DNA of 64,000 nucleotides from Herbidospora cretacea (GTDB lineage Bacteria > Actinomycetota > Actinomycetes > Streptosporangiales > Streptosporangiaceae): positions 424,346 to 488,345 of the forward strand of contig NZ_BBXG01000007.1 of assembly GCF_001570605.1 (NCBI RefSeq), given 5' to 3'. The notes beneath the pieces were generated by a model. It was not told the DNA's origin. It was given only the letters and a program-made list of their open reading frames with translations, and did not search any database. This document shows positions 1-64,000 of this stretch, piece after piece. A program made the translations under genes and the position numbers. Position 1 is the first letter of the stretch. Every line of letters starts with the position of its first letter.

Positions 1-2994
<2,994 letters not shown>

Positions 2995-3009
2995 GGGGGA
3001 ATTTAGTAC

Positions 3010-6885
<3,876 letters not shown>

Positions 6886-6925
6886 TCGTCCCGGCCAGTC
6901 ATCCTGGCAGTCACCAAAGGTTCAC

Positions 6926-6961
6926 CCGGAAGCCCGGCCTCGGCCGGGCTTCCGGCTTTTT
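6926..6961 (+). terminator. rpoBC intrinsic terminator
   Basis: A perfect 13-bp stem (arms 6926-6938 and 6943-6955) closes on a CTCG-type tetraloop and is followed by cTTTTTc. This is a canonical Rho-independent terminator 40 nt after the rpoC stop. Confidence 0.93.
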
Positions 6962-7070
6962 CACTTGCGCCCGCACGCTATAGTTGACACGGACTCAATC
7001 ACGGCCTGCGTTTGAACGGCGGGCCGCGGGACTCAAAGCGCGAATCCCGACGACCCATACAGCGATCGTT

Positions 7071-7099
7071 TTGACGTGTCGCTACTGGCTGGGTAGTCT
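7071..7099 (+). promoter_or_regulatory. Probable housekeeping promoter of the str operon
   Basis: A -35 box TTGACG (7071-7076) and a -10 box TAGTCT (7094-7099) are separated by exactly 17 bp, the best sigma70-type match in the gap before rpsL. The predicted start near 7106 would give a 5' leader of about 230 nt. Confidence 0.65.
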
Positions 7100-7109
7100 T
7101 CTCTTTCGT

Positions 7110-7127
7110 GCCCATGGGTTCATGGGC
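7110..7127 (+). promoter_or_regulatory. Hairpin at the start of the rpsL leader
   Basis: The arms GCCCATG (7110-7116) and CATGGGC (7121-7127) pair perfectly around a GGTT loop. It sits 10 nt after the predicted -10 box, so it would form at the very 5' end of the str transcript. It could stabilise the mRNA or act in regulation. No known family was recognised. Confidence 0.5.
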
Positions 7128-7337
7128 CCAACACGCGTGCGCGCAGCTGTAGCAGCGAAGCGCGCCGTGTGCCCCTGGTTCCCGATTTCCAGGTCCGGGG
7201 TGTTGCGTCATCAGTGCGCGACACGCCCGACCGCGTGGGTCGGCGGAGAGGGAAAACCAGCAGGTCATGACACCGGCAGTACCTGCGAAATGCACGTTCA
7301 CGTCTCACCGGCCAAGGCACGAAACGGAGTTGTTGTA

Positions 7338-7712
7338 GTGCCCACGATTCAGCAGTTGGTCCGAAAGGGCCGGCAGGACAAGGTCTCCAAGACCAAGACT
7401 CCTGCTCTCAAGGGCAGTCCTCAGCGACGTGGGGTCTGCACCCGCGTCTACACCACCACTCCGAAGAAGCCGAACTCGGCGCTTCGCAAGGTCGCGCGTG
7501 TTCGCCTGACCAACGGCATCGAGGTCACCGCCTACATCCCCGGCGTCGGCCACAACCTCCAGGAGCACAGCATCGTGCTCGTTCGTGGCGGTCGTGTGAA
7601 GGACCTCCCCGGCGTTCGCTACAAGATCATTCGTGGTTCGCTGGACACCCAGGGCGTCCGCAACCGCAAGCAGGCTCGTTCTCGCTACGGCGCCAAGAAG
7701 GAGAAGAAGTAA
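7338..7712 (+). CDS. rpsL: 30S ribosomal protein S12
   Basis: This is S12 of the decoding centre, 124 residues, the normal length. The start is GTG 7338, preceded by CGGAG at 7325-7329. The frame runs upstream to 6984, but that part has no S12 similarity. The [11 protein letters not shown] and [13 protein letters not shown] loops, which touch helices 44 and 27 and where streptomycin resistance arises, are present with the wild-type lysines. The TAA stop overlaps the rpsG ATG by one base, showing tight coupling in the str operon. Confidence 0.97.
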
Positions 7713-8182
7713 TGCCTCGCAAGGGTTCTCCTGGCCGCCGCCAGCTCATGGCCGACCCGGTGTTCAACTCGCCGCTGGTCACCGCCCTGATCAACAAGGT
7801 TCTCCTCGACGGCAAGCGCTCGATCGCCCAGTCGATCGTGTACGGCGCCCTCGAGGGCTGCAAGGACAAGACCGGCAACGACCCGGTCGTCACGCTGAAG
7901 CGCGCCCTGGACAACGTGAAGCCGACCCTCGAGGTCCGCAGCCGCCGTGTCGGTGGCGCGACCTACCAGGTCCCGGTCGAGGTCCGCGCCGCGCGCAGCA
8001 CCACGCTGGCCCTCCGCTGGCTGGTGCAGTACTCGCGCGCACGCCGCGAGAAGACCATGACCGAGCGCCTCATGAACGAGCTCCTCGACGCCAGCAACGG
8101 CCTCGGGGCGAGCGTGAAGAAGCGCGAGGACACCCACAAGATGGCCGAGTCCAACAAGGCCTTCGCCCACTACCGCTGGTAG
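7712..8182 (+). CDS. rpsG: 30S ribosomal protein S7
   Basis: S7 is a primary 16S rRNA binding protein that organises the head of the small subunit. It is 156 residues, the family length, beginning [10 protein letters not shown] with the basic N-terminal arm that contacts the 3' major domain. The start overlaps the rpsL stop (TAATG). fusA begins 39 nt downstream. In E. coli S7 is the translational repressor of this operon, but no S7-site mimic was recognised here. Confidence 0.97.
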
Positions 8183-8221
8183 TCGGCGGATTTTCGACGA
8201 GACGACGAGGACGCGAGAGAA

Positions 8222-10315
<2,094 letters not shown>

Positions 10316-10327
10316 TTCCGTCGCTAA

Positions 10328-10353
10328 CCACCGGCCGCTCTCGCGGCCGGTGG
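10328..10353 (+). terminator. fusA-tuf intercistronic hairpin
   Basis: A perfect 11-bp GC stem (10328-10338 with 10343-10353) has a TCTC loop but no U-tract. It may act as an attenuator, an RNA processing site or a 3' end stabiliser, allowing tuf to be expressed at a different level from fusA. Confidence 0.55.
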
Positions 10354-10399
10354 GACCTGGCGAATGAAGTCAGTCAGAAATCTCTAAGGAGACAGACCA

Positions 10400-11593
<1,194 letters not shown>

Positions 11594-11598
11594 TACCC

Positions 11599-11628
11599 GA
11601 TGGCCGGGTCCCCACGGACCCGGCCATC
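11599..11628 (+). terminator. Terminator hairpin after tuf
   Basis: A perfect 13-bp stem (11599-11611 with 11616-11628) with a CCAC loop starts 5 nt after the tuf stop. It lacks a U-run, as many actinobacterial terminators do. Confidence 0.75.
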
Positions 11629-11643
11629 ACACTGCTCCACCCG

Positions 11644-11693
11644 CCGTGATCCCGCAGCCGCTTCGGATTCCCGAAGTGACTGCCGGATCACGG
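11644..11693 (+). promoter_or_regulatory. Extended hairpin upstream of the S10 operon
   Basis: A 50-nt element folds as three stacked helices: 9 bp (11644-11652 with 11685-11693), a 2x2 internal loop, 3 bp, a 3x3 internal loop, then 6 bp (11661-11666 with 11671-11676) closed by ATTC. It lies 65 nt before rpsJ. In E. coli the S10 leader hairpin binds L4 for autoregulation. A similar role here is inference only. Confidence 0.5.
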
Positions 11694-11757
11694 ACACATA
11701 GCGGCAACCTGCCGCACGTTACTTGTTCAGACGACAGCGAAGGACACCGAGGCCATT

Positions 11758-12066
11758 ATGGCGGGACAGAAGATCCGCATTCGGCTCAAGGCCTATGACC
11801 ACGAGGTCATCGACAGCTCGGCCAAGAAGATCGTCGAGACGGTGACGCGTACGGGCGCGAAGGTCGCGGGCCCGGTGCCCCTGCCGACCGAGAAGAACGT
11901 GTACTGCGTGATCCGTTCGCCGCACAAGTACAAGGACAGCCGCGAGCACTTTGAGATGCGCACGCACAAGCGGCTGATTGACATCATCGACCCGACGCCC
12001 AAGACCGTCGACTCGCTCATGCGGCTCGACCTGCCTGCCGGCGTCGACATCTCGATCAAGCTCTGA
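11758..12066 (+). CDS. rpsJ: 30S ribosomal protein S10
   Basis: S10 is a small-subunit head protein that also pairs with NusB in transcription antitermination. It is 102 residues, the normal length, starting [20 protein letters not shown]. The ATG follows an AAGGA site within 15 nt. It is the first gene of the S10 operon. Its leader contains an elongated hairpin at 11644-11693. rplC starts 14 nt after the stop. Confidence 0.97.
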
Positions 12067-12080
12067 GGGAACGCACTGAC

Positions 12081-12734
12081 ATGGCTAACCAGATCAAGGG
12101 CGTCCTGGGCAAGAAGCTCGGCATGACCCAGGTCTTCGACGAGGGCAACCGGATCGTCCCGGTCACCGTCGTGGAGGCCGGTCCGTGCGTGGTGACCCGG
12201 GTCCGCACTCCGGAGCGCGACGGCTACTCCGCCGTTCAGCTCGGCTTCGGCCAGATCGACCCGCGCAAGGTGAACAAGCCCCTGGGCGACTACCTGCGCA
12301 AGCACGACATCACCCCGCGCCGCTTCTTCGTCGAGGTCCGCACCGACGACGCCGCCGAGTACACGCTCGGCCAGGAAGTCACCGCCGGCACCTTCGAGGC
12401 CGGCCAGTTCGTGGACGTCACCGGCAAGAGCAAGGGCAAGGGCTTCGCGGGTGTCATGAAGCGTCACGGCTTCAAGGGCCTGGGCGCTTCGCACGGTACC
12501 CAGCGCAAGCACCGCTCGCCCGGCTCCATCGGTGGCTGCGCCACCCCGGGCCGCGTCTTCAAGGGCCTGCGCATGGCCGGTCGGATGGGCAACGTCCGCA
12601 CCACCATCCAGAGCCTGAAGGTGCACGCCGTCGACGCCGAGAAGGGCCTCATCCTGATCAAGGGTGCGATCCCCGGCGCGAACGGCAGCCTGGTCCTCAT
12701 CCGCACCGCTGCCAAGAAGGGGGCTGCCAAGTGA
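12081..12734 (+). CDS. rplC: 50S ribosomal protein L3
   Basis: L3 is an early assembly protein of the large subunit whose extended loop reaches the peptidyl transferase centre. It is 217 residues. The conserved central loop around [17 protein letters not shown] contains the Gln that is methylated in some bacteria. The stop overlaps the rplD GTG start by 4 nt (GTGA). Confidence 0.97.
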
Positions 12735-13381
12735 GCACCATTGACGTCCTCGACGCGAGCGGCGCCAAGACCGGCGACTCGATCGACCTGCCCGAGAGCA
12801 TCTTCGGCGCCAAGGTCAACGTGCCGCTGATCCACCAGGTCGTCGTGGCCCAGCTGGCCGCGCGCCGCCAGGGCACGCACGCCACCAAGACCCGCGGCGA
12901 CGTCCGCGGCGGTGGCAAGAAGCCGTACCGCCAGAAGGGCACCGGCCGCGCCCGCCAGGGTTCGACCCGTGCGCCGCAGTTCACCGGCGGTGGCACCGTC
13001 CACGGTCCGCAGCCGCGCTCCTACGAGCAGCGGACGCCCAAGAAGATGAAGGCCGCGGCGCTGCGCCAGGCCCTGTCCGACCGGGCCGGCGGCAACCTCG
13101 TCCACGTCGTGAGCTCCCTGGTCAGCGGCGAGACGCCGAAGACCAAGAGCGCGCTCGAGGCGCTCCGCAAGATCACCGGCTCGCGCAGCGTGCTCGTGGT
13201 CGTCACGGAGCACGACGAGCTCACCTGGCTGAGCCTGCGCAACGCCCCGGAGGTCCACCTCCTGGACGCCGGCCAGCTCAACACGTACGACGTGCTGTGC
13301 AGCGACGCCATCGTCTTCACCAAGGAGGCCTACGACGACGTCGTGGCGCGCCTGGAGAAGAGCGGGAAGGAAGACGCCTGA
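12731..13381 (+). CDS. rplD: 50S ribosomal protein L4
   Basis: L4 lines the peptide exit tunnel with its extended loop and in some bacteria represses its own S10 operon. It is 216 residues from GTG 12731. The loop [19 protein letters not shown] at about residues 60-80 is the macrolide-contact region and appears intact. Coding continues upstream in frame inside rplC, but only the part from 12731 resembles L4. It overlaps rplC by 4 nt and rplW by 1 nt (TGATG). Confidence 0.96.
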
Positions 13382-13683
13382 TGGAGAAGATCACCGACCC
13401 GCGCGACATCATCATCAAGCCGATCGTCTCCGAGAAGAGCTACGGCCTGATCGACGAGCACAACAAGTACACCTTCCTGGTCAAGCAGGGTGTGAACAAG
13501 ACGCAGGTGAAGATCGCCATCGAGCAGATCTTCGGTGTGAAGGTCACCGGCGTCAACACCATCAACCGCCAGGGCAAGCGCAAGCGCACCAAGTTCGGCT
13601 ACGGCGAGCGCCCGGGTACCAAGCGAGCGATCGTCAGCCTTGCCGAGGGCGAGCGCATCGACATCTTCGGCCAAATCGGCTGA
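13381..13683 (+). CDS. rplW: 50S ribosomal protein L23
   Basis: L23 sits at the exit-tunnel rim and docks trigger factor and SRP. It is 100 residues from ATG 13381, which overlaps the rplD stop by one base. Conserved features include the N-terminal [10 protein letters not shown] and the basic [15 protein letters not shown] loop. Unlike the other junctions of this operon, the gene is followed by 184 nt of structured non-coding sequence before rplB. Confidence 0.96.
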
Positions 13684-13867
13684 TCAGGGCTTGATCGCTT
13701 TTAGCGACAGGCCAGACGTGTAGGTGGTTGTTTGCCCGCGCGGGTGTCTGGACTGAGGAGCGTAGGGGAGCGAAGCGACCCGGAGCGACGAGGGAAGACA
13801 CCCGCTGAAGGCGGGCAAACCCGCCGTGCCGATAGGCACGGCAATTAGACAGGGATGAACGAAAAAG
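13684..13867 (+). repeat. Structured intercistronic element between rplW and rplB
   Basis: This is an unusual gap inside an otherwise compact operon. It carries a long inverted repeat: 13730-13749 pairs with 13796-13805 and 13811-13820, giving 20 bp interrupted by one 5-nt bulge. Between the arms GGAGCG occurs three times (13757, 13767 and 13782) along with one GAAGCG. An 8-bp hairpin GCCGTGCC/GGCACGGC with a GATA loop follows at 13823-13842, and a short TCGCT/AGCGA hairpin lies at 13695-13707. It could be an inserted palindromic repeat or a regulatory RNA. No open frame of note is present. Confidence 0.65.
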
Positions 13868-14704
13868 ATGGGCATCCGTAAATACAAGCCGACGACCCCG
13901 GGTCGACGCGGCGCGAGCGTCTCGGACTTCGCCGAGATCACGCGCAGCACGCCCGAGAAGTCGCTGCTTGCTCCCCTGCACAGCAAGGGCGGCCGTAACG
14001 TCCACGGGCGGGTCACCGCTCGCCACCAGGGCGGCGGCCACAAGCGGGCGTACCGGATCATCGACTTCCGACGCCACGACAAGGACGGGATCCCGGCCAA
14101 GGTCGCTCACATCGAGTACGACCCGAACCGCACCTCCCGCATCGCCCTGCTGCACTACGCCGACGGTGAGAAGCGCTACATCCTCGCGCCGACCGGCATC
14201 AAGCAGGGTGACCGCATCGAGAACGGCCCCGGGGCCGACATCAAGCCCGGCAACTGCCTGCCGCTCCGCAACATCCCGACCGGTACCTTCATCCACGCGG
14301 TGGAGCTCCGTCCGGGTGGTGGCGCCAAGCTCGGCCGCAGCGCCGGCGCGCAGATCCAGCTCCTCGCCAAGGAGGGCATGTACGCCACGCTGCGTATGCC
14401 GTCCGGTGAGATGCGCCAGGTCGACATCCGCTGCCGGGCGTCGATCGGCCAGGTCGGCAACGCCGAGCAGGCCAACATCAACTGGGGTAAGGCCGGCCGT
14501 ATGCGGTGGAAGGGCAAGCGCCCGACCGTCCGTGGTGTCGCGATGAACCCGGTTGACCACCCGCACGGCGGTGGTGAGGGCAAGACCTCCGGTGGTCGCC
14601 ACCCGGTGAACCCGAAGGGCAAGCCCGAGGGCCGCACCCGTCAGGCCAACAAGGCCAGCGACCGGCTGATCATCCGGCGTCGGAGCAAGAGGAAGAAGCG
14701 GTAG
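13868..14704 (+). CDS. rplB: 50S ribosomal protein L2
   Basis: L2 is needed for subunit association and peptidyl transferase activity. It is 278 residues. The C-terminal [18 protein letters not shown] motif is intact, including the conserved His implicated near the catalytic centre, followed by a basic KRKKR tail. The ATG is preceded by an A-rich GAACGAAAAAG stretch rather than a strong GGAGG. Confidence 0.97.
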
Positions 14705-14715
14705 GAGCAGCCGAA

Positions 14716-14994
14716 ATGCCACGTAGCCTTAAGAAGGGTCCCTTCGTGGACGACCACCTTCAGAAGAAGGTCGACGTCCAGAACGAGAAGGGCACCAAGA
14801 ACGTCATCAAGACGTGGTCGCGGCGCTCCATGATCGTGCCCGACATGCTGGGCCACACGATCGCCGTGCACGACGGCCGCAAGCACGTCCCGGTGTTCGT
14901 CACCGAGTCGATGATCGGTCACAAGCTCGGAGAGTTCGCCCCCACGCGGACGTTCCGCAGCCACGTCAAGGAAGACCGCCGCAGCCGGCGGTAA
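14716..14994 (+). CDS. rpsS: 30S ribosomal protein S19
   Basis: S19 is in the small-subunit head near the A site and forms a complex with S13. It is 92 residues, beginning [15 protein letters not shown], with the conserved [10 protein letters not shown] region. It lies 11 nt after rplB with a GGAGCAG site, and 30 nt before rplV. Confidence 0.97.
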
Positions 14995-15024
14995 GCGTCC
15001 TTCGAAAAGCAATAGGAGACAGCG

Positions 15025-15378
15025 ATGGAAGCCAGGGCACAGGCGCGGTTCGCGCGCCACACGCCCCGGAAGGCCCGCCGCGTGGTGGACCTCATTCGCG
15101 GCCTGGGCGCTTCGGAGGCGCAGGCCGTGCTGCAGTTCGCGCCGCAGGCGGCGAGCGAGACCGTTTTCAAGGTCCTCTCGTCCGCTATCGCGAACGCGGA
15201 GCACAACTTCAAGCTCGACCGCGAGACGCTGGTCGTGAGCCGCGCGTGGGTCGATGAGGGCCCGACGCTCAAGCGGTTCCGCCCCCGCGCTCAGGGTCGC
15301 GCCTATCGGATCAACAAGCGGACCAGCCACATCACCGTGATCGTGGAGTCCCGCGAGCCGAAGGGGAGGGCCCGCTAG
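15025..15378 (+). CDS. rplV: 50S ribosomal protein L22
   Basis: L22 has a beta-hairpin that lines the exit tunnel near the macrolide site. It is 117 residues. The conserved [12 protein letters not shown] and the hairpin segment [15 protein letters not shown] are present, without insertions known for macrolide resistance. It has an AGGAGA site. Its TAG stop overlaps the GTG start of rpsC by one base. Confidence 0.97.
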
Positions 15379-16235
15379 TGGGTCAGAAGGTCAACCCGCA
15401 CGGGTTCCGCCTCGGCATCACGACCGACTTCAAGAGCCGGTGGTACGCCGACAAGCTCTACAAGTCGTACGTCGCCGAGGACGTGTCGATCCGCCGCATG
15501 CTGCAGAAGGGCATGGAGCGGGCCGGTATCTCCAAGGTCGAGATCGAGCGCACGACCGACCGCGTCCAGGTCGACATCCACACCGCCCGGCCGGGCATCG
15601 TCATCGGCCGTCGTGGTGCGGAGGCCGACCGCATCCGCGGCGATCTGGAGAAGCTGACCAAGAAGCAGGTTCAGCTCAACATTCTCGAGGTCAAGAACCC
15701 CGAGATCGACGCGCAGCTGGTCGCACAGGGTGTGGCCGAGCAGCTCTCCAGCCGTGTCTCGTTCCGTCGCGCCATGCGCAAGGCGATGCAGTCGGCGATG
15801 AAGAGCGGCGCCAAGGGCATCCGGGTCGCGTGCTCGGGTCGTCTGGGTGGCGCGGAGATGTCGCGCTCGGAGTTCTACCGCGAGGGCCGCGTGCCCCTGC
15901 ACACGCTCCGCGCCGACATCGACTACGGCTTCTACGAGGCCAAGACGACCTTCGGCCGCATCGGCGTGAAGGTCTGGATCTACAAGGGCGAAGCCCCGAC
16001 CTCGCGCGCCGAGCGTGAGGCCGCCGCTGCCGGCGCCCGCGCCGGTGGCCAGCGTCGCGACAACGACCGTCGTGGCGGTGGCGGCGGCGCTGAGCGTCCC
16101 CGTCGTGGCGGCGGCGACCGTCCGCGCCGTGGCGCCGGTGCCGGTCGTGGCGACCGCGCCCCCCGCAATGAGGCGGCCGCTCAGGCCGCCCCCGAGACCG
16201 GCCCGGCGGAGCAGCCGGGTGCTGAAGGGAGCTGA
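15378..16235 (+). CDS. rpsC: 30S ribosomal protein S3
   Basis: S3 is a small-subunit head protein at the mRNA entry tunnel, with an N-terminal KH domain ([10 protein letters not shown] loop at about residues 80-90). It is 285 residues. The first about 210 are the conserved protein. The remaining about 70 form an Arg/Gly-rich tail with repeated GGG and RRGGG units ending in an Ala/Pro/Glu segment, a low-complexity extension common in actinobacteria. The start is GTG 15378. rplP begins 2 nt after the stop. Confidence 0.97.
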
Positions 16236-16237
16236 CC

Positions 16238-16657
16238 ATGCTGATCCCGCGCAGGGTCAAGCACCGCAAGCAGCACCGGCCTGACCGCAGCGGCGCCGCC
16301 AAGGGCGGCACGCGGGTCGTGTTCGGCGAGTTCGGCATTCAGGCGCTTGAGCACTCCTACGTGACCAACCGCCAGATCGAGTCGGCTCGTATCGCCATGA
16401 CCCGGCACATCCGCCGTGGCGGCAAGGTGTGGATCAACATCTACCCCGACCGTCCCCTCACCAAGAAGCCCGCGGAAACGCGCATGGGTTCCGGTAAGGG
16501 TTCGCCCGAGTGGTGGATCGCCAACGTCAAGCCCGGCCGCGTCATGTTCGAGCTGTCCGGTGTGCCGGAGTCCATCGCCCGCGAGGCGATGCGCCGCGCC
16601 ATCCACAAGCTCCCCATGAAGTGCCGGTTCGTCAAGCGTGAAGTGGGTGAGGCGTGA
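16238..16657 (+). CDS. rplP: 50S ribosomal protein L16
   Basis: L16 binds near the A-site tRNA elbow on the large subunit. It is 139 residues. Conserved elements are [14 protein letters not shown] at the start and the [14 protein letters not shown] loop that approaches the A site. The stop overlaps the rpmC ATG by one base (TGATG). Confidence 0.97.
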
Positions 16658-16893
16658 TGGCTAAGGGCCTGACCGCCGGTGAGCTGCGCGTGGAGGACGG
16701 GGAGGTGCTCGTCCAGAAGCTCAAGGAGGCCAAGGAGGAGCTGTTCAACCTCCGCTTCCAGGCGGCGACCGGACAGTTGGAGAGCCACGGGCGGCTGCGC
16801 GCCGTCCGCCGCGAGATCGCCCGTATCTACACCGTGATGCGCGAGCGCGAGCTTGGAATCGTCACGGTCGAGAAGGAGCCGAGCGATGGCTGA
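16657..16893 (+). CDS. rpmC: 50S ribosomal protein L29
   Basis: L29 is a small two-helix protein at the exit-tunnel rim, contacting trigger factor and SRP. It is 78 residues from ATG 16657. A GTG three bases earlier is in frame, but the ATG is the usual start. The [21 protein letters not shown] helix is typical. It overlaps rpsQ by 8 nt. Confidence 0.95.
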
Positions 16894-17179
16894 AACAACT
16901 GAGAACGTCGAGACCACCGACAAGAGCGCGCGGAACTACCGCAAGACCCGTGAGGGCCTGGTCGTCAGCGACAAGATGGACAAGACCGTCGTCGTCGCCG
17001 TCGAGGACCGCGTGAAGCACCCGCTGTACGGCAAGGTCATCCGCCGTACGACCAAGTACAAGGCTCACGACGAGGAGAACACCGCCGGTGTCGGCGACCG
17101 TGTCCTCCTCATGGAGACCCGTCCGCTGTCGGCGACCAAGCGCTGGCGAGTGGTCGAGGTTCTCGAGCGGGCCAAGTAA
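16886..17179 (+). CDS. rpsQ: 30S ribosomal protein S17
   Basis: S17 is a primary 16S rRNA binding protein with an OB fold. It is 97 residues from ATG 16886, inside the end of rpmC. The first about 20 residues form an acidic N-terminal extension ([12 protein letters not shown]). The conserved core with [15 protein letters not shown] follows. It is the last gene of the S10 operon and is followed by a strong UUCG hairpin. Confidence 0.95.
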
Positions 17180-17199
17180 TATAACGCGATCGCGCCTCG

Positions 17200-17227
17200 T
17201 GGGGGCCGTGCTTCGGCCCGGCCCCCA
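17200..17227 (+). terminator. Hairpin at the S10/spc operon boundary
   Basis: Arms 17200-17211 and 17216-17227 form 11 pairs with one mismatch around a TTCG tetraloop, 20 nt after the rpsQ stop. It is a stable GC hairpin without a U-run and probably terminates or attenuates S10-operon transcription. Confidence 0.65.
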
Positions 17228-17331
17228 TGACGGTGTCCAAGGAGGCTCCGGCACGTCCGGAGTCTCGCCCGCGGCGGCGGTCGGCTGAGGCCGGCTGGCG
17301 ACGAGGGACAAGACATGTAGGTTCGGCCAGG

Positions 17332-17348
17332 CTCGGGGTCTCCCCGAG
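17332..17348 (+). promoter_or_regulatory. Leader hairpin before rplN
   Basis: CTCGGGG (17332-17338) and CCCCGAG (17342-17348) pair perfectly around a 3-nt loop, 29 nt before the rplN start. A CTCCGG/CCGGAG pair lies further up (around 17246-17262). These suggest that the spc operon has its own structured leader here. Confidence 0.45.
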
Positions 17349-17377
17349 AACCGGCTCGACACATCAGGAGTTCAGCT

Positions 17378-17746
17378 GTGATTCAGCAGGAGTCGCGACT
17401 CAAGGTCGCCGACAACACGGGTGCCAAGGAGATTCTCTGCATCCGCGTTCTCGGTGGCTCGGGGCGGCGCTACGCCGGAATCGGCGACATCATCGTCGCG
17501 ACGGTGAAGGACGCCATCCCCGGTGGCGGTGTCAAGAAGGGTGACGTCGTCAAGGCGGTCATCGTGCGCACCGTCAAGGAGCGCCGTCGCCAGGACGGTT
17601 CGTACATCAAGTTCGACGAGAACGCCGCGGTCATCATCAAGGACAGCGGTGACCCCCGGGGCACGCGTATTTTCGGGCCGGTCGGCCGCGAGCTGCGTGA
17701 CAAGAAGTTCATGCGCATCATCTCGCTGGCGCCGGAGGTGCTCTAA
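17378..17746 (+). CDS. rplN: 50S ribosomal protein L14
   Basis: L14 forms bridge B8 with 16S rRNA and binds the silencing factor RsfS. It is 122 residues from GTG 17378, beginning [18 protein letters not shown], with the conserved [15 protein letters not shown] strand. It is the first gene of the spc operon after a 198-nt gap. rplX starts directly after its stop. Confidence 0.97.
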
Positions 17747-18019
17747 ATGGGCAAGCTGCACGTGAAGAAGGGTGACCTGGTTCAGGTCATCGCGGGTAAG
17801 GACAAGGGCGCCAAGGGCCGCGTCATCGCTGCGCTGCCGTCCCAGGATCGTGTGATCGTCGCCGGCGTGAACATGATCAAGAAGCACTCGAAGGAGACCA
17901 ACCAGGGTCCCCGCGGCGCCAAGGAAGGCGGCGTCACCACCCTGGAGGCCTCCATCCATGTGAGCAACGTCAAGAAGCTCAAGGATGACGAGAAGCCGAA
18001 GGACGAGGACGCCAAGTGA
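17747..18019 (+). CDS. rplX: 50S ribosomal protein L24 (short form)
   Basis: L24 is an assembly initiator of the large subunit with a KOW domain (residues about 5-35, [17 protein letters not shown]). It is 90 residues. Typical bacterial L24 is about 100-110 residues and continues after the IHVSNV strand with a segment containing R-V/I-G-Y-R. Here that segment is replaced by a short charged tail ([15 protein letters not shown]), so the C-terminal part appears to be missing. The start has a GGAGGT site. The stop overlaps rplE by 4 nt. Confidence 0.93.
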
Positions 18020-18585
18020 CTGCCCAGACCGCTGAGCGGGTGACCCCCCGCCTCAAGCAGAAGTACCGCGAGGAGATCGCGGCCCAGCTGCGCGAGCAGT
18101 TCGGCATCGAGAACGTCATGCTGACCCCGGGTCTCACCAAGATCAAGGTGAACATGGGTGTCGGCGAGGCCGCTCGCGACTCCAAGCTGATCGAGGGCGC
18201 CGTGCGCGACCTCACCGCCATCACCGGCCAGAAGCCGGCCGTCGTCCGCGCCCGCAAGTCGATCGCGCAGTTCAAGCTGCGTGAGGGCATGCCGATCGGC
18301 GCGCACGTCACGCTGCGTGGCGACCGCATGTGGGAGTTCCTCGACCGCCTGCTGTCGCTGGCCCTGCCGCGTATCCGCGACTTCCGCGGCCTGTCGCCCA
18401 AGCAGTTCGACGGTCACGGGAACTACACCTTCGGTCTCACCGAGCAGGTCATGTTCCACGAGATCGACCAGGACAAGGTCGACCGGCAGCGCGGTATGGA
18501 CATCACGGTCGTCACGACCGCCCGCAATGACGACGAGGGCCGCGCGCTGCTGAAGCTGCTCGGTTTCCCGTTCAAGGAGGCCTGA
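18016..18585 (+). CDS. rplE: 50S ribosomal protein L5
   Basis: L5 binds 5S rRNA in the central protuberance and contacts P-site tRNA. It is 189 residues from GTG 18016, overlapping rplX (GTGA). The conserved [15 protein letters not shown] region and the [14 protein letters not shown] motif are present. rpsN follows after 4 nt. Confidence 0.97.
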
Positions 18586-18589
18586 TCCC

Positions 18590-18775
18590 ATGGCGAAGAC
18601 GTCGCTCAAGGTCAAGGCGGCCCGCAAGCAGAAGTTCGAAGTCCGCGCGTACACTCGTTGTTCGCGATGCGGCCGGCCCCGCGCCGTCTACCGCAAGTTC
18701 GGACTCTGCCGCGTGTGCTTCCGTGAGATGGCGCACCGGGGCGAGCTGCCCGGCATCACCAAGTCCAGCTGGTAA
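18590..18775 (+). CDS. rpsN: 30S ribosomal protein S14, zinc-binding type Z
   Basis: S14 is in the small-subunit head. It is 61 residues with a zinc site made of Cys24, Cys27, Cys40 and Cys43, so this is the zinc-containing short form (type Z). A zinc-free paralogue is often encoded elsewhere under Zur control in actinobacteria. That paralogue is not in this window. The 72-nt gap before rpsH holds no recognisable gene. Confidence 0.97.
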
Positions 18776-18847
18776 TTCCAGAGCAAGTTCACTACGCCGT
18801 AGGTCCCCTTCATTTCTGGGAAACCGCGGCGAGGAGGGCCATCGATC

Positions 18848-19246
18848 ATGACGATGACCGACCCGATCGCAGACATGCTGACGCGTCTGCGGAACGCGAA
18901 CTCGGCCTATCACGACACCGTCACCATGCCCTACTCGAAGATCAAGGCGCACATCGCCGAGATCCTTCAGCAGGAGGGCTACATCCAGTCCTGGAGCGTC
19001 GAAGACGCCAAGGTTGGCAAGAACCTCGTGGTGGAGCTCAAGTTCGGGCCGACCCGTGAGCGTTCGCTCGCGGGCATCCGCCGGGTTTCCAAGCCCGGTC
19101 TGCGGGTTTACGCGAAGAAGGACAACCTGCCCCGAGTCCTGGGCGGGCTGGGCGTCGCGATCATCTCGACGTCCGGCGGCCTGATGACTGACAAGCAGGC
19201 CGGCAAGCGCGGAGTGGGCGGGGAAGTCCTCGCCTACGTCTGGTAA
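18848..19246 (+). CDS. rpsH: 30S ribosomal protein S8
   Basis: S8 is a primary 16S rRNA binding protein and in E. coli the translational repressor of the spc operon. It is 132 residues. ATG 18848 is preferred over ATG 18854 because GGAGG at 18832-18836 is 11 nt from the former. The C-terminal [20 protein letters not shown] segment that binds rRNA is intact. Confidence 0.97.
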
Positions 19247-19264
19247 GAGGGGAGGAACCACAGC

Positions 19265-19807
19265 ATGTCGCGAATCGGACGGCTGCCCATCCCTGTACCG
19301 AGCGGTGTCGACATCACCATCGACGGCCGGAGTGTCCAGGTCAAGGGCCCGAAGGGCACGCTTTCTCACACCGTCGCCGAGCCCATCGAGGTTTCGCGCG
19401 GTGACGACGGCAATCTCGCCGTCACCCGTCCCAACGACGAGAACAAGGTCCGTGCTCTGCACGGCCTGTCCCGCACGCTGATCGCCAACATGGTGACCGG
19501 TGTGACCTCGGGTTACTCGAAGACGTTGGAGATCATCGGCGTCGGCTACCGCGTCCAGGCCAAGGGCCCGACGCAGCTCGAGTTCTCGCTCGGCTTCAGC
19601 CACCCGGTGATCATCGACGCGCCGGAGGGCATCACCTTCCGCGTCGAGCGTCCGACCCTGTTCCACGTGGACGGGATCGACAAGCAGAAGGTTGGCGAGG
19701 TCTCCGCCAACATCCGCAAGCTGCGCAAGCCCGACCCTTACAAGGGCAAGGGCGTGCGCTACCAGGGCGAAGTCGTCCGCAAGAAGGTCGGAAAGGCTGG
19801 TAAGTAG
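19265..19807 (+). CDS. rplF: 50S ribosomal protein L6
   Basis: L6 is near the factor-binding centre and the sarcin-ricin loop. It is 180 residues with two repeated alpha/beta domains and the C-terminal signature [14 protein letters not shown]. It has an AGGGGAGGA ribosome site. rplR begins 2 nt after its stop. Confidence 0.97.
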
Positions 19808-19809
19808 TC

Positions 19810-20187
19810 ATGGCTGCGAAGTACGGCAAGCACAGCGCCGCTCGCGCCATTTCGCGAGCCCGCCGCCACCGTCGTGTGCGCAAGAACGTCGTCGGCACGC
19901 TCGAGCGTCCGCGCCTGGTCGTGAACCGGTCCGCGCGGCACCTGTTCGTGCAGATCGTCGACGACGGCAAGGGCCACACGATCGTGAGCGCCTCCACCAT
20001 GGACGCCCAGCTGCGTTCCCTGGAGGCCGACAAGACCGAGAAGGCGAAGAAGGTCGGCGAGCTTCTCGCTCAGCGGGCCAAGGACGCCGGGATCACCGCG
20101 GTCGTGTTCGACCGTGGTGGCAACCGCTACGCGGGCCGCATCGCGGCTCTGGCGGACAGCGCCCGTGAAGGCGGGTTGAGCTTCTGA
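19810..20187 (+). CDS. rplR: 50S ribosomal protein L18
   Basis: L18 binds 5S rRNA with L5. It is 125 residues with a basic N-terminus ([15 protein letters not shown]) and the C-terminal [23 protein letters not shown] motif typical of the family. It is separated from rpsE by 40 nt with a GAGGAA site. Confidence 0.97.
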
Positions 20188-20227
20188 TGACAACCCGTCC
20201 TATGAGCAATGAGAAGAGGAACCACTG

Positions 20228-20860
20228 ATGGCTGGAGCTCCGCGTCGCGGTGCCGGCGGCGGTGGCGAGCGGCGGGAACGTCGTGACGACCGCGGCCGTG
20301 GCGCCCAGGACAAGGGCGTCTCGTACATCGAGCGCGTCGTGAAGATCAACCGCGTGGCCAAGGTCGTCAAGGGTGGTCGGCGGTTCAGCTTCACCGCGCT
20401 GGTCATCGTCGGCGACGGCAACGGCCTCGTCGGTGTCGGCTACGGCAAGGCCAAGGAAGTGCCCGCGGCGATCGCCAAGGGCGTCGAAGAGGCCAAGAAG
20501 CACTTCTTCAAGGTGCCGCGCATCCAGGGCACCATCCCGCACACCGTGCAGGGGGAGGACGCCGCCGGCGTCGTCCTGCTGCGTCCGGCCTCGCCCGGTA
20601 CCGGTGTCATCGCGGGTGGTCCGGTGCGCGCCGTCCTGGAGTGCGCCGGGATTCACGACGTGCTGTCCAAGTCGCTCGGCTCGGACAACCCGATCAACAT
20701 CGTGCACGCCACCGTGGCGGCTCTGAAGGGCCTCTCGCGCCCCGAGGAGATCGCCGCCCGCCGTGGTCTGCCGATCGAGGACGTCGCCCCCAAGGCGATG
20801 CTCAAGGCGCGCGCCGAGGGTCTCGCCGAGGCCGCGGCCGCCGCGAAGGCGGGGAGCTAG
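20228..20860 (+). CDS. rpsE: 30S ribosomal protein S5
   Basis: S5 acts in mRNA unwinding and decoding fidelity and carries known spectinomycin and ram mutation sites. It is 210 residues. A Gly/Arg-rich N-terminal extension of about 35 residues precedes the conserved [23 protein letters not shown] double-stranded RNA-binding fold. rpmD starts 2 nt after the stop. Confidence 0.97.
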
Positions 20861-20862
20861 CC

Positions 20863-21045
20863 ATGGCCCGCCTGAAGATCACGCAGACCCGGTCCAAGAT
20901 CGGTGGCAAGCAGAACCAGCGTGACTCGCTGCGTTCGCTTGGCCTGAAGCGAATCGGCGACGTCGTCGTGAAGGAGGACCGTCCCGAGATCCGCGGGATG
21001 GTCGCCGTCGTGACGCACCTCGTCGAGGTTGAAGAGGTCGACTAG
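20863..21045 (+). CDS. rpmD: 50S ribosomal protein L30
   Basis: L30 is a small large-subunit protein, 60 residues from ATG 20863, beginning [20 protein letters not shown]. Its frame continues upstream inside rpsE, but only this part resembles L30. It is followed by rplO after 2 nt. Confidence 0.96.
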
Positions 21046-21047
21046 TC

Positions 21048-21503
21048 ATGACTGAGAACGCACCGCTGAAGATTCATGACCTGCGTCCCGCCCCCGGCGC
21101 CAACAAGGCCAAGGTCCGCAAGGGCCGCGGCGAGGGCTCCAAGGGCAAGACGTCCGGTCGTGGTACGAAGGGTTCCCGCTCCCGTACCACCGTGCCTCTC
21201 GGCTTCGAAGGTGGCCAGGTTCCGCTCCAGCGGCGGCTGCCGAAGCTGAAGGGCTTCTCCAACGCCCTGTTCAAGACGACCTACCAGGTCGTCAACCTTG
21301 ACAAGCTGGGCGAGGTCTTCTCCTCCGGTGGCGACGTGACCGTCGCCGACCTGGTGGCGAACGGCCTGGTCCGGAAGAACGAACTGGTCAAGGTTCTCGG
21401 AACCGGCGACATCTCCGTGGCGTTGAACGTGCAGGCGCACGCCTTCTCCGCCAGCGCCAAGGAGAAGATCGCCGCGGCCGGCGGCTCCACCACGGAGCTG
21501 TAG
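21048..21503 (+). CDS. rplO: 50S ribosomal protein L15
   Basis: L15 is a late assembly protein of the large subunit. It is 151 residues. The N-terminal Gly/Arg-rich arm ([19 protein letters not shown]) threads into 23S rRNA, and the globular C-terminal domain follows. It is the last ribosomal gene of the spc operon and is followed by a large hairpin and 213 nt before secY. Confidence 0.97.
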
Positions 21504-21508
21504 GCCTC

Positions 21509-21560
21509 ACGCATCACGAGGCGCGGAGGCTCGTTATGAGCCTCCGCGCCCGTAGTGCGT
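21509..21560 (+). terminator. Long hairpin between rplO and secY
   Basis: A perfect 13-bp core stem (21520-21532 with 21538-21550, loop GTTAT) is extended outward by 21509-21518 pairing with 21551-21560 with two mismatches. There is no U-run. It probably ends or attenuates the ribosomal transcript so that secY-adk-map can be set separately. The 150 nt between it and secY contain no gene. Confidence 0.65.
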
Positions 21561-21716
21561 TAGAGTTCGCTGGACAGTGAGCCGAGTCTCTCTGTCAAAC
21601 CGCTCGTTTGCTTTGGTAAGACCCGCTGTATTGGCAAGACCGCAAGAAGACATGTCGATGGACGACCCCCGCACCATCGCTCACCGTTACCGCGTCTCTG
21701 GCGCGCAGGAGGGACC

Positions 21717-23033
21717 GTGCTAACCGCTCTTACCCGGGCTTTCCGGACGCCGGACCTGCGCAAGAAGCTGCTTTTCACCCTGGGAATCATTGTGATTTTC
21801 CGCCTGGGCTCGGTGCTGCCGACCCCCGGTGTGAACACGGAGAACGCCCGTAAGGCTCTGGAAGCGGCTCAATCTAGCGAACTCAGCAGTATTTATGGGA
21901 TGGTCCAGCTCTTCAGTGGCGGCGCGTTGCTGAAGCTTTCAGTGTTCGCGCTGGGCATCATGCCCTACATCACGGCCAGCATCATCCTGCAGCTGTTGAC
22001 GGTCGTGATCCCCCGCCTCGAGGCTCTCAAGAAGGAGGGCCAGGCGGGAACTGCGAAGATCACGCAGTATACCCGTTATCTCACCATCGGTTTGGCGATT
22101 CTCCAGTCGACGGCGTTCGTCGCGCTGGCCAGGTCCGGGCAGCTGTTCGGCACCTCCGCCAACGATCTCCCGATCCTGCTCAACGACGACATCTTCACGG
22201 TCGTCGTCATGGTCATCACGATGACCGCGGGTACGGCCGTCATCATGTGGCTCGGTGAGCTCATCACCGACCGCGGCGTCGGCAACGGCATGTCGATCCT
22301 GATCTTCACGCAGATCATCGCGGTCTTCCCGTCGGAACTGATGAACATCTTCCGGTCGAAGGGCGCGTTCACCTTCGTCATCGTCATGATCGTCGGTATC
22401 TTCATGATCGCCGCGGTCGTGTTCGTGGAGCAGGCCCAGCGCCGCATCCCGGTGCAGTACGCCAAGCGCATGGTCGGCCGCCGGATGTACGGCGGCACCT
22501 CGACCTACATCCCGCTGAAGGTCAACCAGGCGGGCATCATCCCGGTCATCTTCGCCTCCTCGCTGCTCTACCTGCCTCAGCTGCTGGTGACGCTGTTCGC
22601 CAACAGCCAGGAGAGCAACGCCGTGGTCGAGTGGATCGCCCAGAACTTCGGCTCGGGTGACACGCCGATCTACATGGCGACCTTCTTCCTCCTGATCGTG
22701 TTCTTCACGTACTTCTACGTGTCCATCACCTTCAACCCCGTTGAAGTCGCCGACAACATGAAGAAGTACGGTGGGTTCATTCCGGGCATTCGTCCGGGCC
22801 GGCCGACCGCCGAGTACCTCAACTACGTGCTCACCCGGTTGACCGCGCCGGGGTCGCTGTATCTGGGCCTGATCTCCATGGTCCCGATCTTCGCCCTCAC
22901 GCTGGCCGGCGCTTCCCAGAACTTCCCGTTCGGAGGAACGAGCATTCTGATCATGGTGGGTGTCGGTCTCGACACGGTGAAGCAGATTGAGAGCCAGCTC
23001 CAGCAGCGCAACTACGAGGGCTTCCTGAGATAG
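21717..23033 (+). CDS. secY: Preprotein translocase subunit SecY
   Basis: SecY is the channel subunit of the SecYEG translocon in the cytoplasmic membrane. It is 438 residues and ten membrane segments can be traced. The start is GTG 21717 with GGAGG 8 nt upstream. Conserved cytoplasmic loop sequences are [24 protein letters not shown] and [22 protein letters not shown]. The stop TAG overlaps the adk GTG start by one base, so the two genes are coupled. Confidence 0.98.
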
Positions 23034-23722
23034 TGCGTCTCGTCCTGGTCGGGCCCCCCGGAGCGGGCAAGGGGACGCAGGCCCAGTTCATCGCATCGCA
23101 TCTGTCGATCCCGAAAATCTCGACAGGTGACATTTTCCGCGCCAACGTGTCGGGTGGCACGGAGCTCGGAAAGCTGGCCAAGACCTACATGGACCGCGGG
23201 GACCTGGTTCCCGACGAGGTGACGATCGCGATGGTCCGCGGCCGCCTCGCCGAAGACGACGCGCAGGACGGTTTCCTGCTCGACGGCTTCCCGCGGAACG
23301 TGGCGCAGGCCGAGGTCCTCAAGAAGATGCTGGCTGACTTGGGTTCGGGGCTCGACCTGGTGCTGGAACTCGTCGTCGACGACGACGAGGTGGTCCGCCG
23401 CCTGGCCGGGCGGCGCACCTGCCGCTCGTGTGGCAAGGTCTGGCACATCGACTTCGACCCGCCGAAGAAGGAAGGCGTCTGCGACGCCTGCGGCGGCGAG
23501 CTGTTCCAGCGTGACGACGACCGTGAGGAGACCATCAGGCACCGCCTGGAGGTCTACCAGGAGCAGACGGCACCGCTGGTCAACTTCTACGCCGACGAAG
23601 GCATCCTGCGCGGCGTCGACGCGACCGGCCCGGTCGAGGAGGTCACCGGCCGAGCGATGGCCGAGCTGCGCGGGTTCACCCGTGGGCCGGCCCAGGAGCC
23701 GGACAGCGAAGACGAGAGCTAA
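23033..23722 (+). CDS. adk: Adenylate kinase
   Basis: It catalyses ATP + AMP to 2 ADP in the cytoplasm. It is 229 residues. The P-loop GPPGAGKGT is at residues 7-15, and the AMP-binding GFPRN motif is present. The LID domain carries four cysteines in two CxxC pairs (CRSC and CDAC) that form a structural zinc site as in Gram-positive long-form enzymes. It is coupled to secY by a one-base overlap. The secY-adk-map order is conserved in actinobacteria. Confidence 0.98.
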
Positions 23723-23740
23723 GAGCGCGTAGACCCGCTC

Positions 23741-23777
23741 GGAACGCCACTCCACGATTTGCGTGGGGTGGCGTTCC
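23741..23777 (+). terminator. Hairpin between adk and map
   Basis: A 16-bp stem (23741-23756 with 23762-23777), with one G-T wobble and an ATTTG loop, is followed by TGTTCG. It is a very stable terminator-like structure 18 nt after the adk stop, so map probably has its own promoter in the next 70 nt. Confidence 0.8.
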
Positions 23778-23850
23778 TGTTCGTGGGGGACAATGTATTG
23801 AATCGGGCATATGCCCCTGAAAGATGATCCACCCAAGGGGTGCCTACGGG

Positions 23851-24654
23851 ATGTTTCGGAAGAACAAGCACGGGATCCAGATCAAGTCGCCCGAGCAGAT
23901 CGTCAAGATGCGCGCGGCCGGCCTGGTCGTCGGGCGCACGCTCGACCTGCTGAGGCGGTCGGTCGAGCCGGGCATCACGCCGCTCGACCTCGACGCCATC
24001 GCCGAGAAGGCGATCAGGGACGAGGGCGCGATCCCGTCCTTCAAGGGCTACCAGGGCTTCCCGGCGACGATCTGCGCGTCGGTCAACCAGGAGGTCGTCC
24101 ACGGGATCCCGACCGACCGGCGTGCGCTGCGCGAGGGCGACGTCATCTCGATCGACTGCGGCGCCATCCTCGACGGCTGGCACGGCGACTCGGCGATCAC
24201 CGTCCCGGTGGGGGAGGTCGACGCCAAGCTGCTGGAGCTGATCCGGGTGACCGAGGAGGCCATGTGGGCGGGGATCGCGGCGCTGAAGGTGGGCGTCCAC
24301 CTGTCGGACATCGGGCACCGGGTGGAGAAGTACGTGCGCTCCCAGGGCCGTTACGGCATCCCCCAGGAGTACGGCGGCCACGGCATCGGCACCGAGATGC
24401 ACATGGACCCGTGGGTGGCCAACCACGGCAAGCCCGGCCGGGGGCCGAAGCTGGAGGCCGGCATGTGCCTGGCGATCGAGCCGATGGTCAACCTCGGCAC
24501 CGACCAGACCCGGGTGCTCTCCGACGACTGGACGGTCGTGACCCAGGACGGCAAGGCGTCGGCGCATTTCGAGCACAGCGTGGCGGTCACCGAAGAAGGC
24601 CCGTTGGTTTTGACTGCGCTCGACGGCGGCAAGGAACGGTTCTCCGCGACATAA
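23851..24654 (+). CDS. map: Methionine aminopeptidase, type I
   Basis: It removes the N-terminal Met from nascent proteins and is metal dependent. It is 267 residues from ATG 23851. An in-frame ATG at 23824 is less likely because an AAGGGG site lies 10 nt before 23851. Metal ligands are visible: two Asp in the SIDCGAILDGWHGDSA region, the His of GHGIGTEMH, and the Glu residues of AIEPMV and FEHS. The short MFRKNKHG lead precedes the catalytic domain without an SH3-type extension. Confidence 0.95.
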   Translation: MFRKNKHGIQIKSPEQIVKMRAAGLVVGRTLDLLRRSVEPGITPLDLDAIAEKAIRDEGAIPSFKGYQGFPATICASVNQEVVHGIPTDRRALREGDVISIDCGAILDGWHGDSAITVPVGEVDAKLLELIRVTEEAMWAGIAALKVGVHLSDIGHRVEKYVRSQGRYGIPQEYGGHGIGTEMHMDPWVANHGKPGRGPKLEAGMCLAIEPMVNLGTDQTRVLSDDWTVVTQDGKASAHFEHSVAVTEEGPLVLTALDGGKERFSAT

Positions 24655-24685
24655 TTGGTAAAAAGACGTATTTGGAGGTTGGGCC

Positions 24686-25129
24686 ATGGCATTCAGTCCG
24701 GAGATGCGCGCTTCTGACGCCGACCGGGAGAAGGTCGCGGCCGCCCTCCGGGAGCACATGGTGGAGGGCCGCCTGAACGCCGACGAGTTCGGCGAACGGC
24801 TGGAGGCGGCCTACGCCGCCAAGACCTTCGGCGAGCTCCAGGTGCTCACCCGCGATCTGCCCGACATCGACCTCAAGAACCTGCCGGCCCGCCCCGAGCC
24901 GGTGAAGCCGCAGGCCAAGGGCAATCCCAAGAAGCTGCGGGAGGCCTGGGGGGTGTGGGCGACCGCCGTCGGGATCAACTGGTTCATCTGGCTGATGATC
25001 ACCGTCACGAGCGGCGACGCCCCCTATCCCTGGCCGCTGTGGGTGATGGGCCCGTGGGGGATCGTGCTGCTGATCGCGACCCTGAACCAAAGCCAGAATG
25101 GCGATAAAAAGCGGGAATTGGGCTCCTGA
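24686..25129 (+). CDS. DUF1707 and two-helix membrane protein
   Basis: This is a 147-residue protein of unknown function. Residues about 6-60 match the DUF1707 pattern (RASDADREKVAAALREHMVEGRL, then FGERLEAAYAAKT and ELQVLTRDLPD), a small helical domain common in actinobacterial membrane and envelope proteins. Two hydrophobic segments follow (about residues 90-108 and 115-135), giving a 2-TM C-terminal part. It has a GGAGG site 10 nt before ATG and lies 31 nt after map. The function is not known. Confidence 0.85.
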   Translation: MAFSPEMRASDADREKVAAALREHMVEGRLNADEFGERLEAAYAAKTFGELQVLTRDLPDIDLKNLPARPEPVKPQAKGNPKKLREAWGVWATAVGINWFIWLMITVTSGDAPYPWPLWVMGPWGIVLLIATLNQSQNGDKKRELGS

Positions 25130-25257
25130 ATGTGCCGTTGTGCACGCTCGGGGATGAGTGCGTATTCGTCCACAGAACGGCGGGTCGAGTCTTCCTAATG
25201 TGAGCGGTGTCCGGAGATGAGCAGCATCCCCGGAAGGTCTCACTGGAGGACAGAACA

Positions 25258-25728
25258 ATGCGCAAGCTCCCCCGCCTTCTCGCCGGTACCGCTCTCGCCG
25301 CGGGCCTCATGGCCGGCGCCATGGCCGCTCCCGCCACGGCCAGCGCCACCACCTCCACCGGCACCGTCGCCCAGGCCTCGTCGAAGCACTTCTTCGGCCC
25401 GTACCACTCGCACTGGAGCAACGGCTTCGAGAAGAGCCACAAGTCCTACTTCAAGGGCTACTGGACCAACAGCGGCGGCCACTACTGGTTCTACGGCGAC
25501 GTCTTCGACACCGACCGCGACCGTCAGTGGACCTACGTCTGGTACCGCTACACCGACAAGTTCGGCCGCAGCCACCAGAAGTTCTTCAAGAACAACTCCT
25601 TCGGCCACGGCAACCGGTTCAACAAGTTCTTCGGCTTCAAGAAGGGCTTCGTGAAGGACGTGGACTTCCGCGTCTGCGAGGGCGTCAACAAGTTCGACGA
25701 CTGCGGTGGCTGGGGCGACGCCTTCTAA
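25258..25728 (+). CDS. Small secreted aromatic-rich protein
   Basis: This is a 156-residue protein starting at ATG 25258, with GGAGGA 7 nt upstream. An N-terminal Sec signal peptide is clear (MRKLPRLLAGTALAAGLMAG, then a cleavage-like AAPATASA). The mature part is rich in Tyr, Trp, Phe, His and Lys (for example FFGPYHSHWSNGFEKSHKSY), with only two cysteines near the C-terminus (VCEG and DDCGG) that could form a disulphide. I do not recognise a family. It stands alone between DUF1707 and a terminator. Confidence 0.8.
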   Translation: MRKLPRLLAGTALAAGLMAGAMAAPATASATTSTGTVAQASSKHFFGPYHSHWSNGFEKSHKSYFKGYWTNSGGHYWFYGDVFDTDRDRQWTYVWYRYTDKFGRSHQKFFKNNSFGHGNRFNKFFGFKKGFVKDVDFRVCEGVNKFDDCGGWGDAF

Positions 25729-25768
25729 GCCGCCCACCGAGCCGTCCACTGGGCCGCCCAGCGACCCC

Positions 25769-25794
25769 GGGCCCGTCCTGACAAGGGCGGGCCC
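25769..25794 (+). terminator. Terminator after the secreted protein gene
   Basis: An 11-bp stem (25769-25779 with 25784-25794), one G-T wobble, GACA loop, followed by TGTTCATG. It lies 40 nt after the stop of the secreted-protein gene. Confidence 0.75.
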
Positions 25795-25926
25795 TGTTCA
25801 TGCCGACTCTTTGCCCTTCGGGTCTGTTGGCGGGGTTGTCCCCGGGTAGGTGATCTTTGTCGGCCGGGTGGGAGTCCCTCGGCCGCCGGGCGACCCGGCT
25901 GAGCGGGCCGCCCGGGCGCTGAGCCA

Positions 25927-25980
25927 CCGGGCCCACCCGATCCGGCATGTCGGCGGTGCCGGACGGGTGGGCCCGGTTTT
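25927..25980 (+). terminator. Second, strong intrinsic terminator upstream of infA
   Basis: A 13-bp stem (25927-25939 with 25964-25976) continues into a 6-bp inner stem (25942-25947 with 25957-25962) and is followed by TTTT at 25977-25980. It points along the plus strand but lies 200 nt beyond the nearest plus-strand gene, which already has its own terminator. Confidence 0.85.
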
Positions 25981-26048
25981 GCGGTATCCTGGAGAGCGGT
26001 TGTGTACGAGGGCCCGTTCTGCGAGATCGTTTCGCGTTCCGCACTGGG

Positions 26049-26078
26049 TTGCCGTACACTCCTTTGTCGGTTCACTAT
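26049..26078 (+). promoter_or_regulatory. Probable infA promoter
   Basis: TTGCCG (26049-26054) and CACTAT (26073-26078) with an 18-bp spacer. It would give a leader of about 105 nt that contains a GGCGGC/GCCGCC hairpin (26092-26109). Confidence 0.5.
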
Positions 26079-26192
26079 GACCTTTTGCGTGGGCGGCCTT
26101 GCAGCCGCCGCTCTCTGAAACGCCTCAAGGTCGCGGCTGATTAGTGTTCCGAAGCCTCAGACGACCGAGCATCAGTGAAACGTGAGGAACTT

Positions 26193-26414
26193 TTGGCCAA
26201 GAAAGACGGCGCCATCGAGATCGAGGGCACTGTGGTCGAGTCGCTCCCGAACGCCATGTTCCGGGTGCAGCTCGACAACGGCCATAAGGTCCTGGCCCAC
26301 ATCAGCGGCAGGATGCGCATGCACTACATCCGCATCCTCCCGGACGACCGGGTCGTCGTGGAGCTTAGCCCCTACGACCTCACTCGCGGCCGGATCGTCT
26401 ACCGGTACAAGTAG
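26193..26414 (+). CDS. infA: Translation initiation factor IF-1
   Basis: IF-1 is an OB-fold protein that occupies the A site of the 30S subunit during initiation. The best start is TTG 26193, giving 73 residues with the canonical beginning [20 protein letters not shown] at 26184-26187 is 5 nt upstream. An in-frame GTG at 26175 would add six residues but has no ribosome site. The conserved [26 protein letters not shown] core is present with PDD in place of PGD. rpmJ follows after 15 nt. Confidence 0.93.
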
Positions 26415-26429
26415 GAACGATTAAGGACT

Positions 26430-26543
26430 ATGAAGGTCAAGCCGAGCGTCAAGAAGATCTGTGACAAGTGCAAGGTGATCCGCCGGCACGGTCGAGTCAT
26501 GGTGATCTGCGACAACCTGCGCCACAAGCAGCGTCAGGGCTAG
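26430..26543 (+). CDS. rpmJ: 50S ribosomal protein L36, zinc type
   Basis: L36 is the smallest large-subunit protein, 37 residues from ATG 26430 to TAG 26541. Zinc ligands Cys11, Cys14, Cys27 and His32 are present, so this is the zinc-binding form. An AAGGA site lies just upstream. The infA-rpmJ-rpsM-rpsK-rpsD-rpoA-rplQ order is the conserved alpha operon arrangement. Confidence 0.96.
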
Positions 26544-26550
26544 TCGCCAC

Positions 26551-26603
26551 CGGCCCCTGCTGAGTCCGTCCCACGTGGCGGACTCGACCCATGTGCGGGG
26601 CCG
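26551..26603 (+). promoter_or_regulatory. Nested hairpin in the rpmJ-rpsM gap
   Basis: CGGCCCC (26551-26557) pairs with GGGGCCG (26597-26603), and inside it GAGTCCG (26562-26568) pairs with CGGACTC (26579-26585), closing on a loop that contains the palindrome CCACGTGG. It begins 7 nt after rpmJ and 157 nt before rpsM. In other bacteria S4 represses this operon through an mRNA structure near rpsM. Whether this is related is inference. Confidence 0.45.
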
Positions 26604-26759
26604 GGACTGTAATCGCGCGCCACACTCGCGAAGGCGCCTTCCTTTGGGATGGGTGAACCACGCGGGAGACCCCCGGTCGGAGGCCGGGGCCCTCACCCCG
26701 GGCATTGGGGAGGGGCGTGGGGCGCAGGACCTCCGCGAAACGAAGGAGAATGCCCGACC

Positions 26760-27140
26760 ATGGCTCGCCTGGTTGGCGTCGACCTCCCCCGCGACAAGCG
26801 GCTGGAGATCGCTCTCACCTACATCTACGGCATCGGCCGTACCCGCGCGCTCGAAATCCTGGACGCCACCGGCGTCTCCGGCGACCTGCGCGTGCACCAG
26901 CTCTCAGACACCGAGCTCGTGCCCATGCGTGACTACATCGAGGCGAACTACAAGATCGAGGGTGACCTCCGTCGCGAAGTTCAGGCCGACATTCGTCGCA
27001 AGATCGAAATCGGCTGCTACCAGGGCATCCGGCACCGCAAGGGGCTGCCCGTCCACGGTCAGCGGACGCAGACGAACGCGCGTACCCGCAAGGGCAAGAA
27101 GAAGACCGTGGCCGGCAAGAAGAAGCCGGGCAAGAAGTAG
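26760..27140 (+). CDS. rpsM: 30S ribosomal protein S13
   Basis: S13 is a head protein that forms inter-subunit bridges and contacts P-site tRNA. It is 126 residues from ATG 26760 with an AAGGAGAA site. The [14 protein letters not shown] helix-turn and the [22 protein letters not shown] tail are conserved, followed by a Lys-rich end. Coding extends upstream in frame to 26649 without S13 similarity. Confidence 0.97.
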
Positions 27141-27177
27141 TCCTTAGCTGCAGCCCATTTCAGGAGATAGCGCTTAA

Positions 27178-27582
27178 ATGCCGCCGAAGAGCCGCCAGGG
27201 CGCACCCAAGAAGGTGCGCCGCAAGGAAAAGAAGAACGTCGCTCACGGGCACGCCCACATCAAGAGCACGTTCAACAACACGATCGTCTCGATCACCGAC
27301 CCGAACGGGAACGTGATCTCCTGGGCCAGCGCCGGCCACGTCGGGTTCAAGGGCTCCCGTAAGTCCACCCCGTTCGCCGCCCAGATGGCCGCCGAGAACG
27401 CCGCCCGCCGCGCCATGGAGCACGGCATGCGCAAGGTCGACGTCTTCGTCAAGGGCCCCGGTTCCGGCCGGGAGACCGCGATCCGTTCGCTTCAGGCGAC
27501 CGGGCTCGAGGTCGGGTCCATCCAGGACGTGACGCCGGTCCCGCACAACGGTTGCCGTCCGCCGAAGCGCCGCCGCGTCTGA
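27178..27582 (+). CDS. rpsK: 30S ribosomal protein S11
   Basis: S11 forms the platform near the E site and the Shine-Dalgarno helix. It is 134 residues. Conserved elements include [27 protein letters not shown] and the C-terminal [18 protein letters not shown]. It has an AGGAGA site. The gap after rpsM is 37 nt. Confidence 0.97.
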
Positions 27583-27602
27583 CGTCCAGGAGATAAGAGA
27601 AA

Positions 27603-28229
27603 ATGGCTCGTTACACGGGTGCGGACTGCAAGCTCTGCCGCCGGGAGAAGACCAAGCTTTTCCTCAAGGGCAAGAAGTGCGAGTCCGCGAAGTGCCCCAT
27701 CGAAATCCGTCCTTACCCCCCGGGTGAGCACGGTCGTGGTCGTCCCAAGGAGTCTGAGTACCAGCTCCAGCTTCGTGAGAAGCAGAAGACCCGCCGCATC
27801 TACGGCATCCTCGAGAAGCAGTTCCGGAACTACTACGAGGAAGCCAACCGCAAGTCCGGCAAGACCGGCGAGAACCTCCTCCAGATCCTGGAGAGCCGTC
27901 TCGACAACGTGGTCTACCGCGCCGGTTTCGCGGAGTCGCGCGACGCCGCCCGCCAGCAGGTCCGCCACGGTCACGTGACCGTGAACGGCAAGAAGGTGGA
28001 CATCCCGTCCTACCGCGTCCGCGAGCACGACATCGTGGAGATCCGCGAGAAGTCGCGCAACCTCATGCCCTACGAGGTGGCTCGCGCCACGTCCGGTGAC
28101 AAGACCGTCCCGGCGTGGCTGGGTGTCGCCCCCGAGGCCATGCGGGTGCTCGTGCACCAGCTCCCGGTCCGCCAGCAGATCGACACGCTGGTCCAGGAGC
28201 AGCTCATCGTCGAGCTCTACTCCAAGTAG
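27603..28229 (+). CDS. rpsD: 30S ribosomal protein S4, zinc type
   Basis: S4 is a primary 16S rRNA binding protein and in several bacteria the repressor of this operon. It is 208 residues. Cys9, Cys12, Cys26 and Cys31 form a zinc site. The S4 RNA-binding domain with [31 protein letters not shown] lies in the middle. It has an AGGAGATAAGAGAAA leader. Confidence 0.97.
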
Positions 28230-28249
28230 TCCCTGGGGTAAGGCTCCGC

Positions 28250-28284
28250 TGCCGCACGGCTCGCGCACAACGGGCCGTGCGGCA
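28250..28284 (+). terminator. Hairpin between rpsD and rpoA
   Basis: An 11-bp stem (28250-28260 with 28274-28284) with a 13-nt loop, 20 nt after the rpsD stop and without a U-run. It may partly separate rpoA expression from the ribosomal genes. Confidence 0.5.
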
Positions 28285-28343
28285 CACTGGTTTCACCGAG
28301 CGGCGTCAAATAACGGGCGTCGCCGTTTCGAAAGGGAACACGC

Positions 28344-29360
28344 ATGCTCATCGCACAGCGTCCCAGTCTGGTCGAGGAGTCCCTCGACGAGCACCGGTCC
28401 AAGTTCGTCATCGAGCCGCTGGAGCCGGGTTTCGGCTACACCATCGGCAACTCCGTGCGGCGCACGCTGCTGTCGTCCATTCCGGGCGCGGCCGTGACCT
28501 CCATCCGCATCGAGGGTGTCCTCCACGAGTTCACGACCGTTCCCGGGGTCAAGGAAGACGTCACCGACATCATCCTGAACCTCAAGAACCTGGTCGTCTC
28601 CTCCGAGCACGACGAGCCGGTGGTCATGTACCTGCGCAAGCAGGGCCCCGGTGAGGTCACCGCCGCCGACATCGCGCCCCCGGCCGGTGTCGAGGTGCAC
28701 AACCCCGACCTCCACATCGCCACGCTGAACGGCAAGGCGAAGCTGGAGATGGAGCTGACCGTCGAGCGCGGTCGCGGCTACGTCTCCGCCGCCCAGAACA
28801 AGCAGCCCGGCCAGGAGATCGGCCGCATCCCGATCGACTCGATCTACTCGCCGGTCCTCAAGGTCACCTACAAGGTCGAGGCGACGCGTGTCGAGCAGCG
28901 CACCGACTTCGACCGGCTGATCCTCGACGTCGAGACCAAGCCGTGCATGAAGCCCCGCGACGCGGTGGCCTCGGCCGGCAAGACCCTCGTCGAGCTCTTC
29001 GGCCTGGCCCGTGAGCTCAACGTCGAGGCCGAGGGCATCGACATCGGCCCGTCGCCGACCGACGCCGCCCTGGCGGCCGACCTGGCGCTGCCGATCGAGG
29101 AGCTGAACCTGACGGTTCGTTCCTACAACTGCCTCAAGCGCGAGGGCATCCACACCGTGGGTGAGCTCGTGGCGCGCAGTGAGCAGGACCTGCTGGACAT
29201 CCGCAACTTCGGCGCCAAGTCGATCGAAGAGGTCAAGCAGAAGCTGCACGAGATGGGTCTCGCGCTCAAGGACAGCCCGCCCGGATTCGACCCGTCCGCA
29301 GTCGCCGGTGGCGGCTACGACGACGAGGACGGCGGCTTCATCGAGACCGAGCAGTACTGA
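28344..29360 (+). CDS. rpoA: RNA polymerase alpha subunit
   Basis: Alpha dimerises to seed RNA polymerase assembly and its C-terminal domain contacts UP elements and activators. It is 338 residues. The N-terminal domain covers about 1-230 ([25 protein letters not shown]). A flexible linker follows, then the C-terminal HhH-type domain (about 250-310, [16 protein letters not shown] and [15 protein letters not shown]). It has an AAGGGAA site and the normal length. Confidence 0.98.
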
Positions 29361-29442
29361 TTTTCTCAGCTAGAACGATCATCTGATCGGCCCGACCCCG
29401 GTACCTGATACGGCCGGGGCGGGTTATCCAAAGGAGCATGTC

Positions 29443-29955
29443 ATGCCCAAGCCCACCAAGGGTGCACGTTTCGGTGGTTCCGCGGCGCACGAGAAGCTGA
29501 TCCTGTCGAACCTCGCGACGCAGCTTTTCCAGCACGGAAAGATCAAGACCACCGAGGCCAAGGCCAAGCGCCTGCGCCCCGTGGCGGAGCGGCTGATCAC
29601 CAAGGCGAAGAAGGGCGACATCCACAACCGTCGCCAGGTGGCGGCCGTCATCCGTGACAAGGGCGTCGTGCACCACCTCTTCACCGAGATCGCCCCCACC
29701 TTCGCGGAGCGTCCCGGTGGCTACACCCGCATCACCAAGATCGGGCAGCGCAAGGGCGACGCCGCTTTCATGGCCGTCATCGAGCTCGTCACCGAGCCGC
29801 TGAACGCCGTCACCACGACCCGCAAGGCCCCTGAGCCCGCCGCCGCCCCGGCGCCGGCGCCCAAGGCCGAAGAGGTCGAGGAGACGAAGGCGGAGGCCGC
29901 CGCCGACGAGGCCGAGGTCACCGAGACCGAGGCCAAGAAGGACGACGAGGCCTGA
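29443..29955 (+). CDS. rplQ: 50S ribosomal protein L17
   Basis: L17 is a large-subunit protein near the exit tunnel. It is 170 residues. The first about 120 are the conserved domain starting [20 protein letters not shown]. The last about 50 are an Ala/Pro/Glu-rich acidic extension ([15 protein letters not shown] and on), common in actinobacteria. It has an AAGGAGC site. A strong terminator follows. Confidence 0.97.
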
Positions 29956-29970
29956 TCTCTCAGGTTTCCC

Positions 29971-30013
29971 ACGGGTCCGGTGTCCTACGGGACACTGGAC
30001 CCGTTTCGTTTTG
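29971..30013 (+). terminator. Terminator of the alpha operon
   Basis: A 15-bp stem (29971-29985 with 29990-30004), one wobble, 4-nt loop, followed by TTCGTTTTG. It ends 16 nt before the truA start, so truA transcription is either read-through or driven from within this region. Confidence 0.85.
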
Positions 30014-30028
30014 CCGAAAGGGTTTTCC

Positions 30029-30844
30029 ATGCGGTTGCGGCTCGATCTTGGGTACGACGGGACCGACTTCTCGGGATGGGCCAAGCAGCCCGCGCGGCGT
30101 ACCGTCCAGGGAGAGATCGAGGCCGCGCTGGCCCGCATCCTGCGCCTGCCCGAGCCGCCGTCCCTGACCGTGGCCGGCCGCACCGACGCCGGGGTCCACG
30201 CGCGGGGACAGGTCGCCCACGTCGACCTCGCCGACGACGTCGAGGAGCCCGCCCAGCTGCTGCGGCGGCTCGCCGGGGTGCTCCCTCCCGATGTGCGGGT
30301 CAACCGGGTCAGCGTCGCCCCGGAGGGTTTCGACGCCCGCTTCTCCGCCCTGTCGCGCCGGTACGGCTACCGCGTCAGCGACAACCCCGGGGGAGTCGAC
30401 CCCCTGCGGCGCAAGGACGTGCTCTGGTACAACCGGCCCCTCGACGTCGGCCTGCTGAACGCCGGATCGGCCGCCCTGCTCGGCGAGCACGACTTCGCGG
30501 CCTTCTGCAAGAAGCGCGAGGGCGCCACGACGATCCGCGCCCTCCAGCGACTGTCGTGGGAGCGCGGGGAGACGTTCGTGACCGCGACGGTGGTGGCCGA
30601 CGCCTTCTGCCACTCGATGGTCCGGGCGCTCGTGGGCTCGCTCCTGGCGGTGGGGGAGGGCCGCATGCCCGTCGAATGGCCGGGCGAGGTGCTCCGGCGC
30701 GCGGTCCGCGACTCCGGCGTGCACGTCGCGCCGGCGCTGGGGCTGACCCTGGAGGAGGTGCGTTACCCGGCCGACGCGGAACTGGCCGGCCGGGCCGCGA
30801 TGACCCGCCGGGTGCGCACCCTCGACGCGTCGCCGCACGCGTAG
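30029..30844 (+). CDS. truA: tRNA pseudouridine(38-40) synthase
   Basis: TruA converts uridines 38-40 of the tRNA anticodon arm to pseudouridine. It is 271 residues from ATG 30029, with GAAAGGG 6-12 nt upstream. An in-frame TTG at 30011 lies in the terminator tail and is unlikely. Catalytic Asp53 is in the motif [12 protein letters not shown]. The rplQ-truA order is common in actinobacteria. Confidence 0.96.
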
Positions 30845-30861
30845 CCGGACCGGGGCCGGGG

Positions 30862-31939
30862 AATGTGACGTTCAGCGACGGGCCGGCCCCGCGCGTCCCC
30901 CTGGCCCATGGACGCGACCCGGTGCTGCGGCGGCTGGCCCAGGAGATCATCGACACCCAGCGGCATTAGATCGACGTCATGCGCCGCCGCCTGGAGAAGG
31001 CGCCCGCCGCGACGCCGACGCCCGGGTCCGGTCCCGGAGGGGCCGGGACGGGGGCCACGGTGGCGGTCTCGGGTCGTGACCGCGTCTACACCGCCGACCA
31101 GACCTCCAACACCGTCTCGGTCGTCGACCCGTCGGCCAACCGGCTACTGGGCGTCATCCGGCTGGGCGACCCAGTGCCCGCCTCGCTCAGCCCGTTGTAC
31201 AAGGGGCAGCTGCTCGTCCACGGGCTGGGGTTCTCCCGGGACCTGCGCAGCGTTCTTCACCCCCGACGGCAAGCAGGTCTGGGCGACCGTGCGCGGCCAG
31301 GACTACGTCTCGGTGATCGACCCGGTGGCGATGAGGGAGTCCGCCGGGTGCCGACCGCCAACGGACCCGGCATGGTGCTGTTCCACCCGAACGGCCGCTA
31401 CGCCTACGTGCCCTCCAGCTTCACCCCCGAGCGCGCGTTCGCGTACGTGACCGTCGGCGAGGAGAACGCCGTCAAGGTCTACCGCCGCGACGGCGCCAAC
31501 CCCCGGCTGGTCGCCACCATCCCCACCGGCGACCTGCCGCACGGCGTGTGGACGTCGGGGGACGGCGCCCGCGTCTACGTGGGGCTGGAGAACCAGGACG
31601 CCGTGCTCGCGATCGACGCTCTGGCCAACCGGGCCATCACCACGATCCCCGTCGGCCAGCAGCCGATGGCGCTCGTCTACGTCCCCGAGGCCGTGCCGTC
31701 CGGTCCGGGCACCTCGGGGCTGGTGCCGCTCGGGGTCGCCGCCCGCAACGGGCACATCGCCCTGATCGCGCCCGGCGGCGACCGGCGCAAGGGCCACGCG
31801 ACGGTGTCGGTGAACTCGCTGGGCTCGCTCGACCTGCTGGAGATGGCGGCCTCGGGCCTGACACCCGGCGAGGCCTACACGCTCTGGCTGACCGACACCA
31901 GGAACGCCCGAACCGGTCCTCGTGCAGCAGACCCCCTGA
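30862..31939 (+). pseudogene. Decayed DUF305 / YncE-like beta-propeller locus
   Basis: This looks like a broken gene. At 30895-30969 the frame encodes DPVLRRLAQEIIDTQRH, the C-terminal signature of DUF305 proteins, then TAG (30967) where GAG would continue into IDVMRRRL. From 30979 the same frame resumes with propeller repeats (VYTADQTSNTVSVVDP). Near 31250 the similarity jumps to another frame (FFTPDGKQVWATVRGQDYVSVIDP). It returns near 31339, where GAGTCCGCCGG looks like GAGGTCCGCCGG with one base lost, and continues with RVPTANGPGMVLFHPNGRYAYVPSS. A further shift near 31910 would end at TGA 31937. From memory of YncE relatives, about 20 and 50 residues also seem missing. Sequencing error cannot explain the missing repeats. 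Confidence 0.7.
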
Positions 31940-31954
31940 CCGGACGCGGCCGGG

Positions 31955-34087
31955 TTAGCTCGTGACGCGCTTCTCGATGATCTCGGCCGTCTGGTCGCGG
32001 AAGCCGCCGCTGACCGGGCCGAGGTCCTTCTCCTTCTCGCCCGGGGTGTGGCCGTCGGCGTAGGTCGCGTAGCTGAACACGATGTAGCGGCCCCAGACCA
32101 TGCCCGCGGCGTAGCCGCCGCTGATGGCCACCCGGTCGGCGCCCGACTCGGCGTCGCCGTTGAGGCCGCGGAACCACAGGTTGCTGCCGAGGTTCTTGGT
32201 CTGGTCGACGGTCAGGGCCGCCTCCTTGGTGGGCAGCACGGCGATGCCGGTCGTGACGGCGTACTGCTTCTTGCCGTCGACGTAGGTCGCGCGCAGGACC
32301 CGGCGGCAGTCGTTGTCCGACAGCGACTTGGCGAAGGCCCCCGCCGCCGCGGCGGCGCAGTCGTCGGTGATGTTGACCTTGACGCGCTTGTAGGTCCGGC
32401 CGTTCACGGTGACCTTCGCGGCGGGGAACGCCTCGGCCAGGGTGAGCTTGCGGGGGTCGGTGGTCTCCGAGTCGAGCACCGCCGCCTCGACCGTGGGCTC
32501 GGGATCGGCGACCTGCCCGCCGGGGGCCGCCGGAGGGGCCGTCGCCGGGGGAGCGGCGGCCTCGCCGGGCGTGTCGTCCTCGCCCGAGTAGGCCATGTAG
32601 GCCGACGCCCCGATGGCCGCGATGACCACCGCGGCGCCACCGGCCATCAGCACCTTCCTGGCGCCTCCGCTCTTCTTGGCGGGCGGCTCGGCGACCGGCG
32701 CGGCCTCGGCCGGGCGGTAGCCCTTGGGCAGCGGCGGGTGGACGATCCCCTCGGCCACGGTCGGGGCCGCGCCCAGGCTCTCGAAACCCCGTCCGGGGGA
32801 GACCGGGGCGGCGGGCGGCACCGGGGGAGTGAACAGGTCTTCCTTCGTCGGCTCCGGGTGGGGGTCGACTTTCTGCACCGGCAGCTCCGGGTCGGTGGGG
32901 ATGTCGGTCACGGTGCCGTTGACCACGCCGAACGACTGAGGGGGCTCCTGCGCGGCGGGGTCGAACTCCTTGAAGGCGGCCGGCTGCTCCTCGCGCGGGA
33001 TCGTGGTCTCGGCGGGATCGTCGTCGGGGATCGCGGCCGACGGCCAGCGGGTGCCGGTGTCGGTGGCCCACTGTTGCGCGGGCGGCCAGGGCGCGCCCTC
33101 GGGGCGGTCGCCCGGGACGGTGGCCACGCCCAGTTCGGGCTCGGGGGCCGGTTCGGCCTGGTGGGCGGCCGGGGGCCAGTGGCGCGGGAAGACCGGCGGG
33201 TCGTCGAGGATCTCGGCGGGCTGGGTGGTGGCGTTCTCCTCGCCCGGCAGGCGCGGCGGCCAGACGGCGATGTCACCCGGCTCACCGGGACGGTCGCCGT
33301 CGCCCACGGGCCACTCGGGGAGCGGGGGGAGGCCGGAGGTGGTGGCGTCCAGGACCTGAGGCTCTTCGGGTTCTTCGACCGGCGGCGGCGGTTCGGCGGC
33401 GGGCCAGCCGGTCCACTGCTGCGCGGGCGGCCACGAACCGGCCTTGGAGTGGTCGCGGGTCTCCTCGGTCTCGGGGTCGTAGGCGGGGACCGGCCACGCC
33501 GCGTCGCGGTCGCGCGTGTCCTCGGTCTCCGGGTCGTGGACGGGGGCGGACCACGCGGACCTGGCGCCCCGGGTGTCGAGGGTCTCCTCGGTGAGGGGGT
33601 CGTAGACCGGCGGGGGCCAGGCGGACCGGTGTTCGGGCTCGGCCGCGGTGGTCATGGGGAAGCCGAAATGGCCCGTCGCGGGGGTCTCGGAGTCGGTCTG
33701 CGGCGCGTCGGGGACGTGTTCGGTCACCGGGGCGGGCGGCTGCCACGAGCGGGGCGTCGGCCAGGTCGCGCCGGGCTCCTCGGGATCGTCGGGGTCGTCG
33801 ACGTCGGCGGTCGGGGCGGACGTCGGCTGGGAGAACCAGCTGCCGGAGGGCTCGGCGGGCTCCCGGGCGGGAGCCGGGGGCCACGTCGGCGGCTCGTCGG
33901 GCGGCCGCGAGGTCGGCGCCGGCGGCCACTCCGGCTGGGGCGGGCGGGCCGTCGGTGCGGCGAACCAGCCGCTGCCCGGGCCGTCGCCGGGCGGCGGGTA
34001 GCTCTCGTCACGAGCCGACTGCCCGAAGCTGGGCGGGGGCACCTTGCCCTCGTGGTCGTGCTCGGAACCGGAATCCTGGCCACGCAT
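31955..34087 (-). CDS. Long Pro/Trp-rich single-pass membrane protein with extracytoplasmic domain
   Basis: This is a 710-residue protein of unknown function. Residues 1-475 are disordered and rich in Pro, Glu and Asp. At least seven WPP motifs occur, and there are three imperfect repeats of the form DP-x-T-E-x-T-x-D followed by AW-x-x-P around residues 165-220. One membrane helix lies at about 478-501 after KKSGGARK, so the N-terminal part should be cytoplasmic and the C-terminal 209 residues outside. That outer domain (about 545-690) has Cys577 and Cys594 and matches the adjacent lipoprotein (GRTYK, then RATYVDGKK, TGIAVLPT and YADGHTPGEK). A TACGCT box 7 nt before ATG suggests a leaderless mRNA. 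Confidence 0.85.
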   Translation of the reverse strand: MRGQDSGSEHDHEGKVPPPSFGQSARDESYPPPGDGPGSGWFAAPTARPPQPEWPPAPTSRPPDEPPTWPPAPAREPAEPSGSWFSQPTSAPTADVDDPDDPEEPGATWPTPRSWQPPAPVTEHVPDAPQTDSETPATGHFGFPMTTAAEPEHRSAWPPPVYDPLTEETLDTRGARSAWSAPVHDPETEDTRDRDAAWPVPAYDPETEETRDHSKAGSWPPAQQWTGWPAAEPPPPVEEPEEPQVLDATTSGLPPLPEWPVGDGDRPGEPGDIAVWPPRLPGEENATTQPAEILDDPPVFPRHWPPAAHQAEPAPEPELGVATVPGDRPEGAPWPPAQQWATDTGTRWPSAAIPDDDPAETTIPREEQPAAFKEFDPAAQEPPQSFGVVNGTVTDIPTDPELPVQKVDPHPEPTKEDLFTPPVPPAAPVSPGRGFESLGAAPTVAEGIVHPPLPKGYRPAEAAPVAEPPAKKSGGARKVLMAGGAAVVIAAIGASAYMAYSGEDDTPGEAAAPPATAPPAAPGGQVADPEPTVEAAVLDSETTDPRKLTLAEAFPAAKVTVNGRTYKRVKVNITDDCAAAAAGAFAKSLSDNDCRRVLRATYVDGKKQYAVTTGIAVLPTKEAALTVDQTKNLGSNLWFRGLNGDAESGADRVAISGGYAAGMVWGRYIVFSYATYADGHTPGEKEKDLGPVSGGFRDQTAEIIEKRVTS

Positions 34088-34094
34088 ACCCGGA

Positions 34095-34100
34095 AGCGTA
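34095..34100 (-). promoter_or_regulatory. -10 box for a leaderless transcript of the WPP-repeat gene
   Basis: TACGCT on the minus strand ends 7 nt before the ATG at 34087, and no ribosome site is present. No clear -35 was seen. Confidence 0.45.
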
Positions 34101-34148
34101 TCTGCGCAGACGAGATCGTCGTGCCGCTATGGGCGTTTCAGCATCGAG

Positions 34149-34862
34149 CTAGCCTCGGCCGCCCCGCACCGACCTGGTGTCGAGGGCGGTGAACACGGTC
34201 GCGTCGGTGATGTCGACGGCGGCTTGGTAGAGCCGCTTGAGCTCGGCTTTCTTCGGTTCGTGGCCGTCTTTGAACTGGAACCAGAGCAGGATCGCGTAGT
34301 GGCCGTGGGTCCAGCCGCCGGCGTAGGCCTCGCCGTCGCCGAGTTCCTTCGTGTGCTCGTCGTCGCCGGCCAGCGGCTTCAGATAGTCCTTGCGCTCCTT
34401 GCCCGCGCCCGCCCCGGCGACGGCCACGGCGCCCTTGGCGGTCTTGAGGTTGGCGACGCCGACCGTGCCGATCACCGTGCCCTTGGCGTCGTGGAAGCTG
34501 GCGCGGACGAGCTGGTTGCAGCCGGCCGACTTCAGGGCCTTGGCGAGCTTCTCGCCGGTGACCGCGTCCTTGCAGGCCTTGTCCATCTTCCGGACGGTCA
34601 TCTTGTACTTCCGGCCGTTGCTGGTGAAGCGGCTCTTGCCGAAGATCTCGTTCTGGGTCAGCGGATCGGGATCGGTGGAGCGGGCGGCGGCGTACCCGAA
34701 CTTGCCTCCCGGGGCGACCGGGAGGCTGGGCTTGGGCGCGGCCGACGTCGTGGCGGCGGGCGGCGCCGCGTCGCCCGAGCAGCCGCTGAGCAGGCCGACG
34801 ACCGCGGTGATGATCACTGCTGGGGCGACCAGTCCGGACCGGCGCCTGGTGGGGGAACCCAT
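34149..34862 (-). CDS. Lipoprotein, paralogous to the neighbouring membrane protein's outer domain
   Basis: A 237-residue protein from ATG 34862 with a lipoprotein signal: basic start, hydrophobic core, and lipobox LLSGC with Cys28. The mature domain (about 75-225) aligns with the C-terminal domain of the 710-residue protein just downstream. Both have a GR-x-YK strand, two cysteines about 17 residues apart, RA followed by a Asp-Gly or Asp-Ala-Lys turn, and a C-terminal GG-x(3-6)-G-x-Y-x(5-7)-F-x-DGH-x-P motif. Function is unknown. TAATCT 7 nt before ATG again suggests leaderless translation. Coding upstream of 34862 in this frame is not part of the gene. Confidence 0.85.
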   Translation of the reverse strand: MGSPTRRRSGLVAPAVIITAVVGLLSGCSGDAAPPAATTSAAPKPSLPVAPGGKFGYAAARSTDPDPLTQNEIFGKSRFTSNGRKYKMTVRKMDKACKDAVTGEKLAKALKSAGCNQLVRASFHDAKGTVIGTVGVANLKTAKGAVAVAGAGAGKERKDYLKPLAGDDEHTKELGDGEAYAGGWTHGHYAILLWFQFKDGHEPKKAELKRLYQAAVDITDATVFTALDTRSVRGGRG

Positions 34863-34869
34863 GGGCTTG

Positions 34870-34875
34870 AGATTA
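34870..34875 (-). promoter_or_regulatory. -10 box for a leaderless transcript of the lipoprotein gene
   Basis: TAATCT on the minus strand ends 7 nt before the ATG at 34862. No Shine-Dalgarno sequence is present between them. Confidence 0.5.
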
Positions 34876-34903
34876 ACCGCGCGGCGGGTCTGGTGCGGAT
34901 TGG

Positions 34904-35542
34904 TCAGGAATACCCGAAGTCCTGGGTCCACCACGGGCCGCCCCGATCGAGGTTGACGCCGACCCCGGTCACGGTGAGCTGGCAGTTGAGGATGTTGCGC
35001 CGGTGGGAGGGGCTGTTCAGCCAGCTCTTCACCGCGTCGGCGGCGTTCTGGTAGCCCTTGGCGATGTTCTCGGCGCCGCCGAGCCGGTATCCGGCGCGGG
35101 CCATGCGGTCCCACGGGCTCGCGCCGTCGGGCGACTCGTGGTCGAACGTGCCGCTCGCGGCCATCTCGGCGGAGTGCTGCCGGGCGGAGGTCATCAGCCG
35201 GGGGTCGATCCGCAGCTTCGCGCAGCCGGCCTTGACGCGGGCCTCGTTGACGAAGAAGACCACGTCCTGCTCCAGGTCGGTCAGGTCGAGGGAGGTCTCC
35301 TCGCTGCCCGCGGGCGCGACCGGCACCAGCGCGGGCCGGTGGCGGGGCGGCTGGGAGGGCTGCGGCTTGGCGATCGGCTGGTTGTCGCGCAGGTAGACCT
35401 CGCTCGCCCCGTTGCCCAGCACGGTGATCCGGCCGATGACGATGCCGAGGATCAGAACCGCGAGCACGCATGCCAGAACGCCCAGCAGCGTCCCGCGTCG
35501 GGCGCTTGGCTGGGTATGCCGGTTGTGAGGGGTCTGCCACAT
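34904..35542 (-). CDS. CAP-domain (SCP/PR-1-like) membrane-anchored extracellular protein
   Basis: A 212-residue protein. One N-terminal membrane helix at about 19-41 (LLGVLACVLAVLILGIVIG) anchors it, followed by a Pro-rich linker. The CAP domain covers about 85-212: FVNEARVKAGCAKLRIDPRLMTSARQHSAEMA, then ENIAKGY and SPSHRRNILN, and WWTQDFGYS at the end. These include the conserved His and Glu residues of the CAP cavity. Related secreted proteins are widespread and poorly defined in bacteria. A TATATT box 10 nt before ATG (35553-35558) suggests a very short leader. It is first in a run of three minus-strand envelope genes. Confidence 0.9.
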   Translation of the reverse strand: MWQTPHNRHTQPSARRGTLLGVLACVLAVLILGIVIGRITVLGNGASEVYLRDNQPIAKPQPSQPPRHRPALVPVAPAGSEETSLDLTDLEQDVVFFVNEARVKAGCAKLRIDPRLMTSARQHSAEMAASGTFDHESPDGASPWDRMARAGYRLGGAENIAKGYQNAADAVKSWLNSPSHRRNILNCQLTVTGVGVNLDRGGPWWTQDFGYS

Positions 35543-35661
35543 ACCGCAGCCAAATATAGGGATACAGCGGCCTGTTGAAAATGAGAATGGAGAGACCGGA
35601 TGGGTAATGGAGCCGCAGATCAGAGCCCCGGAGCAAGTACTCCGTTTTGGACCGTTGCGTT

Positions 35662-35690
35662 TTGCTCAACTCGGCGGCTGCGGGTATGGT
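35662..35690 (+). promoter_or_regulatory. Probable rplM-rpsI promoter
   Basis: TTGCTC (35662-35667) and TATGGT (35685-35690) are separated by exactly 17 bp. The implied start near 35697 gives a leader of about 140 nt before rplM. This lies in the 293-bp divergent gap with the CAP-domain gene, which otherwise shows no coding sequence. Confidence 0.6.
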
Positions 35691-35835
35691 GGTGGATCGT
35701 TGTGTGTGCTTCAGTCCTTCGCTGACTGAACACGGCGCGTCCGGCGTCATCTCCCGTATGTGTGGAGACGGAAGGTTGTGCCGCTGTGTGCCCTCACAAC
35801 CTCCGTGTGTTCATCATCCGACAGAAGGCACTGCC

Positions 35836-36279
35836 GTGAGCACGTTCACCCCGAAGCCCAACGACGTCGAGCGTCAGTGGTACGTCATCGACGCCACCGA
35901 CGTCGTTCTCGGCCGGCTGGCAAGTCACGTCGCGGTCCTGCTCCGTGGCAAGCACAAGCCGATCTTCGCGAACCACGTCGACACCGGCGACTTCGTGATC
36001 ATCGTCAACGCCGACAAGATTCACCTGTCCGGCAACAAGCTGGCGCAGAAGAAGGCCTACCGTCACTCCGGCTACCCGGGCGGTCTCCGCTCGGTCAGCT
36101 ACGGCGAGCTGATGGAGAAGCGTCCCGACCGTGCGGTCGAGAAGGCCGTCAAGGGCATGCTGCCCAAGAACGCCCTCGGCCGGAAGATGGCCAAGAAGCT
36201 CAAGGTCTACGCCGGTCCGGAGCACCCGCACCAGGCGCAGAGCCCGGTGCCCTTCGAGATCACTCAGATCGCCCAGTAA
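35836..36279 (+). CDS. rplM: 50S ribosomal protein L13
   Basis: L13 is an early large-subunit assembly protein. It is 147 residues from GTG 35836, with AGAAGG 7 nt upstream. Conserved elements include [16 protein letters not shown] and the [29 protein letters not shown] region. The frame extends to 35647, but only the part from 35836 resembles L13. rpsI follows after 30 nt. Confidence 0.97.
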
Positions 36280-36309
36280 CGCCGAGCCAGGAAAGTTAAG
36301 AGGAGAACC

Positions 36310-36831
36310 GTGGCTGAGACCACCGGTACCGAGACGCTCGTCGAGGGCGAAGTCGAGGACTTCGCGGGCGAGGAATTCCCGTCCGAGTACACCACCGAGT
36401 CGGCCCCCGCCGCCGACGCCCCCGTGCGCAAGCCCGTCACCACGGGCAACTCGTACGGCACCGGCCGCCGCAAGGAGGCCGTCGCCCGCGTCCGCATCGT
36501 TCCGGGCACCGGCAAGTGGACGATCAACGGTCGTAGCATCGACGTCTACTTCCCCAACAAGGTCCACCAGCAGATCGTCAACGAGCCCTTCGTGGTGCTC
36601 GGCGCCGAGGACCAGTTCGACGTCATCGCCCGCATCGACGGCGGCGGCGTGACCGGCCAGGCCGGCGCCCTGCGCATGGGCCTGTCCCGCGCGCTGGCGA
36701 TCCTCGACGCGGAGACCAACCGGCCGCCGCTGAAGAAGGCCGGCTTCCTGACCCGTGACGCCCGCGCCACGGAGCGGAAGAAGTACGGCCTCAAGAAGGC
36801 CCGTAAGGCTCCGCAGTACAGCAAGCGTTAA
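36310..36831 (+). CDS. rpsI: 30S ribosomal protein S9
   Basis: S9 has a C-terminal tail that touches P-site tRNA. It is 173 residues from GTG 36310. A 45-residue acidic N-terminal extension (Glu/Ala/Thr-rich) precedes the conserved core [18 protein letters not shown]. The terminal basic tail [12 protein letters not shown] is complete and ends two bases before the glmM start. It has an AGAGGAGA ribosome site. Confidence 0.97.
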
Positions 36832-36832
36832 G

Positions 36833-38164
36833 TTGGGCCGCCTCTTCGGCACCGACGGGGTACGTGGGGTCGCCGGTCGCGACCTCACCGCCGAGCTGGC
36901 CATGGACCTGTCCGTGGCCGCCGCGCACGTGCTGCGCGATGCCGGGAGGAGCCGCCCGCTCGCCGTCGTAGGCCGGGACCCGCGCGCTTCGGGGGAGTTC
37001 CTCGAAGCCGCTGTGGTCGCCGGCCTCGCGTCGTCCGGCATGGACGTGCTCCGTCTCGGCGTGCTGCCCACCCCGGCGGTGGCCTATCTGACCCCTGAGC
37101 TGGGCGCCGACCTCGGCGTCATGCTCTCGGCCTCGCACAACCCGGCGCCCGACAACGGCATCAAGTTCCTCACCCGGCAGGGCTTCAAGCTGCCCGACGC
37201 GGTGGAGAACGAGATCGAACGGCGTCTCGGGGAGAAATGGGAACGTCCCGTCGGCTCGGCCGTGGGCCGGGTCCGGGAGGCGTACGGCGAGACCGAACGC
37301 TACGTCTCCCACGTCCTGAGCTCGCTGCCGCACCGCCTCGACGGCCTCCGGGTCGTCGTCGACTGCGCCCACGGCGCCGCCCACATGGTGGCTCCCGAGG
37401 CGCTGCTGCGGGCCGGCGCCGAGGTCGAGACGATCGGGACCGCCCCCGACGGTCTCAACATCAACGACGGCGTGGGCTCCACCCATCTGGGCCCGCTGCG
37501 TGAGGCCGTGCTGGCCGGCCGGGCCGACGTGGGCATCGCCTACGACGGCGACGCCGACCGCTGCCTCGCGGTGACGGCCGACGGCGCCGAGGTCGACGGC
37601 GACCAGATCATGGCGGTGCTCGCCATGGAGATGCGCGCCGAAGGCCGCCTGGCCAAGGACACGGTCGTCGCCACGGTGATGTCGAACCTCGGCTTCAAGC
37701 TGGCCATGCGCGAGGTGGGCATCACGGTCGTGGAGACGGCCGTGGGCGACCGCTACGTGCTGGAACGCATGCGGGAGGACGGCTTCACCTTCGGCGGTGA
37801 GCAGTCCGGTCACGTGATCATGCTCGATCACGCGACGACCGGCGACGGCCTGCTGACGTCGCTGCACCTGCTGGCGGCGGTGGCCCGTTCGGGCAAGCCG
37901 CTGTCGGAGCTCGCGGCGGTGATGACCAAGCTGCCGCAGGTTCTGGTGAACGTGAAGGACGTCGACAAGTCCCGCGCGCGGGGCGCCGCCCTGCTGGCGG
38001 CGGTCGCGCAGGCGGAGCTGGAGCTCGGCGACACCGGCCGGGTGCTGATCCGGCCGAGCGGGACCGAGCCGATGATCCGCGTCATGGTCGAGGCGGCCTC
38101 GCACGACCAGGCGACGGAGATGGCCGACCGGCTGGCCGAGGTCGTCCGAGTCACCTGCGGATGA
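36833..38164 (+). CDS. glmM: Phosphoglucosamine mutase
   Basis: GlmM interconverts glucosamine-6-phosphate and glucosamine-1-phosphate for UDP-GlcNAc and peptidoglycan synthesis. It is 443 residues from TTG 36833, giving the canonical [12 protein letters not shown], one base after the rpsI stop. The catalytic phosphoserine is Ser101 in SASHNP. The Mg loop DGDADRC and the C-terminal phosphate-binding [14 protein letters not shown] are present. The rplM-rpsI-glmM order is conserved in actinobacteria, and glmS lies nearby on the other strand. Confidence 0.96.
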
Positions 38165-38181
38165 ATCAGGCCTGAGAGCGA

Positions 38182-38211
38182 GGGCGGTTTCTGACCTGTC
38201 AGAAGCCGCCC
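38182..38211. terminator. Bidirectional terminator between glmM and the PhoX-like gene
   Basis: A 14-bp arm pair (38182-38195 with 38198-38211), one wobble, lies where the two convergent genes meet. It overlaps the last codons of the minus-strand gene (stop 38199-38201). Confidence 0.7.
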
Positions 38212-39605
38212 TTGTGCCATGGTCCCCAGATGGCGAACGACAGGCCCTGGGACGACTGCACGTTGACGTACAGGGTGTGACCGCCCGGCCCGAACGAGGC
38301 CCCCGCGTATTCCGCGCCCGCGTCGGTGCCGACCAGCCGGGAGAAGTCGAAGATCTGCCCGCGCCGGGTCAGTCCGCGCAGGTAGTTGCCGCCGTCGCCG
38401 TCCTCGCAGAGCACCAGGGTGCCGCGTGGGCTGGTGGTGATGTTGTCGGGCAGGTCGAGCGCCAGCGCCGACGGCGACTCGTAGATCAGCCGCAGCCGCC
38501 CCGACCGGGTGTCGTAGGCGAAGACCTGGCCCCGGCCCTTGCCGAACCCCGAGGGCGGGGTGTCTCCGGGCGCGGTCGCGCCGCCCTGGGTGGAGACGAA
38601 GTACACGGTCCCGGAGTCGTAGACGGCCCCTTCGAGGCGGGAGAACAGCGCCGCGCCCTGCTCGCGGCCCTGGTTGCCGACGTACTGGATGGCCTCGTCG
38701 TTGGTCGGTCTCGTGGTGAACGTCGGGTCGGGGTCGTCGATGTCGACCCAGGTGGTCTCCCAGGTGGTGCCCGTGGTGAGGCCGGTCGACAGGTCCTTGC
38801 GGGGGTCGCGCCGCACGGCGAGCATCTGGAGCCGGCCGCCGTCGAGGATCCGCCCCGCGCGGGCGGGGTGCCTGGGCGGCAGGTAGCGGTAGAAGCCCGA
38901 CGGGAAGCCGAAATTGTCCTCGGTCAGGTAGACGGCTCCGCCGGCCGGGTCGAAGGCCGCCGACTCGTGGGCGAACCGGCCCGCCTTCCTGATGGGGGTA
39001 CGGGACGCGGCCCCCTTCAGCGGCACTTCGAAGATGTAGCCGTGTCTCTGCTTGAGGAGCGTGTTGTCGGCGCCGGTGAAGTCGTTGCCGACGTCGGGCC
39101 CGTTGACGGTCTCCTCGCAGGTCACCCATGCTCCCCACGGCATGGGGCCGCCGGAGCAGTTCATCTGGGTGCCGTTGAGCGACACCCCTGAGCTGACGAC
39201 CTCGCCGAACCTGGTGACCGTGAGGGTGGCGCAGCCGCCGCCGGCCGCCGGGTCGTAGGCGGTCGCCACGTCGCCGAAGGCGCCGACCGGGCCGTTGACC
39301 TCGTGGTTGCGCACCAGGATCGCGGTGCCGCGCGGCCCGGGGAATGCGGCCATCCCGTCGTGGCGGCCCGGTGTGACGCCGCCCTGGGTGAAGGCGCTGC
39401 CCGCCGGGTTGAAGGACCGGTAGGCGAACCCTTTCGGGAGTTCCAGGCGGACCACGCCGTCGCGCAGATCCGTCACGGGCGCGAGCGGGCCGTAGTCGGC
39501 ACCGTGGACGCGGGTAGCCCGGGTCCCGGCGGCTGCGACGCCCGCGAAGGGGCCGCCTAAGAGGGCGATCCCGGCGCTGCCGGCGATGAACGAACGTCGA
39601 TCCAT
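38199..39605 (-). CDS. Tat-exported PhoX/DUF839-family protein
   Basis: A 468-residue protein from ATG 39605, preceded by GGGAGA at 5 nt. An in-frame GTG at 39623 is less likely. The N-terminus MDRRSFIAGSAGIALLGG is a twin-arginine signal peptide. The body matches the DUF839/PhoX family, including NHEVNGPVG, the hallmark PWGAWVTCEETVNG, RFAHESAAFDP, YLTEDNFGFPSGFYRYLP and the late LCEDGDGGNYLRGL segment, in the manner of metal-dependent extracellular phosphatases with Ca/Fe sites. Phosphatase activity and substrate are inferred from family. No Pho box was recognised. It lies downstream of glmS on the same strand. Confidence 0.85.
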   Translation of the reverse strand: MDRRSFIAGSAGIALLGGPFAGVAAAGTRATRVHGADYGPLAPVTDLRDGVVRLELPKGFAYRSFNPAGSAFTQGGVTPGRHDGMAAFPGPRGTAILVRNHEVNGPVGAFGDVATAYDPAAGGGCATLTVTRFGEVVSSGVSLNGTQMNCSGGPMPWGAWVTCEETVNGPDVGNDFTGADNTLLKQRHGYIFEVPLKGAASRTPIRKAGRFAHESAAFDPAGGAVYLTEDNFGFPSGFYRYLPPRHPARAGRILDGGRLQMLAVRRDPRKDLSTGLTTGTTWETTWVDIDDPDPTFTTRPTNDEAIQYVGNQGREQGAALFSRLEGAVYDSGTVYFVSTQGGATAPGDTPPSGFGKGRGQVFAYDTRSGRLRLIYESPSALALDLPDNITTSPRGTLVLCEDGDGGNYLRGLTRRGQIFDFSRLVGTDAGAEYAGASFGPGGHTLYVNVQSSQGLSFAIWGPWHKGGF

Positions 39606-39646
39606 GAGGGTCTCCCTGGTCACTCGTCGTTCAGCTCACATTAATC

Positions 39647-41482
39647 TCATTCGACCGTCACGGACTTGGCGAGGTTTCTCGGCTGGTCGACGTCCAGGCC
39701 TTTGGCGGAGGCGAGTTCGCAGGCGAAGACCTGCATCGGGACCGTGGTGACCAAGGGCTGGAGCAGGGTCGGCACGGCCGGGACGCGGATCAGGGCGTCG
39801 GCGTAGGGCTCGACCGCGGTGTCGCCGTCCTCGCAGACGACGATGGTCATGGCGCCTCGGGCGCGGATCTCCTGGATGTTGGAGACGATCTTGTCGTGCA
39901 GGGTCGGCTCGCCCTTGGGCGACGGGACCACGACGACGACCGGCAGTCCCGGCTCGATCAGGGCGATCGGGCCGTGCTTCAGCTCCCCGGCGGCGAAGCC
40001 CTCGGCGTGCATGTACGCCAGTTCCTTGAGCTTCAGTGCCCCCTCCATCGCCACGGGGTAGCCGACGTGGCGGCCGAGGAACAGCACGCAGCGCCGGCTC
40101 TTGAGGGAGCGGGCGAGTTCGCGTACCGGCTCGACGGTGGTCAGGACCGACTCCACGTCGGCGGGGGCCTTGGCGAGGCGCGTCAGGATCGCGGCGATCT
40201 CCTCTTCCGGGAGGGTGCGCCTGGTCTGGGCCAGGTAGAGGGCCATCAGGTAGCAGGCGACGAGCTGGGTGAGGAACGCCTTCGTCGAGGCGACGGCGAT
40301 CTCCGGGCCGGCGTGGGTGTAGATCACCGCGTCGGCCTCGCGGGGGATGGTCGAGCCGTTGACGTTGCAGATGGCCAGGACCGCCGAGCCCTGTTCCTTC
40401 GCGTGCCGCAGCGCCATCAGGGTGTCCATCGTCTCGCCCGACTGGGAGATCACGACGATGAGGGTGCCGGTCGAGAGGATGGGGTCGCGGTAGCGGAACT
40501 CGCTGGCCAGCTCGACCTCGCACGGCAGCCCGGCCCACCGTTCGACCGCGTGTTTGGCGATCAGGCCCGCGTGGTGGCTGGTCCCGCAGGCCACGATGAT
40601 CATTTTCTCGACGCCTTCGAGCGGCAGCCGCAGCTCGTCGAGACGGAGCCGGCCCTGCTCGTCGACCCGGCCGAGGAGCGTGTCGGCCACGGCGCGGGGC
40701 TGCTCGGCGATCTCCTTGAGCATGAAGTAGTCGTGGCCGCCCTTCTCGGCGGCCGAGGCGTCCCAGTCGACGACGAACTCGCGGCACGAGACGGGGATCC
40801 CGTCGAAGTCGGTGATCGTCACGTCGTGGGCGCGCAGCTCGACGACCTGGTCCTGCCCGAGTTCGATGGCGCGGCGGGTGTGCGCGATGAAGGCGGACAC
40901 GTCGGAGCCGAGGAAGTTCTCGCCGTCGCCGCGCCCGACGACCAGCGGGGAGTTGCGGCGCGCCCCGACGACCAGGTCGGGCTCGGCGGTGTCGACCGCG
41001 AGCAGGGTGAACGCCCCCTCCAGCCGTCGGCAGACCCGGCGCATCGCCTCGGCCAGGCCCGCCCCGGCGGCCCGTTCGTCCTCGATGAGGTGGGCGACGA
41101 CCTCGGTGTCGGTGTCGGAGGCCAGCATGTGGCCCTTGGCGGCCAGGTCGGCGCGGAGGGCGGCGAAGTTCTCGATGATCCCGTTGTGGATGACGGCGAC
41201 CTGCGCGGGACAGTCGGTGTGCGGGTGGGCGTTCAGGTCGGTCGGGGCGCCGTGGGTGGCCCAGCGGGTGTGGCCGATCCCGACGGTCGACTCGACGAGG
41301 GGCGTCTCGGCGAGCGCGGCCCGCAGGTTGGCCAGCTTCCCGGCCCTCTTCTGGACGCTCAGCTTCCCGTTGACCAGGGCGATCCCGGCCGAGTCGTAGC
41401 CCCGGTACTCCAGCCGGGCCAGGCCGTCGACGACGACGTCGATGGCGAGACGAGATCCCACGTATCCGACAATCCCGCACAC
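39647..41482 (-). CDS. glmS: Glutamine-fructose-6-phosphate aminotransferase (isomerizing)
   Basis: GlmS makes glucosamine-6-phosphate from fructose-6-phosphate and glutamine. It is 611 residues. The start is GTG 41482, giving M-CGIVGYVG so that Cys2 becomes the N-terminal nucleophile after Met removal. An upstream ATG at 41515 would bury that Cys. The N-terminal glutaminase domain is about 1-225, followed by two SIS domains ([30 protein letters not shown]). The C-terminal end [13 protein letters not shown] is complete. No glmS ribozyme was recognised upstream. Confidence 0.97.
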
Positions 41483-41507
41483 AGTTCGCCCCCAATCACT
41501 TATGGGA

Positions 41508-41533
41508 CAGAACATTCCATTTCACCAGTTCTG
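41508..41533. promoter_or_regulatory. Inverted repeat in the glmS/coaA divergent promoter region
   Basis: CAGAAC (41508-41513) and GTTCTG (41528-41533) are perfect arms 14 nt apart in the 93-nt gap between two divergent starts. A candidate operator. No regulator is known. Confidence 0.3.
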
Positions 41534-41561
41534 GAAACTCCACCGGCGGTCAAGATCGGGG

Positions 41562-41567
41562 TAGGGT
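41562..41567 (+). promoter_or_regulatory. -10 box for a leaderless coaA transcript
   Basis: TAGGGT ends 8 nt before the coaA GTG, and no ribosome site is present. This would place transcription start at the start codon. Confidence 0.45.
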
Positions 41568-41575
41568 TGGGCGTC

Positions 41576-42499
41576 GTGGCGGATCGGGACGCGTACGTCG
41601 AGCTGAATCGGGCCCAATGGGGTGAGCTCCGGCGCAACACGCCGATGACGCTCACCGAGGCCGAACTCGAGGAGCTCCGAGGGGTCGACGACCCCATCGA
41701 CCTGGCCGAGGTCACCGACATCTACCTGCCGCTCACCCGTCTGCTCAACCTCCACTTCACCGGGGCCCGGCAGCGCGGAGCGGCGGTCGGCGCCTTCCTG
41801 GGAGACGACGCCGCGCCCCCGCCGTACATCCTCGGCATCGCCGGAAGCGTCGCGGTCGGCAAGTCCACGACGGCGCGCCTGCTGCACACCCTGCTCGCCC
41901 GCTGGCCCGAGCACCCGCGCGTCGACCTGATCACCACCGACAGCTTCCTCCACCCGAACGCGGTCCTCGCCGAGCGCGACATCATGCACCGCAAGGGCTT
42001 CCCGGAGAGCTACGACCGCCGGAGCCTGGTCAAGTTCGTCGCCGACGTGAAGCGCGGCCGCCCCGAGGTGTACGCGCCGGTCTACTCGCACCTGGAGTAC
42101 GACATCGTGCCGGGGGCCCGGCAGGTGGTCGCCCGCCCGGACATCCTCATCGTCGAGGGGCTCAACGTCCTGCAGCCCGCGCCGCCGACCGCGCTGGCGG
42201 TCAACGACTACTTCGACTTCTCGATCTACGTCGACGCCCGGGTCGAGGACATCCGGGGCTGGTACGTCGACCGGTTCCACAAACTCCGGCGCACCGCCTT
42301 CGCCGACCCGAAGTCCTATTTCAGGCACATCGCCGAACTCTCCGAGGACGAGGCGACCGTCTTCGCCAGGAACGTCTGGCGCGACATCAACGAGCGCAAC
42401 CTGGTGGAGAACATCGCTCCTACCCGGGGACGGGCCGGTCTCATCCTTCAGAAGGGTCCGGACCACTCGATCCGCAGGATCCGGCTGCGCCGGGTCTGA
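41576..42499 (+). CDS. coaA: Pantothenate kinase, type I
   Basis: CoaA phosphorylates pantothenate, the first step of coenzyme A synthesis. It is 307 residues from GTG 41576, where the conserved sequence begins. The same frame runs far upstream antisense to glmS without similarity. The P-loop is [14 protein letters not shown] at about residues 95-108. Conserved [28 protein letters not shown] and the [11 protein letters not shown] region are present. A TAGGGT box 8 nt before the start suggests a leaderless mRNA. Confidence 0.95.
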
Positions 42500-42607
42500 C
42501 CCATGTGAAGCCTCGCCGGATATGCGCGGATAAGCCGGTGCCCCCTTTTCTCGTGCAGGTTCTCCACAGGTTCCGCGAGATGCGAAACCGCGTTCGACGG
42601 CTGCGGC

Positions 42608-42613
42608 CATAAT
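42608..42613 (+). promoter_or_regulatory. -10 box for a leaderless DUF389 transcript
   Basis: CATAAT ends 7 nt before GTG 42621, and no ribosome site is visible. Confidence 0.5.
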
Positions 42614-42620
42614 CGGTCGC

Positions 42621-43577
42621 GTGCTGCACATCCGGGTGATCAGTCCTGCCTCTGCCACCGACGCGGTCGTGGGCTGTCTGCGCGAGGCGACCGGCGTCAC
42701 CAACCTGGTCGTCCTGCCTGGCGTCGCGCGCTCTCCCGAGGGTGACCTCGTCGAGTTCGACGTCGCCAGGGAGGCCGCCAACGGGGTCATCGACGCGCTG
42801 CGCGGGCTCGGGATCGAGACCAGCGGGTCCATCGCCGTCGAGAAGATCGACATCGCCATCTCCGAGGCCGCCGACCGGGCCCGCGAGGAGGCGCCCGGGG
42901 AGGGCGACGACGCGGTGGTCTGGGAGGAGCTCGCCCAGCGGGTGGCCGACGACAGCCGGATGACGTGGGCGTTCATCGTCTTCCTCGTGATCGCCACCCA
43001 GCTCGCCGCGATCGGGGTGCTGCTCAACTCGCCGATCCTCATCGTCGGGGCGATGGTGCTGGGGCCCGAGTTCGGGCCGATCGCGGCCGTCTGCTTCGGG
43101 CTGCTCCAGCGGGAGTGGGGGCTGATCGGGACGGCGGTCCGGAACCTGCTCGTCGGGTTCGCCGTGGCCATCGCGGCCACGCTGGCGTGCGCGCTGGTGG
43201 CACGGGGGCTCGGCTGGATCCAGCCGGCCATGATCGCCGAAGGGAACACCGAAGAGGTGAACTTCATCGTCAAGCCCGACCGGTGGTCGTTCATCGTGGC
43301 GCTGCTGGCCGGGGTCGCCGGGGTGCTGTCGGTCACGGCCGGGAAGTCGTCGTCGCTGGTCGGGGTGTTCATCTCGGTCACGACGGTGCCGGCCGCCGGA
43401 TACGCCGCCGTCGCGGTCGCCCTCGGCGACTGGGCCGAGGTCGGCCACGCCGCGCTGCAGCTCGGGGTGAACCTCCTCGGCATGGTCATCGCGGGCACCC
43501 TCACCCTGCTGGTCCAGCGACTGCTCTGGGGACGGTACGGCGAACGCGTCGGCCCGCGACCACGGTCTGACCGATGA
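42621..43577 (+). CDS. DUF389 (TIGR00341-like) membrane protein
   Basis: A 318-residue protein from GTG 42621. The N-terminal about 110 residues form a soluble ferredoxin-like region (HIRVISPASATDAVVGCLREATGVTNLVVLPG). Five to six hydrophobic segments follow from residue about 114. The conserved LLNSPILIVGAMVLGPEFGPIAAVCFGL stretch identifies the DUF389 family. Its function is not established. A CATAAT box 7 nt before the start implies leaderless expression independent of coaA. Confidence 0.88.
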   Translation: MLHIRVISPASATDAVVGCLREATGVTNLVVLPGVARSPEGDLVEFDVAREAANGVIDALRGLGIETSGSIAVEKIDIAISEAADRAREEAPGEGDDAVVWEELAQRVADDSRMTWAFIVFLVIATQLAAIGVLLNSPILIVGAMVLGPEFGPIAAVCFGLLQREWGLIGTAVRNLLVGFAVAIAATLACALVARGLGWIQPAMIAEGNTEEVNFIVKPDRWSFIVALLAGVAGVLSVTAGKSSSLVGVFISVTTVPAAGYAAVAVALGDWAEVGHAALQLGVNLLGMVIAGTLTLLVQRLLWGRYGERVGPRPRSDR

Positions 43578-43630
43578 CTCATTCTTACGGCCGAAGACCC
43601 GTCCAGGAGTGAAGGAGTACTGTCCCGATC

Positions 43631-44521
43631 ATGACCATCCTCGCCACCGAGGCACTCACCAAGCGATACCCCCGGGTGACCGCGCTCGACCAGCTCACGG
43701 TCAGCGTCGGCGCCGGGGTGACCGGGCTGGTGGGCGCCAACGGCGCGGGCAAGTCCACACTGATCAAGATCCTTCTCGGGCTGGTCCCGGCGAGCGAGGG
43801 CTCGGCCCGGGTGCTCGGCCTCGACCCGGCGACGCAGGGGCAGGAGATCAGGCGCTCCGTCGGCTACATGCCGGAGCACGACTGCCTGCCACCCGACCAG
43901 TCAGCCACCGAGTTCGTCGTCCACATGGCCCGGATGTCCGGCCTGCCGCGCACCACCGCCCGTGAACGCGCCGCCGACACGCTGCGCCACGTCGGGCTCC
44001 AGGAGGAGCGCTACCGGCCGATCGGCGGCTACTCGACCGGCATGAAGCAGCGGGTCAAGCTGGCCCAGGCGCTCGTCCACGACCCCAAGGTGATCTTCCT
44101 CGACGAGCCGACCAACGGCCTCGACCCGCAGGGCCGCGACGAGATGCTCCGCCTGGTCCACCGGATCGGCACCGAGTTCGGCATCAGCGTCCTGGTCTGC
44201 TCCCACCTGCTGGGCGAGCTCGAACGCGTCTGCGACCACGTGATCGTCATCGAGGGCGGGCGGCTGCTGCGCTCCTCGGCGATCGGCGAGCTCACGCAGG
44301 CCTCCCAGGTGATCACCGTGGAGGTCGAGGAGGGCCTGGAGAAACTGGCCGCCCGGCTGACCGAGACGGGCGAGACCGTCGCCGTCGAGGGCCGCACACT
44401 GGCGCTGCAGGTGCGCGCCGACGAGACCTACGACCTGCTCAGGGACGCGGTCGTCGACCTCGACCTCAACCTGGTCCGCCTGGAGCAGCGCCACGCCCGC
44501 ATTGAGGATGTGTTCCGATGA
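43631..44521 (+). CDS. ABC transporter ATP-binding protein
   Basis: A 296-residue ATPase of the ABC-2 exporter type. Walker [10 protein letters not shown] is at about residues 37-45, the signature is YSTGMKQR, Walker B is [13 protein letters not shown], and the H-loop is SHLLGE. It has a C-terminal extension of about 80 residues typical of drug and lipid exporters. The ATG 43631 is preceded by AAGGAG 13 nt upstream. It overlaps the next permease by 4 nt. Substrate unknown. Confidence 0.93.
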
Positions 44522-45384
44522 GTCAGCCCACCGGCGTCATCCATGACATCGGTTACCGCCACTACGACGGGCCGAGGCTCGGGCGGGGCGCCGGCGCCGT
44601 CGCGTTGTGGGTCTACAGCCTGCGCGGCACCTTCGGCCTCGGCCGCACGTTCAAGTCGAAGATCATGCCGTTCCTGCTGTTCGGGGCCATGATGCTGCCG
44701 ACCGTGGTGTCGATCGCGATCATGGCGCTGCTGAAGCAGGAGCCGATGAGCTACACCGACTACGCGGTCTTCATGCAGCCGATCATCGCGATCTTCCTGG
44801 CCGCGCAGTCGCCCGTGCTGGTGGCGCCCGACCTGCGCCACAAGGTGATCCCGCTCTACCTATCGCGGCCCGTCACGATCGTCGACTACATCGGGGCCAA
44901 GCTCGCGGCGATGATCGCGGCGCTGCTGATCCTGCTGGTCGTGCCGCTCACCGTGCAGTTCGTCGGCGAAATGCTGATCGACCTGCCGATGCCGCTGCAC
45001 ACCCACGAATACCTGGCCGCGCTCGGCGGTTCGGTGCTCAACGCGGTGCTGCTGGCCTCGATCGGGCTGGCGCTGGCGTCGTTCACGCCGCGCCGGGGGC
45101 TCGGGGTGGCGTCGGTGATCGCGTTCTACATGTTCACGCTGGCCGCCTCGGCGGTGCTCACCGGGGTGCTCGAGAGCGAGGGCCACCGCGACGCCGCGTC
45201 GTGGAGCATCCTGCTCAACCCGTTCTTCCTGGTCAACGCCGTGCAGGCCAACCTGTTCGGCACCCAGCCCACCGAAGGCCTGCCCTTCCCGTCCGGGGCG
45301 GGTCCGGCGCTGATCCTCCTCGCCGTGGTGGCCCTGGCCCTCACCGGGCTGTACGCCCGCTACCGGAAGGCGCTGGCCGCATGA
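44518..45384 (+). CDS. ABC-2 type transporter permease
   Basis: A 288-residue membrane protein with about six hydrophobic segments (for example IMPFLLFGAMMLPTVVSIAIMALL, MIAALLILLVVPLTVQFVG and GPALILLAVVALALTGLYA). It pairs with the ATPase before it, overlapping by ATGA, and is followed by a second ATPase with the same overlap. The N-terminal IGYRHYDGPRLGRG segment recalls permeases of the CcmA/NatA-type systems. Confidence 0.88.
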   Translation: MSQPTGVIHDIGYRHYDGPRLGRGAGAVALWVYSLRGTFGLGRTFKSKIMPFLLFGAMMLPTVVSIAIMALLKQEPMSYTDYAVFMQPIIAIFLAAQSPVLVAPDLRHKVIPLYLSRPVTIVDYIGAKLAAMIAALLILLVVPLTVQFVGEMLIDLPMPLHTHEYLAALGGSVLNAVLLASIGLALASFTPRRGLGVASVIAFYMFTLAASAVLTGVLESEGHRDAASWSILLNPFFLVNAVQANLFGTQPTEGLPFPSGAGPALILLAVVALALTGLYARYRKALAA

Positions 45385-46289
45385 GCGTGATCGAGATCCG
45401 GCAGGTCAGCCGCTGGTACGGCGACGTCGTCGCGGTCAACGACGTGACGATGACGATCGGCCCCGGCGTGACCGGCCTGCTCGGCCCCAACGGGGCGGGC
45501 AAGTCGACCCTGCTGCACCTGATGGCCGGTTTCCTCCAGCCGTCGGGCGGCACGGCCACCCTCGACGCCAAGCCGATCTGGAAGAACCAGGACGTCTACC
45601 ACACGATCGGCCTGGTGCCCGAGAAGGAGGGCGTCTACGGCTTCCTCACCGGCTGGCAGTTCGTGCAGTCGGCGGCCCGTCTCCACGGCCTCGGCGACGA
45701 CGCGGCCAACCGGGCCATCGCCCAGGTCGACATGGCCGACGCCAAGGACCGGCGGATCGAGACCTACTCCAAGGGCATGCGGCAGCGCATCAAGGTCGCC
45801 GGGGCGCTCGTCCAGGAACCGGCCGTGCTGCTGCTCGACGAGCCGTTCAACGGCATGGACCCGCGTCAGCGGCTCCACCTGATGGACCTGGTCCGCGACC
45901 TCGGCGCGGCCGGCAAGACCATCGTGTTCAGCTCCCACATCCTCGAAGAGGTCGAGCGGGTCGCCCAGCAGATCGAGGTCATGGTCGCCGGGCGGCACGC
46001 CGCCTCCGGCGACTTCCGGGAGATCCGGCGGCGGATGACCGACCGGCCCCACCTGTTCCGGGTGAGATCCTCCGACGACCGGCGGCTGGCCGCCGCGCTG
46101 ATCGGCGACACCGCGTCGGGCGGGGTCTCGCTCACGCCGCAGGGCCTGGAGGTCCGCACCGTCGACTTCCGGCGCTTCACCCACCAGCTCCCGAGGCTCG
46201 CCCGCGACCTGGGCGTCCGCCTGTGGCAGGTGTCCCCGACCGACGAAGACCTGGAAAGCGTCTTCTCCTACCTGAGCGGCCGATCATGA
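45381..46289 (+). CDS. ABC transporter ATP-binding protein
   Basis: A 302-residue ATPase from ATG 45381, with Walker A GPNGAGKST, signature YSKGMRQR, Walker B VLLLDEPFNGMDP and H-loop SSHILEE. The frame extends upstream antisense-like in the permease, without similarity. It overlaps the neighbouring genes by 4 nt on each side. The C-terminal about 90 residues form a regulatory extension ending in LESVFSYLSGRS. It is the second ATPase of this double ABC-2 cluster. Confidence 0.92.
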   Translation: MSVIEIRQVSRWYGDVVAVNDVTMTIGPGVTGLLGPNGAGKSTLLHLMAGFLQPSGGTATLDAKPIWKNQDVYHTIGLVPEKEGVYGFLTGWQFVQSAARLHGLGDDAANRAIAQVDMADAKDRRIETYSKGMRQRIKVAGALVQEPAVLLLDEPFNGMDPRQRLHLMDLVRDLGAAGKTIVFSSHILEEVERVAQQIEVMVAGRHAASGDFREIRRRMTDRPHLFRVRSSDDRRLAAALIGDTASGGVSLTPQGLEVRTVDFRRFTHQLPRLARDLGVRLWQVSPTDEDLESVFSYLSGRS

Positions 46290-47002
46290 ACACCGTCGTC
46301 GCGTCCATCACCTACCGGGCCATGCTGGGCCGCAAGCGCGTCTGGCTGCTGGCCCTGCTGCCCATCGCGCTGATCGCCTTCGCCCTGCTGTTCCGCTTCA
46401 TCGGGGGCGGCGACGAGAGCGTCGCCGTCGAACTCATGAAGACCTTCGCGATCGGCACCATGCTGCCCCTGCTCGGCCTCATCGCCGGGACGGGGGTGAT
46501 CGCGCCGGAGATCGAGGACGGCACGATCATCCACCTGATGTCGAAGCCGATCTCCCGTCCGGTGATCGCTTTCACCAAGTACGTCGTGGCGGCCTCGCTG
46601 ATGCTGGGCTTCTCGGTGATCCCGACCTATGTGGCGGCGTACATCCTGATCGGCACCGAATCGGGGATCGCCGCCGGGTTCGCCCTGGGCGCGCTGTTCG
46701 CCGGGATCGCCTACGCCGCCGTGTTCTTCCTCCTCGGGGTGGTCTCCCGGCACGCCGTCACCATCGGAGTGATCTACGCTCTCGTGTGGGAAGGGCTGAT
46801 CGGCGGGTATGTGCCGGGAGCCCGGCGCTTCTCCATCCAGCAGTGGGCCCAGTCGATCGCCGACCAGGTGACGACCTCGGCCTTCCTGAAGTCGGAGGTG
46901 GCGCTGAGCTTCGCCGTCCCGGCCATGGCGATCGTCGTGGTCGGATCGGTGGTGTGGGCCGGTCAGCGGCTAAGGGTGCTCTCACTCACGGGGGACGAGT
47001 GA
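46286..47002 (+). CDS. ABC-2 type transporter permease
   Basis: A 238-residue membrane protein from ATG 46286 with six hydrophobic segments (VWLLALLPIALIAFALLFRF near the start, IAIVVVGSVVWAG-like near the end). The EDGTIIHLMSKPISRPVIAFTKYV cytosolic loop is typical of ABC-2 permeases that couple to the ATPase. It overlaps the second ATPase by ATGA and acpS by GTGA. Confidence 0.88.
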   Translation: MNTVVASITYRAMLGRKRVWLLALLPIALIAFALLFRFIGGGDESVAVELMKTFAIGTMLPLLGLIAGTGVIAPEIEDGTIIHLMSKPISRPVIAFTKYVVAASLMLGFSVIPTYVAAYILIGTESGIAAGFALGALFAGIAYAAVFFLLGVVSRHAVTIGVIYALVWEGLIGGYVPGARRFSIQQWAQSIADQVTTSAFLKSEVALSFAVPAMAIVVVGSVVWAGQRLRVLSLTGDE

Positions 47003-47457
47003 TCGTCGGTATCGGGGTCGACCTGGTGGACGTGGCGCGGTTCGCGGCCACGCTGGAACGTCGGCCCGCCCTGCGCGAACGCCTCTTCACCGAGGTGGAA
47101 CTCCAGGGCCGCTCGGTGTCCACCGGGCTGGTCTCCGGCCAGTCCGGGGCCCTGTGCACCGGCCACGCCGGAGATGAACTCTGCGGCGAGACCTTCGCCG
47201 ACGCGGGCCGCGACGTCCCGGTGGCGTCCCTGGCGGCCCGCTTCGCCGCCAAGGAGGCGGTGGCGAAATCGCTGGGCGGGCCTCCTGGCCTGGCCCACCG
47301 CGAGGCCCAGGTCGTCGTGGGCGAACACGGGCGGCCGTCGCTGATGATCAGCGGGCGCGCCGGGGAGATCGCCGACGAGCTCGGCGTCCGCAACTGGCAC
47401 CTGTCCCTCAGCCACGACGGCGGCTTCGCGGTCGCCTACGTGATCGCCGAGGGGTAG
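46999..47457 (+). CDS. acpS: Holo-[acyl-carrier-protein] synthase with an insertion
   Basis: AcpS transfers phosphopantetheine from CoA to apo-acyl carrier protein. It is 152 residues from GTG 46999. Mg ligands Asp8 (IGVDLVDVARF) and Glu86 (RFAAKEAVAK) are present, as is the C-terminal NWHLSLSHDGGFAVAYV. Typical AcpS is about 120-125 residues. The extra about 27-30 lie between LFTEVEL and VASLAARFAAKEA (residues about 36-74), and include two cysteines. The start overlaps the ABC permease stop by 4 nt, so it is co-translated with the exporter genes. Confidence 0.93.
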   Translation: MIVGIGVDLVDVARFAATLERRPALRERLFTEVELQGRSVSTGLVSGQSGALCTGHAGDELCGETFADAGRDVPVASLAARFAAKEAVAKSLGGPPGLAHREAQVVVGEHGRPSLMISGRAGEIADELGVRNWHLSLSHDGGFAVAYVIAEG

Positions 47458-47501
47458 TTCCAGAAGACCTTCGCTCCGTTACGGCTCCGCCTACCCTGAC
47501 C

Positions 47502-47527
47502 CCGCCCGCCACCCCGAGCGCGGGCGG
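47502..47527 (+). terminator. Hairpin after acpS
   Basis: CCGCCCGC (47502-47509) pairs with GCGGGCGG (47520-47527) around a 10-nt loop, 45 nt after the acpS stop, without a U-run. Confidence 0.45.
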
Positions 47528-47600
47528 CCACCCGGCGCTCCCCGGCCGCTCATGCCAGTCGCCGCGACGGCCGAGCCGTTTGGTCGTCGGGGCCTCGGGA

Positions 47601-47606
47601 TAGCGT
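47601..47606 (+). promoter_or_regulatory. -10 box for a leaderless nnr transcript
   Basis: TAGCGT ends 7 nt before ATG 47614, and no Shine-Dalgarno sequence is present. Confidence 0.5.
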
Positions 47607-47613
47607 CGACACC

Positions 47614-49074
47614 ATGTGGACTGCTTACTCCAGCGATCAGGTCAGGCAGGCCGAGAGCGCCCTGATGGCCACCGTGCCCGACGGGGAGCTCATGCAGCGG
47701 GCGGCCTCGGGCCTGGCCGCCGTCTGCGCCAGGCTGCTGCCGGGGGTCTACGGCTCCCGGGTGGTGCTGCTCGTGGGCGGCGGCGACAACGGCGGCGACG
47801 CGCTCTACGCCGGGGCGCGGCTGGCCGGGCGCGGGGCTCGCGTGGAGGCGGTGGCCGTCGGGAGCAGGATCCACGCCGGCGGGCTCGCGGCGCTCAGGAA
47901 GGCCGGTGGGCGGCTGATCGAGCCGGGGGAGGTCGGCACGCCCGACCTGATCCTCGACGGGCTGCTCGGGATCGGCGGGAAGGGGGCCCTGCGGGAGTCC
48001 TACGCCACCCTCGCCCGGATCGCCGCGCGGTCGGGGGCGATGGTGGTCGCGGTCGACGTGCCGAGCGGAGTGGACGCCGGCACTGGCGAGGTCGCGGGTG
48101 AGGCCGTCAGGGCCCAGGTCACCGTCACGTTCGGGGCCAGGAAGGCCGGGCTGCTGGTCGACCCGGGGGCCGAACGCGCGGGCGTCGTCGAGTTCGTCGA
48201 CATCGGGCTCGCCGACCACCTGCCCGAGCCCGAGATGACGGCGCTGACCAGCCACGACGTGGCCGGGATGCTGCCCGTGCCGGGGATCGAGTCGGACAAG
48301 TACCGCCGGGGGGTCGTCGGGGTCCTGGCGGGGAGCGACCGGTTCGCCGGGGCCGCCGTGCTCGCGGTCGGCGGGGCGGTCAGGTCGGGCGCGGGGATGG
48401 TCCGGTTCGCCGGGCCGCAGGACGCCGTCCACCAGGTCAGGGCGCGCTGGCCCGAGGCGATCACGACCGTCCTCGAAGGTGATCCCGTCGACGAGGTCGG
48501 CCGGGTGCAGGCCTGGGTCCTCGGGCCGGGCATGGGGACCGACGACCGGGCCGCCCGGATCGTCGCCGAGGTGCTCGGCACCGGCCTGCCGGTGATCGTC
48601 GACGCCGACGCGCTCACGGTCGTGTCAAAGAATCCCGAGCTGCTGCACCGCCAGGCCCCCACCCTGATCACCCCGCACGCCGGTGAGCTGGGCAGACTCC
48701 TCGGCGTCGACGCGAAGGACATCGAGGCCAGACGGCTCGAACACGTCCGCAGGGCCGTCGAGGAGCTCCAGGTGACCGTGCTGCTCAAGGGGTCGACCAC
48801 ACTGGTCGCCGAGCGGGGGCGGCCCGTCAGGGCGAACACGACCGGCACCTCGTGGCTGGCCACGGCCGGGACCGGCGACGTGCTGTCGGGGATCTCGGGC
48901 ACGCTCCTGGCCGCCGGGCTGCCCCCCTACGACGCCGGAAGCGTGGCCGCATTTCTGCACGGCCTGGCCGCCCGGAAGGCCGCCGAGGGCGCGCCGATCG
49001 CCGCACTCGACGTCGCGCTCTCGTTGCCGGATGTGATCCGGCACCTCCGGACGGCTGCAAATATGGAGGCATGA
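47614..49074 (+). CDS. nnr: Bifunctional NAD(P)H-hydrate epimerase and ADP-dependent dehydratase
   Basis: It repairs hydrated NAD(P)H: the N-terminal YjeF-N domain (about 1-210, GGGDNGGDALYAGARLAGRGA) epimerises NAD(P)HX, and the C-terminal ribokinase-like domain (about 220-480) dehydrates it with ADP. The C-terminal signature GTGDVLSGISGTLLAAGLPP and the VKNPELLHR region support this. It is 486 residues, the usual fused form. TAGCGT 7 nt before ATG suggests a leaderless start. The stop overlaps alr by 4 nt. Confidence 0.95.
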   Translation: MWTAYSSDQVRQAESALMATVPDGELMQRAASGLAAVCARLLPGVYGSRVVLLVGGGDNGGDALYAGARLAGRGARVEAVAVGSRIHAGGLAALRKAGGRLIEPGEVGTPDLILDGLLGIGGKGALRESYATLARIAARSGAMVVAVDVPSGVDAGTGEVAGEAVRAQVTVTFGARKAGLLVDPGAERAGVVEFVDIGLADHLPEPEMTALTSHDVAGMLPVPGIESDKYRRGVVGVLAGSDRFAGAAVLAVGGAVRSGAGMVRFAGPQDAVHQVRARWPEAITTVLEGDPVDEVGRVQAWVLGPGMGTDDRAARIVAEVLGTGLPVIVDADALTVVSKNPELLHRQAPTLITPHAGELGRLLGVDAKDIEARRLEHVRRAVEELQVTVLLKGSTTLVAERGRPVRANTTGTSWLATAGTGDVLSGISGTLLAAGLPPYDAGSVAAFLHGLAARKAAEGAPIAALDVALSLPDVIRHLRTAANMEA

Positions 49075-50198
49075 GCAGCAGCTTCGTCACTCCTGCCGAG
49101 GCCAGGGTCGACCTGTCCGCCATCCGCCACAACGCCGCCCTCCTCAAGGAGGCCGCCGGCGGGGCCGAGGTGATGGCGGCCGTCAAGGCCGACGCCTACG
49201 GCCACGGAATGGTCCCGTGCGCGCAGGCGGCGCTGGAGGGCGGGGCGTCCAGCCTGGGGGTCGCGACGGTCCGCGAGGCCATCGCGCTGCGCGACGGCGG
49301 CGTCACGGCGCCGGTGCTCGCCTGGCTCATCCCGCCGGGGGAGCCGCTCGACGAGGCGGTGGCCAAGGGCGTCGACCTGTCGGCCGGGGCTCCGTGGCTG
49401 GTCGAGGAGATCGCGGCGGCGGCCAGACGCACCGGAAAGACGGTGAACGTCCACCTCAAGGTGGACACGGGGATCTCGCGCGGCGGCGCGTCCGCGGCGG
49501 CCTGGCCCGAGCTGGTGGAGGCCGCGCTCAAGGCGCAGGCCGAGGGGCTGATCGCGGTCGACGGGGTCTGGTCCCACTTCGCGTGCGCCGACATTCCGGG
49601 CCACCCCTCCATCGAGGCCCAGCTCAGGGCCTTCGACGAGGCGTGCAAGAGCCTGCCCGACGTCAGGCGGCACATCGCCAACTCGGCCGCCATCGTCACG
49701 CTGCCGCAGGCCCACTACGACCTGGTCAGGCCGGGCATCGCGCTCTACGGGCTCAGCCCGATCCCCGAGATGGGCGACTTCGGCCTCCGGCCCGCCATGA
49801 CCCTCACCGCCCGGCTGGCCCTCGTGAAGAAGGTCCCGAAGGGCTCGGGGGTCTCCTACGGCCACCTCTACACCACCGCGGCTGACACGACGCTTGGCCT
49901 CGTCCCCCTCGGGTACGCGGACGGGATCATGCGAAACGCCACAAACCGCGCCCAAGTCCTCGTCAACGACCACCGCTTCACCATCGCCGGACGCGTCTGC
50001 ATGGACCAGTTCACCATCGACCTGGGAGGTCACCCCGCCGCAGAGGGGGACGAAGTTGTCCTTTTCGGGCCAGGCGATAGAAATGAACCCACATGTCAGG
50101 AATGGGCCGATTCCCTCGGGACGATCACTCATGAGATCGTGACCAGGATCGGGACCCGGGTGCCACGTGTCCACGTGCGGCAAGGAGAGCGGGAATGA
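49071..50198 (+). CDS. alr: Alanine racemase
   Basis: A pyridoxal phosphate enzyme that makes D-alanine for peptidoglycan. It is 375 residues from ATG 49071, overlapping nnr (ATGA). The cofactor Lys39 is in AAVKADAYGHG. The C-terminal half carries GVSYGHLYTT, LGYADGIMR and RVCMDQFTIDL, containing the second catalytic Tyr and substrate contacts. The stop overlaps the next hydrolase gene by 4 nt (ATGA). Confidence 0.96.
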   Translation: MSSSFVTPAEARVDLSAIRHNAALLKEAAGGAEVMAAVKADAYGHGMVPCAQAALEGGASSLGVATVREAIALRDGGVTAPVLAWLIPPGEPLDEAVAKGVDLSAGAPWLVEEIAAAARRTGKTVNVHLKVDTGISRGGASAAAWPELVEAALKAQAEGLIAVDGVWSHFACADIPGHPSIEAQLRAFDEACKSLPDVRRHIANSAAIVTLPQAHYDLVRPGIALYGLSPIPEMGDFGLRPAMTLTARLALVKKVPKGSGVSYGHLYTTAADTTLGLVPLGYADGIMRNATNRAQVLVNDHRFTIAGRVCMDQFTIDLGGHPAAEGDEVVLFGPGDRNEPTCQEWADSLGTITHEIVTRIGTRVPRVHVRQGERE

Positions 50199-51247
50199 CA
50201 GTACGGCGCAAAGCCGGCATCGCGGGGCTCGTGGTCGGTGCCGCCTCCGCGGGGGTGGCGGTGGCCGCCCTGGCCAAGCGCTACGCCGTCGGACGCATCC
50301 GCCTGCGGCCCGATCTGGAGGCCAGTGAGCCCTTCGGTGAGCTCCACGGCACCACCGCCCGGGTCGTCACCTCCGACAACCTCACCCTCGCCGCCGAGGT
50401 CGACGGGCCGGCCGACGCCCCGCTGACGATCGTGCTCTGCCACGGCTACTGCCTGACCTCCGAGTCCTGGCACTACCAGTGGCGGCTGCTGCGGGAGAAG
50501 TACCGCGTCGTCGTCTGGGACCAGCGCTGCCACGGCCGGTCGGAGCGGGTGCTCGACGTCGACCAGTCGATCGACCGGCTGGGCGACGACCTGGCCCATG
50601 TGCTCGACGAGCTGGTGCCGGGGCCGTGTGTGCTGGTCGGCCACTCGATGGGCGGCATGACGATCATGGCGCTGGCCGACGAGCGGCCCGAGTTGTTCGG
50701 CGACAAGATCAAGGGGGTCGCCCTCATCTCGACCTCCGCCGGGAAGCTGGCCGAGCTCAGCCTCGGCATGCCCGCGCTGGTCGCGAAGCTGGTCCACAAG
50801 GCCACGCCGACGGCCGTGTCGGTCATGAAGAAGAAGGCCGCGCTGGTCGACCGGGGGCGTCAGGCCGGGAACGACATCTCGTTCCTGCTGCTGCGCCACC
50901 TCGGCTTCGGCGACTCCAGCAAGGTCAGCCCGACCCTGGTCGACTTCGCCGAGTCGATGATCCGGGCCACGCCCTCCGACGTGATCGCCGGTTTCTACCC
51001 GGCGCTCATGTCACACGACAAGTTGAAGGCGCTCGACGTCCTGAACAAGGTGCCGACGTCTATCATCGTCGGCGACCGTGACTGGCTGACCCCGCCCGAG
51101 CACAGCAGGGCGATCGCGGCGGCCGTGCCGACGGCGACGCTGACCATGGTGACCGACAGTTCCCACCTGGTTCAGCTGGAGTGTCCGGGAATCGTGAACG
51201 ACGCCCTGGTCGACCTGATCGAACGGGCGGAACAGGGGGATCGGTGA
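50195..51247 (+). CDS. Alpha/beta hydrolase with N-terminal membrane anchor
   Basis: A 350-residue protein. Residues about 7-28 are hydrophobic (IAGLVVGAASAGVAVAAL) and may anchor or export it. The alpha/beta hydrolase fold follows: nucleophile Ser151 in GHSMGG, acid Asp in VGDRDWLTPP, and His in SSHLVQLE. An HGYCLTSESWHYQWR oxyanion region precedes. It sits between alr and tsaE with 4-nt overlaps on both sides, so translation is coupled. The substrate is unknown. Confidence 0.9.
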   Translation: MTVRRKAGIAGLVVGAASAGVAVAALAKRYAVGRIRLRPDLEASEPFGELHGTTARVVTSDNLTLAAEVDGPADAPLTIVLCHGYCLTSESWHYQWRLLREKYRVVVWDQRCHGRSERVLDVDQSIDRLGDDLAHVLDELVPGPCVLVGHSMGGMTIMALADERPELFGDKIKGVALISTSAGKLAELSLGMPALVAKLVHKATPTAVSVMKKKAALVDRGRQAGNDISFLLLRHLGFGDSSKVSPTLVDFAESMIRATPSDVIAGFYPALMSHDKLKALDVLNKVPTSIIVGDRDWLTPPEHSRAIAAAVPTATLTMVTDSSHLVQLECPGIVNDALVDLIERAEQGDR

Positions 51248-51702
51248 AAGAGCCTGCGGCCACGGCCGAGGACATGCGCGCGCTCGGCCTGAAGATCGCC
51301 GGGCTGCTGCGGGCGGGCGACCTGGTCGTGCTGACCGGCCCGCTGGGGGCGGGGAAGACGACTCTGACCCAGGGGATAGGCGAGGGCCTGAACGTCCGCG
51401 GGCCGATCACCTCGCCCACGTTCGTGATCGCCCGGGTGCATCCGTCGCTGTCCGAGGGGCCGGCCCTCGTCCACGCCGACGCCTACCGGCTGGGCGGCGC
51501 GCTGGAGGTCGACGACCTCGATCTCGACGCCTCGCTGGCCGATTCGGTCACCGTGGTCGAGTGGGGCGAGGGCCTCGTGGAGGGTCTTTCCGAAGATCGG
51601 CTGGAGATCGTGATTGACCGGGACGACTCCGACGAGAGTAGGTATGTCCTAGTTCGCGGCGTTGGGGATCGTTGGTCGGAAATTCCCGTGGTGACGATCT
51701 AG
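51244..51702 (+). CDS. tsaE: tRNA threonylcarbamoyladenosine biosynthesis ATPase
   Basis: TsaE is the ATPase of the t6A37 tRNA modification complex with TsaB and TsaD. It is 152 residues from GTG 51244. Walker A is GPLGAGKTT, followed by the conserved SPTFVIARVH and HADAYRL segments and the VVEWGEGL motif. It overlaps the hydrolase by 4 nt. Other t6A genes follow at 53047-55215. Confidence 0.95.
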   Translation: MKEPAATAEDMRALGLKIAGLLRAGDLVVLTGPLGAGKTTLTQGIGEGLNVRGPITSPTFVIARVHPSLSEGPALVHADAYRLGGALEVDDLDLDASLADSVTVVEWGEGLVEGLSEDRLEIVIDRDDSDESRYVLVRGVGDRWSEIPVVTI

Positions 51703-51818
51703 TACGGTCCCGCTTGGAGCCTTCCACCCGGCCGCCGATTCGTTAGAAAATGAAGATCTTTGCTGATGGATTGGCCTAGATTTTCTGGGTAATGGTCGGC
51801 GGTGGGAGGGGTGGGGCC

Positions 51819-52454
51819 ATGGGCGCTTTATCGAAGGTCGCGTTGGCCGGGGTGGTGCTGCTCGGGGTCGCGGGATGTTCCGCCGAGGCGGGGATCGTGC
51901 CCGAGCCGTCCATCACGGTGACTCCGCCGTTGCCTACGGTCACCGCGACCGTACCGCCGCGGCAGGAGGTCCGGGTCGTCATCACCCCCAAGGAGATCCA
52001 AGGGGGGCAGTCCCGGAACATCCGGGTCACCGCCTACTGCCCGCCCGCGCTGCCGGGCACCAACTACCAGGCCAGCGCCCACTCCGACGCGTTCACCGGC
52101 ATCGTGAGCCTGCTGGCCCCCGCGCCCGAGACGCCCGCGCCCTCCGCCGCCCCCGCGCCCCGGCTGACCGGCGTGGCCGTGCTCAGGGCCAGCGCGAAGG
52201 CCGGCGGCTACCGCGTCGAGGTGCGCTGCTCGGCCACCAACGACATCGGCAACACCCGCCTCCAGGTGCTGCGCAGCGGCAACACCGCCGACGAGACCCG
52301 CTTCCCGACCAAGGCGCCCGGCGCCGGCGGCGGCGGCACGGCGGCCGGTGGTCCCACTGACGACTCGGCCATCCCCGTCGCCCCGTTCGCCGTGGCCCTG
52401 CTGGCCGCGGCCGGTGTGGGCATCGCGGTGGCCCGCAGGCGCGCCCGGGGCTGA
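51819..52454 (+). CDS. Surface lipoprotein with C-terminal membrane segment
   Basis: A 211-residue protein from ATG 51819, with GGGAGGGG upstream. An in-frame ATG at 51792 has no ribosome site. A lipoprotein signal ends in the lipobox GVAGC (Cys at about 20). The middle part has Thr/Pro and Ala/Pro-rich linkers and two lone cysteines (VTAYCPP and EVRCSA). A C-terminal hydrophobic segment with a basic ARRRARG end resembles a wall-sorting tail, but no LPXTG motif is seen. A sortase gene follows after 3 nt. Function unknown. Confidence 0.8.
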   Translation: MGALSKVALAGVVLLGVAGCSAEAGIVPEPSITVTPPLPTVTATVPPRQEVRVVITPKEIQGGQSRNIRVTAYCPPALPGTNYQASAHSDAFTGIVSLLAPAPETPAPSAAPAPRLTGVAVLRASAKAGGYRVEVRCSATNDIGNTRLQVLRSGNTADETRFPTKAPGAGGGGTAAGGPTDDSAIPVAPFAVALLAAAGVGIAVARRRARG

Positions 52455-52457
52455 GTC

Positions 52458-53003
52458 TTGGCCGTCTCGTCCCGGATGGTCGTCGCGGCGGTCATCTCGG
52501 GGTTCGTCCTGTTCGCGCTGACCAAGCCGGAGACGGCCGAGGTCGAGGGCGCGCGCACCGCCGCCGTGCCCGAACGCATCGACATCCCCGTGCTGGAGAT
52601 GAAGGCGCCGCTGATCAAGCTCGGCCTGACCGGGAACGGTGAGGTCGAGCTGCCGCCCTACGAGAAACCCAAGATCGCGGGCTGGTACGAGGGCAGCGCC
52701 GTCCCCGGCGACAAGGGCGCGGCGGTGATCATCGGGCACGTCGACACCAAGACCGCGCCCGCGGTGTTCTACCGGCTGCGCGAGCTCAAGAAGGGCGCGG
52801 TCGTCAAGGTCGTCAGGTCCGACGGCAAGACCATCTCCTACGAGGTCGACGCCATCGAGCAGATCCCCAAGGAGAGGTTCCCGGCCGAGAAGGTCTACCT
52901 CGGCGAGGGCCTGCGCCTGGTCACCTGCGGCGGCCAGTTCGACTGGGATGCCCACGAATACAAGGACAACGTCATCGTGTACGCCTCCCGCCTCAGTACC
53001 TGA
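52458..53003 (+). CDS. Class F-like sortase
   Basis: A 181-residue membrane-anchored transpeptidase. The N-terminal hydrophobic segment is residues 7-22. The catalytic triad is visible: His94 in IIGHVDT, Cys157 in LVTCGG, and Arg178 near the end of the YKDNVIVYASR strand. This pattern is that of actinobacterial class F (or E/F) enzymes. The start TTG 52458 is used tentatively; ATG 52476 is possible. It follows the surface protein by 3 nt, which may be its substrate or partner. Confidence 0.88.
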   Translation: MAVSSRMVVAAVISGFVLFALTKPETAEVEGARTAAVPERIDIPVLEMKAPLIKLGLTGNGEVELPPYEKPKIAGWYEGSAVPGDKGAAVIIGHVDTKTAPAVFYRLRELKKGAVVKVVRSDGKTISYEVDAIEQIPKERFPAEKVYLGEGLRLVTCGGQFDWDAHEYKDNVIVYASRLST

Positions 53004-53032
53004 GCGCCGTCCGAGCACACGGCGTGTAGGGC

Positions 53033-53038
53033 TAGGCT
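53033..53038 (+). promoter_or_regulatory. -10 box before tsaB
   Basis: TAGGCT ends 8 nt before GTG 53047 with no ribosome site between, suggesting a leaderless internal promoter for tsaB-rimI-tsaD. Confidence 0.4.
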
Positions 53039-53046
53039 TGCTTTTT

Positions 53047-53748
53047 GTGCTGGTCCTGGCCTTCGACACGGCGACCCCTGCCGTGACCGCCGCGGTGCAC
53101 GACGGAACGCGCGTGCTGGCGGAATCCACCACCATCGACGCCCGGCGCCACGGGGAGCTGCTCGCGCCGGCGATCGAGACCGTCCTCCGCGAGGCGGGCG
53201 GGTCCATCCATGACGTGACGGCCGTCGTCGCGGGCGCGGGCCCCGGGCCCTACACCGGCCTGCGGGTCGGCCTGATCACGGCTCGGGCGCTGTCCACGAC
53301 GCTCGGCGTGCCCGCCTACGGCATCTGCACGCTCGACGCGATCGCCTACGCCGCCGGCGTTCCCGGCCCGTTCACGGTGATCACCGACGCGCGCCGCAAG
53401 GAGCTCTTCTGGGCGACCTACGCCGACGGGGTCACCCGCCTCGACGGCCCCCGGGTCGACCGCCCCGCCGACGTGCCGGTTCAGGGCGCGGTCGTGGGCG
53501 CGCGGCTCTACCTCGACGGCGTCACCGGCCCCGAACACCCCTCCGCCGGGGCGCTGGCCGCGCTGGCCGCCCGGGAGCTGGCCCGGTTGTCGCCCGAGGA
53601 GGCGGCCGCGGCGGCGAAGCTGCCCGAGGGGCGCATCGACTCGGTCGAGGCCGCCCAGAACCGCGCGATCCTCGGCCCTCCGGCGCCGATCTACCTGCGG
53701 CGGCCCGACGCGCAGGTGCCCGGGGCGCCCAAGAAGGTGACGGCGTGA
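53047..53748 (+). CDS. tsaB: tRNA threonylcarbamoyladenosine biosynthesis protein
   Basis: TsaB dimerises with TsaD in t6A synthesis and has an ASKHA fold without its own activity. It is 233 residues from GTG 53047 (M-LVLAFDTATPAVTAAV). The AGAGPGPYTGLRVGL motif is typical. The stop overlaps rimI by 4 nt (GTGA). Confidence 0.94.
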   Translation: MLVLAFDTATPAVTAAVHDGTRVLAESTTIDARRHGELLAPAIETVLREAGGSIHDVTAVVAGAGPGPYTGLRVGLITARALSTTLGVPAYGICTLDAIAYAAGVPGPFTVITDARRKELFWATYADGVTRLDGPRVDRPADVPVQGAVVGARLYLDGVTGPEHPSAGALAALAARELARLSPEEAAAAAKLPEGRIDSVEAAQNRAILGPPAPIYLRRPDAQVPGAPKKVTA

Positions 53749-54200
53749 GCGTCGTCACGCTGCGCGGCATGAAGGTGGCCGACCTGGCCGCCGTGATGGA
53801 GCTCGAACGCGCGACCTTCCCGGCCGACGCGTGGAGCGAGCGCATGATGCTCGGCGAACTCGCCGACCAGCCCCGCACCCGCCACTACATCGTGGCCGAG
53901 CGCGACGGCGAGATCGTCGGCTACGCCGGCCTGGCCGTGGCCGCCGACCAGGGCGACGTGCAGACCATCGCCGTCCTGGCCGCACACCGGCGGGCCGGGG
54001 TGGGCGCGCTCATGCTCAACGAGCTGCTCGACGAGGCCGCCCGACGCGGGGCCTCGGCGGTCTTCCTGGAGGTGCGGGCCGACAACGCCCCCGCCCAGGC
54101 CATGTACGAACGGTTCGGTTTCCAGCAGCTCGGCCTGCGGCGGGGCTACTACGACGACGGAACCGACGCGATCACGATGGTGAGGAAACTCGATGGCTGA
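53745..54200 (+). CDS. rimI: Ribosomal protein S18-alanine N-acetyltransferase (GNAT)
   Basis: A 151-residue GNAT acetyltransferase. The acetyl-CoA motif is at about residues 73-87 ([17 protein letters not shown]-x-x-G-x-G/A type), followed by [29 protein letters not shown] typical of RimI. Its position between tsaB and tsaD is the conserved arrangement. The GTG start overlaps tsaB by 4 nt, and the end overlaps tsaD by 8 nt. Confidence 0.93.
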
Positions 54201-55215
54201 CGAGCCGATCGTCCTGGGAATCGAGACGTCCTGCGATGAGACGGGCGTCGGCATCGTGCGCGGCCACACCCTGCTGGCCGACACGATCGCCTCCAGCATG
54301 GACGAACACGCCCGCTTCGGCGGGGTCGTCCCCGAGGTGGCCTCCCGGGCCCACCTCGACGCGATGGCCCCCACGGTCGACAGCGCCCTGGCGAAGGCCG
54401 GCCTGAAGTTCTCCGACATCGACGCCATCGCGGTGACCGCCGGTCCCGGCCTGGCCGGGGCGCTGCTGGTCGGCGTCGCCGCCGCCAAGGCCTACGCGGT
54501 CGGCCTCGGCGTGCCCCTCTACGGCGTCAACCACCTCGCCGCCCACGTGGCGGTCGACCAGCTCGAACACGGCCCGCTGCCGGAGCCGTGCATGGCCCTG
54601 CTGGTCTCGGGCGGCCACTCCTCGCTCCTGCTGGTCCCCGACGTGACGCGCGAGGTCGTCTCCCTCGGCTCGACCGTCGACGACGCGGCCGGCGAGGCCT
54701 TCGACAAGGTCGCCCGCGTGCTCGGCCTGCCCTTCCCCGGCGGCCCCCACATCGACCGGGCGGCCCGCGAGGGGCGCGGCGACGCGATCCCGTTCCCGCG
54801 CGGCAAGGTCGACGACGGGACGCTCGACTTCTCCTTCTCCGGCCTGAAGACGGCCGTGGCCCGTTACGTGGAGAAGCAGGGCGGCGACGTCTCCGTCCCC
54901 GACGTGGCGGCCTCGTTCCAGGAGGCCGTGGTCGACGTGCTGACCCGCAAGGCCCTCCAGGCCTGCCGTCAGAACGGGGTGGAGCACCTCCTGATCGGCG
55001 GCGGCGTGGCGGCCAACTCCCGCCTGCGGGCGCTGGCCCAGGAGCGCTGCGACGCGGCGGGCGTCCATCTCCGGGTGCCCCGGCCGGGCCTGTGCACCGA
55101 CAACGGGGCCATGGTCGCGGCGCTGGGCTCGAACCTGGTCGCGGCGGGCGCGACGCCCTCGCTGCTGGACATCCCGGCCGACTCGTCGATGCCGATCACC
55201 ACGATCAACGTCTGA
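54193..55215 (+). CDS. tsaD: tRNA N6-adenosine threonylcarbamoyltransferase
   Basis: TsaD transfers the threonylcarbamoyl group to A37 of ANN-decoding tRNAs. It is 340 residues. It begins with [13 protein letters not shown]. Metal ligands His114 and His118 are in GVNHLAAH, followed by [11 protein letters not shown] and [11 protein letters not shown]. It is the last gene of the plus-strand run and is followed by a terminator shared with the convergent gene. Confidence 0.96.
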
Positions 55216-55220
55216 GAAAC

Positions 55221-55265
55221 GCGAGAAAGGGCCGGGATCGCTTTCCGCGGTCCCGGCCCTTTCGC
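55221..55265. terminator. Bidirectional terminator between tsaD and the coiled-coil gene
   Basis: A 12-bp stem (55226-55237 with 55251-55262) with a 13-nt loop, extended by GCG/CGC, lies in the 61-nt gap between convergent genes. Plus-strand TTT and minus-strand TTTCTC flanks could serve both directions. Confidence 0.75.
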
Positions 55266-55276
55266 GTGGAGCCTTG

Positions 55277-56506
55277 CTAGTCCTTGGCGCCTCTCGTGGG
55301 CCTCAGGAGGGCCTCAGCGAGCGCCAGCATGGTCTCCTCCAGGGCGCCCAGTCTCCTGGTCAGGTCGGTGTGGGCGGGCTCCACGGTGGTCGACAGGGCC
55401 TCGCGGACGGCCTCGCGGTCGGGGCGGGTCTCGACCAGGGGGCCGATCTCGCCCACCAGGCGGTGGAGTTCGCCGATCTCCAGGGTCGCGGGCAGCTGGC
55501 CCAGGCGCTGGTTGATCGACTCGACCCGGTCGTCGACGCCGTCGAAGCGTTCGCCGAGCTGCTCCTCCAGGGCCTCGACCTTGGTGGCCAGGCGGGTCTC
55601 GGCGTCGCCGACGCAGACGCCGAGGCGTTCGTCGAGGGTGGTGACGGCGCGGTCGGTGACGTCGAGCTTCTCGCCGTTCTCGGTGAGCTTGGCCTCGATG
55701 CCGGTGACGCGGGTGTCGATGTCGGCCAGGCACTCGTCGGCCGTCTCGATGCGGGCGTCGATGCGGTCGAGGCGGGCGGTCACGCCCGCGACCTGGCCCT
55801 CCAGGGCGTGGAACTGGGCCTTGGCTCCCGACTGGGCCTCGGCGATGGCGCTCAGCCTGGCGTTGCTGGCCGACTGCTGGCCCTCGACGCCCGAGATCCG
55901 GGTGGCGATCTGGTCGAGGGTGGCGGTCAGGCGGGTGACGACGTTGTCGAGGCCCGTGGTGAGGGCCTCGGTGACGTCGGCCTCCAGGCGGTCGAGGCGC
56001 TCGGTGAGGTCGGTGACGGCCTTGTCGATGCGGTTGAAGCGGGCCGCCGCCGTCTCCATGTTCGCCTGCATCTGGGTGAGGCGGTCGGCGACGGCGGTCA
56101 GGCGGGTGAGGGACTCGTCGACGCTCTCGCCGACGGTGCCGACGTCGGCCCACAGGCTGGGCAGCTCGCCGATCGGGGTGACCTTCTCGCCGACGGTGTC
56201 GACGTGGTCACGGACCATCTCGATGTGCTGGGCCAGGCCTTCGGCCCACGAGGGCGGACGGCCGGTCAGGTCGTCGAGGCGGCCGCCGACCGCCTCCATG
56301 GTCGCGCTGATGCCGCCGAGCTCACGCTCGCGGACCTCGCGGAGCAGCCATTCCATGCCCTCCATGCGCTGGCGGATCTCGTCGAGCACGGCCCCCTGGG
56401 TGCGCTGCTCGTAGACATGGTCCTGGGCCGCGCGGGCCAGCAGCTCGCGCATCCGATCGGACACTGCGGCCTGACTGCCCGCTTGAAGGAGGGTGTGGTT
56501 TTCCAC
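55277..56506 (-). CDS. Coiled-coil protein
   Basis: A 409-residue protein. The start is taken as GTG 56506 (VENHTLLQAGSQAAVSDRM), with GGAG 7 nt upstream; the frame continues to 56551. After a short N-terminal part (about 1-110), nearly the whole sequence is a long alpha-helical coiled coil with repeated units such as LTERLDRLEADV, ATRISGVEGQQ and TARLDRIDARIETAD. It has few cysteines and no signal or membrane segment, so it is probably cytoplasmic. I do not recognise a specific family; it has a Myosin/SMC-like heptad character only. Confidence 0.8.
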   Translation of the reverse strand: MENHTLLQAGSQAAVSDRMRELLARAAQDHVYEQRTQGAVLDEIRQRMEGMEWLLREVRERELGGISATMEAVGGRLDDLTGRPPSWAEGLAQHIEMVRDHVDTVGEKVTPIGELPSLWADVGTVGESVDESLTRLTAVADRLTQMQANMETAAARFNRIDKAVTDLTERLDRLEADVTEALTTGLDNVVTRLTATLDQIATRISGVEGQQSASNARLSAIAEAQSGAKAQFHALEGQVAGVTARLDRIDARIETADECLADIDTRVTGIEAKLTENGEKLDVTDRAVTTLDERLGVCVGDAETRLATKVEALEEQLGERFDGVDDRVESINQRLGQLPATLEIGELHRLVGEIGPLVETRPDREAVREALSTTVEPAHTDLTRRLGALEETMLALAEALLRPTRGAKD

Positions 56507-56632
56507 CGAGGAGCTCCGGATCAAGAGGAAGACGTGAACACGTAATGTCACCGAACGATAACCCTCCGCGCCGTCACTTTCCCGGGGACAGGGAAAGATC
56601 GGGGTTCCCGGTGGATTGCCCGACTGGCGGCT

Positions 56633-57784
56633 TTACCTGCCCATTTCCGAGGCGATCACGGCTACCGGACGGGTCCCCAGACGGGTCAGCAGGACCACCG
56701 CCGACCCCTCGCCGGACAGTCGCAGATCGTGACGGAGCTTCTCCACGTCGACCGCCGATCCTCTTTTCTTGATCGTGACAGCGCCCACTTTCCGTTCGCG
56801 CAGCGCGGAGCGGAGCCGCTTCAGCGAGAAGGGCATGACCTCCTCGACCAGATAGCCCGCCGCCCACGGCGTGGGCACGTGGGAGTCGGCGGACAGGTAG
56901 GCGATCTGCGGGTCGATCAGCCAGCCGCCGAGGATCTCGGCGACCTCGCCGACGAGGTGGGCGCGGACGGCCGCGCCGTCGGGTTCGTAGAGGTAGCGGC
57001 CGATGAGGGCCACGTCGGCCTCGACGCCGCGCGCCGTCATGGTCTCCCCGTACGGGAGCAGCGTCGCCCGCCGCCCCGAGGAGCCGGACCACAGGACCGC
57101 CTCCTTGACCTCGCCCCGGAAGGAGACCCATTCGGCCTCCATGCCGTCGGGGATGTACTCGTAGGGGATGCCGGGGGCGACCTTCAGGCAGGCCCGGTTG
57201 GCCCGGCCGATCAGGTCGAGGATCACGTCCCAGGCGGGGGAGTAGGCGGCCGGGTCGAACACGCGGCCCTTCGTGGTCCGCCGGGCGGGGTCGGCGAACA
57301 GGGCGTCGTAGGCGGACGGGTCGAGGGTGGTCGCGTCGGCCAGGCGGACGGTCGTCCGTACGCCCAGGGCCTGGGTGTTCGCCGTCGCCACGGCAACCGT
57401 GAGGGGGTCGAGGTCGACCGCGTCGACCTCGCAGCCCGCCCTGGCCTGGGCGATCAGGTCGCCGCCGATGCCGCAGCACGCGTCGGCCACCGACAGGCCG
57501 GCCAGCCGCTTCGCGCGGTGCCCGGCCACCTCGGGCCGGGTGGCCTGTTCGAGGCCGTGGGGGGTGAAGTACATCCGGGCGGCCTCGTCGCCGAACTTCG
57601 CCGCCGCCCGCCGCCGCAGGCCCGCCTGGGTCAGCGCGGCCGAGACGAGATCGGGGTCGAAGCGGCGGCGCAGAGCACTGACGGCCTCGACCGGCCCGGC
57701 GCCGGTCCCCAGCATCGCGCCGGCCTCTGCCAAGGCCGTCTGCCCGTCGTCTGTCAGCAGGCGGGCGAAGCTCTCCAGATCCAC
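56633..57784 (-). CDS. SAM-dependent methyltransferase with THUMP-like C-terminal domain
   Basis: A 383-residue protein from GTG 57784. The methyltransferase domain has motif I VADACCGIGGDLIAQAR (about 99-115), the acidic VDLDP after strand 2, and a DPARR motif. The C-terminal about 90 residues (SLKRLRSALRERKVGAVTIKKRGSAVDVEKLR) match the THUMP-like domain found in these actinobacterial proteins. An RNA target is likely from the domain but unproven. A TAGCGT box 6 nt before the start suggests a leaderless mRNA. Confidence 0.88.
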   Translation of the reverse strand: MDLESFARLLTDDGQTALAEAGAMLGTGAGPVEAVSALRRRFDPDLVSAALTQAGLRRRAAAKFGDEAARMYFTPHGLEQATRPEVAGHRAKRLAGLSVADACCGIGGDLIAQARAGCEVDAVDLDPLTVAVATANTQALGVRTTVRLADATTLDPSAYDALFADPARRTTKGRVFDPAAYSPAWDVILDLIGRANRACLKVAPGIPYEYIPDGMEAEWVSFRGEVKEAVLWSGSSGRRATLLPYGETMTARGVEADVALIGRYLYEPDGAAVRAHLVGEVAEILGGWLIDPQIAYLSADSHVPTPWAAGYLVEEVMPFSLKRLRSALRERKVGAVTIKKRGSAVDVEKLRHDLRLSGEGSAVVLLTRLGTRPVAVIASEMGR

Positions 57785-57790
57785 ACGCAG

Positions 57791-57796
57791 ACGCTA
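57791..57796 (-). promoter_or_regulatory. -10 box for a leaderless methyltransferase transcript
   Basis: TAGCGT on the minus strand ends 6 nt before the GTG start at 57784. No ribosome site lies between them. Confidence 0.45.
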
Positions 57797-57893
57797 GCGC
57801 CCGCCATTCGCCGGACGGACCGGCACCGTGGCTCCCGGGTCGGGAAGTCGGTGACCGGTGGTCACCCCGGCGGACAGCTCCGGGGCCCCTCGG

Positions 57894-58880
57894 TCATCGG
57901 GTGGTCCATCTCTGCGCGGCCGAGCCGTCGCACGTGCGCAGCTCGACCAGGGCGCCGTTGCCGGTGGCGTGGAGGCACTTGCCCGATCCGGCGCCGACGA
58001 GCGCGCCGCCCGGATTCTGGGTGAATTTCTGGGCAATGGTGCCGTCGGCGGCGCCGTTGCCGTTGACGTCGAGGCAGCGGTTCCCGTACACCCTGAGCTC
58101 GCCGGCGGCGGTTCTGGTCCAGCGCTGGTTCACGCCCGTGTGGCAGTCCCACATGTGGACCTGGGCGCCCTGGGCCTGGGAGACGCCGCTGACGTCCAGG
58201 CAGCGGCTCGGCGCGGCGTTCACGTAGGCGACGGCCGCGCCGCCCGGCGGGGTCAGGCTGCCGGGCACCGACTGGAGGGCGGTCCACCAGCGGGCGGCCA
58301 TCTTGTCGTAGCCGGTCTGGTTGGGATGGAGGCCGTCGGCCAGGTGGGTCAGCGGGCCCTTCTGGGCCACGATGCCGGGCACGGCCGCGTTGAAGGCCTG
58401 GATCCTGGCGTTGAAGGCGGGATCGGCGGACGGTGTGATCTGTGCGACAAACAGCTCCGCCTGAGGGGCGTTGGCGCGGATTCTGGCGATCAGGGCCGAC
58501 AGGCGCGCGGGGGCGGCGGGCACCTGGAACTGCCGGCCCATGTCGTTGGTGCCGATGTGCAGCAGGATCGTCCTGGGCGTGTAGGTCCGCAGCCGCCCTG
58601 CGATCTGGTCGATCCGCCAGCCCGAGTGGCCCTCGTGGTCGTGGTCGCCCAGACCGGCCGGTCCGTTGCACCCCGAGCCGACGAAATCAACCGTCTGACC
58701 TGCCTGGACGAGCCGTTGCCATAGATTGACACGGTAGCCGCCGGGGACGTTGAACCCGTCGGTGACCGGGTCGCCCGGCGGCATGACCCGGACGCCGCCG
58801 TTCGACTCGGCGTACACGGGGGTGACGAGGAGCCCGGCCGCGAGCCCCAGGCCCGTGCGGGCCGCCAGTACTTCGCGCAT
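57894..58880 (-). CDS. Secreted SGNH-fold protein with ricin-type lectin domain, catalytic Ser replaced
   Basis: A 328-residue protein from ATG 58880 with GAGG upstream. A signal peptide covers about 1-25. The SGNH/GDSL hydrolase fold covers about 29-205: block I reads GDPVT at 36-40, where Pro38 replaces the catalytic Ser of GDSIT. Block III GTND (109-112) and block V DGLHPN with Asp181 and His184 are intact. A CBM13 ricin-B lectin domain (about 215-328) has QxW-type repeats and paired cysteines (SRCLDVSGV, NRCLDVNGN, GKCLHATG). With the nucleophile lost it may bind but not cleave carbohydrate esters. It is divergent from groES. Confidence 0.88.
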   Translation of the reverse strand: MREVLAARTGLGLAAGLLVTPVYAESNGGVRVMPPGDPVTDGFNVPGGYRVNLWQRLVQAGQTVDFVGSGCNGPAGLGDHDHEGHSGWRIDQIAGRLRTYTPRTILLHIGTNDMGRQFQVPAAPARLSALIARIRANAPQAELFVAQITPSADPAFNARIQAFNAAVPGIVAQKGPLTHLADGLHPNQTGYDKMAARWWTALQSVPGSLTPPGGAAVAYVNAAPSRCLDVSGVSQAQGAQVHMWDCHTGVNQRWTRTAAGELRVYGNRCLDVNGNGAADGTIAQKFTQNPGGALVGAGSGKCLHATGNGALVELRTCDGSAAQRWTTR

Positions 58881-58953
58881 TGGCCATCCCCTCGCTGGGT
58901 GGCACAAGCGAGGGCGTGATCGATGAAGGACTCTGGGTGTGGTTTCGCTCGTG

Positions 58954-58982
58954 TTGACGAGCCCGGGGAAGGTGCATACTGT
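58954..58982 (+). promoter_or_regulatory. groES-groEL1 promoter
   Basis: TTGACG (58954-58959) and TACTGT (58977-58982) with a 17-bp spacer. The expected start near 58989 falls at the edge of the CIRCE element. Confidence 0.75.
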
Positions 58983-58989
58983 GTCGTGT

Positions 58990-59016
58990 TGGCACTCGCC
59001 TAGTGAGAGTGCCAAT
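58990..59016 (+). promoter_or_regulatory. CIRCE operator (HrcA binding site)
   Basis: Perfect arms TTGGCACTC (58990-58998) and GAGTGCCAA (59008-59016) are separated by 9 nt, the CIRCE arrangement. It overlaps the predicted transcription start, so HrcA bound here would repress groES-groEL1 and release it on heat shock. hrcA itself is not in the window. Confidence 0.93.
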
Positions 59017-59104
59017 GCGACGCAGATAGGTCTGACACCCGCGACGGCAGGCCGCTGGTCGCCTCTTCAGCTCATTCATCGCAATCTGAAGGGGAGGTCC
59101 GATC

Positions 59105-59416
59105 GTGACGACCGCCACCAAGGTTCCCGTTAAGCCGCTCGGCGACCGCATCGTGGTCCAGCCGCTTGAGGCCGAGCAGACCACCGCCTCCGGCCTGGTC
59201 ATCCCGGACACCGCGAAGGAGAAGCCCCAGGAGGGCCGCGTCCTCGCTGTGGGTCCCGGCAACTGGGACGAGTCGGGCAGCAAGCGGGTTCCGCTCGACG
59301 TCAGTGAGGGCGACGTCGTCCTCTACAGCAAGTACGGCGGCACCGAGGTCAAGTACGGCGGCGAGGAGTACCTCGTGCTCTCCGCCCGTGACGTGCTCGC
59401 CATCATCGAGAAGTAG
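59105..59416 (+). CDS. groES: Co-chaperonin GroES
   Basis: GroES is the heptameric lid of the GroEL chaperonin. It is 103 residues from GTG 59105, with GGGGAGG 7 nt upstream. Conserved PLGDRIVVQ, the mobile loop around [17 protein letters not shown], and the terminal [15 protein letters not shown] are present. The CIRCE element upstream indicates HrcA control. Confidence 0.97.
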
Positions 59417-59425
59417 GCCGTGAGG

Positions 59426-59456
59426 AGACCCCGGGCGCGACGAGCGCCCGGGGTCT
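59426..59456 (+). terminator. groES-groEL1 intercistronic hairpin
   Basis: A 13-bp stem (59426-59438 with 59444-59456) with a GACGA loop lies in the 63-nt gap. It lacks a U-run and probably acts as an attenuator or an RNA cleavage/stability site that adjusts GroEL1 relative to GroES. Confidence 0.55.
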
Positions 59457-59479
59457 TCGACGCTGAGAGGACTCCGTAG

Positions 59480-61099
<1,620 letters not shown>

Positions 61100-61170
61100 G
61101 CAGACGAGAGGCGGGCGGCCGGAGGCTGCCCGTGGCTCGCGCCCTGGAATCCGCCTAAGCTACAGGGCTT

Positions 61171-61209
61171 GAAAAAAGCGGCCCCCACCCCATTCCGGGG
61201 TGGGGGCCG
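61171..61209 (-). terminator. Terminator oriented for the minus strand between groEL1 and the sigma gene
   Basis: A perfect 13-bp stem (61179-61191 with 61197-61209) with a 5-nt loop. An A6 run (61172-61177) precedes it, so on the minus strand the stem is followed by U6, a classic terminator. On the plus strand there is only TAGTTC after it. It can act for groEL1 as a plain hairpin. Confidence 0.8.
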
Positions 61210-61242
61210 TAGTTCTATATAGAAGCTGTAAACCGGACAACT

Positions 61243-61285
61243 TGTCAGAACGTCCTATGGGTCTGACCTGTCAGAACATCTGACA
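61243..61285. promoter_or_regulatory. Cluster of GTCAGA inverted repeats upstream of the sigma factor gene
   Basis: TGTCAGAAC occurs at 61243-61251 and 61269-61277. TCTGAC occurs at 61262-61267 and TCTGACA at 61279-61285. They form two overlapping palindromes: TCTGAC-CT-GTCAGA (61262-61275) and TGTCAGA-ACA-TCTGACA (61269-61285). This looks like an operator for a dimeric regulator that could bind in two overlapping ways. The regulator is unknown. Confidence 0.55.
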
Positions 61286-61420
61286 AAAATACAGCATTTT
61301 GCGCGTATTACTGAAATGTCCAAAACCGTCGAGTGTTCGTTTGATTACTTGCGGTTATCGCCGCCCCAATGTGACCAATCCGTATCCGTTCACCATGACG
61401 ACAGTTCTCTGTGTGGCGGG

Positions 61421-61426
61421 CATCAT
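61421..61426 (+). promoter_or_regulatory. Possible -10 box before the sigma factor start
   Basis: CATCAT ends 7 nt before GTG 61434, the preferred start, with no ribosome site between. It fits the leaderless pattern seen elsewhere in the window, with weak support. Confidence 0.3.
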
Positions 61427-61433
61427 GCCTAAC

Positions 61434-62069
61434 GTGACCGAGGGATGCGTCGCCGACGCCGCAACTGGGGTAAGGCTTGCGATTGGGTCCAGAGTCGACG
61501 TGAGGCCGGAGGAGTCCGACCTCAGGGAGCTGACCAGTCTGGCCGTGACAGGGGACCGCACCGCCATCGAGAGGCTGCTGACGCAGCTGCGGCCGATGGT
61601 CGTGCGCTATTGCCGAGCCAGGCTTGGCAGGGTTTCGGGGCATTATCACAATGCCGATGATGTGGCCCAGGAGGTCTGCATCGCGGTGCTGTCGGCGCTG
61701 CCGCGTTATCGGGACATGGGCCGCCCGTTCGCGTCTTTCGTCTTCGGCATCGCCTCCCACAAGGTGGCCGACGCGCTGCGCAGTTCGGTGCGGTCGGCCG
61801 TGCCGACCCAGGATCTCCCCGACGGGCCCGACGAGAGGCCCGGGCCCGAGGAGACCGTGGTGCGGTACATCGAGGCCGAACACGCCCGCGCGCTGCTGTC
61901 GCGGCTCCCGGAGAACCAGCGGGAGATCCTCATCCTGCGGGTGGTCTCCGGGCTGTCGGCGGAGGAGACGGGCAACGTCCTGGGAATGTCACCGGGCGCG
62001 GTCAGAGTGGCCCAGCATCGTGCTCTTGCCCGGCTCCGTCAGATGGCGGAGCTAGAGTCGATTGCGTGA
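61434..62069 (+). CDS. SigD/ShbA-like ECF sigma factor
   Basis: A sigma-70 family factor. Region 2 is at about residues 45-125 ([46 protein letters not shown]) and region 4 at about 155-205 ([27 protein letters not shown], then [18 protein letters not shown]). The linker carries [13 protein letters not shown]. It is next to groEL1 as sigD is in mycobacteria, and Streptomyces ShbA is the related housekeeping-linked sigma. The start is uncertain: GTG 61434 (211 residues) is preferred over ATG 61425 or 61395. The stop overlaps the RsdA-like gene by 4 nt (GTGA). Confidence 0.9.
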
Positions 62070-62227
62070 CAATCGACGTTGACGCCGTGCTCGACGCGTT
62101 GGCCCGGCGCGAGGCGGTGCGGTCTTCCGATCCGGCGATCTCGGTCCTGCGTGCCCTGATCGCCGACGTGGACAGCATTCAGGAAGTTCAACGGCTCTCT
62201 TCGGTGTCGATGACGCCGTCGACATAG
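62066..62227 (+). CDS. 53-residue RsdA-like anti-sigma peptide (truncated)
   Basis: GTG 62066 overlaps the sigma stop (GTGA) and opens a 53-codon frame ending at TAG 62225. The first about 37 residues ([20 protein letters not shown], then [13 protein letters not shown]) match from memory the SigD-binding region of mycobacterial RsdA, where an LDALA-x-RE-x-V core is followed by DP and a helix with L-x-AL. RsdA is a membrane anti-sigma factor of about 300 residues coded directly after sigD. Here no membrane segment follows, and the last about 13 codons are antisense to the end of DUF5319. It may be a soluble mini anti-sigma or a remnant. Confidence 0.7.
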
Positions 62228-62565
62228 CCTCGGGCGTACTCCCAGCTGACGTAGTCGGCGGGGTCGGGTTGGAAGGCGGGCTCGTGGACCTGGGGCCGCC
62301 CGTTGTCGATCATCTGGCGTAGGTTGCCCCGGAGCAGGTCCCAGTCGAAGTAGTGCTGTTCGCCACATTCCGGGCAGTCGAGCACCAGCCCGAGCACCCC
62401 CTGTGGTTCGAGCAGGGAGCGGAACACCTCCACGTCGGCGAGGTCGGTCAGAGCCTCGTCGCGCTCGGCCATCGTGAGCGGTTCGGCGTCGTCGAGCTCG
62501 CCCAGCTCCACGGCGGGGTCGTTGGGGTCGTCCGCGAACGGGTCGCGGGGGACGTCTTCCAGCAC
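62188..62565 (-). CDS. DUF5319 protein
   Basis: A 125-residue protein from GTG 62565. The N-terminus is acidic (DPFADDPNDPAVELGELDDAEP). A CPECG pair precedes HYFDWDLLRGNLRQMID, and the end is [16 protein letters not shown]. These match DUF5319 (Rv3412 family), whose function is unknown. The order groEL1-sigD-rsdA-DUF5319 is conserved in mycobacteria. Its 3' end overlaps the RsdA-like gene by 40 nt in convergent orientation. TATGGT 6 nt before the GTG suggests leaderless expression. Confidence 0.9.
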   Translation of the reverse strand: MLEDVPRDPFADDPNDPAVELGELDDAEPLTMAERDEALTDLADVEVFRSLLEPQGVLGLVLDCPECGEQHYFDWDLLRGNLRQMIDNGRPQVHEPAFQPDPADYVSWEYARGYVDGVIDTEESR

Positions 62566-62571
62566 GTAACC

Positions 62572-62577
62572 ACCATA
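62572..62577 (-). promoter_or_regulatory. -10 box for a leaderless DUF5319 transcript
   Basis: TATGGT on the minus strand ends 6 nt before the GTG start at 62565, with no ribosome site between. Confidence 0.5.
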
Positions 62578-62613
62578 TGACTCCCATCGCCCCCGGTGTG
62601 CTCAAAGGCCGGG

Positions 62614-63603
62614 TCAGGACAGCCAGCCCCGCCGGGCGGCCTCGACCCCGGCCTGGAACCGGGTCTGCGCGCCGAGCTCCGCCATGGCGTCGGCGAACCG
62701 CGCCCGGACGGTCCGGACCGAGAGCCCCAGCCTCCGCGCGATGGTGTCGTCGGAGATCCCCTGGGACGCCAGCCGCAGCACCTGGACGGCCCCCGGCGAG
62801 TAGCGGATCGGGGTCGCCCGCTGCCACATCTCGTCGAACAGCGTGCGCAGCGCGCCGACCACAATCGGGGCTCTGACCAGGTAACAGTTGTAGGCGCTGC
62901 CGGGCAGCGACACCCCCCAGTCGGCCGGGAGGCCGGCCGCGTCGTGGCCGATCGCGAAGAACCAGCTCGGCACCCGGTCAAGGGCCCGGATGCCCGCCCC
63001 GGCGGCGGCCAGCCGGTCGAGCGACTCGCGCATTCCCGGGCTGCCGAGGGCCGAGGCGGGGATCACCGCACGGGCCGTGAGGAGATCGCTTTTGAGCGCC
63101 TCGATCCATGTGTCGGCATATTTTCGGATGAAATCCGTCAAACTGCGTTCATCGGGAATGGCGGTCACGAGATCTGACGGCGGCGACTGGAGCGCCAGCC
63201 CGATGACGCTTTCATAGAGTTCGTCGGCGCCGTTCACCAACTCCACGGGGAACTGGCGGCTCTGGTAATCGCGCCCGGCGTCATAAGTGAGGGTGAGCCC
63301 GCCCACCGAGGCCAGCACCTCGTCGATCTGGCGGCTCTCCTCGGCCAGCCGGTCGAGCCGGGCGGCGATCAGGCGGCCGATCGCGGCGGCGGGGTGGCGG
63401 GCCAGGTATTCGCCCGCCTGCTCGTCGACCGCGCCCAGCCGGACCAGGGCGGCCAGCCGGTCGGCGACCGTGTCGGCCGGTTCGTCGGCGGCCTCGGCGA
63501 TCTCGGTCAGGGTGGCCCGGTGGAGTCTCAGGACGGTTTCGTACACCGCCGTCTGGGCCCGGCTGAGGCCCAGGCGTTCCAAAGGGTCGGCAGAGGTGGT
63601 CAT
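62614..63603 (-). CDS. TrmB-like/LuxR-type transcriptional regulator
   Basis: A 329-residue regulator. The N-terminal winged-helix resembles TrmB (about 8-75, LGLSRAQTAVYETVLRLHRATLTEIAEAADEP). A middle effector-like domain follows, and a C-terminal LuxR helix-turn-helix lies at about 270-325 (YSPGAVQVLRLASQGISDDTIARRLGLS, then VRTVRARFADAM). This architecture is common in actinobacteria, and its ligands and targets are unknown. A palindrome at 63695-63708, about 90 nt upstream of its start, may be an autoregulatory site. Confidence 0.88.
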   Translation of the reverse strand: MTTSADPLERLGLSRAQTAVYETVLRLHRATLTEIAEAADEPADTVADRLAALVRLGAVDEQAGEYLARHPAAAIGRLIAARLDRLAEESRQIDEVLASVGGLTLTYDAGRDYQSRQFPVELVNGADELYESVIGLALQSPPSDLVTAIPDERSLTDFIRKYADTWIEALKSDLLTARAVIPASALGSPGMRESLDRLAAAGAGIRALDRVPSWFFAIGHDAAGLPADWGVSLPGSAYNCYLVRAPIVVGALRTLFDEMWQRATPIRYSPGAVQVLRLASQGISDDTIARRLGLSVRTVRARFADAMAELGAQTRFQAGVEAARRGWLS

Positions 63604-63694
63604 CGTCGATCCAGTTTCAGGTCGTGGTCACGCCCAGATGTCTGCTCCCTCGCCAGGAAACCGCCGCGGCTGGGCCACCGAGCGACCACGCGAG

Positions 63695-63708
63695 AATAAC
63701 GCGCTATT
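63695..63708. promoter_or_regulatory. Candidate operator palindrome
   Basis: AATA-N-CGCG-N-TATT, a perfect 14-nt palindrome with two unpaired positions, upstream of the TrmB/LuxR-type regulator gene. Confidence 0.35.
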
Positions 63709-63891
63709 GCGTTTCCGAAGGAGAAAACCGCGACAGGTGCAGCTTCGTGTAGTTGCAGGTTCGGACATTGTGCCGGGACCCACTGTGACGCACTCTTGAC
63801 CCTGCGTCGGCACGGGTGGGACGCCGTGACCGACCGGGCGCGGAGGGGGGCTCGGCGGTCACCGTGGGGGTCTCACCCATCTGGCGCGTCA

Positions 63892-63918
63892 GGGGGGTCC
63901 GTCGCAGGCGGTCCCCCC
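63892..63918 (+). terminator. Terminator-like hairpin in the end region
   Basis: G6 (63892-63897) and CCG (63899-63901) pair with CGG (63909-63911) and C6 (63913-63918), with one T-T mismatch, and TTTCCCGTTTC follows. It points along the plus strand, with no plus-strand gene identified before it. Confidence 0.6.
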
Positions 63919-64000
63919 TTTCCCGTTTCTCGGGGGCGGGCTCCCAGCGCAAGCCGCAGCCGGCTTCGGCCGCCCGCTTCAGCTTATGCTCCGTTACGGC

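Follow-up and report, generated by a model that had tools for sequence, protein, structure and literature searches.

We analysed a stretch of 64,000 nucleotides from Herbidospora cretacea (the window), and we describe here three neighbouring genes within it: an ECF sigma factor gene, a short frame that starts on the stop codon of the sigma gene, and a convergent gene of the DUF5319 family (Table 1). A sequence-only reading had reported a 53-codon frame directly after the sigma gene, joined to it by a GTGA overlap and with a tail antisense to DUF5319. Both points hold: the frame is present on the forward strand, and its last 40 bases are antisense to the 3' end of DUF5319. The stop codons of the sigma gene and of DUF5319 are separated by 118 bases.

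Table 1. Features of the sigma factor locus, in positions of the window
Feature	Positions	Strand	Details
ShbA/SigD-type ECF sigma factor gene	61500..62069	+	189 aa from GTG at 61500
Soluble mini-RsdA gene	62066..62227	+	GTG start, 53 codons, TAG stop
GTGA start/stop overlap, predicted translational coupling	62066..62069	+	mini-RsdA GTG over sigma TGA (62067-62069)
RsdA_SigD_bd core, residues 6-33	62081..62164	+	PF16751 match
3' overlap of mini-RsdA gene with DUF5319, last 40 bases	62188..62227	.	from coordinates
DUF5319 gene, convergent	62188..62565	-	PF17252 E=2e-51

The start of the sigma gene is our own choice, and its frame is open upstream as far as a TTG at 61299. The sigma protein matches the NCBIfam model for ShbA (NF007230) with 284.6 bits, against a curated cut-off of 209, and is thus assigned to that subfamily. 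Among PDB entries it matches the ECF sigma factor 9isn (E=3.9e-59) and the SigD chain of 3VEP (E=6.5e-14), and its nearest named relatives, at 98%, come from six Herbidospora species. By the overlap and by the NCBIfam assignment, the short gene stands directly after its cognate SigD/ShbA sigma gene. DUF5319 is convergent in 89/89 rows with a short form, as well as in the 22/22 rows with a longer form and a DUF5319 match.

The earlier reading held that the resemblance of the peptide to RsdA is limited to the SigD-binding region, and this is where the match falls. Residues 6-33 match PF16751 (RsdA_SigD_bd) with E=0.0014 and 19.3 bits, which is under the Pfam cut-off of 26.7; among 35 aligned members, the window copy included, 25 reach E<=0.01 and the best reaches 2.9e-6. 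When the peptide is compared with PDB sequences, its sole match at E<=10 is the RsdA of 3VEP (E=0.063). The profile evidence for the window copy, weak with Pfam, is strong with an independent HMM that we built from the N-termini of 17 more distant RsdA-type proteins, two of which (L025, L028) are cut by contig ends. This HMM finds the window frame at E=1.2e-10 and recovers 88 of the 89 short-form frames; the best non-gene frame of the same regions reaches only E=0.062. Moreover, the D, L, L and V positions of the core are invariant and equally spaced in the short forms and in eight membrane forms. The predicted single-chain fold of the short form has as its best PDB match, with weak scores, RsdA bound to SigD region 4 (3VEP). 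Two other identities were considered and set aside as chance matches: a PTS transporter (NCBIfam, 14.9 bits versus 632) and, for the locus, a known RNA (Rfam, 24.7 bits versus a gathering score of 81.9).

The remainder of RsdA is missing from the window copy. As had been claimed, the frame ends before any membrane helix: its highest 19-residue Kyte-Doolittle mean is 0.92, so the membrane-spanning helix of RsdA is lacking. The corresponding values are 0.86-1.27 for the six named Herbidospora copies, at most 1.52 for 78 of the 79 named short forms described below, and 1.43-2.65 for the long forms used in the HMM. The single exception, L101 (1.81, alone above 1.6 among the 79), is a repeated helix stretch that contains aspartates. 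There is no extracytoplasmic domain either, as the frame stops at 62227 inside DUF5319, and the DUF5319 codons on the opposite strand fix the C-terminal residues of the peptide. At two other loci (L109, L128) the tail antisense to DUF5319 is longer, apparently through repetition, and contains repeats such as QRRSS.

A full-length rsdA elsewhere in the genome would have spoken against the earlier reading, and we found none with either of two profiles across the 36 contigs of the assembly (estimated 100% complete). PF16751 gave three other matches (E 0.251-1.2); by eye, and in frame, these look like one sulfotransferase and two frames antisense to other genes. A profile of eight membrane forms found the short form at 6.5e-8 and its next match at 0.364, with 150 of 181 candidates scored.

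Is the short frame maintained by selection as a protein? We fitted codon models on the sigma-gene tree, using 82 of the 83 distinct sequences (L096 was dropped). For the 31 core codons omega is 0.152, and the comparison with omega=1 gives 2ΔlnL of 488.6, or 309.1 under another frequency model. A longer stretch, codons 1-39, all of which lie upstream of DUF5319, was used for 12 Herbidospora and Acrocarpospora sequences; here omega is 0.107, with 2ΔlnL of 59.3 (54.7 under the other frequency model). Over the same 82 sequences, the other two forward frames have omega of 0.93 and 5.3, and contain stops in 41/82 and 38/82. The antisense phase that shares third positions with the sense frame has omega of 0.233 and stops in 1/82; in the 12-sequence stretch its omega is 0.453, with stops in 11/12. 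The low omega of this phase is the expected echo of the sense frame. The sigma gene itself has omega of 0.015; the short protein is thus constrained, less tightly than the sigma factor. In addition, the frame is open in 7/7 genomes of its genus. A test of purifying against neutral evolution had been suggested, and its outcome is clear: the short frame is a living protein-coding gene and not a product of decay.

Presence in relatives was likewise at issue, and it is nearly uniform close by. Of the 80 named loci nearest by sigma factor, 79 carry a short form and one carries a membrane form, namely Bailinhaonella L115, with 346 residues and a membrane helix; this set is the best 80 of 216 hits and is therefore biased towards close relatives. 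The named short forms range from 49 to 244 codons (median 68), the core being kept in frame in 79/80 loci, and in 76/79 the 3' end lies inside DUF5319. Further out within the family, the order and the class, long forms occur (for example L021, L022 and L134-L144). At other more distant loci, such as L029-L037 and L164-L179, no such frame was found within the stretch searched.

To place these forms we used a sigma tree of 101 rows chosen from the fetched loci, of which 32 are short forms. L115 duplicates L021 and was omitted, and so were L025, L028 and L155, which run off their contigs. In this tree 31 of the 32 sampled short forms fall in one clade (100/99), nested among membrane forms, and the clade is adjoined by the membrane form L021 and the short form L132. 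The clade also holds three lines without a short form, read as later losses: L130, where only a tail match to RsdA remains, and L131 and L159. Outside it, L160, L162 and L023 appear to have eroded separately, with the core lost; in L162 the sigma stop is 8 bases from DUF5319. Apart from L130, these five loci have no notable match to the RsdA profiles. A partial truncation, also separate, is seen in L024 (149 codons), which has a helix and a short outer part and whose end overlaps DUF5319 by 36 bases. We also asked whether sigma region 4 is relaxed where the anti-sigma factor has been lost, and 16 pairwise counts gave a mixed signal.

The short state needs three changes on the sigma tree. The simplest direction of change on these sequences would be from membrane to short form, and L132 could be a second origin. 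The spacing of the flanking genes suggests how the change came about. From the sigma stop to DUF5319 there are 110-698 bases in the named short forms (median 173), versus 635-1413 bases in the examined long forms where DUF5319 was found. The shorter distance points to deletion of the missing part rather than to a shift out of frame. Tree and spacing together suggest that a deletion removed the helix and the outer domain from a membrane-type ancestor and left the gene ending in DUF5319.

At the 5' end, 70 of the 79 named short forms have a start codon that permits an NTGA overlap (39 TTG, 30 GTG, 1 CTG), and the remaining nine, five from Streptosporangium and four from Microtetraspora, start away from the sigma stop. 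The five Streptosporangium loci (L088, L089, L102, L105, L109) and four more like them from one genus (L019, L147-L149) have some 80-90 bases between the sigma stop and the short gene. In 9/9 of these loci we find a further open frame, of 27, 29 or 32 codons, that overlaps the sigma gene by TTGA and the short gene by ATGA; we call it a relay frame. The nine loci are related, and a short gene that starts away from the sigma stop was the criterion for picking them. In two other Streptosporangium loci (L103, L116) the short gene starts directly at the sigma overlap. The Microtetraspora short genes (L111-L114) start further in; in two of the four, a TTG is also available just within the sigma gene. 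If relays are counted, 75 of the 79 named short forms are joined to the sigma gene by overlaps of four bases.

The relay frame has omega of 0.78, indistinguishable from 1 (2ΔlnL 1.78), and for the short gene in these nine loci omega is 0.208 (2ΔlnL 77.0). The simplest reading would be that the sequence of the relay is free, its frame being kept to pass ribosomes from the sigma gene to the inhibitor. The evidence for the relay consists of the two overlaps together with length changes in whole codons; an open frame of about 30 codons is not rare in GC-rich DNA. A similar relay, of 22 codons, is present at the long-form locus L133. If true, the relay would let selection on translational coupling be seen cleanly apart from selection on the peptide.

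The leader upstream of the sigma gene (61368-61482 in the window) hardly varies across 29 short-form loci and can still be recognised in 7 of 20 further loci that were tested. Its changes do not look codon-like by eye, and it matches no Rfam family; this stretch may serve as promoter and 5' leader of the sigma gene itself. We also fetched 20 stretches upstream of principal-sigma-type genes, which we took as hrdB by assumption, from their length and a PF00140 match. Nineteen of them share a conserved block of their own, and one (L229) lacked the anchor and was dropped. The block around CAGTCATAACGGTTGCTTTCGGGTATCGGTG is strongly conserved in these stretches (L210-L228) and is a candidate promoter. 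A pattern search and inspection by eye over the 19 stretches found no motif common to this block and the shbA leader.

The short frame is a coding frame under purifying selection, and its product matches just the sigma-binding part of RsdA. We consider it probable that this product is a soluble inhibitor that would clamp region 4 of the ShbA made just before it from the same mRNA. Binding and inhibition by the soluble peptide are inferred from homology. In the proposed mechanism, ribosomes that end the sigma frame would restart on the inhibitor, which, to judge from the overlaps, would tie the dose of inhibitor to the dose of sigma factor. The predicted contact with sigma region 4 would be made by a short helix and a long helix, as in the crystal of SigD with RsdA. 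The short protein would then equal the fragment that membrane RsdA yields to the cytoplasm on proteolysis, here encoded directly, and release of the sigma factor would for that reason be governed by the dose or the turnover of the inhibitor, for example by a Clp protease, rather than by an envelope signal. No sensor is visible in the short form.

Other readings of the conserved frame must be weighed against this one. That it is a decaying remnant, the leftover of a membrane RsdA gene cut by deletion and now out of use, gains some credit from the six loci named above in which loss or decay is real. However, neutrality is rejected in each of three overlapping sets (omega 0.107, 0.152 and 0.208), and the core stays in frame in all but one of the named loci despite the nearly fivefold range in total length, which makes a remnant highly improbable. 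The decay that the sequence-only reading had offered as its alternative is accordingly rejected for the main clade by omega and by conservation, although decay or loss is seen in other lineages and in three sampled lines inside the clade. It is harder still to credit that no protein is made and that conservation stems from an antisense element or from the DUF5319 gene on the opposite strand: the last 40 bases do overlap DUF5319, and the antisense phase sharing third positions has a low omega with hardly a stop, but the core that was tested ends short of the DUF5319 stop, its sense product matches membrane RsdA, and the antisense omega is the higher one in both sets (0.233 versus 0.152; 0.453 versus 0.107), with stops in nearly every sequence of the longer stretch.

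Two further alternatives accept the protein and differ in what it does. The short form might bind ShbA and yet stabilise or recruit it, as a chaperone or co-factor, without inhibition. A kept binding core, a lost sensor and coupling to the sigma gene would all suit an obligate partner of this kind; against it, the conserved core is that of an inhibitor, the alignment shows no new conserved region upstream of the DUF5319 overlap, and several lineages have the sigma factor without the short form, so that we regard this role as unlikely. Alternatively, the anti-sigma factor might have been split, the short form still being held at the membrane by a separate protein that took over sensing. N-terminal extensions, which vary among genera (total lengths are 49-117 in most), could serve to bind such a partner, but they are poorly conserved and absent in Herbidospora, and the tail is dictated by DUF5319 codons. 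The genome yielded no second RsdA-like protein, although an unrelated partner would escape such a search, and on balance we think a split very unlikely.

Returning to the soluble inhibitor, we put forward its evolutionary course tentatively, as one possible account. An ancestor within Streptosporangiaceae would have trimmed RsdA to a hairpin clamp, metered by overlap coupling with ShbA, and in Streptosporangium by way of a relay that only hands on the ribosome. Such a state would lie halfway from an envelope-stress sigma factor to a housekeeping one that feeds the principal sigma gene, and its end point would be loss of the inhibitor, as in sister lines that have the sigma gene alone.

Short proteins of this kind are already deposited: one profile search, with 7994 candidates scored, gave 199 at E<=0.01. 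The expectation that the gene is easily missed was therefore only partly borne out. The proteins are in databases, but among the best 120 of the 199 those with names are mostly hypothetical, and a few are called 'anti-sigma-D factor RsdA' (in Microbispora, Streptosporangium, Nonomuraea and Sphaerisporangium). In the open-licence literature we found no description of a soluble, short or helix-less RsdA, or of ShbA control in Streptosporangiaceae. We class the short form as a new soluble, clade-wide variant of RsdA, with core and place shared, and with the defining helix and outer domain absent. RsdA is a well-studied case of proteolytic control at the membrane, and a clade of many genera that keeps only the clamp would demonstrate that such a factor can persist once its sensor is gone. 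The short form would also give a natural minimal inhibitor of about 50 residues, and Streptosporangiaceae would offer a lineage in which to test how ShbA is controlled, as well as a view of how a stress switch may turn step by step into a housekeeping factor.

It remains to compare the locus with known systems. Soluble zinc anti-sigma factors such as RsrA are also small, cytoplasmic and encoded with an ECF sigma factor, and they carry a zinc or redox centre; the present proteins differ, in that 67 of the 79 named short forms have no cysteine outside their last 12 residues. ShbA of Streptomyces belongs to the same NCBIfam sigma subfamily as the window sigma factor; at one locus that is perhaps Streptomyces-like (L045), no RsdA-like frame was found within the stretch searched. 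ShbA of S. coelicolor is reported to initiate, in vitro, the transcription of the principal sigma gene hrdB as well as of shbA itself, and the control of its activity is described there as previously unknown (PMC9205884); in S. lividans, shbA could not be deleted (PMC6295645). In Corynebacterium, SigD is reported to be kept at the membrane by RsdA; MarP and Rip1 cleave RsdA, and ClpXP has been proposed to carry out the last step (PMC11175481). The RsdA of Mycobacteriales (PF16751; 3VEP) is anchored in the membrane, whereas the short form described here has neither helix nor outer domain; the two share their place right after the sigma gene, the sigma-binding core with its predicted helices and, for long and short forms alike in the loci examined, a convergent DUF5319 gene behind them.
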